The position numbers were made by a program, and so were the translations under genes. From NCBI GenBank assembly GCA_016188675.1, contig JACPHJ010000065.1, forward strand, positions 1 to 64,000: DNA of 64,000 nt, in the 5' to 3' direction. This document shows positions 1 to 64,000 of this stretch, piece after piece (the first letter of the stretch is position 1; each line of letters begins with the position of its first letter). A model generated the notes under the pieces. That model did no database searches and was not told the DNA's origin. It worked only from the letters and a program-made list of their open reading frames with translations. The stretch comes from Planctomycetota bacterium (GTDB taxonomy: Bacteria > Planctomycetota > Brocadiia > Brocadiales > Brocadiaceae).

Positions 1-1551
1 GGAGAAGGAAGGAATGAACGGGGAGATTTAAGGGCCTCCGGGTGTGCCGCATGCCATATACTCTACGGAAATGACGGCAAATATGAAGGAAGTGATCCCC
101 ATATCAAAAACAACGGAACCCGTCCGCATCCGCTGAAACATCGCATTACAAACGCAATACCGGCTGCCCAATGCACCCATTGTCATACCAGGGGGAGACG
201 AATCGGAACGACCTTTGTCGGCATGTTTGAATATGATTATGTTAATGACGGTCATGCGCCTCCATTTGATGAACATGCAAAACCACAGGAGACGTTGTTT
301 ACGAAAGAATATTTACACGTACGAAAAGATGTGCATTTTGAAAGAGGAATGGAATGTGTTGATTGCCACACCTCGATAGACGTTCACGGAGATGGCAATA
401 TATACCCCGCAACTGTCTATCAAGTGGAAATTACGTGCTATGATTGCCATGGTACGCCCAAAGAATATCCCTGGGAACTCCCTGTGGGGTATGGAACACC
501 CGTTATTCTGGAGGGCAGTAAAGGAATCTATAAGGATGGGATCAGGGAATATCTCCTTACTTCACGGGGGAATGTAAAGGCAAACTGGATCAGAGAAGAA
601 GACAAGGCGTATGTATTTAGTTTGTACACAGGGAAAAAACATGAAATCCCTTTACTCAAAGACATAAGAACGAATGATACATTTAAAACCCAACAGGGAA
701 AGGTCGCCATGTCAATTATACACGAACATATAGAAAAGCTAGAATGTTATGCCTGTCATGCAACATGGGCGCCCCAGTGTTTTGGATGCCACATGCAATA
801 TGATAGGAGGGCAAAGGGTACGGACTGGATAACAACGTCAAAAAAAGTATATCCCGCAACAGGCAGGCAGACAATAATCAAAGAATTTGGAGACCTATCG
901 TTTGAAAACAGGTCCTTTATGAGGTGGGAAAACCCAATATTGGGAATTAATTTAAGAGGGAAGGTCTCCCCGCTTGCCCCTGGATGTCAGGTATTTTACA
1001 CCTTTGTCGATGAAGGTGGAAATATCAAGGCGCTCAACAAACATTATACAACATCCACAGGCCACAATTCTCCCACGTTAGCGCCTATGCATCCTCATTC
1101 AATCAGTCTGGTTGCAAGAACCTGTGAAGATTGCCATACTAACCCCAAGAGCACAGGATATGGTACGGGTAATTCAAGAAGCGCAGAAAAGATACTTGGT
1201 GACAGCCCCTTGTTCCAGGATTTATCAAAGGGTGTGTATGGAGATATTCCCAATATAAAAACCGGGAGGTGGCAAACCCCAAAAATAGAAGATTTTCCCT
1301 ATGCCCTGGATCAACTGGTGGTAAGAAGCGGAAAACAGATACAAAACATGCCACTCCCCGAGGACAGACCTTTGAACAAGGAAGAAAGAAATCTCGTCGA
1401 AAGAGAGGGTTTGTGCATAGGATGCCATCAATATTACGGAACGCCGGAATGGGAAAACATCGTAAAAAAGTACGGAAGGGCAGAGACTGCCGAACAGCAT
1501 GAAAAGATAATTTCAGAGGCAATTAAAAGCCTTATGGAGAAAAGTAAATAA
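1..1551 (+). CDS. Multiheme cytochrome c, 5' end missing
   Basis: The reading frame is open from base 1, so the N-terminus and any signal peptide lie outside the window. The visible 516 residues hold eight CXXCH heme-binding motifs: CAACH, CTHCH, CVDCH, CYDCH, CYACH, CFGCH, CEDCH and CIGCH. An internal ATG at 223 is not the start, because two heme motifs (near 49 and 157) lie upstream in the same frame. Such proteins are exported and carry electrons outside the cytoplasm; in anammox bacteria this usually means the anammoxosome or periplasm. The partner and reaction cannot be told from sequence. The next gene on the same strand is dsbD, 25 bases downstream, which fits a need to keep heme-site cysteines reduced. 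Family beyond multiheme cytochrome c is not recognised. Confidence 0.88.
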   Translation, partial: GEGRNERGDLRASGCAACHILYGNDGKYEGSDPHIKNNGTRPHPLKHRITNAIPAAQCTHCHTRGRRIGTTFVGMFEYDYVNDGHAPPFDEHAKPQETLFTKEYLHVRKDVHFERGMECVDCHTSIDVHGDGNIYPATVYQVEITCYDCHGTPKEYPWELPVGYGTPVILEGSKGIYKDGIREYLLTSRGNVKANWIREEDKAYVFSLYTGKKHEIPLLKDIRTNDTFKTQQGKVAMSIIHEHIEKLECYACHATWAPQCFGCHMQYDRRAKGTDWITTSKKVYPATGRQTIIKEFGDLSFENRSFMRWENPILGINLRGKVSPLAPGCQVFYTFVDEGGNIKALNKHYTTSTGHNSPTLAPMHPHSISLVARTCEDCHTNPKSTGYGTGNSRSAEKILGDSPLFQDLSKGVYGDIPNIKTGRWQTPKIEDFPYALDQLVVRSGKQIQNMPLPEDRPLNKEERNLVEREGLCIGCHQYYGTPEWENIVKKYGRAETAEQHEKIISEAIKSLMEKSK

Positions 1552-1576
1552 AGATTTTTTTAAAGGAGAATATATC

Positions 1577-3406
1577 ATGAAAGCAAGTTTCTTTACAAAG
1601 GGTCTATTTGCAATTGTTTTCATTATGCTCTTATTTCCCTTAAAAACCTTCGGGGAAACTCCTCCTTTTAAAGTAAACGTAACCCTCTTAAAAGACCATA
1701 TTCCCGCAGGCGACATTATTCCCGTAGCGATTACCCTCGCAATTGCGCCCAACCACCATATTTACAAGGATCAAGTCAAGGTAGAAAGCGGAGACACTGC
1801 TCAATTTACCGTAGCATCAACAGAACTTCCAGCAGGAAAGATCAAGTACGATCAATTCCTGGAGAAAGAGGTGGAAAATTACGAAGGACAAGTTGAGATA
1901 AAATCATATCTTCAGGCATCAAAGGATATTCCTGCCGGTTCGTATAATATAAAACTCAAGGTACACTATCAGGGATGTTCTGACAAAATATGCTTTGCAC
2001 CGAAGATGGAGGAATTTACGCTTCCTGTGCAGGTAGAACCGGCAAGTTGGGGTGTAGCGGGATCACAGAAAGAAGAAAAACCTGCCCCTCCGGCTTCAAA
2101 ACCTGTAAAAAAGGTTGAGGCTGGTGGTTTCCAAAAGACTATAGAAAGCAGAGGAATTTTTGTATCACTCATACTCATCTTTCTGGCAGGTGTGGGCTTG
2201 AGTTTTACCCCATGCGTATATCCCATGATACCAATCACTATTGCGGTAATTGGAGGACAGGCAACCGGAGACCAATCGGCTGGCAGAAAATCACTGACGG
2301 CCTTTTTCCTTTCGCTTATTTACGTCCTGGGCATAGCCATTGTTTATTCAGCTATGGGTGTCGCTGCCGCTTCAACCGGTGCATTGTTTGGCACAGCCTT
2401 GCAAAGCCCGTGGGTTATAGGGTTTGTCGTAGCAGTCTTCATTGGACTTGCCCTGAGCATGTTTGGAGTGTACTACCTGCGAGTGCCGTCATTTATCTCA
2501 GACCGGATGGGGACTGGGGCGAGAAAGGGGATTCTCGGGGTTTTTGTCATGGGATTGGTTTCTGGAATAGTCGCCTCGCCATGTATCGGACCAGCCCTCG
2601 CCAGTTTGTTAGTCTACATTGCCAGCACTGGGAATAAATTCATGGGATTCTGGATGCTCTTTGTCTTTGCCTGGGGACTGGGCGTACTACTCATCGTGTT
2701 AGGTATTTTTTCAGGCGCTATCAAGTCGCTCCCGAAATCAGGGGTCTGGATGGAAACGGTCGAAAGAATATTTGGACTTCTTTTAATCGGCGCAGCGCTT
2801 TACTATTTAAGACTCATCATCTCAGAGAGCGCCTTTGTCGTCATCATGGGATTGTTCTTAATAGTTACAGCGGTATTTTCCGGAGGTTTCGACCGGCTGA
2901 CCCACGAGAGTACAAACTTTCAGCGTGCCAGAAGGGCCTTTGGGCTTATAGCCTTTATCTTTGGGGCATATTTCCTCGTGGGACACCTCATGATCAAAGG
3001 ACTGATTCTTCCACCCTTCTCCGCCACAACTCCAGCCCAATCAGTCACGACGCAGGAGAAAATTAATTGGGTGGTGAGTGAGGAAGAAGGTTTGAAACAG
3101 GCCAAAATGGAAGGCAAGCCGGCAATTATTGATTTCTGGGCATCGTGGTGTGCCGCATGCATGGAGTTCGAAAAGATTACCTATCCCGACCCGGAGGTTA
3201 TTAAAGAATTGAAGAAATTTGTAAATATCAAGATCGACTGTACCAATACCAACGATCCGACGATCAAGCAGCTTTGGGAGAAGTACGGGATTGTAGGGTT
3301 GCCAACAATTGTATTTATAAACAAGGATGGAACTGTTGTTCGTGATAAAACAATCACAGGCTTTGTCAATCCACAAGAATTCCTCAGCATCTTAAGAAGC
3401 CTCTAA
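1577..3406 (+). CDS. dsbD: Thiol:disulfide interchange protein DsbD
   Basis: A 609-residue, three-part protein that carries reducing power from cytoplasmic thioredoxin across the membrane to periplasmic substrates, including apocytochrome c. A signal peptide (about residues 1-26) leads into the N-terminal alpha domain with its cysteine pair in YQGCSDKICFAP. A CcdA/DsbD-beta membrane domain (about 190-470) follows, with the paired cysteines in FTPCVYP and ASPCIGP. A C-terminal thioredoxin domain carries the active site WCAAC (about 520). All six redox cysteines are present, so it should be functional. The start at 1577 follows AAAGGAGAA. The multiheme cytochrome just upstream suggests a joint role in cytochrome maturation. 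Confidence 0.95.
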   Translation: MKASFFTKGLFAIVFIMLLFPLKTFGETPPFKVNVTLLKDHIPAGDIIPVAITLAIAPNHHIYKDQVKVESGDTAQFTVASTELPAGKIKYDQFLEKEVENYEGQVEIKSYLQASKDIPAGSYNIKLKVHYQGCSDKICFAPKMEEFTLPVQVEPASWGVAGSQKEEKPAPPASKPVKKVEAGGFQKTIESRGIFVSLILIFLAGVGLSFTPCVYPMIPITIAVIGGQATGDQSAGRKSLTAFFLSLIYVLGIAIVYSAMGVAAASTGALFGTALQSPWVIGFVVAVFIGLALSMFGVYYLRVPSFISDRMGTGARKGILGVFVMGLVSGIVASPCIGPALASLLVYIASTGNKFMGFWMLFVFAWGLGVLLIVLGIFSGAIKSLPKSGVWMETVERIFGLLLIGAALYYLRLIISESAFVVIMGLFLIVTAVFSGGFDRLTHESTNFQRARRAFGLIAFIFGAYFLVGHLMIKGLILPPFSATTPAQSVTTQEKINWVVSEEEGLKQAKMEGKPAIIDFWASWCAACMEFEKITYPDPEVIKELKKFVNIKIDCTNTNDPTIKQLWEKYGIVGLPTIVFINKDGTVVRDKTITGFVNPQEFLSILRSL

Positions 3407-3682
3407 GGACGTATTGCAATACACGTAACAATTTATCTTTTTGAAAAACGACATTCATGTATTCGTCGTATTAACCGTAGGGGCAGGTTTGAAACCTACC
3501 CTTACACGTGCGGTAAAAAATAGTAGTATTGAAGCGTCTTTTGTTGGTAGATCAAAAATTCCTATGACCAATTTTTATGCAGTAATTAATGCATCCTCGT
3601 TTTGAATGATAATCTTTGGATTTAGATTTTTAGGAGAAATAGGCAGTCCTTATTCTTGTAACAAATAAATTAGTCATTTGTG
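3407..3682. repeat. Intergenic region with a short palindrome
   Basis: No gene is supported here. At 3477-3505 there is an imperfect inverted repeat (GTAGGGGCAGGTTT facing AAACCTACCCTTAC), a type of short hairpin element often scattered between genes. It could help terminate dsbD transcription, but there is no clear T-run after it. Confidence 0.5.
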
Positions 3683-3982
3683 TCATGTTATGCAATTTTG
3701 AACTCGTTGCGATTGAACTATACAGTCAATCACAACACGATACTTCTTGTTTTCGAGTTCTTGTGGAGATATCGTACCTACAAAGCGTTCATCTTGCTGA
3801 AAATTAGAGATCAAGCGCTGGCTGCATTTCTTCTGAAAATCTTCGGCAAAAAATCTTTCCCAATCGCGAAACTCCCTTTGAAGGCCAACAGCACCTGCGA
3901 TTTTAAGGTAGGACTTGGTTTCACACCTTAGAAATGTTTGAAAAATTTCCTCAGTGATCTGCATAAGGTGATTATAATCCAT
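3683..3982 (-). pseudogene. N-terminal fragment of a RecB-like nuclease (TM0106 type)
   Basis: A 99-residue ORF opening MDYNHLMQITEEIFQTFLRC and containing KSYLKIAG and VIDCIVQ. From memory this resembles the first part of TM0106-family RecB-like putative nucleases, which are several hundred residues longer. Reading on past the stop shows further stops and no recognisable continuation, so the catalytic part is missing. The piece is best read as a remnant of a truncated gene. It is flanked by repeat-rich, gene-free DNA. The family assignment comes from the N-terminal motif only; an unrelated small protein remains possible. Confidence 0.45.
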
Positions 3983-4121
3983 GCAGGCATTGGGTCAAAT
4001 TTATGCCCAATATTCATTTTTATTCTATAATTAACAAAACGGTATTTTTTGACATAGCAGATGTCAAGCAGAATCAGTAGGTTTATGCCGAAAGCCGAGA
4101 GATATTTTCATTATAAAAAGA

Positions 4122-5551
4122 TTACTTTTTAACCGTCACAGTTATTGACTTCTTCTGCCCCTCTGCCTGGAATGTGACCTTTGCCTTGCCAATCTTTTTC
4201 CTTGCGGTAATGGTGAATGTCGCCTGACCGTTTTCATCGGTTGCCCGACTTGTCGGAGACACAGAGACCCGTTTCCTTCCGGATGCGGCAATTGTTGCCG
4301 TTACCGTTTCGCCTTCTACCGGGCAATTGGCGTCGCCTGTTACCATCACCGTTACACTTCCGCTCGTCTTCCTGTTCAGTGTCAGCGTGGTTGGAGATAC
4401 CGCTAGCGAACTTGCTTCGCACGCGGGGGTTGCTGTAGGAGTCGGTACCAGCGAGGGTATAGTTGTAATTGTCGAAATCGGTGGAATTGTTGGTGATGGT
4501 ATAGCTGTGTGGGTTGTCGTTGGTGTTACTGATGTTGTAATAGTTGGCGTAGGTGCGGAATATCGGTTATGGTAAAACTTGAGAGATGAACACTTGAGCC
4601 TCCATCATAGCCGACATACAGGGTATCGTTAACAATAATGCTGTGGGGACGCGTCCATGTGCCGTCAATGACCTGGGTATTGGAACGAAAGCTCCAATCT
4701 GAATTGTAGGTAGCTCGATAAAGCGGACCGCCAGTATCGCCGCTTCCGCGTCCGTAATGGATAATAAATTCCTGTGAATTTGGTTCTACAGAAAGGGCGG
4801 AGACGATGCTTAACATCCCTTCGTCAGAAAGAATTGTTTTTTTGTTTTCCACCACGTTCCAGTTACTATCAAAAATGAATCTATAGAATTCACCATTTTG
4901 TCCAGGCGCCAAGGTAAATGGCGCAACCAGATGGAACTGGTTATTGGTGTAGACCGCAGCAGCGCCGTTTGCATGGGTATTTGTGCCTCCGCCTATCGTA
5001 TAAGAACCGAGGTTTTTAAGGTCTGAATCGTATTTATAAACCTTATGTCCAGTGCCGGGCAGGAATTTTCCGGCATAGATGTATGTGCCGTCACCGACGA
5101 GAAACATATCGTTTGTTGGTGAACCATCGCTTACTACTGTAATAATGTCGCCAACCCTGTTTAAATCAGTATCTAATTTCAAAAGATACATGTAACCGCC
5201 TTGTCCGCTGCCAGCGATGGAAAAAACTATATAATGATAGCCGTTTTGGAAGATGTGTTTATGATCGGCAATCGAATCGTTATTGGCGGTATCCGATGAA
5301 TCGGCTACCGTTGTAGGATGGCTCACTACCTCATTGAGTGACAGATCGTATTTCTCAATTTTTATGCTTCCTTCGCTTTCAGTTGAGACTACTATGTTGC
5401 TTCCATCGTAGACGGGTATGCACCAGACAGTGCCGAAATCTATGGTTACAGTTTTTTCCAAGGTAAATGTTTGTGCAATAGCCTTGGTGGATATAAGAAT
5501 AGTCAGACAAATTAATAGGCATAAATAGGTGAGAATATGTGTCTGTCTCAT
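4122..5551 (-). pseudogene. Secreted propeller-like protein with C-terminal Ig-like domain, frameshifted
   Basis: The first frame (5551 down to 4526) starts with a signal peptide ending near AIAQ. It continues for about 310 residues of beta-strand-rich repeats with many Gly, Asp, Tyr and Trp, probably a propeller. Near FTITDIP (about 4570) the frame breaks and soon meets a stop. The neighbouring frame continues without stops as a Thr/Pro-rich linker (APTPTITTSVTPTTT), then an Ig-like domain with SPTTLTLNRKTSG, DENGQATFTI and a stop at 4122. A linker plus this domain looks like a normal C-terminus for a surface protein, so one base seems to be missing. The cause may be a real mutation, slippage in the repetitive linker or an assembly error. 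Substrate and function are unknown. Confidence 0.7.
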
Positions 5552-5554
5552 GAT

Positions 5555-6061
5555 TTATTCCTCAAATTTATAATTTAATAAAAAATCAATAATAGTCGAA
5601 ATTTTATCATCAATAGGAAAGAATGGTACACTAATCCCAGGATTCTTGTCACCGACAACGGCGATTAGGTTTTTATCATCCCTGCATACCAATTCGGTAC
5701 TGATTTCTGAACGAAATACCTCAATTTTTGGGATGGCCTCGGTCTTATAGCCCTCGACAACGACAATGTCCACGTCATGCAAATACGTATTTATAATCTC
5801 CGTCAGAGGGAGGGCTTTTGGTGATTGCCTTATGATGCCCGTCATATTTTGTGAAGCTACGACTACGGCATCCGCCCCGGCCTGTGTGTGTAACCAGCTG
5901 TCTTTGCCTTCCGTGTCCAGTTCAAAATGATGATGGCTGTGTTTGATGGTGGCGACTTTATAACCCCTGGATTTTAATTCTTTCACGAGTTTTACAATGA
6001 GGGTGGTCTTGCCGCTGTTTGACTTACCCACAATGGATATTACAGTCACTTTGAATTTCAT
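5555..6061 (-). CDS. mobB: Molybdopterin-guanine dinucleotide biosynthesis protein MobB
   Basis: A GTP-binding adapter of molybdenum cofactor synthesis that assists attachment of GMP to molybdopterin by MobA. The start is placed at the ATG at 6061, so the protein begins MKFKVTVISIVGKSNSGKTT and the Walker A loop lies near residues 10-20. Upstream in-frame codons to 6097 would add 12 residues that do not fit the family. The motifs TIKHSHH and VVVEGYK are typical. Length is 168 residues, normal for MobB. It ends three bases before the frameshifted secreted gene on the same strand. moaA and moaC lie 7-9 kb away, so this stretch is enriched in molybdenum cofactor genes. Confidence 0.9.
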   Translation of the reverse strand: MKFKVTVISIVGKSNSGKTTLIVKLVKELKSRGYKVATIKHSHHHFELDTEGKDSWLHTQAGADAVVVASQNMTGIIRQSPKALPLTEIINTYLHDVDIVVVEGYKTEAIPKIEVFRSEISTELVCRDDKNLIAVVGDKNPGISVPFFPIDDKISTIIDFLLNYKFEE

Positions 6062-6217
6062 AACGTATAAATTATAAAAAATGGGCTGCAAAAACAAACT
6101 AAATTCTGATGCTTTTGCACAAATGACTGGTCGGGATTTAGCCTTGACAACCTATTTTTATTGAAGTAAACTTATTTTGTTTAATAATATTCTTTGGCGT
6201 TTGCAGATAGTTTTGCT

Positions 6218-6711
6218 ATGGATAATACAGAAAAGATAGTTGATAGGCGGCAGCTTTTTAAGGACTTGTTTAGCTTTGTAGGAAACAAGGTCGCCGATTA
6301 TGCCAGTAAAAAGGTTGAACGTGTGATGCCCAAGGGGGACTATTTGCGTCCTCCTGGCGCTGTTGAAGAGACGGAATTTCTTTCGCTGTGTACCCGTTGT
6401 GACGAGTGTATCAAGGCGTGTCCTGCGAAGGCTATCAGGAGGTCGAATGGGTTGACGGATGTGGCGGTTGGTACGCCTGTTATTGTACCGAAGGAAAGTC
6501 CATGCGTCCTGTGTAATGGATTGTTGTGCATCGCAGCCTGTAAAGAGGGGGCATTAAAACCTGTAGAGCACGTGAATAAAGTCAGAATGGGCGTTGCAGA
6601 GATTAATCAGTCGCGATGTTTGGCGTGGGGCGTGTGGGTTGCGGGGTTTGCGAATATGCCTGCAATACCATAAATAACACGTGTGCTATTGAGATTATAC
6701 CCGATAGGTAG
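6218..6711 (+). pseudogene. NapF/NapG-like ferredoxin with a C-terminal frameshift
   Basis: A cytoplasmic iron-sulfur protein. The ATG at 6218 is preferred over an in-frame TTG at 6194. Cluster motifs CTRCDECIKACP (about residue 60) and CVLCNGLLCIAAC (about 95) are in frame, followed by SRCLAWG. The frame then runs into unrelated residues and stops at 6673. In another frame the sequence GCGVCEYACNT, then CAIEIIPDR and a stop at 6711, supplies exactly the missing last cysteine set. The intact protein would therefore carry several 4Fe-4S clusters, like NapF/NapG maturation or electron-transfer proteins. The break may be a real mutation or an assembly error. An Mrp ATPase gene involved in Fe-S handling follows downstream. 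Confidence 0.72.
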
Positions 6712-6825
6712 TGCCTGAAGAAAACCGGCCAAAACGACAAAAGTATAAGTGGTCGTTCAGGCATGATGCAGATTTTTATTAATAACTTTTTACTTAGAAG
6801 TACATGAGTTTTGAAGGGGGATGTA

Positions 6826-7779
6826 ATGCCAGAATGCAAGATTCCGTTTACCTGTGAGCTTTGTGAGAAACAGTTGTCCTGTCAACTGGATCAGATAGAA
6901 CACAACAAGTGGGCAATTGCACAGCGTATGAAAGAGATTACTTACAAAATCGTTGTGATGAGTAACAAGGGCGGGGTGGGCAAGAGCACCGTAACAACGA
7001 ATATCGGGGTTGCACTGGCTCAAAAGGGTTTTAAGGTTGGCATAGCCGATGCTGATATTCATGGACCTAATATCCCGATGATGTTAGGCGTAGAGGGAAA
7101 AAGGCTCAAGGGCAGCAGCGGCGGGGTGATGCCCCTGGAAGTGATGCCGAATTTAAAAGTGGCTTCTCTGTCCTTTTTGATCGAAGATCCGTCAATGCCG
7201 GTTATCTGGAGGGATTCTGCAAAGTGGGATTTTCTCTGCGAATTGATGGGGAGTGTATGCTGGGGGGCATTGGATTTTCTTCTGGTAGATTTGCCGCCGG
7301 GAACGGGGAATGAAGCTATATCCATTATTGAACTTATTGGGAAAGTGGATGGCTCTGTGATTGTTACAACACCCCAGGACGTGGTTTTGTTAGACGTGAA
7401 GAAGGCCGTATTTTTCTCCCGTGACAGCAACGTACCGATTATTGGGATTGTTGAAAATATGAGTGGTTTGAAATGCCCTCACTGTAACGAAAATATAGAC
7501 GTGTTTAAAACCGGCGGGGGTGAGAAGATTTGTATGGAATTGGGCGTAGCATTTCTGGGGAAGATACCGCTGGATCCGGGGATTACAGAAAAGTGTGATA
7601 CTGGCGAGGCGTTTGTAGCCGCCTATCCCAGTTCGGTTGCAGCAAAGGCGTTTGATGAGATAGTTAATAAGTGTAAAGTATTTGTCAGTGCGAACAAAGA
7701 AGCGGCTGAAAAAGCGACAGAATTCAGGGAGGTGCCATTTTTGGGGAAGGTGCCGGTCGACCAGAATTTTGTTGAATAA
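6826..7779 (+). CDS. Mrp/ApbC family Fe-S carrier ATPase
   Basis: A P-loop ATPase of the Mrp/NBP35 group that binds and passes on Fe-S clusters. The start at 6826 follows GAAGGGGGATGTA; a TTG at 6811 in the same frame is less likely. The deviant Walker A is NKGGVGKSTVTTNIG (about residues 46-60). The family signatures ADADIHGPNIP and DLPPGTGNE follow, and a CPHC motif (KCPHCNENI, about 222) would bind the cluster. The N-terminus has an extra cysteine cluster (CELCEKQLSC, about residues 10-19) that could hold another metal site. Length 317 residues is within the usual range. The ferredoxin just upstream fits a shared Fe-S role. Confidence 0.9.
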   Translation: MPECKIPFTCELCEKQLSCQLDQIEHNKWAIAQRMKEITYKIVVMSNKGGVGKSTVTTNIGVALAQKGFKVGIADADIHGPNIPMMLGVEGKRLKGSSGGVMPLEVMPNLKVASLSFLIEDPSMPVIWRDSAKWDFLCELMGSVCWGALDFLLVDLPPGTGNEAISIIELIGKVDGSVIVTTPQDVVLLDVKKAVFFSRDSNVPIIGIVENMSGLKCPHCNENIDVFKTGGGEKICMELGVAFLGKIPLDPGITEKCDTGEAFVAAYPSSVAAKAFDEIVNKCKVFVSANKEAAEKATEFREVPFLGKVPVDQNFVE

Positions 7780-7877
7780 TTATATTCCTTCTGTTGTATT
7801 TCAGTATATCCTTCCAAAAGATTTACAGCTTCATAACAATGAGTGAATAATCTAACCAGCAGGATAAGGGTAGCGAT

Positions 7878-10800
7878 ATGTTCCGATCAATCAAGAACAA
7901 ATTAATCTTTCTGTTTCTAATCGCTGTCCTTACACCCTTACTGGTTATGCGGCTTATTGCATATCCTTCCGCCCAAAAGGTCATTCAGGAAACGACCATT
8001 GGCAATTTGCAGTCAATCTGCTCGAAGAAGGCCTCTCAGGTGAACGAGTGGTTACATAAACTGAAGATAACGGCGGAGCGCATTGCTAACAATCCCCTTG
8101 TAGCAGAGGCCGTTAATTTGACGAAAGCAGACGCAGATACCGTTTCTAAATTCCTTTCCAGTATACCGTACGATGCGCTGTTTCACAGACTCATGATTAG
8201 CGATGTATCCGGCAATATCAGGATATCAGCGGATAACAGGCTAATCGGCTTAAACATATCCGATATTGAAGGTTTTAATCGCGCTGTTGACGGCAGGACT
8301 TACATTTCGGACATTGTCTCCTCTGTTTTTTATGATGCTGACGATTTTGGCAACAGATACGAGCAATCGCCGGACATGTATGTCTTTGCGCCTGTAAAGA
8401 ATGAAAATGGTCGTGTGATAGGGGTGATGTTATTCCAGGCCGATCTGTCCGTCCTGAATAATGAAATGCAGGAGATACATGGAGAGACTTACGACGCCTA
8501 TATAATCAACCGGCATGGTTTGATGATTACTGAATCCAGATTTACCGGCGAATTAAGGAAAATCGGTTTAATCACGAATAGAACAACGATGGAATTGGCT
8601 GTTGTGGAGCCGCAAACCAAAAAGCATACAAGGAGTGCAGAGTCATGTCTGAATGGTGTAAATGGATTTGATGTGAAAGGCTACACTAACTACAGAGGCC
8701 AGAAAGTATTTGGGGCATGGTATTGGATTCCTGAAGTTAAATGGGGCGTCATTACGGAAATGAGTACCGATGAAGTGTCTCTGACAATGAAAAATTTAAA
8801 GAATCCCTTCACAAAGATATTCTCTTATTTGACCATTACCGGGGTGATTCTTGCGGTGGCCGGGATTGCATTTGCCTTTTTGATCGGGCAAAAGATAGCA
8901 ATGCCTATTATGGGATTAACAACGGCAACACGCAGGATGTCCGCAGGGGATTTATCCCAGCGGGTAACGATAAAGACGCAGGGTGAAGTGCGTGAATTGG
9001 GAGATGCATTTAATGCAATGGCCAAGTCGGTGCAGGAAAAAACCTCAAAGCTGCAGGAAACAACAAATTTTTTAAACAACATTCTGGTTAGTTCTACCGA
9101 GCACGCAATCATTGCCAGTGATCTTGGCGGAAATATCCTGGCATTCAACGAAGGCGCAAAACGAATGTATGGTTATGAGCCGGATGAATTAATTTTCAGA
9201 TCAAATATTAAAATATTGCATGCAAAAACAGACGCAGAGTCCAATAGGGTGCTGAAGATACTTGAGACAACGCTAAAAACCGGCATATATAAAAACGAGA
9301 TGCAGTTGATTCGTAAAAATGGAGAAATTTTTACGGGTTACAGCACATTTACAACCCGTCATGCAACTGACGGGAAACCGATCGGTTTTGTAACAATTAC
9401 CAGGGATATAACAAAACAAAAACTCCTGGAACACGAGCTTCATGACTATACGGTACGGCTTGAAAAAATAGTTGAAGAGAGGACGCGAAAACTAAGGATA
9501 TCCGAGGAAAAATACAGACGTCTCTTTGAGACAAGTAAAGACGTTGTGTTCTTCTGTGAGCCTGAATGTTATTTCATAGATATTAATCAGGCGGGCGTTG
9601 ACTTATTCGGTTACGAATCTAAAAACGAAATCCTAAAACTAAACCTCGCGCAACATTTATTCTTTAATCCTGACGAAGGTAAAGTAATTAAGGATATGGT
9701 GTATAGAAACGGTTTTATCAAGGATTACGAGGTGGAATTAAAAAAGAAAGACGGAGTGAAGGTTCCCTGTCTGATGACGAGTAATCTCAGGCGGGACGAA
9801 CGAAACACCGTTGTCGGATACGAGGGAATTATTATTGATCTGACCGAAAGGAAGAGGATAGAGCGAGAGAAGGATATCGTGAATAACATCAACAAAATTC
9901 TCGCCTCAAAACTGGACATCAGGGAAGTGTTTAAATCTCTCACCGAGGAACTTAACAAGGTAATCGATTTTGACAGAATGAGCGTTACACTGCTTGACGA
10001 CAAGAGAGAAGAATTTCTCGTTTTTGCCGTTTCGAAGGATTACGACAGGTCCAGACTGGAGGAGGGGATGCATTACTCAAAATACGGAACGCTGGCAGGA
10101 AAGGTTGTGGATGAAGGTGAAGTTTATATGGTTAACGATACGTCCCGTGGGGACTTTTCAACCGATCCTATTTTGTACAAAGAGGGAATTAAGTCCCGCA
10201 TGGCATTTCCGTTGATATATAAGGGTGAAACTATAGGCAGCGTTAATTTTGGAAGCAGGAAGGTTAATAATTTTTCTGAAAACCAGTTGTTTGATTTCGT
10301 CAGCAAGATTGCCCCGCAACTGGCCATTGCAATTGACAACACTCGGCTTTTTGATAAAATTAAGGAGTCTGAAGAGAAATACAGGAATCTGGTCGAAGAC
10401 ATTGAGGACGTGATATTCAGGATGGATAAATCTGGGAGATATTTGTTCCTTAATAAGGCGCTGCAGAAGGTGACGGGCTATTTTCCCCAGGAATTTTATG
10501 AAACCCCTTCTCTCGCTGCCGATATGATTCACAAAGACGACGAGAAGCAGGTGAGGGAAACTATGCAGAAAATACTCGATGATGAGTTAAAGGTTTCAAA
10601 AGATTTGGAATACCGGGTTTATTGTAAGAACGGCAAAGAACTCTGGCTTTCCCAGAATACTTACCCAATTAAGAATAAAAATGGAAGTATTATTGGCGTT
10701 GAAGGAATTATCAGAGATATTACTGACAGGAAAAAGATAGAAGATCAAATACGGCGTTCTGAACGTTTGGCTTCTATCGGAGAATTGGCGGCTTCTATTG

Positions 10801-11462
10801 CCCACGAGATCAGGAATCCTCTGGGGGCCATATCAAATTCGGTGTGCATGTTGAAACGGGACTTGGCCCTGAATGGCGACGATCAGAAGTTATTCGAGAT
10901 GGTGGTTGAGGAAACCGACCGGCTAAACAGCATTATTACCAACTTCCTGACCTTTGCGCATCCTGCAGAATATCATTTCGTGAGGAGTGACATTTTTGCA
11001 ATTATTGATGAGACATTGCTTTTGCTGCAGCGGGATGAGAGGTTCAATGAAAGAATCAAAATTATAAAGGTTTATGAGAATAATGTCCCGAAGATTTATT
11101 TGGATCAGAATTGGAGCAGGAAGGTCTTTTGGAACTTATTAGTAAATTCTATTGATGCCATGCCGCGGGGCGGGAAAATATTTATCCACGTAAGAAGGCC
11201 AAATACGCCGAATAATGAGGAGATAGAAATTGTAGTTGCTGACACGGGGCAGGGAATCTCGCCGGAAATTATGAAAAAGATTTTTGAGCCCTTTTTTACC
11301 ACAAAAAAAACGAAGGGGACGGGACTGGGACTTTCCATTGTACATCGTATTGTAGATAACCACGGCGGCGTTGTTGATGTAAAGAGCGAGCGAAACAAAG
11401 GGACGGTATTTACAATCCGGCTGCCGATAAAAAACAAACAAGTTAAAACCGTATTAGTATAG
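7878..11462 (+). CDS. Large hybrid-input sensor histidine kinase (Cache-HAMP-PAS-PAS-GAF-PAS-HisKA-HATPase)
   Basis: A 1194-residue membrane kinase. In order: a membrane segment (about 7-28), an extracytoplasmic double-Cache-like sensor (30-300), a second membrane segment (312-335), HAMP (336-388), PAS (400-510), PAS (545-655), GAF (670-820), PAS (835-955), then HisKA with the phospho-accepting His in SIAHEIRNPLG (about 976). A HATPase domain follows with NLLVNSID, DTGQGI and GTGLGLSIVHR. The ligand is unknown; Cache domains usually bind small molecules, and GAF or PAS could bind heme, nucleotides or flavin. The sigma-54-type response regulator gene immediately downstream (138 bases to its ATG) is the obvious partner. 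Confidence 0.93.
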   Translation: MFRSIKNKLIFLFLIAVLTPLLVMRLIAYPSAQKVIQETTIGNLQSICSKKASQVNEWLHKLKITAERIANNPLVAEAVNLTKADADTVSKFLSSIPYDALFHRLMISDVSGNIRISADNRLIGLNISDIEGFNRAVDGRTYISDIVSSVFYDADDFGNRYEQSPDMYVFAPVKNENGRVIGVMLFQADLSVLNNEMQEIHGETYDAYIINRHGLMITESRFTGELRKIGLITNRTTMELAVVEPQTKKHTRSAESCLNGVNGFDVKGYTNYRGQKVFGAWYWIPEVKWGVITEMSTDEVSLTMKNLKNPFTKIFSYLTITGVILAVAGIAFAFLIGQKIAMPIMGLTTATRRMSAGDLSQRVTIKTQGEVRELGDAFNAMAKSVQEKTSKLQETTNFLNNILVSSTEHAIIASDLGGNILAFNEGAKRMYGYEPDELIFRSNIKILHAKTDAESNRVLKILETTLKTGIYKNEMQLIRKNGEIFTGYSTFTTRHATDGKPIGFVTITRDITKQKLLEHELHDYTVRLEKIVEERTRKLRISEEKYRRLFETSKDVVFFCEPECYFIDINQAGVDLFGYESKNEILKLNLAQHLFFNPDEGKVIKDMVYRNGFIKDYEVELKKKDGVKVPCLMTSNLRRDERNTVVGYEGIIIDLTERKRIEREKDIVNNINKILASKLDIREVFKSLTEELNKVIDFDRMSVTLLDDKREEFLVFAVSKDYDRSRLEEGMHYSKYGTLAGKVVDEGEVYMVNDTSRGDFSTDPILYKEGIKSRMAFPLIYKGETIGSVNFGSRKVNNFSENQLFDFVSKIAPQLAIAIDNTRLFDKIKESEEKYRNLVEDIEDVIFRMDKSGRYLFLNKALQKVTGYFPQEFYETPSLAADMIHKDDEKQVRETMQKILDDELKVSKDLEYRVYCKNGKELWLSQNTYPIKNKNGSIIGVEGIIRDITDRKKIEDQIRRSERLASIGELAASIAHEIRNPLGAISNSVCMLKRDLALNGDDQKLFEMVVEETDRLNSIITNFLTFAHPAEYHFVRSDIFAIIDETLLLLQRDERFNERIKIIKVYENNVPKIYLDQNWSRKVFWNLLVNSIDAMPRGGKIFIHVRRPNTPNNEEIEIVVADTGQGISPEIMKKIFEPFFTTKKTKGTGLGLSIVHRIVDNHGGVVDVKSERNKGTVFTIRLPIKNKQVKTVLV

Positions 11463-11483
11463 TATTATTCTGTAACAACTTCT

Positions 11484-11560
11484 TTTTTTGTAAGTTTTTA
11501 GAAACGGTGACGAGTGACGGGTGGCGAGAAAATCGCCACCTGTCTTCGTTTTTCACTCTT
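11484..11560. repeat. Intergenic repeat shared with 33196-33290
   Basis: The stretch TTTTTTTGTAAGTTTTTAG followed by a GGTGACGAGTGACGGGTGGC motif is closely matched at 33196 (TTTTTTTGTAAGTTTATA then GGTGAGGTGTGATGGGTAGC). Each copy contains an inverted repeat (GGTGGCGA facing TCGCCACC here). It is a dispersed non-coding element, and here it lies in the leader of the response regulator gene. Confidence 0.55.
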
Positions 11561-11600
11561 TGGTCGCGGCGACGCCGCGCCAGGAGGTTCATCACGAAAT

Positions 11601-12983
11601 ATGTTTAATATTCTGGTTGTTGAAGATCAAAAAAATATGCGGGAATCACTGGTAATTGCCTTTAAGAGGGCTGGCTACCATGTCGAAAGCGTAGAGAGCG
11701 GGGAAATGGCTGTGAAATTGCAAAAAACCCATGCCTTCGACTTGGTTATTGTGGATCTCAAGATGGAAGCCATGGACGGCCTTGAAGTTTTATCGCACAT
11801 CAAGCGTGATAATCCATCCACAGAGATTATTGTTATGACTGCATTCGGAACGATTGACAGCGCGATTATGGCAATGAGAAAAGGCGCCTATGATTACGTA
11901 ACCAAACCATTTCAGTTGCCCGATATCCTCTCGGTAATTGAACGGGCGTTAGAGAAAAAACGGCTGTCCGATAAGGCCAGCGACCTCCAGAAAGAGTGCA
12001 AAGAAAAGTACAAGTTTGAGGGCGTTGTTGGCAATTCTCCCGTGATGATGAGGGTCTTGAACATCCTCATGGAACTGACAAATAGCGAAAGTACCGTTCT
12101 CGTTACAGGAGAGAGCGGCACAGGAAAGGAATTGGTAGCGCGCGCTATTCACAGTAATAGCCGCAGGAGTGATAAGCCGTTTGTTGTAGTGAATTGCGGC
12201 GCCTTACCGGAGAGTTTGCAGGAGAGCGAATTGTTTGGACACGTTATGGGCTCGTTTACGGGGGCAGTGAAAGATAAAAAAGGTATTTTTTTAGAGGCGC
12301 AGGGAGGCACCTTGTTTTTGGATGAGATCGGAGAGGTGTCGCTTTCGAGCCAGGTCAAACTGCTTCGTTTTTTGCAAAACGGCGAGATACGAAGGGTCGG
12401 GGATAATAAACCGATCAATCTCGACGTCAGGGTTATTGTGGCAACAAATAAAGACCTTGATGTAGCCACTAAAAACGGGTCATTTAGGAAAGACTTATTT
12501 TATCGGCTTAATGTGATAAGGATTCACCTGCCACCACTGAGGGAAAGGAAGGAAGATATTCCTGTTTTAACCAACTATTTTGTGAATGTATACTCGAACA
12601 AACTTGGAAAGAAACCACCGGAGATATCCGGAGAGGCAATATCCTTAATACAAAATTATCCATGGCCTGGAAATGTCCGGGAACTGGAAAACGTAATAGA
12701 GAGATCTGTTACTCTGGTAAGAGGCGATAAGATTACCGTTGCCGACCTGGCGTTGCAAAGTCCACTGTCAACAGATGACATGGATATTATGTCGGAAACA
12801 GGGGGAATCCGGGCCGCCCTGGCACTGCAGGAAAGAAAGACGATTATTGAATCCCTGCGGAGGTGCGCTGGAAATCGTAAGCAGGCGGCCAGCAATCTGG
12901 GCATTTCTACAACAACCTTATGGCGGAAGATGAAGGAATATCAAATCATACCCAAGACGAGTTATAACACGGAAAATACATAA
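11601..12983 (+). CDS. NtrC-family sigma-54-dependent response regulator
   Basis: A 460-residue transcription activator that opens sigma-54 promoters when phosphorylated. The ATG at 11601 is preferred (AGGAGG at 11582); an upstream in-frame start at 11514 would add residues that do not fold as a receiver. Receiver domain about 1-120, with the acceptor Asp in IVDLKMEAMDG. AAA+ domain about 150-385, with Walker A GESGTGKE and Walker B TLFLDEIGE. Fis-type helix-turn-helix at the C-terminus (RKQAASNLGISTTTLWRKM). The sigma-54-contacting loop reads GSFTGA rather than the usual GAFTGA. It is probably driven by the upstream kinase. moaA starts 12 bases after the stop, suggesting cotranscription. Confidence 0.93.
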   Translation: MFNILVVEDQKNMRESLVIAFKRAGYHVESVESGEMAVKLQKTHAFDLVIVDLKMEAMDGLEVLSHIKRDNPSTEIIVMTAFGTIDSAIMAMRKGAYDYVTKPFQLPDILSVIERALEKKRLSDKASDLQKECKEKYKFEGVVGNSPVMMRVLNILMELTNSESTVLVTGESGTGKELVARAIHSNSRRSDKPFVVVNCGALPESLQESELFGHVMGSFTGAVKDKKGIFLEAQGGTLFLDEIGEVSLSSQVKLLRFLQNGEIRRVGDNKPINLDVRVIVATNKDLDVATKNGSFRKDLFYRLNVIRIHLPPLRERKEDIPVLTNYFVNVYSNKLGKKPPEISGEAISLIQNYPWPGNVRELENVIERSVTLVRGDKITVADLALQSPLSTDDMDIMSETGGIRAALALQERKTIIESLRRCAGNRKQAASNLGISTTTLWRKMKEYQIIPKTSYNTENT

Positions 12984-13967
<984 letters not shown>

Positions 13968-14328
13968 ATAGAATGCTATTTAACAAAAGGCCAAAAATAT
14001 GAGTCTTGTTCAAGACCTACCAAGCCTGCCTTCTTTTGACGCTGTCCAGCCAAAAGTTTTATCCCCCCTCTCTCAAAATATTTTTAAGTTGCAAAATCTC
14101 TGTAAATCTGTTTATCTGCGTTAATCCTCGTCCTATTACAGAATTTGTTGGAAAGGTTGGGATTCGTTCCTCATCCCAACCTACCGGTTTTTCCCCTTCG
14201 CTCCGTGAATATTCATGGACATTTTATTGACTTACCCTCTCATTTCTGTTACTTTCAGAAAAAATTAGACGCGTAATAAGGGGGGGAAAGACAAAAAGGA
14301 TGGATTTTCCCGCATAGTAAGGTTGGTT
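13968..14328. other. Gene-free region with repeat remnants
   Basis: No coding region is supported. At 14098-14150 is a copy of a TCTGTTTATCTGCGTTAATC-type intergenic repeat, related to 14985-15024. An inverted AAGGTTGGGATTCG / CATCCCAACCT pair follows near 14152-14182. An ORF at 14006-14230 translates only this repeat DNA and is not considered real. Confidence 0.5.
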
Positions 14329-14592
14329 ATGCTTGTTGATATAGAATTCAGCCCACATTCGTTGCTTAAAATTGAGATGTTAAGGGCTCACGGCATTAAT
14401 GTATCAAAAGAAATTGTTGAAGACATTGTCAGAAATCCTGATAAAATAGGCAAAGGTTACAAGGAAAGGCTAATTGCTCAAAAGGGCTTTGATGATACAC
14501 ATGTGCTTAGAGTTGTTTACGAATCAAAACTTGAAAAAACTTATGTTGTAACCGTTTATCCCGGAAGGATGTCCCGATATGAGAAAGATTAG
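14329..14592 (+). CDS. DUF4258-like small protein, possible toxin
   Basis: An 87-residue protein beginning MLVDIEFSPHSLLKIEMLRA from the ATG at 14329; a TTG two codons upstream is less likely. The order FSPHSL, then a helix (IVEDIVRNPDKI), then LRVVYES and VVTVYPGR, resembles DUF4258/BrnT-like RNase-fold proteins, in which a His on the first helix is conserved. It overlaps the next gene by 14 bases. A DUF4258 gene followed by a DUF2283 gene is a familiar pairing, often proposed as a toxin-antitoxin or stress module. Toxicity is inference. Confidence 0.7.
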   Translation: MLVDIEFSPHSLLKIEMLRAHGINVSKEIVEDIVRNPDKIGKGYKERLIAQKGFDDTHVLRVVYESKLEKTYVVTVYPGRMSRYEKD

Positions 14593-14788
14593 ATATAGTA
14601 AAGATGTAGATGCCCTTCTTGTTGAACTTTCAGATAAGCAGATAGATTATGCCGAAGAAGAAGGACAAATGATTGTCCATTTTTCTAAGGACGGTGAACC
14701 TGTTCTCCTTGAAATACTTGATGCAAAAGATTTCATACTCAATTCACTTTCCAGTGTTGTAAAAGAAAAAGAAGTAGCCATTCCTTAA
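14579..14788 (+). CDS. DUF2283-like small protein, possible antitoxin partner
   Basis: A 69-residue protein, MRKIRYSKDVDALLVELSD at the N-terminus, with YAEEEGQMIVHFSKDGEPVLLEILDA following. The pattern YxxDVDALxVxL then GxxVxLEILDA is typical of DUF2283. Its ATG overlaps the end of the DUF4258 gene, so the two are translationally coupled. No function is proven for the family; the coupled toxin-like neighbour makes an antitoxin role plausible. The pair sits between moaA and moaC, flanked by repeats, as if inserted into a molybdenum cofactor cluster. Confidence 0.7.
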   Translation: MRKIRYSKDVDALLVELSDKQIDYAEEEGQMIVHFSKDGEPVLLEILDAKDFILNSLSSVVKEKEVAIP

Positions 14789-14887
14789 GAGACTTAAAAG
14801 TATGTGGACACAGACAGTGCACTTAGTTTTTTGGGGATGTTTTGGGGAAAGGGCAAGGATCACCTTTATTTTTCAATTAACACTTAA

Positions 14888-15024
14888 AATGGACACGGAT
14901 AAACACAGCTAAACACGGATTTTTAACAGTACAAAGAAAAACGATTATTCACCCATTTGGTGAGTTAAACAAAACACCCATCGTGTGATTTTATCTGTGT
15001 TCATCCGCGTTAATCTGCGTTCTA
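14888..15024. repeat. Inverted-repeat element upstream of moaC
   Basis: A left arm (GACACGGATAAACACAG, AAACACGGATTTT) faces a right arm (ATCTGTGTTCATCCGCGTTA, ATCTGCGTTCTAT). The arms are imperfectly complementary over about 30 bases and separated by roughly 60 bases. It is non-coding and belongs to a dispersed family with relatives at 14098-14150 and 62654-62747. Confidence 0.55.
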
Positions 15025-15053
15025 TAGCAGAATTTAGGGAGAATATTAGCCAA

Positions 15054-15539
15054 ATGTCACAACTTACTCATTTTGACGAACAGGGCGCATCCCGCATGGT
15101 GGATATCAGCGATAAAGAAGTTACTGATAGAATTGCCATCGCCCATGCAAAGATTACGATGAAACCAGAAACCTTTCGTCTCATTATGGATAAAAAGATA
15201 CAGAAAGGAGATGTTTTTGAGGTGGCGCGAGTGGCTGGTATTATGGCGGCAAAGCAAACGTTTACCCTCATTCCGATGTGTCATCCAATAAACCTGACAA
15301 GTGTAAAGATTGATTATACGAATAATGCTGCGGACATCATTGATGTTTTTTCAGAGGTTCGGGTTACCGGAAAAACCGGGGTAGAGATGGAAGCCATTAC
15401 CGCTGCGTCTGTCTGTGCAATCACAATATATGATATGTGTAAATCAGTAGATAAAGGAATGGTGATAAGCGATATCCACCTTGTGAAAAAATCGGGCGGA
15501 AAGAGCGGGACGTTTGTTTTTGGTGAGAATTCAGCTTAG
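15054..15539 (+). CDS. moaC: Cyclic pyranopterin monophosphate synthase MoaC
   Basis: Converts the MoaA product 3',8-cyclo-GTP to cyclic pyranopterin monophosphate. The ATG at 15054 follows AGGGAGAATATT; 23 upstream in-frame codons come from repeat DNA and are not likely translated. Family signatures: MVDISDKEVTDRIAIA near the start, IPMCHPINLT (about residue 75), GKTGVEMEA (about 112) and the lysine-rich VKKSGGKSG at the end. Length 161 residues is standard. Its stop overlaps, tail to tail, with the stop of the metallophosphoesterase on the other strand. Confidence 0.95.
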   Translation: MSQLTHFDEQGASRMVDISDKEVTDRIAIAHAKITMKPETFRLIMDKKIQKGDVFEVARVAGIMAAKQTFTLIPMCHPINLTSVKIDYTNNAADIIDVFSEVRVTGKTGVEMEAITAASVCAITIYDMCKSVDKGMVISDIHLVKKSGGKSGTFVFGENSA

Positions 15540-16459
15540 GCGCCTTTTAAAATTCTTTGCGCTAATTCATTCGGTAAGGAGGCTTCCTGTATCTTTTTTG
15601 ACGCCGCTTCTGTATTATAAGGTACTCGCTTAAAATCGAGATGTTTTGAGGCAGAATCGAATATTACATAGCATGCATGTGGATTCCCATCCCTCGGCTG
15701 GCCTACCGAACCTACATTTATATAATATTTCCATTCTTTTCCGAAATCGATATCGAAAGATTCTACCTTATTTGTTGATTCTTTTTCGATAAGCATAAGG
15801 CGCATATCATAGTTATCCGCAGGAATTAGAACGGAGGCATTTACGGTTCTGGTTTCCTTTGTATAAATATAAGCCGCTGGCCGATGAGTGTGTCCACCAA
15901 AAGTTACTTTTGACCATAGAGTCGTGTACTTTAATGCGCCTGCATTTTTGACATAATCATATCCTCGTGGATACGCAGGCGTACTGTGCACGATTTCAAA
16001 TCCTTCTTTGCTAAATTTCATCCTCAGGGAAAGATGTCTCAAAAATTTGAGATTTTCTTTTGTTAGTACCCCTTTGGTCCAATCTACTGCGGTCTTTGCT
16101 ATAGGATTCATTTCGCTGGTGAGCGACGGTTCACCGGATGCCTCCATATCATGATTCCCGCCGATGGCTATACACCTTTTTTCTAATGATATAATAGCCT
16201 TCAGCATGTGTTCCTGTTGCTTGGAATCGAGATATGGTTGATCTATGATTTTAGAGATGCTTTCTAAACCTACTTTCTTTCTGCCATAAATTAAAAAACG
16301 CACAATATTGCAGCATTCGTTTGGCGATGCGCCATATCCAACGATGTCGCCGGCGATCAGTAAGTTATCAATGGCATTCTCTTTTTCGGCAATTTCTTTA
16401 ATTACAGCGAGTAGGGCGTCCACATTGCCATGTATATCTGACAGGATAACGTATTTCAT
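15536..16459 (-). CDS. Calcineurin-like metallophosphoesterase
   Basis: A cytoplasmic phosphoesterase of 307 residues. The metal-binding motifs are in the usual order: DIHGNVDAL (residues 8-16), AGDIVGYGASPNEC (about 38-50), GGNHDMEA (about 99) and GHTHRPAA (about 193). The GDxVGYGxxPNEC variant marks the group close to predicted bacterial diadenosine tetraphosphatase/phosphoprotein phosphatase-like enzymes (YfcE/PrpE-like). The substrate is not known. The gene follows a kinase-fold gene on the same strand with a 35-base gap, so the two may be an opposing kinase/phosphatase pair. Confidence 0.85.
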   Translation of the reverse strand: MKYVILSDIHGNVDALLAVIKEIAEKENAIDNLLIAGDIVGYGASPNECCNIVRFLIYGRKKVGLESISKIIDQPYLDSKQQEHMLKAIISLEKRCIAIGGNHDMEASGEPSLTSEMNPIAKTAVDWTKGVLTKENLKFLRHLSLRMKFSKEGFEIVHSTPAYPRGYDYVKNAGALKYTTLWSKVTFGGHTHRPAAYIYTKETRTVNASVLIPADNYDMRLMLIEKESTNKVESFDIDFGKEWKYYINVGSVGQPRDGNPHACYVIFDSASKHLDFKRVPYNTEAASKKIQEASLPNELAQRILKGA

Positions 16460-16494
16460 GGGTTTTCTATAAGCATATAAAAATGTGACTGAGT

Positions 16495-17301
16495 TCAGAT
16501 GCTGCTCAGCGCCTTTTTTAATTCTTCCGCAGATGGGATTCTGCTAGATACATTCACCTCTAATAGACCCTTTATGATTTCTTCCAATTTCTGGGGTATA
16601 TGGTTGTTTATTTGACTGGGTAAGACTTTTTCAGTCTGCCATAATTTCTTTGTTACTATTTGATAGAGAATTAAACCGACAGAATAAAGATCCGTCCTGC
16701 CATCGAGCCGGATAGTTGAAGAAATAGCCTCGTAATGAACCTTTCTGGGTAAGTCTTTTAGACAGGCTAGCATCTGCAGTTGTTCCGGTGACGCATATTC
16801 CTTGCTAATTCCTTTAATAATTCCTCCACGTTTAATGGATAGTTCAAAATCGATAAGGTGTACCAGTCCTGTTTTTTGATTAAGAATCAAGTGACCGGGT
16901 TTTAAATCACAATGAATGTAATTTTTGCTGTGAAGGTACTGTAGTGGATCACAAATACTAATGAACAATTTGATGGCTTCCTCAATAGTTTTGGTATTTT
17001 TCACATCCTTTTCTGTAAAATAATCCACAAGATCGTATCCATTGACGTGTTGCAATACAATAAAATTTTGTTTGATTAATAATTTTTCACCCCTGAATAA
17101 CTCTCCCTGACCGAAATCGTAGGCAATCGGTATCTGAGCGTGATTGAGTTCCTTTAATAGGTAATATTCTTCTGAAAAGTCGAAGTCGGGCGAGTATTTT
17201 ATACCTTTTTCTGGTGTATTGATTAGGACTGCGTAATTAGACTTGTGCAGATTTGCCTGACACTTAAAATCGTTAAAATGATATTTATTAATTCTATACA
17301 T
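16495..17301 (-). CDS. Divergent eukaryotic-like serine/threonine protein kinase
   Basis: A 268-residue kinase-fold protein without membrane segments. The catalytic loop reads HCDLKPGH (about residue 132) in place of HRDLKPxN, and the magnesium loop reads DFE (IDFELS) in place of DFG. ASPEQL matches the APE region and GRTDLYSVGLILYQI matches the conserved DxxSxG helix. The glycine-rich loop is not recognisable, and the beta-3 strand reads YAVLIN, with no clear VAIK lysine. It may be a weak kinase or a pseudokinase. It starts at 17301 and lies just upstream of the phosphoesterase on the same strand. Confidence 0.75.
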   Translation of the reverse strand: MYRINKYHFNDFKCQANLHKSNYAVLINTPEKGIKYSPDFDFSEEYYLLKELNHAQIPIAYDFGQGELFRGEKLLIKQNFIVLQHVNGYDLVDYFTEKDVKNTKTIEEAIKLFISICDPLQYLHSKNYIHCDLKPGHLILNQKTGLVHLIDFELSIKRGGIIKGISKEYASPEQLQMLACLKDLPRKVHYEAISSTIRLDGRTDLYSVGLILYQIVTKKLWQTEKVLPSQINNHIPQKLEEIIKGLLEVNVSSRIPSAEELKKALSSI

Positions 17302-17867
17302 GGTAATTTAAATAACGTCAGGGTGAGAAATTTTTGAGATTATAACGGAATATATAGATAAAACAAGGATTTTAAGTTTTTTGAAAATAATCTATGTATT
17401 ACTGGGAATTATTAATTATGGCTGAAATCAACCAATGCGGTGTGTCTGGATTTATTAATCAAAAATATCTTATAACTCACATTATTTTATAGTGTTATGC
17501 AAAGGAATTTATTAATTAAATAGGAGCATTATTTAGAATATGCCAATGCTTAAAAAAGGTAGGTTGATTGAACAACTATTTATTTTCAAAATAAGTTGTA
17601 TCTCTTTGTAGTAGAAGAAGTATAAATTTTTAAGATGACGTTATGAATTGCCTTAAAAACCTTTCATCAAGAGATATTGGAATAAATATTGCTCCTTTTA
17701 GATTAGTTTACATATAATTTTATTTGTTTAATACTATAGATATTCTCGGTATTTTGTTTTTAAATTTACCGGAAGAAGGAGGTGGGAAAATATAAAAGAA
17801 AAGTTTATTTAATTATTGTAATTAATTTGTATAAAAGGTAGTATTTTGCCAGGAGAGGGATAGATTT
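17302..17867. other. Long AT-rich region upstream of the ammonium cluster
   Basis: No ORF of note in 566 bases. It separates the divergently read kinase and amt genes and must hold their promoters. No convincing sigma-54 (-24/-12) or P-II-type operator could be read. AGGAGG near 17778 and CAGGAGAGGG at 17850-17859 are purine-rich; the latter is the likely ribosome site of the first amt gene. Confidence 0.4.
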
Positions 17868-19421
17868 ATGAAATGTATTTTTAATAAAAAAACAATTGGT
17901 GTTTGGTTGTTTTTGATAACATTGGGAATATTTACATTAAATTCGGGGGCTGTTGAGGCTGGAGATCCAAATGGTGCTTCAACATATTCGGATAGTATTA
18001 TTGGATTAAAATACGCTGTTAACTTTACCTGGACGTTGTTAGGCGCCTTTTTGGTATTTAGCATGCAGGCTGGGTTTGCATTTTTGGGTGGATTTTTAAG
18101 GCAAAAGAATATGCTGGGTTACATGGCGCATTGCTTTATTGATTCTACACTAGGAGCAATAGTTTTTTATCTCTTTGGATTTGCCTTGATGTTTGGCGGT
18201 TCCAAGCTAGTGCCGGGACTTGATTTTGGCAACTCATTTATAGGATGGGATGGTTTTTTCCTTTGCGGTAGGTCGTACGATGTTCAAACGATTATGTTCT
18301 GGCTCTTTCAGATGGTATTTGCTACAAAAACCGTTTCGATTATTGCGGGCGCTGTAGCAGAAAGGATGAAATTTGTACCGTATATCATTTATAGTTTTCT
18401 GATGTGTGGCTTGATTTATCCGATATACGGACATTGGGTGTGGGGCGGCGGCTGGTTAAGCACGCTTCCGTTCGGCGCGGGAGTAAAAGACTTTGCTGGT
18501 TGTGCATGCGTACATACGGTTGGTGGGATTATGGCATTTGTTGGCGCTTGGGCACTCGGACCAAGAAAAGGAAAATATAATCCCGATGGTACACCCAACG
18601 CAATTCCGGGTCATAACCTTGTATACGTGGTGATAGGAACCTTTATTCTTGCCTTTGGTTGGTTTGGTTTCAATGCAGGCAGCACTCTTGCTGCAACAGA
18701 TTTACGTATGTCTGTGGTTGCAAGCAATACATTCATTGCCGCGGCAGCAGGCGCTTCTATTATGTTATTCTTAACGTGGGCAATGACAGGGTACATAGAC
18801 GTTCTTTTCATTTGCAACGGCGCTCTGGCAGGATTAGTTGCCATTACCGCACCCTGCGCCTATGTAGCGCCCTGGGCCGCAGCAGTAATAGGGTTGCTTT
18901 CCGGTTTGATAATGAGGGGCGCCGTTTGGCTGGTAGAGGTTAAGATGAAGGTTGACGACCCGCTTGGAGCCGTGGCAGTACATGCGGCAAATGGTATCTG
19001 GGGTATGCTTGCTGTAGGCATTTTTGCGGATGGCACCTATGGCGGAGTAAGCGGCCTAATTACAGGATCAGGATGGCAATTACTTGCGCAAACTATCGGA
19101 ACGGGTGTGGCAATGGCATGGGCGTTTGCATGGGGCGCTGCGATATTCTTTATCCTGAAATATACAATTGGTATAAGGGTGTCTGAGCTTGTAGAGTCTG
19201 ATGGTGTAGATACCCATATTCACGGCTCTCCATGTTATCCTGTCGAGCAGGATTTTATTGCTCCTATGGTAGGCGAAGCAATGATTGATTTAAAACAAGA
19301 AAGGGAACAGCTGTCGTTGCTTGAAGAAGCGATGAGTCGGGATGCAGGACGTGAAAAGATCTATTCAGACAAACTTGGCCGATGGGTATATGCAAGGCTT
19401 AAGGCGGAGAAAAAGAGGTAA
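17868..19421 (+). CDS. amt: Ammonium transporter Amt (first of cluster)
   Basis: A 517-residue Amt/Rh channel with a cleavable signal peptide (to about residue 30) and eleven membrane segments. The twin pore histidines lie in CVHTVGG (about 215) and VAVHAANG (about 372), and the Amt motif GWFGFNAGS is complete. Two oddities are visible. After the FQMVFA segment of helix 3 a lysine appears (FATKTVSI) where the sister proteins have an uncharged residue, close to the phenylalanine gate. The C-terminal tail extends about 45 residues beyond the usual end, with a charged, probably helical stretch. The start follows CAGGAGAGGG. A P-II gene follows 56 bases later, the usual amt-glnK partnership. Confidence 0.95.
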   Translation: MKCIFNKKTIGVWLFLITLGIFTLNSGAVEAGDPNGASTYSDSIIGLKYAVNFTWTLLGAFLVFSMQAGFAFLGGFLRQKNMLGYMAHCFIDSTLGAIVFYLFGFALMFGGSKLVPGLDFGNSFIGWDGFFLCGRSYDVQTIMFWLFQMVFATKTVSIIAGAVAERMKFVPYIIYSFLMCGLIYPIYGHWVWGGGWLSTLPFGAGVKDFAGCACVHTVGGIMAFVGAWALGPRKGKYNPDGTPNAIPGHNLVYVVIGTFILAFGWFGFNAGSTLAATDLRMSVVASNTFIAAAAGASIMLFLTWAMTGYIDVLFICNGALAGLVAITAPCAYVAPWAAAVIGLLSGLIMRGAVWLVEVKMKVDDPLGAVAVHAANGIWGMLAVGIFADGTYGGVSGLITGSGWQLLAQTIGTGVAMAWAFAWGAAIFFILKYTIGIRVSELVESDGVDTHIHGSPCYPVEQDFIAPMVGEAMIDLKQEREQLSLLEEAMSRDAGREKIYSDKLGRWVYARLKAEKKR

Positions 19422-19450
19422 TAGACCTCATAGTGATTTAACGTAATTAG

Positions 19451-19816
<366 letters not shown>

Positions 19817-19847
19817 ATCGAATGATTTTGCGTTGATTTTTGCCAGG

Positions 19848-19892
19848 CTGATGTTGTCCTGCTTTTCGGGCAGGACAACATCGGCGTTTTTT
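19848..19892 (+). terminator. Rho-independent terminator after glnB
   Basis: A perfect 13-bp stem (GATGTTGTCCTGC facing GCAGGACAACATC), extendable by two pairs, with a 7-base loop and a following run of six T (19887-19892). It ends 10 bases before the next amt start, so the second amt gene needs its own promoter or read-through control. Confidence 0.9.
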
Positions 19893-19901
19893 AATGAAGG
19901 C

Positions 19902-21272
19902 ATGTGTTTGAAGAAGATTCCTTTAATATTTATTTTAATTCTCGGGTTATTTGGTTTTTTAGCGCAAACCGTATTTGCCGGAGATCCAAGCGGTTCAAAT
20001 ACGTATTCTGATAGTATCCAGGGATTAAAATTTTCAGTAAACTTTGCATGGACGCTCCTGAGTGCCTTTTTAGTTTTTAATATGCAGGCAGGATTCACAT
20101 TCCTTGGCGCAGGTTTTGTGCAGAAGAAGAATACACTCAATTATCTTGCCATGAGCTTTGTGGATTTTTGTATTGGGGCATTAATTTTCTGGTTATTTGG
20201 TTTTGCCCTTATGTTCGGCGGCTCAAAATTAGCGCCGGGACTCTTATGTGGAAATAGTTTTATTGGTTATAGTGGTTTCTTGTTATTGGGAGATTCTTAC
20301 GATGTGCATACCTCGGTTCTTTGGATGTTTCAAATAATGTTTGCAGCGACTGCTTGTACAATCGTTACCGGCGCCGTTGCAGAAAGATTTAAATTTCATG
20401 CACATGTAATTTATAGTATATTTTTGTGTGGAGTGCTTTATCCTGTATTTGGGCATTGGATGTGGGGTCAAGGGTGGCTGCAGACATTGCCGTTTGGAGT
20501 AGGTGCAAGAGATTTTGCCGGTTCCGGGGTAGTGCATGGGATGGGTGGTTTGATTGCATTTGTTGCTGCCTGGATCGTAGGCCCAAGATTTGGGAAATAC
20601 AATCCCGATGGGAGTCCTAATGTAATCTACGGCCACAATCTGGTCTACATTGTAATTGGAACACTCACTTTAATTTTTGGATGGTTTGGTTTCAATGCAG
20701 GTAGTACGCTCGCTGTTACGGAACTTCGCGTTTCAATTATAGCAGTTAATACTTTCTTGTCTGCTGCATCAGGTGCGGTTACCCTTCTTTATTTTTCTTA
20801 TTTCATGACAAAGAAATCTGATATTATCATGGCCTGTAATGGGGCGCTGGCAGGCTGCGTTGCAATTACGGCATCCGGTGCGTATGTTCCACATTGGGCA
20901 GCGATTGTAATTGGGCTTATCGCAAGTTTAATAACGAGACTTTCACTCTATTTTATCGAAAGTAAGTTAAAGATTGACGACCCGGTTGGCGCTATTTCTG
21001 TACACGGCGCAAATGGACTTTGGGGTTTGCTTTCTGTTGGTATCTTTTCAGATGGAACATATGGAGGTGTAAGGGGGATAATAGCGGGTTCGTGCTGGCA
21101 ACTTCTTGCCCAATTTATTGCCTGTGTTACGCTAATAGCCTGGTGTTTTGCGGTGGGCTTCTTGTTTTTCTTCGCTTTAAAACGTCTACTGGGATTGCGA
21201 GTGCCTGTCAACGTTGAGCGGTCGGGTATTGACCCTTATGAACATGGCACAAGCTGTTATCCTGGGTCGTGA
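19902..21272 (+). CDS. amt: Ammonium transporter Amt (second of cluster)
   Basis: An Amt channel of about 456 residues, closely similar to the first one, including the GDPxGxxTYSDSIxGLK segment after the signal peptide. Pore histidines lie in GVVHGMGG (about 211) and ISVHGANG (about 367), and GWFGFNAGS is present. The helix-3 gate region reads FAATACTI, without the lysine of its neighbour. The C-terminal tail is short. The start could be ATG 19902 or the in-frame TTG at 19908. The TTG has GAAGG seven bases upstream and gives the more typical MKKIPLIFIL leader. The terminator hairpin lies directly upstream. Confidence 0.93.
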   Translation: MCLKKIPLIFILILGLFGFLAQTVFAGDPSGSNTYSDSIQGLKFSVNFAWTLLSAFLVFNMQAGFTFLGAGFVQKKNTLNYLAMSFVDFCIGALIFWLFGFALMFGGSKLAPGLLCGNSFIGYSGFLLLGDSYDVHTSVLWMFQIMFAATACTIVTGAVAERFKFHAHVIYSIFLCGVLYPVFGHWMWGQGWLQTLPFGVGARDFAGSGVVHGMGGLIAFVAAWIVGPRFGKYNPDGSPNVIYGHNLVYIVIGTLTLIFGWFGFNAGSTLAVTELRVSIIAVNTFLSAASGAVTLLYFSYFMTKKSDIIMACNGALAGCVAITASGAYVPHWAAIVIGLIASLITRLSLYFIESKLKIDDPVGAISVHGANGLWGLLSVGIFSDGTYGGVRGIIAGSCWQLLAQFIACVTLIAWCFAVGFLFFFALKRLLGLRVPVNVERSGIDPYEHGTSCYPGS

Positions 21273-21734
21273 TTTAAAAACTAAATGATGTAATTGTTTC
21301 ATTAAACAATCCTTTCTAAAGCACAACGAAGATTAGCCGTTTTGTAACTTAACTTTCAAATAAACAGGTTATAGTTAAATATATGGTTGAGTCTTTGATC
21401 GGTTCAATAAATAAGCTTTTCCGTTTTCTTCCTGTTGCATCCTGTCTGTTGTACTGTCTTAATTCTTTTTTTGCCGGATTATTAAGTTATCAATTTTAGT
21501 ATTGACTTATAATTCAGATATGGTATTGTTGGTTCAAAACGACCAGCTTCCAGATTAGCAAATGCTGTGCAAAATGACGTATCTAAATTTAAAATAAATT
21601 GTAAAATTTGTTAAATCAATATGTTATAAAATACTTGTAGTTTTTCAGTTTGTTGGGCATATGTTCTGCGTATGTTCTACTGATTTACAAATATTTAATT
21701 ATTGATATATTTTAAATTTTACAAAACAACCATT
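21273..21734. other. AT-rich gene-free region
   Basis: About 460 bases between the second amt gene and the diheme protein gene. No RNA, repeat or ORF is recognised. It probably holds the promoter of the diheme gene. Confidence 0.35.
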
Positions 21735-22685
21735 ATGTTTAACTATAGATTCTATTTTTGTGTTCTGATGTCGGTTTTCCTGGATGTGCTCTTATCTTTG
21801 CCTGCCTTTTCACAGAACTACGTGATAAATGGAATATTGGATAAAAAAGGTCAATGCCAAGGATTAGATATTAAAACCAGCATTGTACGCAGGGAATCTT
21901 TGATCATTGAAGATAAACGTGTTTGCATCCAATTAATAGTTGACGAAGGTGCAAGGAATATCACAAACCATAAGAGATACAAGGAAATAACATACGTGCT
22001 TCCTAAAGAGGTAACTTATGACGACGTTAGTAAATGTATTTATTATTACAAAGATAACGATGAGATTGAGGTGGGAAGGGTAAAAAGTTTTTTTGGTCTT
22101 ATGCCTTATATTGGATTAGTTGAGGGCGTAAAGATAGTGAGTTCACCCACTGATGCAAAGTTGGTGATATCGATAAATGGAGATAATCGAGGGATTCCAA
22201 AATCAGTGATACATTCCGAAGAAGGTATGGAGATAACTTTAAGTAAGAAGTGCGGCCAGTGTCACATATTGGAATACATATTTTCCCATAAAAAATGGGT
22301 TGAAGAAGATATTTTGCATGCATTTAACAGAATGCAGATGGAAGAAGAAGAAAGATTTACAGAGGACGAACAAAAAATAATTGATTTATTCAAAAAATAC
22401 CAAAAAGGTGAAATAGATAAAGGGCGGCTCGCCGAGTTCAAATCACTAAAACAGATTGGTGAAAAAGACGTAGCTAATATTGCGGAAAACGTTTACATGA
22501 ACAATTGTGTGCCCTGTCATAATCCGTCAAAGATGACAGATGTTTCTTTGTTATATTCGAAACGCAGATGTAAGAGTATCGTTGACCGGATGAAAGAAAA
22601 GGAGCCGTCCCTCTTCCTGCAAAAGGACATGGATAGACTGGCTGGCTATTTGTGGGAGATTAAGCTCAAACCATATGAGAACTGA
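21735..22685 (+). CDS. Secreted diheme c-type cytochrome-like protein in the amt cluster
   Basis: About 316 residues from the ATG at 21735, preferred over a TTG at 21702. A signal peptide (to about LPAFSQ) is followed by about 140 residues without recognised domain, rich in beta-strand. The first heme motif CGQCH lies near residue 176. A charged helical region (EEEERFTEDEQKI) leads to the second motif CVPCH near 259 and a closing segment (DMDRLAGYLWEI) like the last helix of small cytochromes c. The protein should be exported and bind two hemes. A cytochrome among ammonium transporters and P-II genes is unexpected. Partner and reaction are unknown. Confidence 0.8.
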   Translation: MFNYRFYFCVLMSVFLDVLLSLPAFSQNYVINGILDKKGQCQGLDIKTSIVRRESLIIEDKRVCIQLIVDEGARNITNHKRYKEITYVLPKEVTYDDVSKCIYYYKDNDEIEVGRVKSFFGLMPYIGLVEGVKIVSSPTDAKLVISINGDNRGIPKSVIHSEEGMEITLSKKCGQCHILEYIFSHKKWVEEDILHAFNRMQMEEEERFTEDEQKIIDLFKKYQKGEIDKGRLAEFKSLKQIGEKDVANIAENVYMNNCVPCHNPSKMTDVSLLYSKRRCKSIVDRMKEKEPSLFLQKDMDRLAGYLWEIKLKPYEN

Positions 22686-22896
22686 CGTAATTATCAACTC
22701 GACATCTTAAAGGCTTTTGAGATAACTCTTATTTCACTTCATTAAAACATTTAAGAGGGGAGGTGATTGAATGACGTAGCGTAAATTTCTAGTCTTGTTG
22801 TTTCATTTGGTGAAACTCAGTGTGTTTAATTGTATGTATATGTGCAACTTTGTGGTGAAAAGGTAGTTTATTTATAATTTTAAAAAGGAGAGGGAA

Positions 22897-24237
22897 ATGA
22901 GAAAAGGAGCCTTTGTAGGCATGTCATCGATTTTCGCTCTATCGATGATAGCGATATTTGCATCAAGTGCGATGGCAGGCGATGCACCTAAGATTGATAC
23001 GGGGGATAATGCATGGCTGCTTGCGTCATCGGCATTGGTATTAATCATGACACCTGGTCTTGCCCTGTTTTATGGGGGTATGGTAAGGGCAAAGAACATG
23101 GTGAACACATTATGGTTAAGTTTTATTGTTATTTGCATTATAAGTGTCCAGTGGGTACTGTGGGGTTATAGTTTAGCCTTTGCGCCGGGAAACTGGTTTA
23201 TTGGCGGTCTTCAATGGTGTGGACTTGGGGCTGGTGTAGTGGGACAAGCGCCCAGTGATTTGTATGCAACGACTGTTCCCCATTTAAGTTTTATGATATT
23301 CCAATGCATGTTTGCTGTTATCACCCCTGCGTTGATAACGGGAACTTTTGCAGAACGTTTCAAATTTAATGCATGGCTGTTTTTCATACCGTTATGGGCC
23401 AGTGCAGTTTACGCGCCGATTGCACACTGGGTTTGGGCTACAGACGGTTGGCTATTCAAAATGGGCGCTTTGGATTTTGCCGGTGGAACAGTAGTTCACA
23501 TTTGTTCCGGTGCTTCCGGTCTCGCAGTAATTTTATTCGCAGGAAAACGTAAAGGGTTCCCGAAAGAGATAAAACCTCCACATAATCTACCTCTCATGAT
23601 GACGGGTACCGGTTTATTGTGGTTTGGCTGGTTCGGTTTTAATGCTGGTAGCGCAGTGGCTGCCAACGGACTCGCAGCGAGCGCATTTGTAGTTACCAAT
23701 ACGGCAACGGCTGCAGCTGGATTTACCTGGACTGTTTTGGAATGGATTCACCACAAAAAACCAACCTTGCTTGGCGCTTGTTCAGGTGCGGTGGCAGGCT
23801 TGGTTGCTATTACGCCGGCATCCGGTTTTGTAGGGCCTATGGCATCAATTGCAATAGGTGTTGGAGCAGGCTTGGTATGCTTCTATTCAGTAACAAAGAT
23901 GAAAAAAGCCTTGGGTTATGACGATGCCCTTGATGTTATCGGGGTGCATGCAATGGGCGGAACCTGGGGGGCATGGGCAACGGGTATCTTCAGCAGTACA
24001 TCAGTGAACCCAGCCGGAGCTGATGGTGCAATTTATGGAAATGTTCTTCTGATGGGAAAACAGTGGATAGGCATCCTGTCCTCATGGGGATGGTCAATGG
24101 CAGTTACCTCACTTTTGATCTGGTTTGTAAAGGCAACGGTTGGATTAAGACCAAGCGAGGCAGAGGAAATTGCCGGTATGGATATTTCCCAGCATAAGGA
24201 AATTGCTTATCATTATTATGAAACTGAACAGGCTTAA
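22897..24237 (+). CDS. amt: Ammonium transporter Amt (third of cluster, AmtB-like)
   Basis: A 446-residue Amt with a signal peptide ending near SSAMAG and eleven membrane segments. Compared with the other two it is closest to classical AmtB: NAWLLASSALVLIMTPGLAL, then FYGGMVRAKN near the start, GGTVVHICSG (first pore His, about 201) and DVIGVHAMGG (second His, about 352), plus [11 protein letters not shown]. The C-terminal cytoplasmic tail with LRPSEAEEIAGMD is the element P-II binding requires. The ribosome site AAGGAGAGGG lies just upstream. A P-II gene follows 94 bases later. Confidence 0.95.
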   Translation: MRKGAFVGMSSIFALSMIAIFASSAMAGDAPKIDTGDNAWLLASSALVLIMTPGLALFYGGMVRAKNMVNTLWLSFIVICIISVQWVLWGYSLAFAPGNWFIGGLQWCGLGAGVVGQAPSDLYATTVPHLSFMIFQCMFAVITPALITGTFAERFKFNAWLFFIPLWASAVYAPIAHWVWATDGWLFKMGALDFAGGTVVHICSGASGLAVILFAGKRKGFPKEIKPPHNLPLMMTGTGLLWFGWFGFNAGSAVAANGLAASAFVVTNTATAAAGFTWTVLEWIHHKKPTLLGACSGAVAGLVAITPASGFVGPMASIAIGVGAGLVCFYSVTKMKKALGYDDALDVIGVHAMGGTWGAWATGIFSSTSVNPAGADGAIYGNVLLMGKQWIGILSSWGWSMAVTSLLIWFVKATVGLRPSEAEEIAGMDISQHKEIAYHYYETEQA

Positions 24238-24331
24238 TTACCCATTGTAAGAACCCATGAAATATAAAATGGCCCGATTATTGACTTTGGTAAGAGAGTC
24301 AGGGCATTTTAATTATGAAGGAGGTTTGTAA

Positions 24332-24670
<339 letters not shown>

Positions 24671-24703
24671 TGGTTTAACGATTGGTATTATTTAATTGGT
24701 AGT

Positions 24704-24743
24704 AAAGGGCGTTGAGTTTGTATGGCTCAACGCCCTTTTTTTT
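24704..24743 (+). terminator. Rho-independent terminator after glnK
   Basis: Stem AAAGGGCGTTGAG facing CTCAACGCCCTTT (13 bp, perfect) with a 9-base loop and a run of eight T. It closes the ammonium cluster. Confidence 0.93.
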
Positions 24744-24765
24744 GCAATAATTTTGTAATTCTCTC

Positions 24766-25581
24766 ATGATTGAAAAGCGCTTAAATACAGTACCTTTGTG
24801 GTTTTTTGAGAATCTATTGAAACACAGAGAAATTTATCATTTCGTATCTACGAGGATGGGTGGTTTTAGTAATCCTCCGTATGATTCTCTTAATTTGGGA
24901 TTTCATGTCGGAGACAATCCGGAGATAGTGCTCAGGAATCGTGAGCGGCTTGCTATAGCGTTGGGAATTCCAATAGATAATTTTACTACAGCTAGGCAGA
25001 TTCATGGTAGTAATGTTGAAATAATAACGGAGGCCTTAAGAGGCAGCGGTGCAGTTAATTTTGATTCGGCAATAGACGCAACAGATGCGATGGCAACGGA
25101 TACCCCGGATATTTGTCTTATGGTTTTCCAGGCCGATTGTGTTCCTCTTCTCTTCTTTGATTTGAAGAAGAAGGTAATTGGAGTTGCCCATGCGGGTTGG
25201 AAAGGGACAGTAAGGATGGTGGCTCAAAACACAGTAAAGGTACTAAAGGAAAAATTTAATTGTTTACCCAATGATATTCTTGTAGGGATTGGACCTTCGA
25301 TTGGGCCTTGTTGCTATGAGGTAAGTTCTGAAGTTATCGTTCAAATTGAAGAAGCTTCCCTGCACAAAAAGAAATACATCTATGAGACTCCTGATGGTAA
25401 GCACTATTTCAATTTATGGGAAGCAAACAAGGCGCAGCTTGTCCATGCAGGCATTCCGGCGAAAAATATAGAAATTGCTGGGATATGTACGTATTGCAAT
25501 CACACACATTTCTATTCGTACCGTCATGAGCAAGGAGAAACAGGGAGATTCGGAGCGGGAATCATGCTCACTAACTCATAG
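24766..25581 (+). CDS. pgeF: PgeF/YfiH purine nucleoside phosphorylase-like protein
   Basis: A 271-residue member of the YfiH/PgeF (DUF152) family, known as a peptidoglycan editing factor in E. coli and as purine nucleoside phosphorylase/adenosine deaminase-like enzymes elsewhere. The zinc-site motifs are present: RQIHGSNV (about residue 66), QADCVPLLF (about 126), AHAGWKGT (about 145) and IGPSIGPCCYEV (about 180). STRMGGFSNPPYDSLNLG near the N-terminus is also typical. The 3' end abuts mtnP on the other strand, another nucleoside phosphorylase, though the two are transcribed convergently. Confidence 0.9.
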   Translation: MIEKRLNTVPLWFFENLLKHREIYHFVSTRMGGFSNPPYDSLNLGFHVGDNPEIVLRNRERLAIALGIPIDNFTTARQIHGSNVEIITEALRGSGAVNFDSAIDATDAMATDTPDICLMVFQADCVPLLFFDLKKKVIGVAHAGWKGTVRMVAQNTVKVLKEKFNCLPNDILVGIGPSIGPCCYEVSSEVIVQIEEASLHKKKYIYETPDGKHYFNLWEANKAQLVHAGIPAKNIEIAGICTYCNHTHFYSYRHEQGETGRFGAGIMLTNS

Positions 25582-25583
25582 AA

Positions 25584-26447
25584 TTATCTCAGATATTTAC
25601 CAAAGAGAATATCGAGTTTCTTTTTGGTATTTTCCGGAATCAGGTCTTTATTCGTCACAATGGCATTCTGTACTGCCGTTGAGCATGCACAGCTTCTCTT
25701 CTGTTCAATCTTTGGAATGGCTGTCTTGAGGATGCGTTTTGCAGTTTCGGCGTTTTTATTCAAATTTCCGATAATCATTTCTAATGTTACCGCTTCCTCA
25801 CCCACGTGCCAGCAGTCATAATCCGTAGCCATGGCCAGCGTACTGTAACATATCTCTGCCTCACGCGCCAGTTTGGCCTCCTGGAGATTGGTCATACCAA
25901 TTACGCTGACTCCCCATTGCCGGTACACGTTTGATTCTGCACGGGTAGAGAATAAAGGTCCTTCCATACACAAATAAGTACCGCCTTTATGCACACAGGC
26001 ACCCACTGATTTTGCCGCATTAAACAATGTATTGGCAAGCGTTCCACATACCGGATCGGCAAAACTTACATGTCCCACAATCCCCTCTCCAAAGAATGTG
26101 CTGATTCTGCCTCGTGTCCTGTCAAAAAACTGGTCTGGAATAACAATGTCCAGTGGTTTGATTTCCTCCTTCATACTGCCAACAGCGCTGACGGCAATGA
26201 TATGCTCAACACCCAGTTTTTTCATGCCGTAAATATTGGCTCTGAAATTGAGCTCAGAGGGTAATATCGTGTGGCCTTTGCCGTGTCTGGGCAGGAAAGC
26301 GACCTTGCGGCCTTCAAGAGTACCCACGGTATAACTGTCAGAGGGTTTGCCGAAAGGCGTCTCGATTGATACCGTTTTCACGTCCTTGATACCTTCTATG
26401 TTATAAAGGCCACTTCCTCCAATAATACCGATCATCTGCTCAGCCAT
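25584..26447 (-). CDS. mtnP: S-methyl-5'-thioadenosine phosphorylase
   Basis: A 287-residue nucleoside phosphorylase that splits methylthioadenosine to adenine and methylthioribose-1-phosphate in the methionine salvage route. IIGGSGLYNIEGI forms the phosphate loop at the N-terminus. PRHGKGH (about residue 53) and the signature MEGPLFSTRAES (about 164) are intact, as is GMTNLQEAKLARE (about 184). The length and the TDYDCWH region match MTA phosphorylases better than purine nucleoside phosphorylase proper, but broader specificity is possible. The start at 26447 has GGAGAGAG upstream. Confidence 0.9.
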   Translation of the reverse strand: MAEQMIGIIGGSGLYNIEGIKDVKTVSIETPFGKPSDSYTVGTLEGRKVAFLPRHGKGHTILPSELNFRANIYGMKKLGVEHIIAVSAVGSMKEEIKPLDIVIPDQFFDRTRGRISTFFGEGIVGHVSFADPVCGTLANTLFNAAKSVGACVHKGGTYLCMEGPLFSTRAESNVYRQWGVSVIGMTNLQEAKLAREAEICYSTLAMATDYDCWHVGEEAVTLEMIIGNLNKNAETAKRILKTAIPKIEQKRSCACSTAVQNAIVTNKDLIPENTKKKLDILFGKYLR

Positions 26448-26530
26448 GTTTTTACTCTCTCCTTTTTGTTTATCATAGAATTGAAAAGGTTCTAAAAGTA
26501 TCTTAAAACATATTTTTTGACATTTTTGGC

Positions 26531-26605
26531 AAAAAATTTACGAGTTACGATGTACGATTTACAATTTTAAAATTGTAAATCTCAAATCTCAAATCTCAAA
26601 TCGTA
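26531..26605. repeat. Palindromic AT-rich intergenic repeat
   Basis: At 26556-26581 is a perfect 26-base palindrome (GATTTACAATTTT and its complement), followed by three direct CTCAAAT units and a further ATCGTAAATC. The ACGATTTAC core recurs at 31336-31435 and 59661-59690. The element lies in the 317-base gene-free gap before polX, which holds nothing else of note. Confidence 0.65.
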
Positions 26606-26764
26606 AATCCCAATTAGTTACTCTTCCGACTCGTTCGGATTAGGTGTTTAATTATGCGAAAAAAGTCCTGTTTCTGTCAATAAATAAAATTTGAAGTGTT
26701 CAACGGCTATTGGTATAATCCGCAAATCCACGTAAAATTAATCCCTGTTTGTGAGGATTTAGAT

Positions 26765-28483
26765 ATGAAAAATCACGAAATTGCGGCATTGTTTGAGCGG
26801 ATTGCCAACGTACTGGAACTTAAAGGGGAAAATACCTTCCGTATTAATTCTTACCGCAAGGCCGCCCGGGTAATCGGTGATTTGACCGTGGATGTAGAAG
26901 AACTTGCAAAGGAAGGAAAATTAACGGACATCCCCGGTATTGGTGAAGGCACGGCTGAAAAGATTGTTGAATACATTAACACGGGAAAGATGTCCAAGTA
27001 TGAGGAAGTAATGAAGGGAGTTTCTGAAGATACAATAACCCTCATGCAGATACCGGGTTTAGGTCCAAAGACTGTGGCTATGCTAAACAAAGAATTAGGG
27101 ATTGTCGGTTTGGGTGACCTTGAAAAGGCCTTACAAGAAGACAAATTGAAAGGGTTATTTGGTATCGGGGATAAGAAGATCGAAAATATTGTTAAAGGGA
27201 TTGAGTTATTTAAAACGAGCCAGCAACGAATATCCATCGGGATGGCGTATCCTGTGGTAATAAGGGTTATAGAAGAGCTAAGGCAACATCCTGAAATCAA
27301 AGATATCCAGGCGGCAGGCTCATTGCGAAGGATGAAGGAGACCATTGGAGATATTGACATACTCACTTCAGGCGCTGCCGGTGAGGCTATTGTAAAGTCA
27401 TTTGTGAATATGAGCGGCGTCACGCAGATATTGGCTGCAGGAGACACGAAAGGCAGCGTTCGCGTGGAAGAGGGTGTGCAGGTGGATTTGCGGGTAGTTC
27501 ACGAGGATGAGTTTGGCGCTGCATTACAGTACTTTACAGGTTCGAAGGAGCACAATATTCATCTGCGTGAGATCGCAAAGAAGAAGGGTTTAAAAATAAG
27601 TGAATACGGCATTTTCAGGGGAGACAAAAAAATTGGGGGGCGTTTAGAGGAAGATATTTATAAGACTCTGGGTATGGATTGGATACCACCCGAATTGCGT
27701 GAAAATAGGGGGGAGATTGAGGCTTCCCTGGAGAGAAAATTGCCAAAACTCATTGAACTTTCAGATATCAAAGGAGACCTCCACAACCACTCTAACTGGA
27801 GTGACGGCACACCCACCTTTGAGGAAATGGCAGGGCATGCCATGAAGATGGGATATAAATACCTCGTGGTTTCAGATCACTCAAAATCACTTCATGTGGC
27901 TAATGGCCTAAAGGATGAAGAACTGCTTGAAGAAATAGAAGAGATAGATGAACTGAATAAAAAATTCAAAGGATTTACCTTACTTAAGGCAACAGAGATG
28001 GATATTAAGGCTGATGGGTCTCTGGATTTTCCCGATAAAATACTGGAAAAACTGGATATTGTTGTGGCTTCCATTCACAGCGGGTTTAAACAGGGGGAAG
28101 AAAAGATTACTGAACGGATGATTGCTGCCATTCGCAATCCTTACGTAAATATCATTGCCCATCCCACTGGGCGCTTGATCAGCAGGAGAGAAGGGTATGA
28201 AGTCAACCTGGATAAGGTCATAGATGCATGTGCAGAAACGGGAACGGCGCTTGAGATTAATTGTTATTACGATCGTCTTGACCTAAATGATATCCACTGC
28301 AGGAAGGCAAAGGAGGCAGGGGTCATGATTGCGATTAGTACCGACGCCCATCATCTGGATCAGATGTGGATGATTGAGTTGGGTGTGGGGATAGCGCGCA
28401 GGGGATGGCTGGAGGCGAAGGATGTAATAAACACATTTTCAGTTGATAAATTAAAGGCATTTTGTAAGAAAAAGAGGAAATAA
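26765..28483 (+). CDS. polX: DNA polymerase/3'-5' exonuclease PolX
   Basis: A family X repair polymerase of 572 residues that fills short gaps in base excision repair. The ATG at 26765 follows GAGGA and gives the normal N-terminus; upstream codons to 26696 are not needed. Helix-hairpin-helix DNA-binding segments lie at about 50-130 (DIPGIGEGTAEKI, IPGLGPKTV). The polymerase domain carries the catalytic aspartates in GDIDIL (about 196). A C-terminal PHP nuclease domain (about 335-570) has DLHNHSNWSDG, SDHSKS, ATEMDI, AHPTGR and STDAHH, all expected metal ligands. Confidence 0.95.
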   Translation: MKNHEIAALFERIANVLELKGENTFRINSYRKAARVIGDLTVDVEELAKEGKLTDIPGIGEGTAEKIVEYINTGKMSKYEEVMKGVSEDTITLMQIPGLGPKTVAMLNKELGIVGLGDLEKALQEDKLKGLFGIGDKKIENIVKGIELFKTSQQRISIGMAYPVVIRVIEELRQHPEIKDIQAAGSLRRMKETIGDIDILTSGAAGEAIVKSFVNMSGVTQILAAGDTKGSVRVEEGVQVDLRVVHEDEFGAALQYFTGSKEHNIHLREIAKKKGLKISEYGIFRGDKKIGGRLEEDIYKTLGMDWIPPELRENRGEIEASLERKLPKLIELSDIKGDLHNHSNWSDGTPTFEEMAGHAMKMGYKYLVVSDHSKSLHVANGLKDEELLEEIEEIDELNKKFKGFTLLKATEMDIKADGSLDFPDKILEKLDIVVASIHSGFKQGEEKITERMIAAIRNPYVNIIAHPTGRLISRREGYEVNLDKVIDACAETGTALEINCYYDRLDLNDIHCRKAKEAGVMIAISTDAHHLDQMWMIELGVGIARRGWLEAKDVINTFSVDKLKAFCKKKRK

Positions 28484-28492
28484 GGAGCACGT

Positions 28493-29086
28493 ATGATAAG
28501 ACAAATCGGATTGGTTATATTGTTGATGGCAGTGTTATGTGTCGGATGTAAGACGATCTCCAGGAGTACGATAAATATAAATTTGGATTCGTTCGACCAC
28601 AGTATAAAGACTCTGGCTGTCATGCGCTTTGACGACAAACTTATCCAGGATGATGGGGTAAAAGGATTTATTGTGAAGAAAATAAGCAATCCTGATGCAG
28701 GAGAAATGCTTGCGGATATAATGACCGATGAGTTACGCAGATGGGGGAAATACCGCATTTTAAGCCGTTCTGAGGTTAAGAGTAAAATAAAGGCCGGCGA
28801 GGCAGAGGAGGAAGAACTGGTAAGATTGAAAGATTATGCCGCATTGGGGAAGATATTGAATGTAGATGCTGTGGTTATTGGCAAAATACACAAGTTCGGA
28901 TTATCAAACATGACGGTCTATGCACGGGGGAACGTATCTTTTGTCGCAGAGTGTATTGATACGAAAAAAGGCAAGGTCCTGTGGTCGATGGAAACGAATG
29001 AGAGCGCGCCATACAAGGATGAAGTAGACCTGGCAATTAAGGTCGCCAAAGAAGCAGTCGAAAAACTTAAAAAAGAGACCGAATAA
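28493..29086 (+). CDS. Lipoprotein, LpoB/CsgG-like
   Basis: A 197-residue lipoprotein with a signal peptide and lipobox LCVGC (Cys about residue 19). The pattern VMRFDDK, then MLADIMTDELRRWGKYRILSR, then LGKILNVDAVVIGKIHKFG is that of the LpoB/CsgG/TolB-N-like fold (conserved FDD, an ADxxxxEL helix and VDAVVxGxI strand). Members sit in the outer membrane or periplasm and help assemble envelope machines; this one's partner is unknown. It starts 9 bases after polX with AAGGAGCACGT between, so the two are cotranscribed. Confidence 0.75.
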   Translation: MIRQIGLVILLMAVLCVGCKTISRSTININLDSFDHSIKTLAVMRFDDKLIQDDGVKGFIVKKISNPDAGEMLADIMTDELRRWGKYRILSRSEVKSKIKAGEAEEEELVRLKDYAALGKILNVDAVVIGKIHKFGLSNMTVYARGNVSFVAECIDTKKGKVLWSMETNESAPYKDEVDLAIKVAKEAVEKLKKETE

Positions 29087-29116
29087 CAAGTTCCTAGAAA
29101 GGGTGTTTTATTTTTT

Positions 29117-29157
29117 ACCCACCCCATCCCCTCCCTGGAGGGGACTAAGGGGTGGGT
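29117..29157. repeat. 41-base nested palindrome between convergent genes
   Basis: ACCCACCCC (29117-29125) faces GGGGTGGGT (29149-29157), and inside it TCCCCTCC faces GGAGGGGA. It lies between the ends of two convergent genes and could act as a bidirectional terminator, though it also resembles dispersed GGGTGGG repeats. Confidence 0.55.
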
Positions 29158-29161
29158 TCCC

Positions 29162-29326
29162 TCAAGTTTTCTTTGCACATTTACAAACAATACCTTCTCC
29201 TACCTTGGTGTGGCAATTGCCGCATCTAAAACAATATTTTTCTTCATCCCAGTATGTAAGGAGGGTGTGGCTTTCATCGAAAAACTCTCCTTTAGGATTT
29301 TTACTCCAATGTCCGACTCTTTTCAT
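29162..29326 (-). CDS. 54-residue zinc-ribbon-like small protein
   Basis: A short gene on the minus strand, MKRVGHWSKNPKGEFFDESH at the N-terminus, with a cysteine cluster CFRCGNCH, then VCKC near the end. The ribosome site AAAAGGAGATACT stands seven bases before the ATG, which strongly supports translation. The spacing CxxCxxC...CxC suggests a zinc-binding knuckle. Although CGNCH fits a heme motif, no signal peptide is present, so heme attachment is unlikely. It lies 17 bases downstream of a receiver-domain gene on the same strand, so it may belong to that two-component operon. No family is recognised. Confidence 0.72.
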   Translation of the reverse strand: MKRVGHWSKNPKGEFFDESHTLLTYWDEEKYCFRCGNCHTKVGEGIVCKCAKKT

Positions 29327-29343
29327 AGTATCTCCTTTTAAGG

Positions 29344-29712
29344 CTATTTCCTGCTTTCAAACCGCATTGTTATCTCGCTCAAAAGCCTTTCTTTGTTAAA
29401 CGGTTTTTCCAAAAATGAGACGTTTCCCAATGCCTGGAAACATCGGTACGTCTTTTCGTCTAATGCCGAGGCCATAATCACAGGCACTGTCTTGTATCTG
29501 TTGTCCCGTCTCAACAGAGCGAAAAATCTGTCACCCGTTATACCATCCATCAAAATGTCTAGTATTACCAGGTCATATATTTTCTCTTTTATCTTTTTGG
29601 TTCCTTCTTCTGCATTCGAAACAAGTGTGACCGTAAATGGTTCTCCTTGTAACATGTCCTTGTAAAATTCCTGCATCTCCAGATCATCTTCTACAATTAA
29701 CAATTCTTTCAT
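29344..29712 (-). CDS. Single-domain response regulator
   Basis: A 122-residue CheY-like receiver without output domain. Acidic pocket VEDD (about residues 7-10), phospho-accepting Asp in ILDILMDG (about 52) and conserved Lys in EKPF (about 104) are all present. It follows a soluble sensor kinase on the same strand with a 23-base gap, so it most likely receives phosphate from it and acts by protein contact or as a relay. Confidence 0.92.
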   Translation of the reverse strand: MKELLIVEDDLEMQEFYKDMLQGEPFTVTLVSNAEEGTKKIKEKIYDLVILDILMDGITGDRFFALLRRDNRYKTVPVIMASALDEKTYRCFQALGNVSFLEKPFNKERLLSEITMRFESRK

Positions 29713-29735
29713 TTTCTATCGCTCCCATGAAAAGA

Positions 29736-31334
29736 TTATTTGTGGTTTGTATTAACTTTTTGTTTGGTGTCCACAAGTATCGGCAAGGTAAATTTAAACC
29801 GGGATCCTTTTCCTTTCCCTTCGGATTCTACCCAAATCCTGCCTTTATGTTTCTGTACGATGTTCTTGCAGATGGCAAGGCCGATTCCCGACCCAAACGA
29901 CGAAGGCGTTTCTTTGAAAAACTTCTCAAATACCCGGCCTCGTGTTTCCTCATCCAATCCCCTGCCGGTGTCTTCCACTGTTACTTCTAAAACATCCGGA
30001 AGTACATTGGCCGATATGATGATTTTTCCATGTTCAGTGAACTTTGTAGCATTGTTTACCAGATGATTTATCAAATGGTATATCATGTCTCGATCTGCCT
30101 TAATAATGGGAATACCGGAAGGTAGTTGGTGTGTGAGGACGTTGTTTTTTGTGCTGGCAGAATCCTTTTGTTCATTAACAATCTGTTTGACTATATCTGC
30201 AATTGAAATATCAGATAGTTTTAATGGTTCCACTCCAGACTCTAACTTGGATATGTCGAGGATATTTTTTATGGAGTTTTTTAACCGGTTGACGTTGTTC
30301 CTGATGATTTCGTGTATTTGAGGGCCTCTTCCCAACGATACTTTATCACCTAATGTGATAGAACGCTCGAACATGTCGATAGCCATCTCTATTTTAGCGA
30401 CAGGCGTCTTCAGTTCATGTGTAACATCACGGATCAGATTGTCTTTTAATTCGTCCAATTTTTTCCTTTCTGTAATGTCGCGGCAGAATCCCTCTATACC
30501 AATGATATCATTATCCTGCTTGATCGGAAGCACCTCAAGAGACAGCCATACAACATGGCCTTGTTTGTGAACAACCCTGAACTCGAAATCCATTAAAATG
30601 CTATTTTGGCCATTGAGTATTTGTAAAATCTCGCGTTGTACCCTCTCACGATCCTCCTCATGGCACAGTGAAAGTCCATAGCCCCGGTTATCGCAAAATT
30701 GATTTGCCGGGTAGCCGGTGATCTTTTCAACGGATGGACTCATCAAGAGGAATTCTCCCTCCTTTGTACATTCAAAGATAATATCCGGTGAACTCTCAAT
30801 GACAGTCCTATATTTTTCTTCTGCCTCTTTAATTCCGTTAAACAACCGAGTATTTTCGATTGCCATAGCTAATTGAGGGGCGATTTGCGAGAAAAAAGCA
30901 ATATGTTTTTTTGAGTAATAGTCCTTTCGTTTACTCCCAAAATTTACACTGCCAATTACATGTCCCTTATGCTCAAGTGGGTATCCCAATCTTGAGTGAA
31001 TCCCTTCTTTAAATAAGACTTTATCAGTATTAAAACGGCCTAACGACGTGTCTTCCACGATCACTGGCTGACGAAATTGAACCACCCTTTTCATCAAACT
31101 TCCTTCCATGGGATACAGGATGCCTTCTTTTAGTTCTGTATATTCATAGTCCTTTGACAGCACGAAGGTCTCGTACAAGTTATTATCTTCGGTAATAAGA
31201 GTAACACTTAGGCGATCGAAATCAATAACTTTCAAAAGTTCCTTGCTCATCGTCTGGTAAACTTCCCGGATATCCAGACTCGAAAAGATAATTCGGTTGA
31301 TATTGAGTATAATCTCTTTTTTGTTAGTAAACAT
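29736..31334 (-). CDS. Soluble sensor histidine kinase (GAF-PAS-HisKA-HATPase)
   Basis: A 532-residue kinase without membrane segments. The N-terminal GAF domain (about 10-160) closely resembles the GAF of the 1194-residue kinase at 7878: both carry LDIREV, then KVIDFDRxSVTL, then LFKEGI/LYKEGI and GSVNFGS. A PAS domain with PAC follows (170-290), then HisKA with the phospho-accepting His in DVTHELKTPVAK (about 305). HATPase motifs are NHLVNNATKF, DTGRGLDEE and GSGIGLAICKN. The signal is cytoplasmic and unknown. The single-domain receiver immediately downstream is the likely partner. Confidence 0.92.
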   Translation of the reverse strand: MFTNKKEIILNINRIIFSSLDIREVYQTMSKELLKVIDFDRLSVTLITEDNNLYETFVLSKDYEYTELKEGILYPMEGSLMKRVVQFRQPVIVEDTSLGRFNTDKVLFKEGIHSRLGYPLEHKGHVIGSVNFGSKRKDYYSKKHIAFFSQIAPQLAMAIENTRLFNGIKEAEEKYRTVIESSPDIIFECTKEGEFLLMSPSVEKITGYPANQFCDNRGYGLSLCHEEDRERVQREILQILNGQNSILMDFEFRVVHKQGHVVWLSLEVLPIKQDNDIIGIEGFCRDITERKKLDELKDNLIRDVTHELKTPVAKIEMAIDMFERSITLGDKVSLGRGPQIHEIIRNNVNRLKNSIKNILDISKLESGVEPLKLSDISIADIVKQIVNEQKDSASTKNNVLTHQLPSGIPIIKADRDMIYHLINHLVNNATKFTEHGKIIISANVLPDVLEVTVEDTGRGLDEETRGRVFEKFFKETPSSFGSGIGLAICKNIVQKHKGRIWVESEGKGKGSRFKFTLPILVDTKQKVNTNHK

Positions 31335-31335
31335 T

Positions 31336-31435
31336 TAAGAAATTTACGATTTGCGAATTATGATTTTAGACTTCGTCGTGAGCGCTCAGTCGAACGATTG
31401 AAAATAATCGTAATTCATAAATCTGAAATCTAAAA
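31336..31435. repeat. Imperfect palindromic repeat, ACGATTTRCGAATT family
   Basis: ATTTACGATTTGCGAATTAT on the left faces ATAATCGTAATTCATAAAT on the right, with a GC-richer middle (GTCGTGAGCGCTCAGTCGAACG). It is related to the elements at 26531 and 59661 and is non-coding. Confidence 0.5.
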
Positions 31436-31486
31436 TAGTAACTTATTTGCGTTTGATTCTTACGTGTCTAAGCTAAGACGGCGCTT

Positions 31487-32023
31487 TTATTTCACGAGTT
31501 CCTGTAAGGCCTTATCGTAAGCCTGATACGCCTTTTGGCCAAAGAGGACAAAACGTACCAGTTCGATGTCGGCATGGGTTTTTAAATACTGTGTCACTGT
31601 TTTTAGAGCCACCGTGGCTGCCTCGTCAAGTGGATACCCATAAGCGCCGGTACTGATGGACGGAAATGAAATACTTTTAAGTTTGTATTGGGAGGCAAGT
31701 TTTAGGCTGTTTTTGTATGCATTAGCCAACAGTTCCGCCTCGCGCCTGTTACCGCCGGAGTAAACGGGACCCACCGTATGAATTACGTATTTGGCTTTTA
31801 GGTTTCCTCCTGTAGTAATTCGTGCCTCTCCTGTTGGACACCCACCCAGCTTCCTGCAATCTTCCAATATTTTTGGGCCTCCTGCTCTATGGATTGCCCC
31901 GTCCACACCGCCGCCTCCCAAAAGACTGGAGTTAGCAGCATTGACAATAGCATCCGTTTCCTGCTCTGTAATATCGCCCTCGATAAGTTCCAGAACAGCT
32001 TTGTTAATGTTAACTTTTATCAT
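31487..32023 (-). CDS. Macrodomain ADP-ribose hydrolase (YmdB/O-acetyl-ADP-ribose deacetylase type)
   Basis: A 178-residue single macrodomain. The binding loops are clear: [22 protein letters not shown] (residues about 25-46), CPTGEARIT and [10 protein letters not shown], then [17 protein letters not shown] (about 125). These match MacroD/YmdB proteins, which remove ADP-ribose from proteins or deacetylate O-acetyl-ADP-ribose. It is cytoplasmic and has a normal length. It stands alone between repeat-rich intergenic regions. Confidence 0.93.
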
Positions 32024-32530
32024 AATTGTTCCGGATTTTATAATTGTTTAGACATGTAAAGTATGATTGTGTGTGCCAAATGATTATGTCTTTATATTTG
32101 TCATCCTGAGTAGAATAAAGGATTTGATGTTCCTGGCACATGAGATTCTTCGGCTTTGCCTCATAACGACATATGCCGTTGTTCTGGGCGGAAGCGAGGA
32201 ATCTGATTTAAGCACAAGGATATTGTCTTCTCGCATGATTATCTGTGCCGGTATGGTAGCAACTTTATTTATTCGCGTCAATTAATTTCCAAATGTGAGA
32301 GTATCTTGATTTCAACCTTTTGATGTTCTTTGATATGAGAATTAATAAAGGCAAGTATAAAAACCTTGAAATATTGAAGGGCTTGTGAAATAATCTGACA
32401 AATATTCAGGTTCATTGTATAGGAAATTTCATTTTATTTATGTGGCTTTCATGGTGGCGTGAAGCGTAAAATCCCCCTTAGAAAAGGGGGCAAGGGGGTT
32501 GTAATAATTTAATGAGGGATTACAAAATTT
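32024..32530. repeat. Gene-free region with two dispersed repeats
   Basis: At about 32094-32220 is a degenerate TCATCCTGAG/GAGATTCTTCGG-type repeat whose minus strand translates to SFILLRMTN, a common non-coding element. At 32471-32502 is an ATCCCCCTTA...GGGGGTTGT hairpin of the family also found at 40143 and 51354. Nothing coding is supported. Confidence 0.55.
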
Positions 32531-33163
32531 ATGGACGTGAGAGAGGCTATTCAAAAACGACGCAGTATCAGAAGATTTAAGCCAGACCCTGTATCAGACG
32601 ATTTGATACAACAGCTTTTAGAAAGTGCACGGCTTGCCCCATCGGGTTCCAACACCCAGCCGTGGAGGTTTATTGTGATAAAAGATGCCGAAACGAGACA
32701 GAAACTACAGGCCGCTTCCTATAATCAACGCCATGTTGGGCAAGCGCCCGTGATTATTGCCTGTTGTGCGGATATTAAGGCATTTGGTGAATTTCCGGAA
32801 CGGATAGATGAACTCATTGCTGCTGGCGCCCTTCCGGCAAAGACCCGTGAGGTGTTTGTTCCATCATTAAAAAAGGGTGGAATGAGTGCTGATATTAAAT
32901 GGCACCTTTTGATTGCTGCCACAGGGAATACGGATATTGCCATTGAACACATGGTTCTTCAGGCCGTGGAGTTGGGATTGGGAACGTGCTGGGTACGGTG
33001 GTTTGATGATAATAAGGTCAAAGAGATACTCGAAATCCCAAAGAACATCGAGATTATAGCGCTGCTTCCCATAGGCTATCCCGCCGAAGACCCGCCAAAG
33101 AGGCCGAGATTTGATCTTGAGAAGATTGTTTATTATGAAAAACACGGGGGAAAGAAGGTTTAA
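32531..33163 (+). CDS. Nitroreductase family FMN protein
   Basis: A 210-residue flavin oxidoreductase. KRRSIRRF (residues 8-15) and ARLAPSGSNTQPWRFIV (about 33-49) bind FMN phosphate and isoalloxazine; the C-terminal LGLGTCWVRWF and LLPIGYPAEDPPKRPR complete the fold. Such enzymes use NAD(P)H to reduce nitro compounds, quinones or flavins; the true substrate cannot be told. It is a lone gene flanked by repeats. Confidence 0.9.
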   Translation: MDVREAIQKRRSIRRFKPDPVSDDLIQQLLESARLAPSGSNTQPWRFIVIKDAETRQKLQAASYNQRHVGQAPVIIACCADIKAFGEFPERIDELIAAGALPAKTREVFVPSLKKGGMSADIKWHLLIAATGNTDIAIEHMVLQAVELGLGTCWVRWFDDNKVKEILEIPKNIEIIALLPIGYPAEDPPKRPRFDLEKIVYYEKHGGKKV

Positions 33164-33195
33164 TCTCTGCTGCGCTTATGGGATTATCTTATAAA

Positions 33196-33290
33196 TACTT
33201 TTTTTGTAAGTTTATAAAAATGGTGAGGTGTGATGGGTAGCCGGAGAAACACTAGTCGTCACACGTCACTTGCCACTTGTCTCGTCTTCA
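33196..33290. repeat. Second copy of the TTTGTAAGTTT/GGTGA repeat
   Basis: Matches 11484-11560 in its first 45 bases. Here the tail contains GTCACACGTCACTTGCCACT, complementary in part to the GGTGAGGTGTGATGGGTAGC arm. It lies between the nitroreductase and the 3' end of the Amt-kinase gene and may serve as a hairpin between convergent genes. Confidence 0.5.
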
Positions 33291-35330
33291 CTATTTTATT
33301 TGGGGTTTTATGGGCAACGTAAAGGTGAAGGTGCTTCCTTTTCCGTATTCACTTATTACCCATATCTTGCCTCCGTGCAATTCGATCAGACGTTTTGTGA
33401 GCGTTAAGCCAAGTCCCGTCCCCTCATAACGGCGTGCATATGAGGCATCTAATTGACGAAACGCCTCAAAAATTTTATCCATATCTTCGGATTTGATGCC
33501 GATGCCCGTGTCACTCACGGCAACCTGGATGTGCTGATTCATGAGGCTTGCATTGATGGCAACCTTGCCATTTTCGGACGTAAACTTGACGGCATTGGAT
33601 AACAGATTAAACATGATTTGTTTAAACTTTACTTTGTCTACTGTTATAGAGAGGACGTTATCATTGATATGAGTATGTATGCGAATACCTTTCTTATTGG
33701 AAAACCCAATGATCGTATTTAGCACCTCATTGACGGCCTCTTTTACGGGAAACTCTTCGTAGTGAAGTTCTAATTTTCCGGCCTCAATCTTTGATAGATC
33801 CAGGATGCTGTTAATCATATTGAGCAGGTGTTGGCCGCTGCCGTGAATATCGCTCAGGTATTCTTTTTGTTCGGTGCTGAGCGTCCCGACGACCTCGTCC
33901 TTTAAAACCTCTGCGAAACCAATGATGGAATTCAGCGGGGTGCGAAGCTCATGTGACATAGTTGCCAAAAATTCTGATTTGAGTCTGTTAGCCTTCTCGA
34001 GCGCAATGTTTGCCTTCTGCAGTTCGTCTGTTCTTTCTGCAACCTTTTTTTCGAGCAGCACGTTCAGGTCTTGAAGTCTTGAAATACGGATAAAATCAAG
34101 CCAGGAAGCCACGTCTTCGTATTCGGCGACATTGAGTCCCTTTCTTTCTTCTTCCGGACGTACCCTTATCCCGAGTGTCTTTTTAAGGCACCAGAAGAAG
34201 AGCATCCCCAGCCCAAACGACCATACAAAGGCTGTCCCGACGCCTACCGCCTGTATGCCCAGTTGATGAATGCGGCTGCCGCTTTCAACCAGGAGGGTTG
34301 ATTTTTCAGCAAAAGGCGCAACGCAGAGGGTGCCTATAACACCGCCTACTCCATGAACTGCAACGGCAGCAACCGGGTCATCAACCTTTAATATCTTTTC
34401 AATGAAGTCCTGGGCCAGGATTGCAACGACACCGGTAATAAGGCCGATATAAACGGCCCCATCGGGATTTACCCTGCTTGAACCGGCAGTTATCGCTACA
34501 AGGCCAGCCAGCACCGCCGTAAAAAGTTTCCCGGCGTCGAGTCTCTTTTCAGTCGAATAATTAAATATTAGCGCTGAAACTCCGGCAGCGGCTGCTGCAA
34601 GGTTTGTGTTTACAATGACGAGGCCAATATCCGCACTGGCACGCAAAAGACTTCCGCCATTAAAGCCAAACCAGCCAAACCAGAGGAAAAACGTGCCAAG
34701 GGTGGCTAACGGGACGTTATGCAATCCCATAGGATTTGAAGAACCGTCAGGATTGTACTTGCCAATCCTTGGACCCAAAACCAATGCCCCGGCCAGTGCA
34801 AACCATCCACCAATGGAATGTACCACCGTAGAACCTGCAAAGTCAATGAATCCCAGTCTTCCTAACCAGCCGGACTGATCCGGATAAAAAAGATTTCCCC
34901 ATGCCCAATGACCGAAAATCGGGTAGATAACAGACACGGTAAGTGCGGGGCCTATAATGTTGGGAATAAAACTTGAGCGTTCAGCTATAGCTCCTGACAA
35001 TATGGTGGAGGCTGTAGCGGCAAAGACCAGTTGATAAAAGAAAAAGGTATAAGATAGACTGCTGGTATGTGTTGCTACGCTATGGGCAAAGAAGTGGTTT
35101 GTGCCAATCCAGCCCATATAACTTGCGCCAAACATCAGCCCAAATCCTACGACGTAAAACGCCAGAGAGGATACAAGGAATTCCACCAGGTTTCTGATAG
35201 AAATGCTAATAGCATTTTTTGACTGAGAAAAGCCTGCTTCGTATGAGGTAAAACCAAGTTGCATGAAAAATACCATACAGGCTGCGATCATAACCCAGAC
35301 GTGATTTATGTTTATTTGTATGTTTTCCAT
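33291..35330 (-). CDS. Ammonium sensor: Amt domain fused to histidine kinase
   Basis: A 679-residue fusion. Residues about 1-385 are a complete Amt channel fold with eleven membrane segments: the gate region FAATASTI, pore histidines in TVVHSIGG (about 172) and VAVHGVGG (about 325), and [10 protein letters not shown] coiled linker (about 405-440, [17 protein letters not shown]) leads to HisKA with the phospho-accepting His in [11 protein letters not shown] (about 453). HATPase motifs are [19 protein letters not shown] and [11 protein letters not shown]. This is the architecture of Ks-Amt5 of Kuenenia stuttgartiensis, described as an ammonium sensor kinase. No response regulator is adjacent; a membrane protein gene precedes it by 17 bases on the same strand. 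Confidence 0.95.
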
Positions 35331-35347
35331 AACCTATTTCCAGAATT

Positions 35348-36415
35348 TCAATGTTTTGTAATGGGCATATTGACTTCAGTTGTATAAAGAACCTCGTAGA
35401 CGTGTTTAAACCATGATGAATGAGAATCGAATATATTTTTAATTATGGTATTGCGGCTTGCTATTCTTGTTTCTATGTTAGACAAGTCCAGGTTTGATGT
35501 CTTCCACAATTTCAAAAAATGGTCTTCGAGAATCTCAAAAGGTTTCCCCTTTGGCTGCATCTGGAATTTAAACACCGGCATATTGTCTCCGATACATAAA
35601 CTCACTGGATGTTTGCTCGCGCTTCGTCCAAAGGTATATGGTTGAAAATGGGTTGTGTTGTCTACGACCATCATCCAGCAGGTTGGGGTATGGGTATAAA
35701 ATCTGACTGCAGTCCCGACATTCGGATAGCTTCGGAGTCTGTCACATGCATGGGTAAAATCGCTGTATAGTCTCTGATGAAAAAAGGGCTCTGTAAATTG
35801 AGTATTTGACCTGTCGGTATTTATAAGCTTTGCAGCCTCATGGGCAGTGCTTTCGAGTAACGTTCTAAAGACTGCCGGATCCTGAAGTGCATCAAGGAGG
35901 AGTATTTTGACGTCTAGCCCGCTTGTTATCTTTTCGTTAAGCGTGGGAAGTAATTCATCGAGATGGACATTTTCGGAGAGTGTGATACCCAGAAGCCATA
36001 CCCTTTTTTCGGCATTTTCTATAGCATCATATATGTCACCCTTAACGTCCTTACGGGAGCAGTAGATATTCGTTAGTCCGCAGTTTGATGCAGTCCCGAT
36101 AAGTTGGTTGGTTGTTTGCAAAGATTTTTCAAGAGAACTTCTGTTATCATCAATTAGCTGGTGCGTAGCCTGAAGGGTTTCTTTTAATATATTTCTTATG
36201 TGTCCAAAGATTTCCCACCAGAGATATGCATATTCCATGATATGAACGCACATGATAGCGCTGAAGACGAGTAGTAAATGCTTGACTATTTCTGGTGTAT
36301 TATGCCAGTAGCGCGGCAATAGAATATTCAGTGATACTGCAGAAATGAAAAACAAGCACGCAATTAACATCCTGGCAAATGGTCTTGGTCTTTCACTCAC
36401 AATCGTTACCTCCAA
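35348..36415 (-). CDS. Membrane protein with cytosolic PLD-like domain, upstream of the Amt kinase
   Basis: A 355-residue protein with two N-terminal membrane segments (about 15-32 and 45-68), a helical coiled stretch with repeated LxxTxQLI units (about 75-110) and a cytosolic alpha/beta domain. The domain has AENAEKRVWLLGITLSEN, VKILLLDALQDP and WMMVVDNTTHFQPYTFGRS, resembling phospholipase D-like folds of the DUF5919 kind but without a clear HKD motif. It is the first gene of a two-gene operon with the Amt-histidine kinase (17-base gap), so it may modulate or read out ammonium signalling. No function is known. Confidence 0.7.
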   Translation of the reverse strand: MEVTIVSERPRPFARMLIACLFFISAVSLNILLPRYWHNTPEIVKHLLLVFSAIMCVHIMEYAYLWWEIFGHIRNILKETLQATHQLIDDNRSSLEKSLQTTNQLIGTASNCGLTNIYCSRKDVKGDIYDAIENAEKRVWLLGITLSENVHLDELLPTLNEKITSGLDVKILLLDALQDPAVFRTLLESTAHEAAKLINTDRSNTQFTEPFFHQRLYSDFTHACDRLRSYPNVGTAVRFYTHTPTCWMMVVDNTTHFQPYTFGRSASKHPVSLCIGDNMPVFKFQMQPKGKPFEILEDHFLKLWKTSNLDLSNIETRIASRNTIIKNIFDSHSSWFKHVYEVLYTTEVNMPITKH

Positions 36416-36576
36416 AAGGAATATAATTTTGGCTTATCAAGGTAACTTCCTGCAACAGAACTATTTATTTAATAATTTTAACAATCCATCACGATGAAGT
36501 CTAGCGTGATTTGAAATGGAATAGCCATTATTCGTTCCTTTATGTGGATATTTTCAGGAGTTTGCCTTTCTGATGT

Positions 36577-37233
36577 TTATTTTTGCTTCTTTGTGCATGT
36601 CGAATCGTTTTTAGGGAGTTGTGACGGAAGAAGCTTTGTGGGCTCCGGTACAGGCCGAAGGCTGAGATTATCATACCATCCCGCTACATTTCCATGTGTC
36701 CAATCCTGCCTGGTTTCAGTAAAGACAGTAATTACATCTTTTGAAGGAATAATCATAAGAGAAAATTCCATCCAGGATGAGACGGTGTTACCCCCCATAT
36801 AATTTTTTTTTATCGTAGTGAAGGCAAGCGCCGGATTCCACGAACCATCCAGAATTCCTACGACAGCTACATCTCCAATATCGTCACCATAAAAAGCCAT
36901 GTGACCGGTTAAAATATACGGGGTATTCACGATAACCTTGACTTCCTGATACAGTCCGCCTCTGGCTGTTCCGTTGTGGGACACTTGCTGTGCCAGGGCA
37001 AAAAAGCCGCTCGTTGTAGGCGGTGTAGGCGTGCCGATATTGCCGGGAATTGCAATGGTCACGTGTGTGGGCGATTCTACAGGGGCGCCGTCTCCATCCC
37101 ATGGATAAGTTTCCCAGTAGTGCCAGCCTGTAGTATCTCCCGTTTCAAAATCCCCATTTCTGAGTAATTCTGCGGCAGGCAAAGTCCGTAGTACGAACAG
37201 GCTGAAGATTAGGATCGGTAAAATATGCTTCAT
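36577..37233 (-). CDS. Secreted jelly-roll/carbohydrate-binding-like protein
   Basis: A 218-residue protein with a signal peptide ending near LPAAE, then the motif LLRNGDFETGDTTGWHYWE that opens many CBM-like beta-sandwich domains. A matching end (WMEFSLMIIPSKD, WYDNLSLRPVPEP) closes one jelly-roll. The VPEP near the C-terminus recalls PEP-CTERM proteins, but the membrane helix and Arg cluster are missing, so no sorting signal is claimed. It probably binds sugars or sits on the outer surface. Confidence 0.68.
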   Translation of the reverse strand: MKHILPILIFSLFVLRTLPAAELLRNGDFETGDTTGWHYWETYPWDGDGAPVESPTHVTIAIPGNIGTPTPPTTSGFFALAQQVSHNGTARGGLYQEVKVIVNTPYILTGHMAFYGDDIGDVAVVGILDGSWNPALAFTTIKKNYMGGNTVSSWMEFSLMIIPSKDVITVFTETRQDWTHGNVAGWYDNLSLRPVPEPTKLLPSQLPKNDSTCTKKQK

Positions 37234-37315
37234 ACCATTAAAATGCCGATTAAAAAAAGTTTTGTGACCTTTCGTGTATTTCTTGGGCAGTCGTTAGGGT
37301 CGGCGAAGGCCCAAT

Positions 37316-37580
37316 TCAATTGTACAGGAATTTTCATCTTTTTTATGCTGGTTTCCAGCATATCTGGCAGCCGCAGGCTTCCGCCTGCGTTCCAGGCCAG
37401 GCGAACAATGACAGGTTCTTCGACTATGCCCATGCAGGTTAAAGCCGTGTGGCTACACGGAAAGCAGCCTAATGTTTGACCTTGCTTTAACTCCGCCATT
37501 CATGGCGGAGATATGCAGGAGTATAAAAATCGGCTTTAGCCATGATTTTCCTCGGGTCAGGGCTAAAGCCTGAGGTTAAT
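37316..37580. repeat. Structured intergenic repeat, copy A
   Basis: About 265 bases, similar along most of its length to 40707-40994 in the same orientation. It contains several hairpins: CCGCAGGCTTCCGCCTGCG, a perfect CTCCGCCAT/ATGGCGGAG stem (37491-37510), and CGGCTTTAGCC with GGCTAAAGCC. No ORF is shared between the copies, which argues against coding. It may be a non-autonomous mobile element or a structured RNA. It fills the gap before the PDZ/TPR lipoprotein gene. Confidence 0.75.
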
Positions 37581-38603
37581 TCATTTTCGTTTTGGTTTTA
37601 GTTTTTTATATGTTGCGTACTCCTCATCCGCCTCTTCCTTCATGCCCTTTTTGTCATAAACTATGCTGAGGTTAAAATGGGCGATGGCGCAACCTGGGTC
37701 TGCTTCAATAGCCTTTTTGTATTCCACCATTGCCTCGTCGTACATCCCCTTTCTAAGATAAAGGTCGCCAACTTCGTTGTGCACATCGGCAGAATCCGAA
37801 CTGAGTTTCTTTGGAGAAGATTCTTTTTTTCCGAATGAGGATTTGGTTTCTTTTGTGTATGATTTGGGTATGGTTGATGTAGTACGGTTTCGTTCAGGCG
37901 CAGGTACAGACAAACTTACCATCTTGATTTCTCCTGCGCGCAGGATACTGAGCCTGGCTTCCTTGCCGGTATTTGTGCCAATCATCTGTTCCAGTTGCCT
38001 TTTACTTTCAACCTTTTCGCCATTCCATTCGGTAATGAGGTCTTCTACTTCAATACCCGCATTTGCTGCAATGCTTCCAGACTCGACATTGACAACGATT
38101 ACTCCGGTTTGGGATTTTTTAAATCCAAACCACTCTTTGTTCTCTCTGGTAAGGCTACATAACATTAGTCCCAGGGGGTCATGGGATTCCAGGAAAACAA
38201 TTGCAATACCCTTGCACCACGATGTATGTTTTATGCCGTAATCTGTGCCTCCTAATTCTCCGTATCCCTGCCATGATTTCGAAGCCCCCGTGTCATACTG
38301 TACGTTAATTACAGCCTGGGCGCCCACGGCGCTTGCCTTTTCTTTTATTTTAAAGGCAAGAATGTCATGACCTGAGAAACCAAACTCACCCAGACTGACC
38401 TCACCCAGCTTTTTGTAAGTAACGTCGATGTCGCCTGCACACACAAATATTTCGTTGTTTCTCTGCACAGATTGTGCGCCCTTTTTTGGTTCAAGGGTTG
38501 TTTCCTCTTTTTTAAAGGGGGATATTTTTTTTAAATACCGGGTGGAACCACAGCCTGTTACGAAAATGACGAGGGCAATAGAGATTAGCGTTTTTATGTT
38601 CAT
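37581..38603 (-). CDS. Lipoprotein with PDZ and TPR domains
   Basis: A 340-residue envelope protein. Lipobox FVTGC (Cys about 18). After a proline/lysine linker comes a domain with VTYKKLGEVSLGEFGF and AVGAQAVINVQY (about 60-140), of the type found in stress-related envelope lipoproteins. A PDZ domain follows at about 155-235 (SGSIAANAGIEVEDLITEWN, REAGEIKMV-like end). Two TPR units close the protein (about 272-335, DLYLRKGMYDEAMVEYKKAI). It probably acts as a scaffold in the periplasm or outer membrane. The small PGPGW gene lies just upstream in the same operon. Confidence 0.75.
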   Translation of the reverse strand: MNIKTLISIALVIFVTGCGSTRYLKKISPFKKEETTLEPKKGAQSVQRNNEIFVCAGDIDVTYKKLGEVSLGEFGFSGHDILAFKIKEKASAVGAQAVINVQYDTGASKSWQGYGELGGTDYGIKHTSWCKGIAIVFLESHDPLGLMLCSLTRENKEWFGFKKSQTGVIVVNVESGSIAANAGIEVEDLITEWNGEKVESKRQLEQMIGTNTGKEARLSILRAGEIKMVSLSVPAPERNRTTSTIPKSYTKETKSSFGKKESSPKKLSSDSADVHNEVGDLYLRKGMYDEAMVEYKKAIEADPGCAIAHFNLSIVYDKKGMKEEADEEYATYKKLKPKRK

Positions 38604-38607
38604 TATT

Positions 38608-38850
38608 TTATTTATGCTTTCTTTTAAATTTTGACTTTATTTTTGACTCAATTTTTACTAAATACCGGTTGTAATATTTTGTCTTCTTCAACTTCGCTAC
38701 AAGAACATGCTTTCCCGGAAAACTTGTGATATATAAACCCGCCAGGATTGTAAATAGTCCGGGGCCGGGCGTGAAAATCATCATACAACCCAAGATTATG
38801 AGACAAACTCCTCCGGTGTTCTTCGCAACGTTTTTTGCCATTTTCTTCAT
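38608..38850 (-). CDS. PGPGW-family small membrane protein
   Basis: An 80-residue protein with one or two membrane segments around GGVCLIILGCMMIFTPGPGL and FTILAGLYI, matching the PGPGW family, and a highly basic C-terminus (KSKFKRKHK). The start at 38850 overlaps the stop of the upstream U32 gene by four bases (ATGA), with AGGA nine bases before it; an in-frame ATG at 38856 is possible. Function unknown. Confidence 0.72.
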   Translation of the reverse strand: MKKMAKNVAKNTGGVCLIILGCMMIFTPGPGLFTILAGLYITSFPGKHVLVAKLKKTKYYNRYLVKIESKIKSKFKRKHK

Positions 38851-40088
38851 CCGCATTTCCTGAGCATAAAATATTTATGTACGGGAGACGACAATTTTAC
38901 AAGCACCTTTTGTCCCGCACTGGCTGCTTTAATCGGTTCGTTGTGTTCGTTTCTAAGGTCTAAAAGCACCTGGCTAAAATCTTCGCTCAAATGCCTTCCG
39001 ATTATTTCTACAGGAGTGTTGCCTGTGATGCTGTTTTTTGCCAGAACCTCTGCTACTCCGTCTGAAAGGACATTGTTAATCATGCCCAGATAATCATATT
39101 CTTTGATGTAGATATTTCCGGGATGTGTTGTCTGGCTATTATACCCCTGATTTCCAAAAAAGAAGCCGGTTCCGTACTCCCTGTGGCTAACCTTTTGAAG
39201 TTCAGACAACCATCTCTGATCGCATACGTATCCGACGGGGTCGGCAAAATAACGATCTAGCGCTTCTCTATATACCCTTGTTACAGCGGCAACATAATAG
39301 GGGCTTTTCATGCGTCCTTCGATTTTCAACGCCGAAACGCCTGCATGTACCAGTTCCGGTATATGTTGAATCATACAAAGGTCCTTTGAACTCAGGATAA
39401 AAGTGCCGCTTTCGTCTTCGACGATAGGATATGTCTCGTCCGGTCGTTTTTCCTCTTTAAGCGAGTATTGCCATCGGCACGAGTGGGAACAATCGCCCAG
39501 GTTTGCATGCCGGTTGGCCATAAAACCACTCAGGAGACAGCGTCCTGAATATGACATGCACATAGCGCCGTGCACGAATACCTCGGTTTCTATCGCGGAA
39601 TTGGTTGTAATCTCTTTAATTTCCCCAAGAGTCAATTCCCTGGCCAGTACCACCCTTTTTATGCCCTGTTTATGCCAGAACTCTACAGACTTCGAATTGG
39701 TGGTATTCGCCTGTGTACTCAGATGGATGGGAATATGAGGGGCAATTTCTTTAACCGTCAGGAATACCCCGGGGTCTGCGATGATTACGGCATCTATGGG
39801 GATTTCCGCAAGTTTTTTTACATATGAACGTAACCCGCTAACATGATAATTACGTGCAAAGATATTTAGGGTAACATAAATTTTTTTGCCCCGATTGTGA
39901 ACCCATGAGGTTGCCTCTTTTATTTCTTCTACGGTCAGATTGGTTGCGCCCATCCGTAAATTAAAACCCTCTCCACCTGCATAGACGGCATCGGCACCAT
40001 ATTCAATCGCAGTTTTGAGTTTTTCCATATCACCGGCCGGTGCAACGAGTTCTGGTTTTTTATATGATGTATTGTTTAAGTTTATCAT
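38847..40088 (-). CDS. Peptidase U32 family protein (TrhP/YegQ-like)
   Basis: A 413-residue member of U32, several of which are now linked to tRNA uridine hydroxylation rather than proteolysis. PELVAPAGDMEKLKTAIEYGADAVY opens the protein (residues about 12-36). The U32 signature (EVFVHGAMCMSYSGRCLLS, about 168-186) and two further cysteines in GDCSHSCRWQY give a likely iron-sulfur site. ALKIEGRMKSPYYV (about 262) is conserved as well. Length is near that of the TrhP-type proteins. It is the first gene of an operon with PGPGW and the lipoprotein. Confidence 0.88.
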   Translation of the reverse strand: MINLNNTSYKKPELVAPAGDMEKLKTAIEYGADAVYAGGEGFNLRMGATNLTVEEIKEATSWVHNRGKKIYVTLNIFARNYHVSGLRSYVKKLAEIPIDAVIIADPGVFLTVKEIAPHIPIHLSTQANTTNSKSVEFWHKQGIKRVVLARELTLGEIKEITTNSAIETEVFVHGAMCMSYSGRCLLSGFMANRHANLGDCSHSCRWQYSLKEEKRPDETYPIVEDESGTFILSSKDLCMIQHIPELVHAGVSALKIEGRMKSPYYVAAVTRVYREALDRYFADPVGYVCDQRWLSELQKVSHREYGTGFFFGNQGYNSQTTHPGNIYIKEYDYLGMINNVLSDGVAEVLAKNSITGNTPVEIIGRHLSEDFSQVLLDLRNEHNEPIKAASAGQKVLVKLSSPVHKYFMLRKCG

Positions 40089-40142
40089 GCTGATGATAGT
40101 TTAATGTTAAGGAATATCAAAGTTTGTATCATATCATGCCAG

Positions 40143-40219
40143 ACAACCCCCTGAATCCCCCTAGTTTTCTATGAGGGACTTGAGGAAATCCCCCTTAATA
40201 AAGGGGGCAAGGGGGTTGT
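40143..40219. repeat. ACAACCCCCT...AGGGGGTTGT inverted repeat
   Basis: Ten-base perfect ends (40143-40152 and 40210-40219) enclose a second CCCCCTTAATAAAGGGGG hairpin. The same element is seen at 32471 and 51354. It is non-coding and may terminate ruvX transcription. Confidence 0.7.
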
Positions 40220-40274
40220 TTTTCACCGGCATTTGCTGTGTATCGAAAAAGTCGCTACCATAGCCATTCTAATT

Positions 40275-40688
40275 TTATTTTTTAATCCTGTCTAAATAGT
40301 TCTGTAATATGAGCTGGGCGGCTATCATGTCAACCCGGTCTTTTCGTTTCTTTCTGGAAAGATTCCCTTCTAACATCGCTCTGTGTGCCATTACGGTACT
40401 GAGTCTTTCGTCTATCGTGTTCACAGGTATATTAACGTGTTTCTTTATAAGATCGGCAAAGGCCAGGACGGCCTGCGCCTTTTCCCCCAGCGTGTTATTC
40501 ATGTGTTTTGGCAAACCAATGATAATTTCTCCCACATCTTTTTCACGGATAATAGTAAATATCTTCTGCAAGTCCTCCTGAATATGGGTGCGTTCGATGG
40601 TCGGTAATCCTTGTGCCGTAATCCCAAGCGGGTCGCTTATAGCGAGCCCAATCCTCTTTTCACCGTAATCAATTCCAATAATGCGCAT
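40275..40688 (-). CDS. ruvX: Holliday junction resolvase-like RuvX/YqgF
   Basis: A 137-residue RNase H-fold protein, needed for pre-16S rRNA 5' processing and proposed as a Holliday junction resolvase. The ATG at 40688 gives the standard beginning MRIIGIDYGEKRIGLAISDP; six upstream codons are not needed. GLPKHMNNTLGEKA (about 60) and IDERLSTVMAHRAM (about 93), followed by KDRVDMIAAQLIL, carry the conserved acidic residues. Confidence 0.93.
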   Translation of the reverse strand: MRIIGIDYGEKRIGLAISDPLGITAQGLPTIERTHIQEDLQKIFTIIREKDVGEIIIGLPKHMNNTLGEKAQAVLAFADLIKKHVNIPVNTIDERLSTVMAHRAMLEGNLSRKKRKDRVDMIAAQLILQNYLDRIKK

Positions 40689-40706
40689 GATGGAAACGTG
40701 CCTCAT

Positions 40707-40994
40707 TTAATTGTATAGGATTTCATTTTATTTATGCTGGTTTCCGGCATATCTGATAGCCGCAGGCTTCAGTCTGCGTTTACGGCCAAGCTCTTCGATT
40801 ATGCCCATACAGGCTGAAGCCGTGCGGCTACATGGGAAGCAGCCTAGTATTCGACCTTGCTTTAACTCCGCCATTCATGGCGGAGATATGCAGACGTATA
40901 AAAACCGGCTTTAGCCATGATTTCCCCTGGTTCAGGGCTAAAGCCACTATTGGCTTCGTTCTCTCACATCAGGCTAAAGCCTGATGTGAATTCA
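40707..40994. repeat. Structured intergenic repeat, copy B
   Basis: Similar in order and sequence to copy A at 37316: ATGCTGGTTTCCGGCATATC, GCCGCAGGCTT, GAAGCCGTGCGGCTAC, the perfect CTCCGCCAT/ATGGCGGAG stem at 40866-40885, CGGCTTTAGCC and GGCTAAAGCC. It differs by a deletion of about 20 bases in the first third and an added ATCAGGCTAAAGCCTGAT hairpin near the end. It fills the gap between ruvX and the fusion gene. Confidence 0.75.
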
Positions 40995-41010
40995 ACAGAG
41001 TAAACGTTTA

Positions 41011-42285
41011 TTAATACCCAAGGCACATTAACAGGATGCCGGTGCTAATGGGTACGAGTAAATTATCCAGCGACTTCAGCGGCAGTGATTCAATTATACT
41101 GGAAAACGATGCGGCGAGCAAAGCATAGGAAACGGGTAAATAGATACATCCACAAAGGAATGCCACAATCCAGGCCGCCATAGTGCCTTCCCAGCTCTTT
41201 TTTTTGTTATAAAATATACGATGGTTACCCATGCCTCGTCCAACTATGGTTGCAGCCGCATCAGCAAAGGCTACGATCAGGATGACGGTGCTTGCGATAA
41301 CTGGAGGGAAAAACAGCAAGGCAAGGATTGCCCCCAGCACGAGGGTTATTGGCCCAAACGCAATACCGCGCTCTTCCATCCTGCGAATGCTGGATTTAGT
41401 TATACTTCCTAACATAGGGAATGAATATCCATTGATTCTTAGACATTCGGAGATCAGATAAACAACCGGCAAGGCAAAGAGCACCGTTAGGGTTGTATGA
41501 TAAACCAAACTTGAAAATACAGGCACGCATGCGATGAGTATGTGTAAGAGTTTTCTGCGGATTTCCTGATACCATGAGTGCGTGTATTGCTTGCGCATGC
41601 CGGCGAAGAGGGTCTTGTAAGTATCGGCAGCTTCTATATCCAAAATGTCCAGCACTTCTGCGAGATTCCCGCTGTCAATCAGGTACTGCGCCTGCTGCCG
41701 GACGGGATAATGGGCATTAACACCGATGTTTATACTGGCCTTATGCATGATATTGAGATTGTTCCGGTCGTCCACAAGGACGATTGTGTCTTTCCATGTG
41801 AGGTTGTTTTCGTGTAATATTTCTTCGATGATTTCTTTCTTCCCTATGGATTTGGAAAGACGGCCAAATACCTCCCCCGTTAATTGGCTGTTATTTATAT
41901 CAATCTTAACGCCGTAACCGCTATTTGCTGATAATCTGGCCGTAAGGTCTTTTACAAAGAGATCGGGCACCCCACTGCTGATGAGTACCACCCGATAGCC
42001 ATGTTTGCGTAATGTATCAATCGTTTCCCTTGCATGTTTTATTACGGTAATGTTCTGATAAACTTTTTTGGCCTGTTCAAGCGTAATACCTTTAAAACGT
42101 GCATAAACCCTTGCGATTAATTCCTGGATGGATATTTTGTTTATGTTAAACAGAAAGCATAACAGGGCTGTTCGGATGTATATTAATGTTCCGGTGTGTC
42201 GTGCCAGGTGCAAAATGAAATGTCCTTTAAACAGGACACCGTCTACATCCATTACCACGAGTTTTTTAATGGAGCTATTTATCAT
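41011..42285 (-). CDS. Fusion of HAD phosphatase with a polyprenol/phytol kinase-like membrane domain
   Basis: A 424-residue two-domain protein. Residues about 1-215 are a HAD-superfamily phosphatase of the SerB-like type: VMDVDGVLF (nucleophile Asp, about 11-13), LISSGVP (about 103) and IVLVDDRNNLNIM (about 168). Residues about 235-424 are a membrane domain with six or so helices and the signatures RRKLLHI, VAFADAAATIVGRGMG and KKSWEGTMAAW, as in CTP-dependent dolichol/phytol/farnesol kinases (SEC59/VTE5 type). A phosphatase joined to a lipid-alcohol kinase is unusual; the protein may interconvert prenyl phosphates. The pathway is unknown. Confidence 0.8.
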   Translation of the reverse strand: MINSSIKKLVVMDVDGVLFKGHFILHLARHTGTLIYIRTALLCFLFNINKISIQELIARVYARFKGITLEQAKKVYQNITVIKHARETIDTLRKHGYRVVLISSGVPDLFVKDLTARLSANSGYGVKIDINNSQLTGEVFGRLSKSIGKKEIIEEILHENNLTWKDTIVLVDDRNNLNIMHKASINIGVNAHYPVRQQAQYLIDSGNLAEVLDILDIEAADTYKTLFAGMRKQYTHSWYQEIRRKLLHILIACVPVFSSLVYHTTLTVLFALPVVYLISECLRINGYSFPMLGSITKSSIRRMEERGIAFGPITLVLGAILALLFFPPVIASTVILIVAFADAAATIVGRGMGNHRIFYNKKKSWEGTMAAWIVAFLCGCIYLPVSYALLAASFSSIIESLPLKSLDNLLVPISTGILLMCLGY

Positions 42286-42332
42286 TAACTGAGTCTTAAA
42301 TTTTGCGTTTGTCCGGCGCTTGCAATATACAG

Positions 42333-42575
42333 CTAAAACATTCCTACGATTATTCGTTTTACAATGCCTAAGCCAATAAACACAATTACCGGTGAAAAGT
42401 CTATACCTTTAAAAGGCGGGAGGAGTTTTCGCACGGGATTTAATACAGGGTCTGTGATTTTGTAGAGGAATCGTATAGCCTGATTATAAGGGTTGTGCGG
42501 CACCCATGAGATTACTATTCTAACAAGCAGCGCGATTTCGTAAAGTCCAATAAGTTTGCCTAAAAGGTCTCCCAT
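42333..42575 (-). CDS. YggT family membrane protein
   Basis: An 80-residue protein with two membrane helices, matching the YggT (CCB3/YlmG) family: LVRIVISWVPHNPYN, then YKITDPVLNPVRKLLPP and DFSPVIVFIGLGIV. Members influence membrane protein assembly, division or osmotic behaviour; in many bacteria the gene stands near division genes, but not here. AAAGGAGCTTTTAC before the start supports it. Confidence 0.88.
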   Translation of the reverse strand: MGDLLGKLIGLYEIALLVRIVISWVPHNPYNQAIRFLYKITDPVLNPVRKLLPPFKGIDFSPVIVFIGLGIVKRIIVGMF

Positions 42576-42808
42576 GTAAAAGCTCCTTTTTCAATGAGTA
42601 GAAGGACAAATGTTTTATATATCTATGGTAGATAAGATTGCAAAATTTTATCATAGGTCAATATATAGAGCAACAAAATAAATGTGAGAAGATAGGGTCT
42701 ATTGAAGGATATGCTTACTTGAAATATAGGATATGGCGTGGTAAAATTTCATCCTGATAGTTTTGTCCCGAATGAATTGAAAGTGTAATAAGGAAGAAAA
42801 AGGAAAAA

Positions 42809-43387
42809 ATGAAGATCGGTGGCAACTCCATAGGTATCAAGGATACCACACAAATTATATTGGATGAAATACAATCTGTGCTAGAAAAGATTGACGAGAG
42901 GGCGTATGAGGAGTTTCTTTCGTCTATTCTTAATGCAAAAAATATATTTGTGACAGGTCAGGGACGGTCGGGTCTCGTATCCCGCACCTTTGCCATGAGG
43001 CTCACCCACATCGGTTTAAATGCTTACTGTGTCGGGGATGCCACAACCCCGAATATCGATAAAGGCGATTTACTGGTGGCGTGCAGCAGTTCCGGCAGCA
43101 CGCATATAACCCGTTATATTGCAGGTCTGGCTAAGAAATCGCAGGCTACTATAGTAGCGGTAACCTCTCATAAAGATTCGCCGCTTGCGGGACAGGCCGA
43201 TCTTATTATTGAACTGCCTGTGCAGGAAGTAAGCACCAACTATAAACATAGCGGGTCCATTCAGTTCCGGAACACGCTCTTTGAGCAGGCGTGTCTGGTG
43301 TATCTGGACGGAGTCATCCTTTCGCTGGTGAATAAACTGAACAGTTCTGAAAAAGACATGCACAAGCGGCATTCCAACCTTGAATAA
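42809..43387 (+). CDS. hxlB: 6-phospho-3-hexuloisomerase-like SIS protein
   Basis: A 192-residue SIS-domain sugar isomerase. The sugar-phosphate motifs are FVTGQGRSGLVSRTFAMRL (about 47-65) and ACSSSGSTHITR (about 90-101); the catalytic-type segment SIQFRNTLFEQACLVYLD (about 149-166) closely matches HxlB enzymes, which turn hexulose-6-phosphate into fructose-6-phosphate. The partner enzyme HxlA is not in the window, so the role (formaldehyde fixation or pentose supply) is open. The gene stands alone on its strand. Confidence 0.85.
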   Translation: MKIGGNSIGIKDTTQIILDEIQSVLEKIDERAYEEFLSSILNAKNIFVTGQGRSGLVSRTFAMRLTHIGLNAYCVGDATTPNIDKGDLLVACSSSGSTHITRYIAGLAKKSQATIVAVTSHKDSPLAGQADLIIELPVQEVSTNYKHSGSIQFRNTLFEQACLVYLDGVILSLVNKLNSSEKDMHKRHSNLE

Positions 43388-43530
43388 AAAGCATTGCAGG
43401 AAGGGGGTAAAACCAGCCAGATGGTAGGGGCACGGTGCTCCGCGCCCTTATTATTGCTGTGTTTTGTTTGACATCTGTCATATCATACGATACTATACCG
43501 ACATTTATGGAATAAAGATAAAAATGGATG

Positions 43531-45087
43531 TTATGCCAATATGACCAGATGGTGAGTCCCTATCCATGAGTGAAGAAATTCCAAAGCTATTCATCTCTTA
43601 TAGCTGGAGCACCCCCGACCACGAACAATGGGTCATTAAACTCGCGACAGAGTTGCGTGAGAGCGGCATCGACGTCATTCTCGACAAGTGGGATCTGAAG
43701 GAAGGACACGATGCACATGCCTTTATGGAAAAGATGGTCGCTGACTCTGGGATCAAAAAGGTTGTCATAGTCTGTGATCGGATTTATGCAGAAAAGGCAA
43801 ATAGCCGGAGCGGAGGAGTCGGAACGGAAACCCAGATTATTTCCCCAGAGGTTTATGACAAACAGGATCAAAGCAAGTTTGTTGCGATACTTTCTGAACG
43901 GGACGACCATGGGAAGCCGTACCTACCGATATATTACAAATCCAGAATATATATCGATCTTAGCGACAACGACCTTTATGCGAATAACTTTGAGCAGCTT
44001 CTACGTTGGGTTTATGACAAACCTCTTTACATAAAACCGGAAATTGGCAAGAAGCCTGTATTCCTATCAGAATCAGAAACGACAAGTCTCGGAACAGCAC
44101 CAAAGTTTCGACGAGCGCTCGATGCCATACGAAACAATAAAGACTACGCCAAAGGAGCGCTCAGTGAGTACTTCGACACGTTTGTCGAACATCTAGAACG
44201 GTTCCGCATTGGAAATGAGGAAGGTGAATTCGATGACAAGGTGGTACGAAGCATTGAGGAATTTCTTCCTTTCCGAAACGAAGCGGTGGAGATTTTTCTC
44301 GCTCTCGCTCAGTACAGAAATACAGTCGAAACCCACCAATTAGTACATCGATTCTTTGAACTACTTATTCCGTACATGTATCGGCCCGAGCACGTTTCGT
44401 CTTGGAAAGACTGGGATTTCGACAACTTCTTCTACATCGTTCACGAACTCTTTATTTACGCAATTGCTAGCTTTCTCAAGTATGAGTGTTTTGACGCGGT
44501 TTCTTACCTGGTCCGGCATCGCTACTACTTCGAAAAGGGCTCAAGCGAAGATAGGATGATCTCGTTTGCGGATATCCGGCATTACATGCGCTCATTTGAG
44601 CATAGAAATAACCGTCTTCAGTTGCGACGCATATCCTTGAGAGCCGATTTGCTTGAACAAAGATCAAGAACATCCGGCCTCGCTTTTCTTTTGTTGATGC
44701 AGGCCGATTTCGTATTGTTCATGCGCGACTGTATCGACAGTGTGCGCAACAATACTTCGCAAAGTTGGTCGCCAGAAACATTGCTTTACTTAGAAAGACA
44801 TGGAGGATCGTTCGAGATCTTTGCAAGGGCAGAATCGAAGGAATACTTCAACCGGATTAAATGTCTCTTTGATATTTCTGCTAAAACTGATTTGGAGCCC
44901 GTCTTGAAGGCCTTTCAGGAAGAAAAGCTTCGCATTCCAAGGTGGGAATGGAGTTCGTTTAATCCAGCGGCGTTGCTAGGTTACGAGCAGCTAGCGACTC
45001 GACCTTGAGAAGCGATGACAATGGACATAACAACCGCTTTGAGAGCGACGTGTGGTGCTGACGCACCACACGCGCCTCAAGCGGGCG
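43531..45087 (+). mobile_element. Lone integron-type gene cassette carrying a SEFIR gene
   Basis: A 1557-base unit bounded by G^TT sites at both ends (G at 43530 before TTATGCC, and G at 45087 before TTACC). It contains one gene in the same orientation as an attC-like site at its 3' end, starting 35 bases after the left boundary, as is usual in cassettes. The R'' arm of the attC (GACATAAC) matches the complement of GTTATGCC at the left boundary in seven of eight positions; these are the arms that would pair in the excised circle. The right edge lies seven bases before the stop codon of the next gene on the other strand, so insertion was intergenic. No integrase or further cassette is seen. 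Confidence 0.78.
43566..45008 (+). CDS. SEFIR-domain protein, candidate antiviral defence effector
   Basis: A 480-residue cytosolic protein. Residues about 5-150 form a SEFIR domain, a relative of TIR: box 1 LFISYSW, box 2 SGIDVILDKWDL, then VVIVCDRIYAEKAN and GGVGTETQIISPEVY, in which the Glu is a candidate catalytic residue by analogy with TIR NAD-cleaving enzymes. The rest (about 170-480) is alpha-helical without recognised domain and may be the sensing part. Single-gene bacterial SEFIR proteins (bSEFIR) have been reported as antiphage systems. Base composition appears more GC-rich than the neighbours, and the gene is the only content of an integron-like cassette, both signs of transfer. 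Its defence role is inferred. Confidence 0.82.
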   Translation: MSEEIPKLFISYSWSTPDHEQWVIKLATELRESGIDVILDKWDLKEGHDAHAFMEKMVADSGIKKVVIVCDRIYAEKANSRSGGVGTETQIISPEVYDKQDQSKFVAILSERDDHGKPYLPIYYKSRIYIDLSDNDLYANNFEQLLRWVYDKPLYIKPEIGKKPVFLSESETTSLGTAPKFRRALDAIRNNKDYAKGALSEYFDTFVEHLERFRIGNEEGEFDDKVVRSIEEFLPFRNEAVEIFLALAQYRNTVETHQLVHRFFELLIPYMYRPEHVSSWKDWDFDNFFYIVHELFIYAIASFLKYECFDAVSYLVRHRYYFEKGSSEDRMISFADIRHYMRSFEHRNNRLQLRRISLRADLLEQRSRTSGLAFLLLMQADFVLFMRDCIDSVRNNTSQSWSPETLLYLERHGGSFEIFARAESKEYFNRIKCLFDISAKTDLEPVLKAFQEEKLRIPRWEWSSFNPAALLGYEQLATRP

Positions 45088-45092
45088 TTACC
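45024..45092 (+). other. attC-like recombination site
   Basis: The 69 bases fold as an attC: R'' GACATAAC (45024-45031), L'' CCGCTTTGAG (45034-45043), a perfect 10-bp central stem CGTGTGGTGC / GCACCACACG (45049-45058, 45063-45072) with TGAC loop, L' CTCAAGCGG (45076-45084) and R' GTTACC (from 45087). L'' and L' pair fully except for one extra T, matching the extrahelical base that integrases read. There is no T-run, so a simple terminator explains it less well. Confidence 0.82.
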
Positions 45093-45093
45093 T

Positions 45094-47766
45094 CTAAACA
45101 ATACGCCTCACTAACCAGCGAATAAGTATTGCGCTTGTTTTTAGCAGGAGCGATATGCTGACCGTATCCAGTAATATTTCCCGATACGCCTTTTTTCCGG
45201 AGACGCTGTCGAACAGCGCCCGCCTCAATGCAGGGTGGTCGTTTGCAATGCGGATGATGGGCGTCAGAAAACCATAATAAGCGCCCCATATAACAAACCT
45301 TCTCACGGCATTTGCGTAAGGGAGGTCTTTTATGACCTCCAGAAAACCATCCACATAAATTTCAAACGCCTCTTTGGATATGCCGGTATTCATCATGGTT
45401 TCTGCCGCTTTGATACCCATCAGGCATGCTGCATTGACACCTTTACCTTTAAACGGACGGATGAGGCCGGCTGCGTCCCCAATGGTGACGTATCGGTCGC
45501 CAAAAAGGTGTCTTGCAGGCTTTACCGGGAAACAGCCGCGATGGTAATCGAGAGAACCCAGCGATTCTTTGAAATTACCGGGGAGGATTTTCAATACGTC
45601 GGGTAATTGCAGGAATTCATCCATTGACCGGGAGGAAATTTTCGCCCCGGCAATGTTGATGGTATAGTGATCGGCCTTTGGGGTAACTGCGCCAAATTCT
45701 ATTTCTTTGAGTGACGGCAAAAAGGCATGGATGTACCCGTCGGTATTCTCCAGGTCGTGATGCTTCCCCTTGGGATGAAATTTGGTAAGGATGGTTAACA
45801 GGAATTTTGGAGACTTGTACGGTGTTTCCCTTTCAAATACTCTATGTGTGCCTTCTTCGAGGCCGAATGCGCCCACGACGACATCGGCACGGACATGTTT
45901 TGTCTCGCTGTATACTGTAACCTTGCGTTCGCCAATTTCTACGTCGGTGACCTTGCTTCGTATAATGGTTGCTCCGGCCTCTTTTGCCTTTTGCAGGAGA
46001 TAGGCGTCAAACTGAATCCTGCGCAGTGCATAGGAAATTTCCCCTTCTCCGTCAAGTTTTATGACGGAATCATCAGTATGGAGGTAATAACCGGGCACCT
46101 CCCTCTTAACAAGATGCCAGGGGAAAGGAATTCCCAGTTTATCTTCAATAATGTGTTCGATGGGCTGCGAGAGGACGCCTGCACATTCATTATGTTCGAC
46201 GCCGCCTTCGAAATCTTTATATTCGTAAATGATAACTTCGATATTGATATTTCTTTTTTTTGCGAGATTTATCAAGGCAATTGCACAACTGGCGCCTGCC
46301 GGACCTCCGCCGATTATTGCAACTGTTTGGCCGTTCTCCAGCGGCCCCAATCCCAATTCTTTCAGGAGGGTTAGCTTTTTTTCGTGTTTGCGGTGCGTGA
46401 GATTTTTAAAATTCCGATACCCTTGTTTTATAACAGCATAAAAGATGTGAGGAAACATGGTAAAATGCAAACGCGGGTTAATCGCCTTAAAAAAAATCTC
46501 TTTATAACTGGCGTTGCCGGTGACCATGTTCCACAGGATGCCGTTAATCTGTATGGACTCCCAGGCATTACGTCTTTTTATCAGATGATCAATTTGTGCA
46601 TTTACCAATTCCTTCCGGGACGTAGTGTAGTCATGGATACCAAACATGAGCGTGCCAAAGAAATTGTCCTGAGCCAGTAGTTTTAAAGCGGGTTTATAAT
46701 AGCCTTTCTTAAAAGCTCCTTCAGAGACGCCGCGTTCGAAAACAGTATGGGCGGCCAGTCGTGCCGTATCGAATGCAGATTCAATGCCATTTTTGTAAGT
46801 CCGCGAGATACTTGCATCGCCTATGATAACAAATCTGTTCGTGTAAGGATGGGCGGCATGGGAAATGGGTATTTTGGGAAAGCAGATGCAAAGATCCTTC
46901 GGCAGTGACCAGCCTTTGGGGAGGAGTTCCCGGACCTTTTGATGGTTTATAAATTCCACTAAATTGGCCTTTGTTATGTCCTCCTTTCCAACGAGTGAAA
47001 CGGTAACATAATCCCCTTTTGGTATGAATGCGGCAAATTTGATGGGTTTTATGCCCAGTGCAAATACGTAAATCGTCCGATGAAAGCGTTCCTGAATATA
47101 GGAACGACCCAGGTGTAGTTCTGCATTGCATGTCCGGACAGATTGGGGTTCACGATATCCAAATTCCTTGCCTACGATCCTCTTTATCAGGGACGTGTTA
47201 AGCCCAAATGCCCCAACGACAAGGTCGGTGGACATCTTTTTTTGTACGCCTGCCTCTTTATAAACGATGTTTACAAAATCCTCCGAATTTTTTGGCAGGT
47301 CTATTTCTTCTACCACCGCAGAAAGCACCTTTGCTCCCTGTGATGCCACATGTGTCAGTAAGAAATCGTCAAAACTGATATTGGTTGTCAACTCTGAAAA
47401 TCGGGGACCGTTTCCGCGAAAGACGGTGATAATTTTTGGCTTGTGCCCCGGTTTTGGATGGTATAACGGGATGCCGCGTTCCTGTGTCTGAAAGTAATAG
47501 CCGTCTATTTCCTGTTGGACGCGTGTTTTTGGCAGTACAATCCCCTCGCATTCCATTTTATTGGTAAGGGTTTCGGACAAGACTCCTGCACACATATTGC
47601 AGCCGACAGGCCCCTTTTGAATAAAATCCCTCCCGTCAAGGATGGTGATATCTACTTTGCGTCCATATTCACGGGCAAGTCTTAATACGAAATGGGTAAA
47701 GAAACTCCCCGATGGGCCACCACCTATTACTACAATATTTGATTTGTCTTTAAGATAAAGTTTCAT
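45094..47766 (-). CDS. Tandem geranylgeranyl-reductase-like flavoprotein (two FAD domains)
   Basis: An 890-residue protein made of two related flavoprotein halves. Half one (about 1-450) begins with the FAD motif VVIGGGPSGSFF, has GCNMCAGVLSE and the second FAD motif FVIIGDASISRTYKNGIESA. Half two (about 475-890) repeats the plan with VAIIGGGPAGAS, HNECAGVLSQP and YVTIGDAAGLIRPFKGKGVN, closer to classical geranylgeranyl reductases. Such enzymes reduce isoprenoid chains of lipids or quinones. Half one is paralogous to the separate protein at 51524. A fusion of two full reductases is unusual. It overlaps the upstream HD-GYP gene by 17 bases, so it is the last gene of a signalling operon. Substrate unknown; lipid or quinone saturation is a guess. 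Confidence 0.85.
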   Translation of the reverse strand: MKLYLKDKSNIVVIGGGPSGSFFTHFVLRLAREYGRKVDITILDGRDFIQKGPVGCNMCAGVLSETLTNKMECEGIVLPKTRVQQEIDGYYFQTQERGIPLYHPKPGHKPKIITVFRGNGPRFSELTTNISFDDFLLTHVASQGAKVLSAVVEEIDLPKNSEDFVNIVYKEAGVQKKMSTDLVVGAFGLNTSLIKRIVGKEFGYREPQSVRTCNAELHLGRSYIQERFHRTIYVFALGIKPIKFAAFIPKGDYVTVSLVGKEDITKANLVEFINHQKVRELLPKGWSLPKDLCICFPKIPISHAAHPYTNRFVIIGDASISRTYKNGIESAFDTARLAAHTVFERGVSEGAFKKGYYKPALKLLAQDNFFGTLMFGIHDYTTSRKELVNAQIDHLIKRRNAWESIQINGILWNMVTGNASYKEIFFKAINPRLHFTMFPHIFYAVIKQGYRNFKNLTHRKHEKKLTLLKELGLGPLENGQTVAIIGGGPAGASCAIALINLAKKRNINIEVIIYEYKDFEGGVEHNECAGVLSQPIEHIIEDKLGIPFPWHLVKREVPGYYLHTDDSVIKLDGEGEISYALRRIQFDAYLLQKAKEAGATIIRSKVTDVEIGERKVTVYSETKHVRADVVVGAFGLEEGTHRVFERETPYKSPKFLLTILTKFHPKGKHHDLENTDGYIHAFLPSLKEIEFGAVTPKADHYTINIAGAKISSRSMDEFLQLPDVLKILPGNFKESLGSLDYHRGCFPVKPARHLFGDRYVTIGDAAGLIRPFKGKGVNAACLMGIKAAETMMNTGISKEAFEIYVDGFLEVIKDLPYANAVRRFVIWGAYYGFLTPIIRIANDHPALRRALFDSVSGKKAYREILLDTVSISLLLKTSAILIRWLVRRIV

Positions 47767-48835
47767 TTAACGATGCCACACAGGTAGTGAATATCTTAAC
47801 AATTTCATAATCAAATTGTATGCCTGAATATTTCCTTAGCTCTTTGATGGCGTTTATACTATCAGTAGCTTTGCGATATGGCCGCTCCGATAGCAATGCG
47901 TCGTAGGCGTCAGCTATTGCAACAATCCTGGCTTCCAGTGGAATTACCGTTCCTTTCAGTCCATCAGGATATCCGCTGCCGTCAATACGTTCGTGATGAT
48001 ACCTGACAATCCGGATAACCGTTTCGTTTTTAATAATGGGTGTAAGAATTCGTTCTCCGATGAGCACATGTGTTTTGATGTGGTCGTATTCTTCCTTCGT
48101 TAACTTCTTTTTTTTGTCCAGGATGGATTCCCTGATACCTATTTTTCCGATATCGTGCAATAAGCTTCCGAGTTTTACGTCTTCAGTGTACTCTTTTGAG
48201 AGATACATTTTTTCGCAAATGCCGGTGGTGTATTCTGTGACACGCCGGGAATGTCCCTCTAGATATTTATCCTTAGCTTCCAGGGCGAAGACGAGAGACG
48301 TAATGGCGTCCAGGAATAAATCTCTTATGCTTTTCGTCTGATCGGCTACCTTTTGTTCAAGTTTAAAATTCCATTCCTTAAGTTGTGTATTTTGCGACTG
48401 TATTAACTTGTTTAATCGCTCTAATTCCTTTTGTAAATTGTAATATTCGACGCCCTGTTTTATGATATTCAGGAGTTCGATATTGTTCCATGGTTTTGTG
48501 ATGAACCGGTAAACTTCGCCTTCGTTTATTGCCTTTATGGCCGTCTCGACATCTGCGTATCCCGTTAACATAACCCTGATTGTATCGGGTGATATTTTTT
48601 TTGTTTCATTGAGAAATTTTAAGCCGTCCATACCGGGCATTCTGTGGTCAGAGATTATCAGTTGGATATCTTCTCGCCTGATAATTTCCAACCCCTTGTT
48701 GCCGCTATTTGCAAAAAACAACTTATAGCCCTCGTCTTCAAGGAGTCTTTCTAAAGTATTAAGTATGTTTTCTTCGTCATCTACGATGAGTATGTTATTT
48801 GGCTTCACTTTATATCTCCATAATTTCGAATTCAT
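47750..48835 (-). CDS. Response regulator with HD-GYP domain
   Basis: A 361-residue RpfG-type protein predicted to break down cyclic di-GMP. Receiver domain about 12-130 with IVDDEEN, acceptor Asp in IISDHRMPGMDG and conserved Lys in TKPW. A coiled linker (135-165) follows. The HD-GYP domain has EGHSRRV, LHDIGKIGI, HVLIGERIL, YHHERIDGSGYPDGL and AIADAYDAL, so all metal ligands are present. Its start overlaps the upstream kinase stop by four bases, and its end overlaps the flavoprotein start, giving a three-gene operon. Confidence 0.94.
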   Translation of the reverse strand: MNSKLWRYKVKPNNILIVDDEENILNTLERLLEDEGYKLFFANSGNKGLEIIRREDIQLIISDHRMPGMDGLKFLNETKKISPDTIRVMLTGYADVETAIKAINEGEVYRFITKPWNNIELLNIIKQGVEYYNLQKELERLNKLIQSQNTQLKEWNFKLEQKVADQTKSIRDLFLDAITSLVFALEAKDKYLEGHSRRVTEYTTGICEKMYLSKEYTEDVKLGSLLHDIGKIGIRESILDKKKKLTKEEYDHIKTHVLIGERILTPIIKNETVIRIVRYHHERIDGSGYPDGLKGTVIPLEARIVAIADAYDALLSERPYRKATDSINAIKELRKYSGIQFDYEIVKIFTTCVASLNETLS

Positions 48836-51309
48836 GCTGTTGAAACAGGCAGTTTGACGGTGAAAGTCGTTCCTTCACTTACTTTGCTGCGTACCTCTAT
48901 CGTGCCATTATGATTTTTTATTATGTTATATGCAATAGAAAGTCCCAGACCCGTCCCCTTCCCCACTTCTTTGGTAGTAAAGAAAGGTTCAAATATTTTA
49001 GGCAGGTCTTGCTCTGGTATCCCAATGCCATTATCGTGGATCTCAACGTTGATATAATTTCCTTTTTGGTATGTGGTAATCCTTATTACGCCTTTTTCTT
49101 TTATCGCCTGTACGGCATTTAGGATAATATTCATAAAGACCTGCCCTAATTGGTATCGATTGCATCTTATCAGCGGGACGTCTCCGTAAGCCTTTATCAA
49201 CTCGGATTTGTATTTTATCTCATTCTGAATGATGTTCAGGATATGTTCGATCTCTGTATTAATGTTGGCTAATTCGAATTTATCGTCTCCTTTGTATGCA
49301 AAGGTACGAAGGGCATCGGTAATCTTTTTAATCCTCTCCGTTCCTTCTAAGGATTCTTTTATACTTTTTCCCATATGTTCGACTACTTTATCCAGTTTGA
49401 CATTGGAAACTGTTTGCTGCAGTTTCGCAAAGGAGGGGTCTGTTTTGAGTCTCTCTATCTCGGTTTGTAGTGTCTTTATAGCAGCAAAATGATTCTGCAT
49501 CAACTCCAGATTGCACGATATATACCCTACGGGATTGTTTATCTCGTGGGCAATACCGGCGGCTAACTGGCCGATAGAGGCCATTTTTTCAGATTGAAAT
49601 AATTGCAGTTGGGTCTTTTTGAGTTCTTCAAGAAGGGATATAAGTTGTGTATTTGCCTTTTCCAGTTTTTGGTTTTCTTCGTATATTTTTCGTTCCAATA
49701 ATTTCCTTTTGGTAATATTCCTGAAATGTGGTTGTATGCCGAACCGTGTCCTGTTTAAATCCAGCTCGCAAGTAAGAATATTTCCATCCTTTGTTATTAT
49801 CCCTATCTCAAACATGGGATGTTTTTCCCCCTGCTTTAATTGCCATGTCTTGTTAATGGCATCTTCCAGCATGGTAACCTCTTCATTCCTGATAATAGCA
49901 GTGATTTTTTTATTAAGTAAATCTTCCGGTGTGTAACCAAACAATTCTGTGACCCTTACATTCATATTGTTGACTATGTTACTGTCTTTCATCGTAACCA
50001 TAGGGTCATTGGCGGCGTCAAAGAGTCCCCGTAATTCCAGGCCGGCATTTACCAAATCAGTGGTCATTCGGTTAAATGCCTCTGTAAGTTCGCCAATCTC
50101 GTCCCTGGATGTTACCTGTATATGAGAGTCCAGATCTCCTTTCGATATCCTGTGCGTTGCTGTGATTAAGGATTTAATAGGATTGATTATCCTGTGTGAA
50201 ACAATAAAGGCGGTAACCGAAATGATAAATATGCTGAACAGGCGAATTGCTATGGAGTAGTTTCTTACCCTGTATACAGGTTTAAATGCCTCAAAAACAT
50301 CCGTTTCAACCAACAATATCCAGCCCATGGCCTTTATGTGTTTTGAAACTCCAATGACAGGTACATCCCTGTAATCTTTGTAAATACCCACCATTTCCTT
50401 GCCTTCTTGCAGTAATTTATTAACGGGTGTGGTATTGACTTCCTGTCTTAATTGAGCGTTGTTGATAAATCGGGAAGATGTTATCATGAGCTTATGTATA
50501 TTGACGAGATACGTCTCTCCTGTAGTACCGCGACGTGTCAGGGAAGTAAGTTCTGTTGGATATTGTGTCTTATTATGATAAGGTTGAGACGTTTCATCAG
50601 TCTGGGGTTTAAAATAAGTTTGGCCACTGTAGAATATATATTCTTTCTTTTTTGTTTGTTCTAAAGGCGGTGATGTTGTGCTTGATGTGACATACTGCTC
50701 CTGTTTCCTTCCCACCGTTATGCTGTCCAGTTCAGATGCAAGTATCCGGATACCGATCATACCCAAAAAGGCGCCTGTATCCTTATGATTTACGGGTGCA
50801 TAAAAGATTAAACTGTACTCTCCCGTAACATCACAGAAGTAAGCATCCTTAACGAACGCCAATCCTTTTGTTTCCGGGGGACGAACTTCCTCCGACATGT
50901 CTATGCCTACCCGTTTCTCATTACTGGACGCCACCACGATTCCATTGGGATTTGTAGTAAATGTCTCCCGGAATCGTGGTTCGAGTTTGGTTTTATACTC
51001 CAGATATTTACTCAGTTCTTGCGAAACATTCTTACTTTCAGTGACATTAACAATTTTCTCCAGATGGTCTCTTATGAATCCATCGGAGGAAAAGTGTTTG
51101 GCGGAATTTTCACCGTGTCGTAAAAATTCATTGATATGCTCTATCAGCGCCTCGCCTACGAGGGATAACTCATTAAAGAGTTCCGTTTCTAATAGCCGCT
51201 TACTATGCACGTAATTTATATAACTCAGAATCAACGCTGGAATGAGGGAGAGAGTTACAAAGTAGAGAAGTAGTTTCTTGCCTAAAACACCCAGGATTTG
51301 TTTTTTCAT
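48832..51309 (-). CDS. Membrane sensor histidine kinase (Cache-HAMP-PAS-HisKA-HATPase)
   Basis: An 825-residue kinase. Membrane segment about 12-32, extracytoplasmic Cache sensor (35-345), membrane segment (350-375), HAMP (376-430, RISKGDLDSHI), PAS (440-555), coiled coil, then HisKA with the phospho-accepting His in AAGIAHEINNPVGYI (about 600), a variant typical of PAS/HAMP kinases of the NtrB-like group. HATPase motifs: NIILNAVQAI, DNGIGIPEQD and GTGLGLSIAYNI. The HD-GYP response regulator immediately downstream is the clear partner. Confidence 0.93.
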   Translation of the reverse strand: MKKQILGVLGKKLLLYFVTLSLIPALILSYINYVHSKRLLETELFNELSLVGEALIEHINEFLRHGENSAKHFSSDGFIRDHLEKIVNVTESKNVSQELSKYLEYKTKLEPRFRETFTTNPNGIVVASSNEKRVGIDMSEEVRPPETKGLAFVKDAYFCDVTGEYSLIFYAPVNHKDTGAFLGMIGIRILASELDSITVGRKQEQYVTSSTTSPPLEQTKKKEYIFYSGQTYFKPQTDETSQPYHNKTQYPTELTSLTRRGTTGETYLVNIHKLMITSSRFINNAQLRQEVNTTPVNKLLQEGKEMVGIYKDYRDVPVIGVSKHIKAMGWILLVETDVFEAFKPVYRVRNYSIAIRLFSIFIISVTAFIVSHRIINPIKSLITATHRISKGDLDSHIQVTSRDEIGELTEAFNRMTTDLVNAGLELRGLFDAANDPMVTMKDSNIVNNMNVRVTELFGYTPEDLLNKKITAIIRNEEVTMLEDAINKTWQLKQGEKHPMFEIGIITKDGNILTCELDLNRTRFGIQPHFRNITKRKLLERKIYEENQKLEKANTQLISLLEELKKTQLQLFQSEKMASIGQLAAGIAHEINNPVGYISCNLELMQNHFAAIKTLQTEIERLKTDPSFAKLQQTVSNVKLDKVVEHMGKSIKESLEGTERIKKITDALRTFAYKGDDKFELANINTEIEHILNIIQNEIKYKSELIKAYGDVPLIRCNRYQLGQVFMNIILNAVQAIKEKGVIRITTYQKGNYINVEIHDNGIGIPEQDLPKIFEPFFTTKEVGKGTGLGLSIAYNIIKNHNGTIEVRSKVSEGTTFTVKLPVSTA

Positions 51310-51353
51310 AATTTCTGTGCACTTACCGTATTTATTGTATCAATAAAGATGGA

Positions 51354-51470
51354 ACAACCCCCAAATCCCCCTTAACAAAGGGGGGACATAGGGGGTTGTG
51401 TTTTTCCTGAGTTTTTACAACCCCCCTCAGCCCTCTTTTCTAATGGGGATTTTACGCCTGCTATCACCCG
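51354..51470. repeat. ACAACCCCC...GGGGGTTGT repeat, two units
   Basis: ACAACCCCC (51354-51362) faces GGGGGTTGT (51391-51399) around a CCCCCTTAACAAAGGGGGG hairpin, and a further partial unit (ACAACCCCCCTCAGCCCTC, 51417 on) follows. Same family as 32471 and 40143. Confidence 0.65.
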
Positions 51471-51523
51471 CAAAGCCGCATAAATAAAATGATAATTCCT
51501 ATACGACCGAGTTGCCATAGATA

Positions 51524-52882
51524 CTACCAAGTCTTGCTCTTTTTTGTAAATGAATACAGGGTAACAGGAAACAGGCTTAATAAGAGTCTTGGGTGTATAC
51601 TCTTAAAAAAGATATCTTTATACGTGGCATTTCCCGTTACTGTATTCCATAATACCTCGTTCATCCACCGGGTTTCCCACGTATCAGGATGTTTGGACAT
51701 ATATTTTATATGAGATGACACGACATGCTTCTGTCTTGATATAATGTCATTTGCCATGAGGATTATACCGCCATAGATGTTGTCGCGGCCCAGCAGTCTT
51801 TCCGCAGGTCTAAAATATCCTTCTTCAAAATCTTTTTCCGATACGCCTCGTTCAAATGCTGTTTTTGCGGCTAGTTGTGCAGTCGTGAATGCAGAGTCTA
51901 TACCATTTTTATATGTGCGGGAAATACCGGCATCACCGATGACGACAAGCCGGTTTGTGTATGGATGGGTGGCGTGGTTAACAGGTATCGAGGGAAAACA
52001 GATACACCGTTTCTTTGAGTCATCCCATCCTTCTGGAAGCATCTTTTGTATTTCCGGTTGATTCAAGAACGTATTTAACTGCTCCTTATCCATGTCCTTT
52101 TTGCCAACAAGGCATATGGTCAGGAACGCTCCTTTCGGGATAAATGCAGCGAATCTTATAAATTTTAAGCCCAGTGAGAAGACGTAGATATTATTGCCGT
52201 ACAATGTATCATTTATTGTTCTTGTTGGACAAATATCCATGATGCAGGTTCGAATAGTTTTGGGTGGGATATAGCCAAAACCCATTTTGTTCAATTCTGA
52301 TAAGGTATCTGAATTAACCCCGCAAGCGCCTACAACGAGATCGGCCGTATATTCACCTTTCGATGCACCCTCTCCGTAAGTAAGTTTTATTAGGTCGTTT
52401 GGATTTCTTGGTATTTCCAAACTTGTTACCGGATGGAGAATAATATCGGCTCCCGTTTTCCGTGCATGTTCTAAGAGAAAATGATCAAAGCTGCTGGTAA
52501 TATCGCAATTTGCAAACCTGGGTCCGCTTCCGCGAAACACGGTAACAATCTTTGTTTTATGTGGTGGATATGGATAGTGTAAAGGTATGCTATACTCAGG
52601 AACCTGGAGGAAATAACCTTCTATCTCTTGCTGTATACAAGAAGGCGGCAGGTGGATGAGCTGTTCGGAAAGTTTATCCAAGAGCGCCTCGGAAAGAACA
52701 CCGGCGCTCATGTTGCAACCTGGGGCGCCTTTCTTGTCGAAGTGTTTCTTCTCAAATATCGTTACTGATACTTTAATGCCTGTTTGTTTTGCATATGTCA
52801 AAGCGAAATGCGCAAAAAAGCTTCCAGCCGGACCGCCGCCGATGACGGCTATTTTTGCCCCATTTTTCAGATGCATGTGCAT
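51524..52882 (-). CDS. Geranylgeranyl-reductase-like flavoprotein, single domain
   Basis: A 452-residue FAD protein from the ATG at 52882; the next ATG at 52876 is equally possible, and codons up to 52918 come from repeat-like DNA. It matches the first half of the 890-residue protein at 45094 along its length: IAVIGGGPAGSFF, APGCNMSAGVLSEALL, TVFRGSGPRF, RTCIMD and LVVIGDAGISRTYKNGIDSAF, ending FFKSIHPRLLLSLFP. The GD motif deviates from classical reductases (GDAAGF) in the same way as half one. Substrate unknown; probably isoprenoid lipids or quinones. The gene lies upstream of the kinase operon on the same strand. Confidence 0.85.
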   Translation of the reverse strand: MHMHLKNGAKIAVIGGGPAGSFFAHFALTYAKQTGIKVSVTIFEKKHFDKKGAPGCNMSAGVLSEALLDKLSEQLIHLPPSCIQQEIEGYFLQVPEYSIPLHYPYPPHKTKIVTVFRGSGPRFANCDITSSFDHFLLEHARKTGADIILHPVTSLEIPRNPNDLIKLTYGEGASKGEYTADLVVGACGVNSDTLSELNKMGFGYIPPKTIRTCIMDICPTRTINDTLYGNNIYVFSLGLKFIRFAAFIPKGAFLTICLVGKKDMDKEQLNTFLNQPEIQKMLPEGWDDSKKRCICFPSIPVNHATHPYTNRLVVIGDAGISRTYKNGIDSAFTTAQLAAKTAFERGVSEKDFEEGYFRPAERLLGRDNIYGGIILMANDIISRQKHVVSSHIKYMSKHPDTWETRWMNEVLWNTVTGNATYKDIFFKSIHPRLLLSLFPVTLYSFTKKSKTW

Positions 52883-52972
52883 ACAAATCCGAAATTCAAA
52901 TATCGAAATCCGAAACAAATTCTAATATCAAATAACATAAATATGAAACGGGGTTTGGAATATTTGAATTTG

Positions 52973-53161
52973 TTATTTTTGCCCTTCTAAGTATTTCTTA
53001 ATTGTCAGTTGTGCAATGGCAAACTCCTCTATCTTTCTTACCCTTTGTAATACATGATGCCAGTCCTCTTCAGTACCGCAAGTGCCTTCTTCCTTGATCT
53101 TTTTCGTCAGTTTTTTTAAATCCATTTCTAACAAATCGAGCCTGTTTTTGAGGTCTTTCAT
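52973..53161 (-). CDS. Small coiled-coil protein, unknown
   Basis: A 62-residue protein, MKDLKNRLDLLEMDLKKLTK at the N-terminus, mostly charged helix with heptad-like leucines and one short CGTEEDWHHV turn. The GGAGAAAAA before the ATG supports translation. It starts 21 bases after the TPR lipoprotein on the same strand. No family is recognised. Confidence 0.6.
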   Translation of the reverse strand: MKDLKNRLDLLEMDLKKLTKKIKEEGTCGTEEDWHHVLQRVRKIEEFAIAQLTIKKYLEGQK

Positions 53162-53182
53162 TTTTTCTCCATTAAATGTTTT

Positions 53183-53920
53183 TTACGGGATTTTTTTAAT
53201 TGGTTTATCTTGCTCGTGATAAAGTGAAAATTCGTCCTTTGCCTTCTCCGTCCAGCCTTTTGCCGTATAAGCAATGCCGAGCTTCTGGTGTATTTCCTTG
53301 TCTTTTGGTTTATAGACCAAGGCCTTTTTGAATTGGACGATTGCATCATCAATCATCCCGTTCGAAAAATAAGAAAATCCAAGATTGAAGTGAATGTAAG
53401 CCTTTTGTTTTGTCTTATTTTCAGGGATGAGTTCCAAAGACTTTTGGTATTCGTGAACGGCTTCATTATGCAGTCCCTTGCAGCGATAGGCATAGCCAAG
53501 GTTGTAGTGAGCCTCTGCCGACGCAGGGTTCTGAGTAATAGCCGTTTGAAAGGCACATATGGCCTCATCTACCATGCCCATGTCACGGTATAACAAACCC
53601 TGATAATAGTAAAGATCAGGATAATTTTTGTCCGTTTCCAATATTTTATTATAGGCGGCGAGCGCCTCTGAGCAATTTCCCTGATTTCCGCAATCCAGGG
53701 CAAATTGGAACAGGTCGTCATTGCTCATGGATCTTAGTTTGTCATTCAACTGTTTGGCGTCGTGTTTCAGGGAACTTTGAGAATCTCTAGTGGTTTCGCC
53801 GCCAATGCTGCCGGAATTATAAATAATCCCTGCTTTTGGGGATGCGGTATCGTCCTTACTGCAACCGAGCATGAAAGCGGTAAGGAGAAGGCCTGGAATA
53901 ATAGCAACAAAATATTTCAT
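53183..53920 (-). CDS. TPR-repeat lipoprotein
   Basis: A 245-residue lipoprotein with lipobox FMLGC (Cys about 20) and at least four TPR units: LDCGNQGNCSEALAAYNKIL, YYQGLLYRDMGMVDEAICAF, YNLGYAYRCKGLHNEAVHEY and FNLGFSYFSNGMIDDAIVQF, then a fifth closing unit. TPR lipoproteins act as scaffolds in outer membrane assembly or peptidoglycan work. The C-terminal TPR resembles that of the lipoprotein at 37581. Target unknown. Confidence 0.82.
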   Translation of the reverse strand: MKYFVAIIPGLLLTAFMLGCSKDDTASPKAGIIYNSGSIGGETTRDSQSSLKHDAKQLNDKLRSMSNDDLFQFALDCGNQGNCSEALAAYNKILETDKNYPDLYYYQGLLYRDMGMVDEAICAFQTAITQNPASAEAHYNLGYAYRCKGLHNEAVHEYQKSLELIPENKTKQKAYIHFNLGFSYFSNGMIDDAIVQFKKALVYKPKDKEIHQKLGIAYTAKGWTEKAKDEFSLYHEQDKPIKKIP

Positions 53921-54163
53921 AATAAAAATACCTTTCTATAGTGGAAAAAATATCATAATGATTTAATTCACCGAAAAGGTTACGAGGTTGTTAAGGAATA
54001 GACAAAGAAAATATGCGGGTTTTCTCTGCGTTCTCTGCGCCCTTTGCGGTGAATTATTACCATAAATTCTATATCATCAGGTTAAAAGAATTACCCGAAT
54101 TTTGCAAGAAAAATAAGAAGTTATTGTTTTTAAAGAATCGGGGAAATATGGTATAATTTTGGC

Positions 54164-54463
54164 ATGATTAGTGACGCTGGAAAAGATATTATCTCTCCCT
54201 GTCTCTGGGGGGCGGCTGTCAATTCGCTCGATATTGAAGCTGATAAGTTCCTTATTATTGAGCGAGCCCTGGAACATGGAGGTGACAGACAAATCGAGTT
54301 TGTCCTGGCGACTTTCGAGAGGGAGGATATTATCCATGTGGTTCAGCAAAGCTCTTATCTGAGTCCCAAGACCGTCAATTATTGGTGCTTTTATCTTAAC
54401 CTGAAAAGAGAGGATACAAGGTGCTTCCGGAAGCAATACCCGCATCTGTGGCCACCCTGTTAA
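54164..54463 (+). CDS. DUF6922-like protein, partner of an AbiEii gene
   Basis: A 99-residue protein. The pattern LDIEADKFLIIERALEHGG, then DIIHVVQQSSYLSPKTVNYW and the ending FRKQYPHLWPPC, matches from memory the small helical DUF6922 proteins that sit before AbiEii-type nucleotidyltransferases. It is therefore probably the antitoxin-like half of a toxin-antitoxin pair whose toxin gene is broken. Its end overlaps the remnant of that gene. A TTATTG-rich region precedes it and a weak ribosome site is visible. Confidence 0.58.
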   Translation: MISDAGKDIISPCLWGAAVNSLDIEADKFLIIERALEHGGDRQIEFVLATFEREDIIHVVQQSSYLSPKTVNYWCFYLNLKREDTRCFRKQYPHLWPPC

Positions 54464-54722
54464 GTGACATTCACACCTGGCCTTTGCCTGCTGTACCTAT
54501 ATGGCAGGTGGAACAGCCGTTGCCATATATTTAAACCATAGGGTGTCAGTTGATATTGATTTGTTCACAGAAAAAGAATTTTATTGCAGTTCTATTATAG
54601 TCCCTGTTGGTCAAAGGTATGCTGCTGCTGTAATGAATCCTGCTGAGAAGAATACGTTGATTGCTACAGTTGCTAACGTCAGGTTCAGCCTTTTTTATTA
54701 TCCCTATCCGCTATTTGAGAAG
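54421..54722 (+). pseudogene. AbiEii/AbiGii nucleotidyltransferase toxin remnant
   Basis: The first part (54421-54480) reads LPEAIPASVATLLSDIHTWP in one frame; the continuation TYMAGGTAVAIYLNHRVSVD with IDLFTEKEF is in another, so the gene is frameshifted near 54485. AGGTAxAxxLxHRxSxDxDLF is the signature of AbiEii nucleotidyltransferase toxins. It then stops resembling the family near YPLFE (about 54720), where it runs into the 3' end of the M16 peptidase gene on the other strand. The catalytic C-terminal half is missing, so it cannot be active. Confidence 0.65.
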
Positions 54723-55997
54723 CGTGATCGTATGCTTTTTGCCAAGCCAGCTAAAGGCGCCAACCACGATAAAGTTGCGTTTTTCAGGCACAAAAATTTC
54801 GGAAATGACCTTATGCACGTCATCCAGTTTAATATCGTGAATTTTTTGCGCCTGTTTTTCAGGTGTGTCAGGTGTTTCGGGGGTGATTAAAAGCTCCTCA
54901 ATACCAAACCAATTGGCCATAGCGAGCGGGCTGTCCATGACAAGCTGCGTCTGGCTGAATACCCGCTCTTCCGTCCTGTTGAGTTCCTGTTCGGTTATTC
55001 CTTCCCGAAAGAGTTTATGTACCTCATCCATAACTGCCTGAGCGGTCTTTTCGAAATTTTCTTTTTTCGTAGATGTGTAAATATCAATAGAACCCACGTC
55101 AGAAAACATGGTGGGATAACAGGCGATTTCATAGACTAGCCCCAGTTTCTCCCGCACGTTTAACGACAGCCTGGAACTTATTCCTCCCCCTAAAACATCT
55201 GCAAGCAGGAGCATAATGATGACGTTTTTGTGTTTGTATGGATACGCCTTGTGGCAGAGCTTGAAACTGGCAGTTTGAGAGGGAGATTTTTTGAACAAAT
55301 ATTTCGGTCCGGTTTGCGTGGTTTTTAAGGGCGGTTTCCGGGCAGAAAAATTTCCCTGTAAATTCCCGAATAAATCTTTTATTTGACGAGAGACCAACTC
55401 TTTATCGAAGTTCCCGCTGACGCAGATGACGATATTCTCCGGGACAAAGAATTTCTTGTAATGTGTGTAAAGGTCTTCGGCAGTCAGGGCTGCGATAGTT
55501 TTTTCGTCTCCAAATAAAGGCGTTTCAGTTGAACCATCTTTCCACATCAGGGAATAAGACATGTCGTCAATACCTACGTAATCTCCTTTGACGTCCACAA
55601 ATTGTTTCATCTCTTCCTGAATGATGCGCCTTTCTATCTCAATGTCGTCCGGTTTAAAGTTTCCGCCGAGTAGGATGTCGCTCAGGATATGCAGGCCTTT
55701 TTCGGTATGTTTGTTGTGTGCCTGAATTATTACGGCAGAATGTTCCGGCGAGGTGTAGGCGTCGCTGTCGCCGCCGATATTGTCTATGGCCTGTAATAAT
55801 TCGAAGGAATTATTAAACCGTTTTGTCCCCCGAAAAAGCATGTGCTCAAGGAAGTGGGAAATGCCAAGTTTTTTTTCGTCTTCGTATCGTGATCCCAGCC
55901 CGATGTAAGCGGCCATAACCACAGAGTGTATATGCGGCATCTGTATGAAAATAATACGTAATCCATTGGGTAATGCTTCTTTGCTGTAGGTATACAT
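54711..55997 (-). CDS. M16 family zinc metallopeptidase
   Basis: A 428-residue insulinase/processing-peptidase-like protein. The inverted zinc motif HFLEHMLFRGTKRF (HxxEH, about residue 45) and the downstream acidic ligand region (SPEHSAVIIQA) are present in the N-terminal half; the second half carries the VLGGGISSRLSLNVREKLGLVYE signature (about 265). The ATG at 55997 is preferred to an upstream start at 56033. The C-terminus lies against a toxin remnant on the other strand, so the last residues may be altered. No signal peptide is visible; likely cytoplasmic, or exported by an unseen route. Confidence 0.9.
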   Translation of the reverse strand: MYTYSKEALPNGLRIIFIQMPHIHSVVMAAYIGLGSRYEDEKKLGISHFLEHMLFRGTKRFNNSFELLQAIDNIGGDSDAYTSPEHSAVIIQAHNKHTEKGLHILSDILLGGNFKPDDIEIERRIIQEEMKQFVDVKGDYVGIDDMSYSLMWKDGSTETPLFGDEKTIAALTAEDLYTHYKKFFVPENIVICVSGNFDKELVSRQIKDLFGNLQGNFSARKPPLKTTQTGPKYLFKKSPSQTASFKLCHKAYPYKHKNVIIMLLLADVLGGGISSRLSLNVREKLGLVYEIACYPTMFSDVGSIDIYTSTKKENFEKTAQAVMDEVHKLFREGITEQELNRTEERVFSQTQLVMDSPLAMANWFGIEELLITPETPDTPEKQAQKIHDIKLDDVHKVISEIFVPEKRNFIVVGAFSWLGKKHTITLLK

Positions 55998-56047
55998 TTG
56001 ATTAAAGTCCAAAATGCAAATATCAAAAAACAAAATTGAGGAATGCC

Positions 56048-56686
56048 TTATTTCGCATCTTTAATTTCTTTTGGGTTGAGTATTCTTACCTTTCTGTCTT
56101 CTATCTTCAATCTGCCTGCGGCAAAGAGGCGTATTGCCTCCGGATACGCCTCGCATTCTTCCTGAAATACCCGTGAAGCGAGGGATTGGGGGGTGTCGTC
56201 ATCGAGGACGGGGACGGTTCTTTGTATGATGATGGGGCCGTTATCATAAACATTATCAGCAAAATGTACCGTACACCCGGAGACCTTTGCGCCGTAATTG
56301 ACGACGGCTTCGTGTACCTTATTGCCATAATAATTGTGACCGCAAAAGGCGGGAATGAGTCCGGGGTGGATATTCATAACCCTTCCTTTGTATTTATCCG
56401 GAATTTTGTAAAGGTGAATAAAACCGGCGAGGGTAATCAGGTCAATAGGGTATTTATCCAGTTCGGCTGTAACAGCACGACTGAAAGTCTCGATATCTTT
56501 GTAATTTGTATGAGGAACTACCGCCGTAGGTATATTGTGTTTTCTTGCCCGGTCTAGCCCGATAACATTGGGTTTGCTGCTTATTACAACCCGGATAGCG
56601 GCATTTAATTTCCCTGCGGCTATCTGGTCAATAAAATTTTGCAAAGTATTACCACTGCCGGAAATTAACACCCCTAAATTTATCAT
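56048..56686 (-). CDS. purN: Phosphoribosylglycinamide formyltransferase PurN
   Basis: Transfers a formyl group from 10-formyl-tetrahydrofolate to GAR in purine synthesis. The ATG at 56686 gives the family start MINLGVLISGSGNTLQNFID; 26 upstream codons are not conserved. LAGFIHLYKIPDKYKGRVMN and NIHPGLIPAF (about 107) with GCTVHFADNVYDNGPII (about 138-154, containing the active-site His and Asp) are intact. Length 212 residues is normal. It is divergent from hemL, whose promoter region lies between. Confidence 0.94.
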   Translation of the reverse strand: MINLGVLISGSGNTLQNFIDQIAAGKLNAAIRVVISSKPNVIGLDRARKHNIPTAVVPHTNYKDIETFSRAVTAELDKYPIDLITLAGFIHLYKIPDKYKGRVMNIHPGLIPAFCGHNYYGNKVHEAVVNYGAKVSGCTVHFADNVYDNGPIIIQRTVPVLDDDTPQSLASRVFQEECEAYPEAIRLFAAGRLKIEDRKVRILNPKEIKDAK

Positions 56687-56801
56687 AAGAATGTATGAAA
56701 AATATTGACAAGAAAAATAAGGTTTGTTATTATGTTTGTCTTTATAGTTCCAGAGTGTTTTCAATAAATACTACTCATTAAAATATAATATTCAACTTTA
56801 T

Positions 56802-58094
56802 ATGTCAAAGATAATTACTGAAAAATCACAAAAGGCGTTCGCTGAGGCGCAGAATTTTATACCGGGCGGAGTTAACAGCCCTGTCAGGGCGTTTGGCGCG
56901 GTGGGCGGCACTCCGATTTTTATAAAATCCGGCTCCGGATGTTATCTTACCGATGTCGATGGCAATAGATATGTGGATTATATAGGTTCGTGGGGGCCGC
57001 TTATCCTGGGGCATGCCGAACCAAGGGTTGTGAAGAGGATTAACGAGGCGGTTGCCAATGGGACGAGTTACGGCGCGCCGACGGAATTAGAGGTAAAACT
57101 GGCGCAGCTTATCAAGGATGCTGTACCTTCGATTGAGAAGGTAAGAATGGTAAACTCCGGCACTGAAGCCACGATGAGCGCCATCCGCGTGGCAAGGGGA
57201 TTTACCAGGCGGGATGCGGTAATTAAATTTGAGGGCTGTTACCACGGGCACGTGGATAGTCTGCTTATTCAGGCAGGTTCTGGCGCTACAACGTTAGGGA
57301 CGCCTACCAGTCCGGGTATTCCTCAGGATTTTGTAAAGCATACCATATCCCTTCCATATAACGACATAGATGCCGTAAATGAGGTATGTTCCAGGCGAGG
57401 GAAAGACATTGCCTGTATTATTGTCGAATCGGTTGCCGGCAATATGGGTGTTGTGATTCCCAAAAAGAATTATCTGGAGGGATTGAGAGAGATTACAAAG
57501 AAGCACGGTATTGTGCTGATATTTGACGAGGTGATGACCGGTTTCCGGGTTGCGCACGGAGGTGTGCAGTCGCTTTACAATATCAAACCCGATTTAACCA
57601 CGTTGGGAAAGATTATTGGAGGCGGTCTTCCGGTCGGTGCGTATGGCGGAAAGAAAGAGATTATGGATAGTATATCGCCGGTCGGACCCGTGTATCAGGC
57701 CGGTACTCTTTCTGGAAATCCCGTGGCGATGACTGCGGGTATCGCTACGTTAGAAATATTAAAAGATAATAACGTTTATAAAGTTCTGGAAGAAAAATCA
57801 AAAAGGTTGGCTGTGGGTATGGAAAAGGCATGCAAGGACGCCGGGGTACCTGCCTACCATACCCGTATAGGCTCAATGTTGTGTACGTTTTTTACCGATC
57901 AGCCGGTTACGGATTATGACACAGCCAAGAAATGCGATACAAAGCGGTACGCAAAGTTCTTTCACGGTATGCTTGAAAGAGGGTTTTATTTTGCGCCGTC
58001 TCAGTTTGAGGCAGTTTTTGTATCAACGGCTCATGGTGAAACGGAGATTGACTCGACCATTGAGGCCTTTAAAGAAGTAATAAAAAGTTTTTGA
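56802..58094 (+). CDS. hemL: Glutamate-1-semialdehyde 2,1-aminomutase
   Basis: A PLP enzyme of 430 residues that makes 5-aminolevulinate, the first precursor of heme, from glutamate-1-semialdehyde. Typical segments: [50 protein letters not shown] (PLP phosphate loop), [20 protein letters not shown] and [18 protein letters not shown] with the PLP-binding Lys (about 267). Supply of heme fits the cytochrome-rich metabolism. It starts the operon with the following PhoU-like gene (9-base gap). Confidence 0.96.
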
Positions 58095-58103
58095 AAGATA
58101 ATT

Positions 58104-58733
58104 ATGGCGATTACAAATGTAAGCGGTGATATAAAGAGTGTGTTGGAGCGTATCGGCGGTATGTGCTTCAAGGCGGAGTCGGTTTTGAGCCTTTGCATGG
58201 ATGGGTTTATGAAGCACAAGGTTAATTTGATCGACGAGGCAGGGAAGTTGTGTCCGGCCCTCCGTGACGAAGGAAACGAATTAAGGAAATTGCTTAGCAA
58301 AAAGGCCGCAGAACCGGACGCTAACAAGGAGTTGATAAAATTCCTATTGTCAATCGTAAGCAGTATTGAAATGGCGATTACCGGGTTAGATTCTACCCTT
58401 CAGCATGTAAGGGCTAAAATTACTGAAGGGATACTATTCAGCGATAAGGCGGTGGGTGAGGTACGTCATCTTTTCAAAGAGACGCTTGATATTGTAAAAA
58501 CGGCAGGTGATACATTGGTGACCAGGAACGAAGTGCTTATGAAGCATGTCGTTGATAAATATAAAAACCTCAACGAAGTCGTCGAGGTCTATGCAGAAGA
58601 GCATGAAGAGCGGTTAATCCAGGGACTCTGCGAGGCAAAGCACTCTCCGGTGTATTTGAATATTATGGATTCTGTCATGACGGTGGTATGGCATGTAAAG
58701 CAAGCATTAATCAAACTTTTTGAATGCAAGTGA
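58104..58733 (+). CDS. PhoU-like helical protein, unknown
   Basis: A 209-residue, all-helical protein. It has two matching halves with the pattern of PhoU-like bundles (EAGKLCPALRDEGNELRKLL and VTRNEVLMKHVVDKYKNLNE), but no clear metal motif. It begins nine bases after hemL, so it is cotranscribed with it. No function can be given. Confidence 0.6.
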   Translation: MAITNVSGDIKSVLERIGGMCFKAESVLSLCMDGFMKHKVNLIDEAGKLCPALRDEGNELRKLLSKKAAEPDANKELIKFLLSIVSSIEMAITGLDSTLQHVRAKITEGILFSDKAVGEVRHLFKETLDIVKTAGDTLVTRNEVLMKHVVDKYKNLNEVVEVYAEEHEERLIQGLCEAKHSPVYLNIMDSVMTVVWHVKQALIKLFECK

Positions 58734-58968
58734 TGACTGTCTGTTAAATTTTAATCTTTTCTATTTGTATTACCTGTTTCAAAAAAGAAATATTGGAAGT
58801 AAAAGGTATAGCTATTAATTTTTGTTGTCTATGTGTTAGGTTAATATAGAGAAATAAACGGATTAAGCAGGTTTTGCGCGTGCGAAAGTTGCCTTTGCTG
58901 TAAGGGAATGAAAGTTGCGTACGTTCTGTTGAGTGTATATAAAAATATTTTAAATTAGGTAATACCTT

Positions 58969-59208
58969 TTGCCTTTCAACAAAAATAAAGATGAAGTATA
59001 TCGTATTGTTGGGATGGTTGGGAGCTTTGGTTTTACGACAGCGGGCGCCATAGCGGGAGGATATTTTTTAGGCAGTTATTTAGATAGAAAACTTAATACT
59101 GCTCCATGGTTGATGTTATCCTTTATTATGTTGGGGATCATTGGAAGTTTTATAGAATTTTTTAAACTGATAAAGAAGTTGTCGGGTGAAAGTAAAAATA
59201 GGCAATGA
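58969..59208 (+). CDS. atpI: AtpZ/AtpI-like small membrane protein of the ATP synthase operon
   Basis: A 79-residue protein with two membrane helices. GSFGFTTAGAIAGGYFLGSYLD and FIMLGIIGSFIEFFKLIKK match the AtpZ/AtpI (ATPase gene 1) family, which helps assemble the c-ring or handles Mg or Ca ions. The start appears to be TTG at 58969 with only a weak ribosome site. The last codon and stop overlap the next gene by four bases. Confidence 0.82.
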   Translation: MPFNKNKDEVYRIVGMVGSFGFTTAGAIAGGYFLGSYLDRKLNTAPWLMLSFIMLGIIGSFIEFFKLIKKLSGESKNRQ

Positions 59209-59663
59209 TGACAGAAGATAAAGAAAAATCTCTTTTATGTTTTGACGAGGGATTCCCTGCCAGGGTGCTTAAGACGTCTTATCTGTTATCTCTGATTGTT
59301 ATTGCCTGTTCGCTCTCATATATGTCTCTCATGTTAACGGCGAGTATTGCTATAGGCTGTTTCATCAGCCTTATCTTATACAAGACGACATGGTGGACAA
59401 TAGAGTATTCGACAAAGCACAAGAGGGAGAAGATTAAAGGCTTTTTCCTGAAGGTAAGCTTCTTGAAGTATTTTGTCGTAGGGGCGATGTTGCTTTCGGC
59501 CTGCTTGTTATTAGAGATTAACGTTGCCGCTTTGGCTATTGGTTTGGGCATCGTAGTGGCAGTCATTGTTCTGAAGGTTGGAAGTAGATTGTTTGTAAAT
59601 TATATGAACAGGGCGGTTAAAGTATCAAATTTCAAGCACCAAATAACAAATAAATTCCAATAG
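59205..59663 (+). CDS. ATP synthase subunit I-like membrane protein
   Basis: A 152-residue protein with four membrane helices, matching ATP synthase subunit I-type proteins (AtpI/AtpR class) by position and hydrophobic pattern rather than by strong motifs. Helices lie at about 24-44, 46-62, 90-108 and 110-130. It begins in the stop of the previous gene (ATGA overlap) and precedes atpB by 50 bases. Its last residues (SNFKHQITNKFQ) seem to derive from an intergenic repeat, so the C-terminus may be a late extension. Confidence 0.7.
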   Translation: MMTEDKEKSLLCFDEGFPARVLKTSYLLSLIVIACSLSYMSLMLTASIAIGCFISLILYKTTWWTIEYSTKHKREKIKGFFLKVSFLKYFVVGAMLLSACLLLEINVAALAIGLGIVVAVIVLKVGSRLFVNYMNRAVKVSNFKHQITNKFQ

Positions 59664-59713
59664 CAAATTTACGATTTACGAATTTGGTTGATTAAGAAAG
59701 GGGTGTAGGTTCT

Positions 59714-60484
59714 GTGTCAGCAAGTGGTGGAACTGAAAGTACGACGGAATTACCATCGTTTCTGGATTTAATACCTATTGATCCGCATAGTCAGTTTTTG
59801 GGACTAACCAAGCACGAGTTAGTACCCATTATCATGTCTGCGCTGGTAATTATATTCCTGGGCTTGTTTTCTGTGCTTGCCACAAGAAGGTTACAAAAGG
59901 TGCCCGGCAGGCTTCAGTCATTGCTGGAGATTATTGTAGAAGGGCTTGGAAATTTTACCAAATCACAGATGGGGCGCGTTGCAGAACGATTTGTTCCATT
60001 TATCGGGACGTTCTTTATATATATTTTTATTATGAATATGCTGGGGCAGATACCCCTCTTCCATTCACCCACGAGTAATTTAAATACGACAATTGCCCTG
60101 GCGCTCATCGTTTTCTTCGTTACTCAGTATCAAGGCGTAAAGAGTAATGGTGTTTTTGGGTATCTCAAGCACATGGTTGGAAAACCAGTTTGGCTTGCTC
60201 CGTTAACCTTTCCTTTGCATATAATGCAGGAAGTCCTTTCGCGTCCGTTATCGTTATCTATGCGTCTCTTTGGGAATATCATGGGTGAGGATACGGTTAT
60301 TGCAATATTTATAGGGTTTTCTCCATTTTTATTGGGTTTCATACCCGTGCCGATACATCTGCCTATGGTCTTTCTTGCCTTGCTGGGAAGTACCATACAG
60401 GCCATGATCTTTTCTCTGTTGGCAAGTTTTTATATAGCGGGCGCGATGGGTATACATGATGAAGAAGAACACGAACATCATTAA
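59714..60484 (+). CDS. atpB: ATP synthase subunit a
   Basis: A 256-residue membrane subunit that forms the ion half-channels beside the c-ring. The key Arg lies in SLSMRLFGNIMGEDTV (about residue 178), and further motifs are PFIGTFFIYIFIMNMLGQIP and AMIFSLLASFYIAGAMG near the end, closed by a His/Glu tail. The start is GTG at 59714 after AAAGGGGTG. It is the first structural gene of the F0 part. Confidence 0.95.
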   Translation: MSASGGTESTTELPSFLDLIPIDPHSQFLGLTKHELVPIIMSALVIIFLGLFSVLATRRLQKVPGRLQSLLEIIVEGLGNFTKSQMGRVAERFVPFIGTFFIYIFIMNMLGQIPLFHSPTSNLNTTIALALIVFFVTQYQGVKSNGVFGYLKHMVGKPVWLAPLTFPLHIMQEVLSRPLSLSMRLFGNIMGEDTVIAIFIGFSPFLLGFIPVPIHLPMVFLALLGSTIQAMIFSLLASFYIAGAMGIHDEEEHEHH

Positions 60485-60592
60485 ACTTAGACATTTGTTA
60501 TAACTATAACTAAACATCTTTTTGATTTGTAAGGAGGCAGGCATGACATAATTAGTTAATTTATTTTTTTGTTTTTTTGAAAGGGGGGAAAA

Positions 60593-60916
60593 ATGACTTA
60601 TTTTGCAGCAATAGCAATAGCCGTGGCTTTGATAGTGGTTGCAATATTTGGTTGTGCCCTAGGTCAGGGTAGGGTGGTCAGCAGTGCGGTTGAAGGTATG
60701 GCCAGACAACCTGCGGTGGCCCCGAAAATCCAGCTTGCAATGATTATTGGTCTGGCGTTTATCGAGTCGCTGACGATTTATTCTCTAATGTTGTCTTTCA
60801 TCTTGCTCGGTAAGCTTCCGTCTACGGATGCAGTTCTTGAGTTGTTTAAGAATGCACCCAAGCAGGAAATTCTCTCTTCAATAGGCAACTATTTGCCTTA
60901 TTTTGTTAAGAATTAA
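60593..60916 (+). CDS. atpE: ATP synthase subunit c (first copy)
   Basis: A 107-residue c-subunit with two helices. The loop RQPAV and the ion-binding region [20 protein letters not shown] are typical; Glu (about 60) is the carrier. Gln in LGQGR, then Glu, Ser and Tyr in ESLTIY match ligands seen in sodium-binding c-rings, so sodium coupling is possible. A 20-residue C-terminal extension after LELFKNAP is longer than normal. The start follows AAAGGGGGG. A second copy follows 360 bases later. Confidence 0.94.
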
Positions 60917-61276
60917 GTAATAGTATCGTTAATCGTTTTTAGTCTGATTTCAAATAGTTATCAGCCGTCTGTGGCTATGCAACGGAAGCGTTGAATGTTT
61001 TGTTCTTTCATAATACAATTTAGGAATAAGACTGTATATCGAACATCGAATATTAATAAATAATAATTGTGCCAGTTAGTTTTGTATATATACATTAAAA
61101 GCAACATGGGGATTTAAAGTTTAATATTATTAAAATTGTTATTTACACCATTTTATAGTATACGCTTGTGGTTTTACACGAATGATTAGTCGCTAAAAGG
61201 TTTTTGTAAAGAGAGGGTGTGATTGGCATCCGGTAAAGAAAAGTATCATTAATTTTTTTGAAAGGAGGAGGTTAGC
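60917..61276. other. Gene-free AT-rich region between the two c-subunit genes
   Basis: No ORF, repeat or RNA family is recognised in these 360 bases, which is unusual inside an atp operon. It ends with GAAAGGAGGAGG, the ribosome site of the second c gene, and may hold an extra promoter. Confidence 0.4.
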
Positions 61277-61549
61277 GTGATTTATTTTGCATTATTGTCA
61301 ATTGCTGTAGCTTTATTGGCTTTTGCGGCGTTTGGTTGTGGTATTGGACAGGGAATAGCAGTTTTTGGCGCTGCGAATGGTATGGCAAGACAGCCTGAAA
61401 TGGCTGGGAAAATACAGCTTGTCATGTTTGTTGGTCTTGCATTCATCGAATCCTTGACGATTTATTCCTTGATGATGTCCTTTATTTTGCTTGGTAAACT
61501 GCCGAAGACAGAAGCAGTTCTTGAGTTAATTCAGCACGCTGTTAAATAG
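61277..61549 (+). CDS. atpE: ATP synthase subunit c (second copy)
   Basis: A 90-residue c-subunit starting with GTG after AAAGGAGGAGG. FGCGIGQGIAVFGAANGMARQPEM and [20 protein letters not shown] are close to the first copy, including Glu, Ser and Tyr of the ion site. It lacks the extension of the first copy. The ring could be built from either or both proteins. Confidence 0.94.
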   Translation: MIYFALLSIAVALLAFAAFGCGIGQGIAVFGAANGMARQPEMAGKIQLVMFVGLAFIESLTIYSLMMSFILLGKLPKTEAVLELIQHAVK

Positions 61550-61567
61550 GCGTAGGAGGGGATTGGA

Positions 61568-62077
61568 TTGGATATTTTAAATACCCTGGGAGTTAATCTT
61601 AAGGCTGTCATTATCCAGGGAGTTGGTTTCCTTATATTGCTCTTTGTCCTCAAGAAATTCCTCTTTGGCAAAATATCCGCCATGATAAAGGATCGTGCTG
61701 AAGGGGTAAAAAATGTGTATACAAAGATTGAAAACGACAGGGCGGAGGCAGACCGGCTCAAATTGGAATATCAGAGAAAACTCTCTGAGGCTGAAACCGA
61801 GGCTGCAAAGAGAATCCAGGAAGCCATCAATGAAGGTAATCGTGTTTGTGAAGGGATTATTAAACGCGCCAAGGAAGAGGTGGAATTGATGAGGATAAAG
61901 GCGCAGGAGGGGATCGATCAGGAACGGAAAAAGGCACTGGCCGATATAAGGAATCAGGTTGTAACGCTCTCCATTTTGACCTCCTCAAGGATCATTCAAC
62001 AATCTATCAGTTCTCAGACGGCTGAAAAGCTCGTCGATGACTTTATTGAAGAAATAGGGGAAATGAGTGTTAGATAA
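61568..62077 (+). CDS. atpF: ATP synthase subunit b
   Basis: A 169-residue peripheral stalk subunit with one N-terminal membrane helix (about 12-32) and a long charged helix (YTKIENDRAEADRLKLEY and on, to about 150). The start is TTG at 61568, with GGAGGGG seven bases upstream. The stop lies inside the next gene (11-base overlap), as expected for atpF-atpH. Confidence 0.92.
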   Translation: MDILNTLGVNLKAVIIQGVGFLILLFVLKKFLFGKISAMIKDRAEGVKNVYTKIENDRAEADRLKLEYQRKLSEAETEAAKRIQEAINEGNRVCEGIIKRAKEEVELMRIKAQEGIDQERKKALADIRNQVVTLSILTSSRIIQQSISSQTAEKLVDDFIEEIGEMSVR

Positions 62078-62615
62078 AAGTGTTGCAGTTACATTTGTCA
62101 GCGCCCTGTTGGAAGTGGCTGCAAAAAAAGGGCAGTTTGAACAGATTGAAAAAGATTTGGATATGGTCTGTGACGTAATTACACGGCATGAAGACTTAAA
62201 AAAGATTCTATTGCATCCATCCGTTACGCAAAACGACAAAAAGAATATAATCAAAAAGGTATTCGGTGAGCCGGTTTCCGGTCTCATGAGAAACTTTTTG
62301 AATTTGCTGGTGGACCGAAGAAAAGAATGGGTTTTGGAATCCATTCCTGATGTGTACAAAAAAACCATCGATGAAAAGAAGGGGGTACTCAGAGCTAGAG
62401 TACAAACGGTGATTCCGATAACGGGAGACCGATTGAATAATCTCAAGAGACGGTTAGATAAGATTACCGGTAAAACAGTGGAGGTTGAAGTTGTTAAAGA
62501 CCCTCAAATATTAGGCGGCATGGTAATACGAATCGGCAACAAGATGATAGATGGAAGTGTTGCAAGCCAGTTAAAAAATCTCAAGACCAGGCTGTTGGAA
62601 TTGAGAATGGCATAA
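62067..62615 (+). CDS. atpH: ATP synthase subunit delta
   Basis: A 182-residue subunit joining the b stalk to F1. The helical N-terminal domain holds FVSALLEVAAKKGQFEQIEK, and the C-terminal domain carries the family motif VVKDPQILGGMVIRIGNKMI with DGSVASQLKNLKTRL. It starts with GTG at 62067. An intergenic repeat separates it from atpA. Confidence 0.93.
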   Translation: MLDKSVAVTFVSALLEVAAKKGQFEQIEKDLDMVCDVITRHEDLKKILLHPSVTQNDKKNIIKKVFGEPVSGLMRNFLNLLVDRRKEWVLESIPDVYKKTIDEKKGVLRARVQTVIPITGDRLNNLKRRLDKITGKTVEVEVVKDPQILGGMVIRIGNKMIDGSVASQLKNLKTRLLELRMA

Positions 62616-62653
62616 TCTAGCGAGGCAGAGTTTCTACTGATAAAAGATTTTGG

Positions 62654-62747
62654 AACCACAGATTTTACGGATTACACAGATGAAAGCTACGAATAATCAG
62701 TGGAATCATGTGTTACAAAATCTGTGCAATCTGCGAAATCTGTGGTT
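62654..62747. repeat. Palindromic repeat between atpH and atpA
   Basis: AACCACAGATTT (62654-62665) faces AAATCTGTGGTT (62736-62747) perfectly over 12 bases, with TTACACAGAT and ATCTGTGCAATC inside. It belongs to the same type as 14888-15024 and forms a large hairpin inside the atp operon. Confidence 0.7.
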
Positions 62748-62827
62748 TCAGTAATTACATTTAAAATTTAACTTATTTGTAAAGATAAACCACAGATAAA
62801 GATTTTTAATGACAGGAGTAAGGCAAT

Positions 62828-64000
62828 ATGGCATCAGGATTTAGTGAAATCACTTCGATTATTAAGAAAGAAATCGAAGGTTACGAAGAAAAATTAAAGG
62901 TGGAAAACGTGGGACACGTCATGCAGGTCGGTGACGGAGTCGCGCGTATTTATGGGCTGGATAATTGCATGTCCAGCGAACTGTTGGAATTTCCTGAAAA
63001 TGTTTATGGTATAGCCATGAACCTGGAAGAAGACAACGTCGGCGCCATCCTGCTTGGCTCGGACGAGAAGATTAAGGAAGGCGACATAGTAAAAACCACA
63101 GGTAAGATTGTGCAAGTTCCTGTGGGTAAGGCCTTGTTAGGCCGTGTAGTGAATGCATTGGGTCAGCCTATTGATGGGAAAGGACCCATTGCAGCGGAAC
63201 AGTTCAAACCCATTGAAGGTACGACTCCTAACGTGGTTGAGAGACAACCCGTAAAGGAGCCTTTACAAACGGGTATTAAGGCCATAGACGCCATGATACC
63301 GATTGGCAGGGGACAGCGTGAACTTATCATTGGTGATAGACAGACAGGTAAAACTGCCATTCTTGTGGACACAATAATTAACCAGCGTGAGTCTGGGGTG
63401 TATTGTATTTACGTGGCAATTGGCCAAAAAATGTCCACTGTTGCCGATGTTGTTAAGACGCTGGAAGACCACAAGGTGATGGATATAAGTATTGTAGTGG
63501 TAGCTTCGGCAGGAGATCCCGCCCCGCTTCAATATATTGCGCCTTACGCCGGGTGTGCTATGGGTGAATATTTCAGGGATAACGGCATGCATGCGGTGAT
63601 TATGTATGACGACCTGTACAAACATGCTATTGCCTACCGGCAGATTTCGCTATTGCTTAGACGTCCACCGGGTCGCGAGGCTTTCCCCGGAGATATTTTC
63701 AATCTGCATTCCCGTCTGTTGGAAAGAGCGGCCAAGCTTAGTAATGAACTAGGCGGCGGTTCGTTAACGGCGCTTCCTGTGGTAGAAACACAAGGTGGCG
63801 ATTATTCGGCATACATTCCTACCAACGTAATTTCCATTACCGATGGTCAGATATACCTGGAAGGTGACTTGTTTAATGCGGGTGTGCGTCCCGCAATTTC
63901 CGTGGGTCTGTCGGTGTCCAGGGTGGGTGGAAATGCCCAGATACCTGCAATGAAGAAAGTTGCCGGTATGTTGCGTTTAACTCTGGCCCAGTATAGGGAA
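62828..64000 (+). CDS. atpA: ATP synthase subunit alpha, 3' end missing
   Basis: The first 391 residues of the F1 alpha subunit, cut by the window end. The beta-barrel N-terminus ([11 protein letters not shown]), [20 protein letters not shown], the nucleotide loop [10 protein letters not shown] (about 168-177), [15 protein letters not shown] and the alpha/beta signature [14 protein letters not shown] (about 357-370) are present. The Gln in the P-loop (GDRQTGKT) marks alpha rather than beta. It is 212 bases after atpH. The remaining F1 genes should follow. Confidence 0.97.

Follow-up and report, generated by a model that had tools for sequence, protein, structure and literature searches.

A membrane-anchored PLD-like protein paired with an Amt-histidine kinase in Brocadiaceae: a possible adaptor of ammonium sensing that lacks the PilZ domain of its relatives

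A single open reading frame occupies positions 35348-36415 on the minus strand of the window, the whole stretch of 64,000 nucleotides analysed in this work. It is a true gene, more than a chance frame, because its product is 57-79% identical to copies from other genera and because copies of the same genus differ at a dN/dS of 0.05-0.08. Translation probably starts at the GTG at 36400, which yields a product of 350 amino acids and agrees with the start position used for the aligned relatives. The TTG at 36415 is an unlikely start, since the ribosome-binding site would then fall within the gene; GGAGG or GAGGT motifs are found, in like manner, upstream of the genes of the relatives. The gene, its parts and the gene that follows it are:

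36409..36413, minus strand: ribosome-binding site GGAGG, read from the sequence, which favours the start at 36400
35348..36400, minus strand: gene of a membrane protein (350 aa; two transmembrane helices, a long helix and a PLD-like region), GTG start, stop codon at 35348-35350
36311..36379, minus strand: transmembrane helix 1, residues ~8-30, from hydropathy
36218..36292, minus strand: transmembrane helix 2, residues ~37-61, from hydropathy
36086..36202, minus strand: long helical linker, residues 67-105, lying within a single helix in the low-confidence model of a relative
35381..36085, minus strand: PLD-like region, residues 106-340, from weak sequence matches, the best on residues 125-184
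35627..35683, minus strand: degenerate HKD site at residues 240-258, located by eye, with T in place of H, W in place of K and D unchanged
35348..35380, minus strand: truncated C-terminal tail, the last ten codons and the stop; the relatives are 106-137 residues longer
35331..35347, minus strand: 17-base gap between the stop of the gene and the ATG of the Amt-kinase gene at 35330
33291..35330, minus strand: Amt-histidine kinase fusion, 679 aa, an ammonium sensor of the Ks-Amt5 type (Pfam Amt, HisKA, HATPase)

The two membrane helices and the 17-base spacing had been described in the initial annotation; hydropathy bears out the former, with no helix past residue 70 of the window's protein, and the latter is exact. 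The linker that follows the helices has a dN/dS of ~0.02 against two copies of the same genus, at a dS above 1. No terminator-like site was found in the 17-base gap by a scan that itself carries little weight (2 sites in the region versus 3.3 in shuffled sequences), and the gene is likely to be cotranscribed with the Amt-kinase. Downstream of the kinase, genes for a macro-domain protein, a GAF-PAS histidine kinase and a small receiver (29344-32023, minus strand) follow in an order that at least 9 of the 37 further loci in the comparison share. Elsewhere in the window (43566-45008, plus strand) lies a gene for a protein of 480 aa with an N-terminal SEFIR/TIR domain, possibly a defence protein, which has no clustered relative in the 37 other neighbourhoods.

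The neighbouring gene encodes an Amt domain fused to HisKA and HATPase_c, and its residues 1-403 align with Ks-Amt5 (6eu6) at E 3.5e-202. It is thus of the same type as Ks-Amt5 (kuste3690/KSMBR1_3866; PMC5764959, PDB 6eu6), the sensor of Ca. Kuenenia stuttgartiensis, and its kinase domain is 66% identical to that of genome G015. The part of PMC5764959 available to us describes the downstream partner of Ks-Amt5 as "a yet to be identified RR" and mentions no partner membrane protein; the available part of PMC7709395 names the sensor KSMBR1_3866/kuste3690 and lists it as absent from the CSTR1 proteome. Literature searches on the PilZ/PLD architecture, PilZ in anammox bacteria, Amt5 and links between ammonium and c-di-GMP found nothing in print on the protein described here. 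In a deeper family (f5), two genomes have a single-domain receiver within ~20 bases after the Amt-kinase (L072:8015-8404; L071), which provides a lead to the response regulator of the sensor. We rejected this receiver as an identification of that regulator, as its best matches in the window's family come, in the 8 receiver loci examined, immediately behind a hybrid kinase (as listed neighbours in 6 of them; in L177 and L185, where an opposite ORF is listed, by coordinates only). Receivers so placed probably serve that hybrid kinase; the kinase domains of the hybrid kinase and of the Amt-kinase share 58-63% identity.

The gene was sought in 59 relatives and then in 62 genomes of the order, and was found in 26 of the 62, three times as a remnant. 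Complete genes, or genes cut by a contig end, occur in 23 genomes of the order; 18 of their sequences, the window's among them, were aligned, leaving out those of G011, G022, G027, G030 and G060. The PADLOC DrmC model matches residues 125-184 of the window's protein (E 0.0016). Three of the 18 aligned members, the window's protein not among them, match Pfam PLDc_2 when E values of up to 10 are allowed; the best match covers residues 124-192 (E 0.0019; 18.5 bits, under the Pfam cut-off of 27 bits). The NCBIfam cardiolipin synthase family (TIGR04265) also matches 3 of the 18, at best with E 0.032. The PLDc_2 and DrmC matches with positions noted fall in the first half of the PLD-like domain. When compared by profile (hhalign) with 30 PLD domains of the order, the region reached a probability of 7.7, against controls of up to 0.6, and a scan with the typed consensus found no PLD family. 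An AlphaFold model of the region alone reached a pLDDT of 37 and was kept out of the fold search. The PLD-like fold proposed in the initial annotation thus has weak sequence matches in its favour and is not confirmed by the predicted structure. Two other sub-threshold Pfam matches, to PF05240 APOBEC_C (in 3 of the 18 members; best 0.082) and to PF09404 C12orf66_like (in 6 of the 18; best 0.0072), were taken as chance, these being families that we assume to be eukaryotic; the C12orf66_like match overlaps the PLD-like match and so counts against a clean PLD assignment. Among solved structures, sequence searches gave no match for the window's protein and no credible match for the alignments; the best hit of one alignment search, a trehalose synthase (E 0.013), was discounted as a single isolated match.

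At the HKD positions, assigned in the alignment by eye, the histidine is found in none of the 18 sequences (T, I, A, S or N stands there instead), the lysine position is Trp in all 18 and the aspartate is retained in all 18, which upholds the earlier remark that a clear HKD site is absent. Neither the window's protein nor its 17 aligned relatives contain HxKx4D with a following GSxN-type segment, which we take here as the definition of the PLD enzyme motif. Because the H position is changed and the K position is Trp, with only D kept, the region is, as judged from the sequence, PLD-like at best and not a PLD enzyme. The window's protein and its relatives resemble members of the PLD superfamily (PLDc_2, DrmC of DISARM and bacterial cardiolipin synthase) in weak matches that fall in the first half of the PLD-like region, and differ from them in the missing HKD, the scores below the Pfam cut-off and the unconfirmed fold.

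Fifteen of the 18 aligned proteins are 456-487 aa long, that is, 106-137 residues longer than the window's protein, and most of the extra sequence is a PilZ domain. The AlphaFold model of a full-length relative from B. pituitae, made from a 10-row alignment, has a mean pLDDT of 45.8, its better parts being the helices, with block means of 51-69, and the PilZ part, most of which lies at 65-80 but drops to ~50 in one stretch. In VIA-align, residues 351-456 of this model fit PilZ domains, with BcsA (Z 9.2) and PA0012 with c-di-GMP (Z 9.1) at the top, followed by VCA0042 (Z 8.0) and then by YcgR, MrkH and Alg44. Rows 1-22 are PilZ-type c-di-GMP receptors, some of them presumably so by our own identification of the structures, rows 23 and 25 are complexes with the PilZ protein MapZ, and unrelated folds start at row 27 (Z 6.3); six chains have a Z of at least 8, below which VIA-align warns of common arrangements. 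A profile comparison (hhalign) with 29 of the 30 PilZ domains of the order (L112, with an internal stop, was left out) gave a probability of 80.4 (P 1.3e-5), and none of the six controls, five shuffled and one reversed, exceeded 0.6. No member reaches the Pfam PilZ cut-off of 22.5 bits, the best scoring 16.3 and the typed consensus 18.3. From one model and this profile comparison, the C-terminal domain of the relatives is predicted to adopt the PilZ beta-barrel fold.

RxxxR and [D/N]xSxxG are, as we assume, the c-di-GMP motifs of PilZ. The first is present in 14 of the 15 long relatives and both together in 11, the second motif being absent from 4; the copy of G018, from the Jettenia genus, has neither. 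The PilZ domain of the relatives looks built to read c-di-GMP and is a putative receptor of this messenger. The relatives share the predicted C-terminal fold (in the one that was modelled) and, in 11 of 15, the motifs with known PilZ receptors such as YcgR, VCA0042, PA0012, MrkH and the C-terminus of BcsA, but their PilZ domain is joined to two transmembrane helices and a PLD-like region and is encoded beside an ammonium sensor.

In the window's protein this domain is missing, as the reading frame ends before the point where the domain begins in the relatives. Three of the seven genomes of the window's genus that were searched have the gene, all three without the PilZ domain, and a profile of the relatives' PilZ has no match in these three genomes (G000 included) at E up to 1e-4. 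Between the window's copy and that of G001, dN/dS is 0.05 in the transmembrane helices, 0.08 in the PLD-like part and 0.69 in the short tail, the last from few sites. Since all three copies lack PilZ and dN/dS is low, the truncation looks genus-wide and the remaining protein is under continued purifying selection; the window's copy is what is left of a PilZ protein cut short at the C-terminus. With 6 PilZ and 27 GGDEF matches in its genome, the host has the required second-messenger machinery. The missing c-di-GMP receptor domain is the most informative fact about this protein, and one that lay beyond the sight of the initial annotation.

The window's family comprises 33 genomes (G000-G032), 18 of which carry the gene, whole or cut by a contig end. 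It lies directly upstream of the Amt-kinase on the same strand in 16 of these 18, at spacings from a 19-base overlap to 91 bases, so the pair is conserved in related genomes and the refuting condition set in the initial annotation, its absence from every related genome, does not hold. The other two are G027, where the gene is cut by the contig end, and G002, where the two genes are on different contigs and that of the gene continues for ~900 bases without the kinase. In G002 (L003, L061) the sequence ahead of the kinase opens with a short inverted repeat, which suggests an insertion or an assembly break between the two genes. In G029 (L051), counted among the 16, the Amt-kinase is broken by stops and a frame change, which may be a sequencing error, while its partner upstream is intact. 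Beyond the pair, the next conserved gene on the upstream side (208-262 aa; CBM_4_9-like, E 0.035 in the window) is the same in 11 of the 16 loci, with a small unclustered ORF intervening or overlapping in 3 of them; four loci keep the pair though the upstream neighbour differs (L045-L047 in one genus, L059 in another), and in one the contig is too short to show the neighbour. All 18 family genomes with the gene also have the kinase, while the 15 without a complete or contig-cut gene divide into 11 with and 4 without it (kinase search at E up to 1e-100), one of the four being only 58% complete. Protein distances of the partner and of the kinase correlate at r 0.91 over 91 pairs from 14 of the 16 loci, a value reached in none of 5000 permutations, though shared descent alone can give such a correlation.

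In four of the 11 family genomes with the kinase only (G007, G016, G015 and G023), debris of the gene is still found immediately ahead of the kinase. In G015 it is the PilZ part (E 2e-9; 3.6e-11 in a second search), ending 20 bases before the kinase, and in G023 about the first 20 codons, at E 0.027 and clear by eye; a match of comparable weakness in G009 (E 0.041) was left out of the count. As a control, the debris stretches were read in their reverse-complement frames, with no match at E up to 1. The seven further genomes have no counted trace of the gene, and in three of them (G004, G005 and G010) the kinase comes straight after the gene that usually lies upstream of the pair, as if after a clean deletion. 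G015 is probably K. stuttgartiensis strain MBR1, and the species in which the sensor has been studied, where the PilZ debris is all that G015 holds, has apparently lost the partner. As 11 of the 29 kinase-bearing family genomes lack an intact copy, the sensor can persist without it.

Five genomes of another family of the order, suspected to be Scalinduaceae (G041, G046, G055, G056 and G060), carry the full-length gene away from the HisKA Amt-kinase. In three of them the gene is followed on one strand by genes for a DUF2231 protein, a rubrerythrin-like protein and a receiver and then by a different fusion, an Amt-HisKA_2 kinase, which starts ~1.5 kb after the end of the gene and is 34% identical to the window's. 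No Amt-kinase was found near the gene in the other two: in G055 the same small genes follow and the second Amt-kinase is on another contig, and in G046 the gene is followed by a geranylgeranyl-reductase-like flavoprotein, a match below the family cut-off. The second Amt-kinase (E up to 1e-120) occurs without the gene in 8 of 12 genomes of this family. Elsewhere in G046 (C4, L066) an Amt-kinase 86% identical to the window's stands without a partner beside it, through either lateral transfer or assembly contamination. The window itself has an 890-aa geranylgeranyl-reductase-like flavoprotein with two such halves (45094-47766, minus strand; group members L089:9220-11025, minus, and L054:10952-12346, plus), and a relative in G014 bears a relative of this PilZ domain at the C-terminus. 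Beyond the order, relatives were found in none of 356 genomes (392 searched, 36 of them listed as in the order). The PLD-like part alone, sought in 294 of which 20 are listed as members of the order, likewise had no match in the remaining 274 at E up to 0.02.

The pairing is neither chance nor obligate. For the window's family the initial annotation, which proposed a conserved accessory gene, was largely right; the word "fixed" is too strong, because of the 11 kinase-bearing family genomes without an intact copy and the five genomes of the other family with the gene away from the kinase. Of the accessory or output role that had been suggested, the former fits, and the latter stays a suggestion.

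We tentatively favour the explanation that the protein is a membrane-anchored, non-catalytic PLD-like adaptor of the Amt-kinase sensor, which ancestrally had a c-di-GMP input that is gone here. Its two helices would fix the protein in the membrane and leave the long helix and the PLD-like domain on the cytosolic side, next to the kinase domains. The PLD-like domain, rather than being an enzyme, would offer a surface to which the kinase, the phospho-acceptor of the kinase or lipid head groups bind. Among the relatives, PilZ with bound c-di-GMP would alter the action of this surface, so that ammonium sensing and c-di-GMP would meet at one place; in the window's genus, with that input deleted, the anchored PLD-like part alone would still work with the sensor. 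Contact with the kinase, control by c-di-GMP and the direction of signalling are the steps that we infer. This adaptor reading explains why the membrane and PLD-like parts are kept though PilZ is gone. It is supported by the adjacency in 16 of 18 genomes, the pair kept beside differing neighbours, the co-occurrence with the kinase, the correlated distances, the low dN/dS, the evidence for PilZ and, in three of the five genomes of the second family, the presence of another type of Amt-kinase in one co-directional run with the gene. Against it stand the kinase-bearing family genomes without an intact copy, the two second-family genes with no Amt-kinase nearby and the 8 of 12 genomes of that family with a kinase and no gene, as well as the weak PLD assignment, the PilZ scores below the Pfam cut-off and the four long relatives without the second motif.

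A plausible, if not probable, alternative is a cell-envelope effector of c-di-GMP, the PLD-like domain of which binds lipids or an envelope machine and which is merely co-expressed with the sensor, without contact to the kinase. This is a serious rival, because in the five genomes of the other family the gene is found away from the HisKA Amt-kinase and because the flavoprotein that follows it in G046 has a relative in G014 with a related PilZ at its C-terminus; it accords less well with an adjacency that persists in the window's family despite changing neighbours in some genomes, or with another Amt-kinase in the same run in three of the five. That the gene is a passenger being lost, its adjacency an inherited synteny without function, seems unlikely to us: repeated losses (four remnants and seven kinase-bearing family genomes without a counted trace), the PilZ deletion in the window's genus and the same upstream neighbour in 11 of 16 loci all agree with it, but the truncated copies evolve at a dN/dS of 0.05-0.08 and the pair is kept in two genera with a differing upstream neighbour. 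An active phospholipase D-type enzyme with an altered motif could account for the weak matches to PLDc_2, DrmC and cardiolipin synthase, yet it is highly improbable given a histidine absent from all aligned sequences and a Trp at the lysine position in all 18.

A bolder form of the adaptor explanation, which we consider rather doubtful, is that anammox bacteria bring external ammonium sensing and c-di-GMP together in one membrane complex, in which the Amt-kinase is gated by a PLD-like, non-catalytic scaffold that carries a PilZ receptor; the window's genus would then be a natural deletion mutant, without the c-di-GMP input but with the scaffold retained, and K. stuttgartiensis a natural null. 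If this is true, the absence of the partner in the characterised species would be explained by its apparent loss, the open pathway of the prototype sensor Ks-Amt5 would gain a testable component, and ammonium would be linked to c-di-GMP, a messenger that governs biofilm formation in other bacteria.
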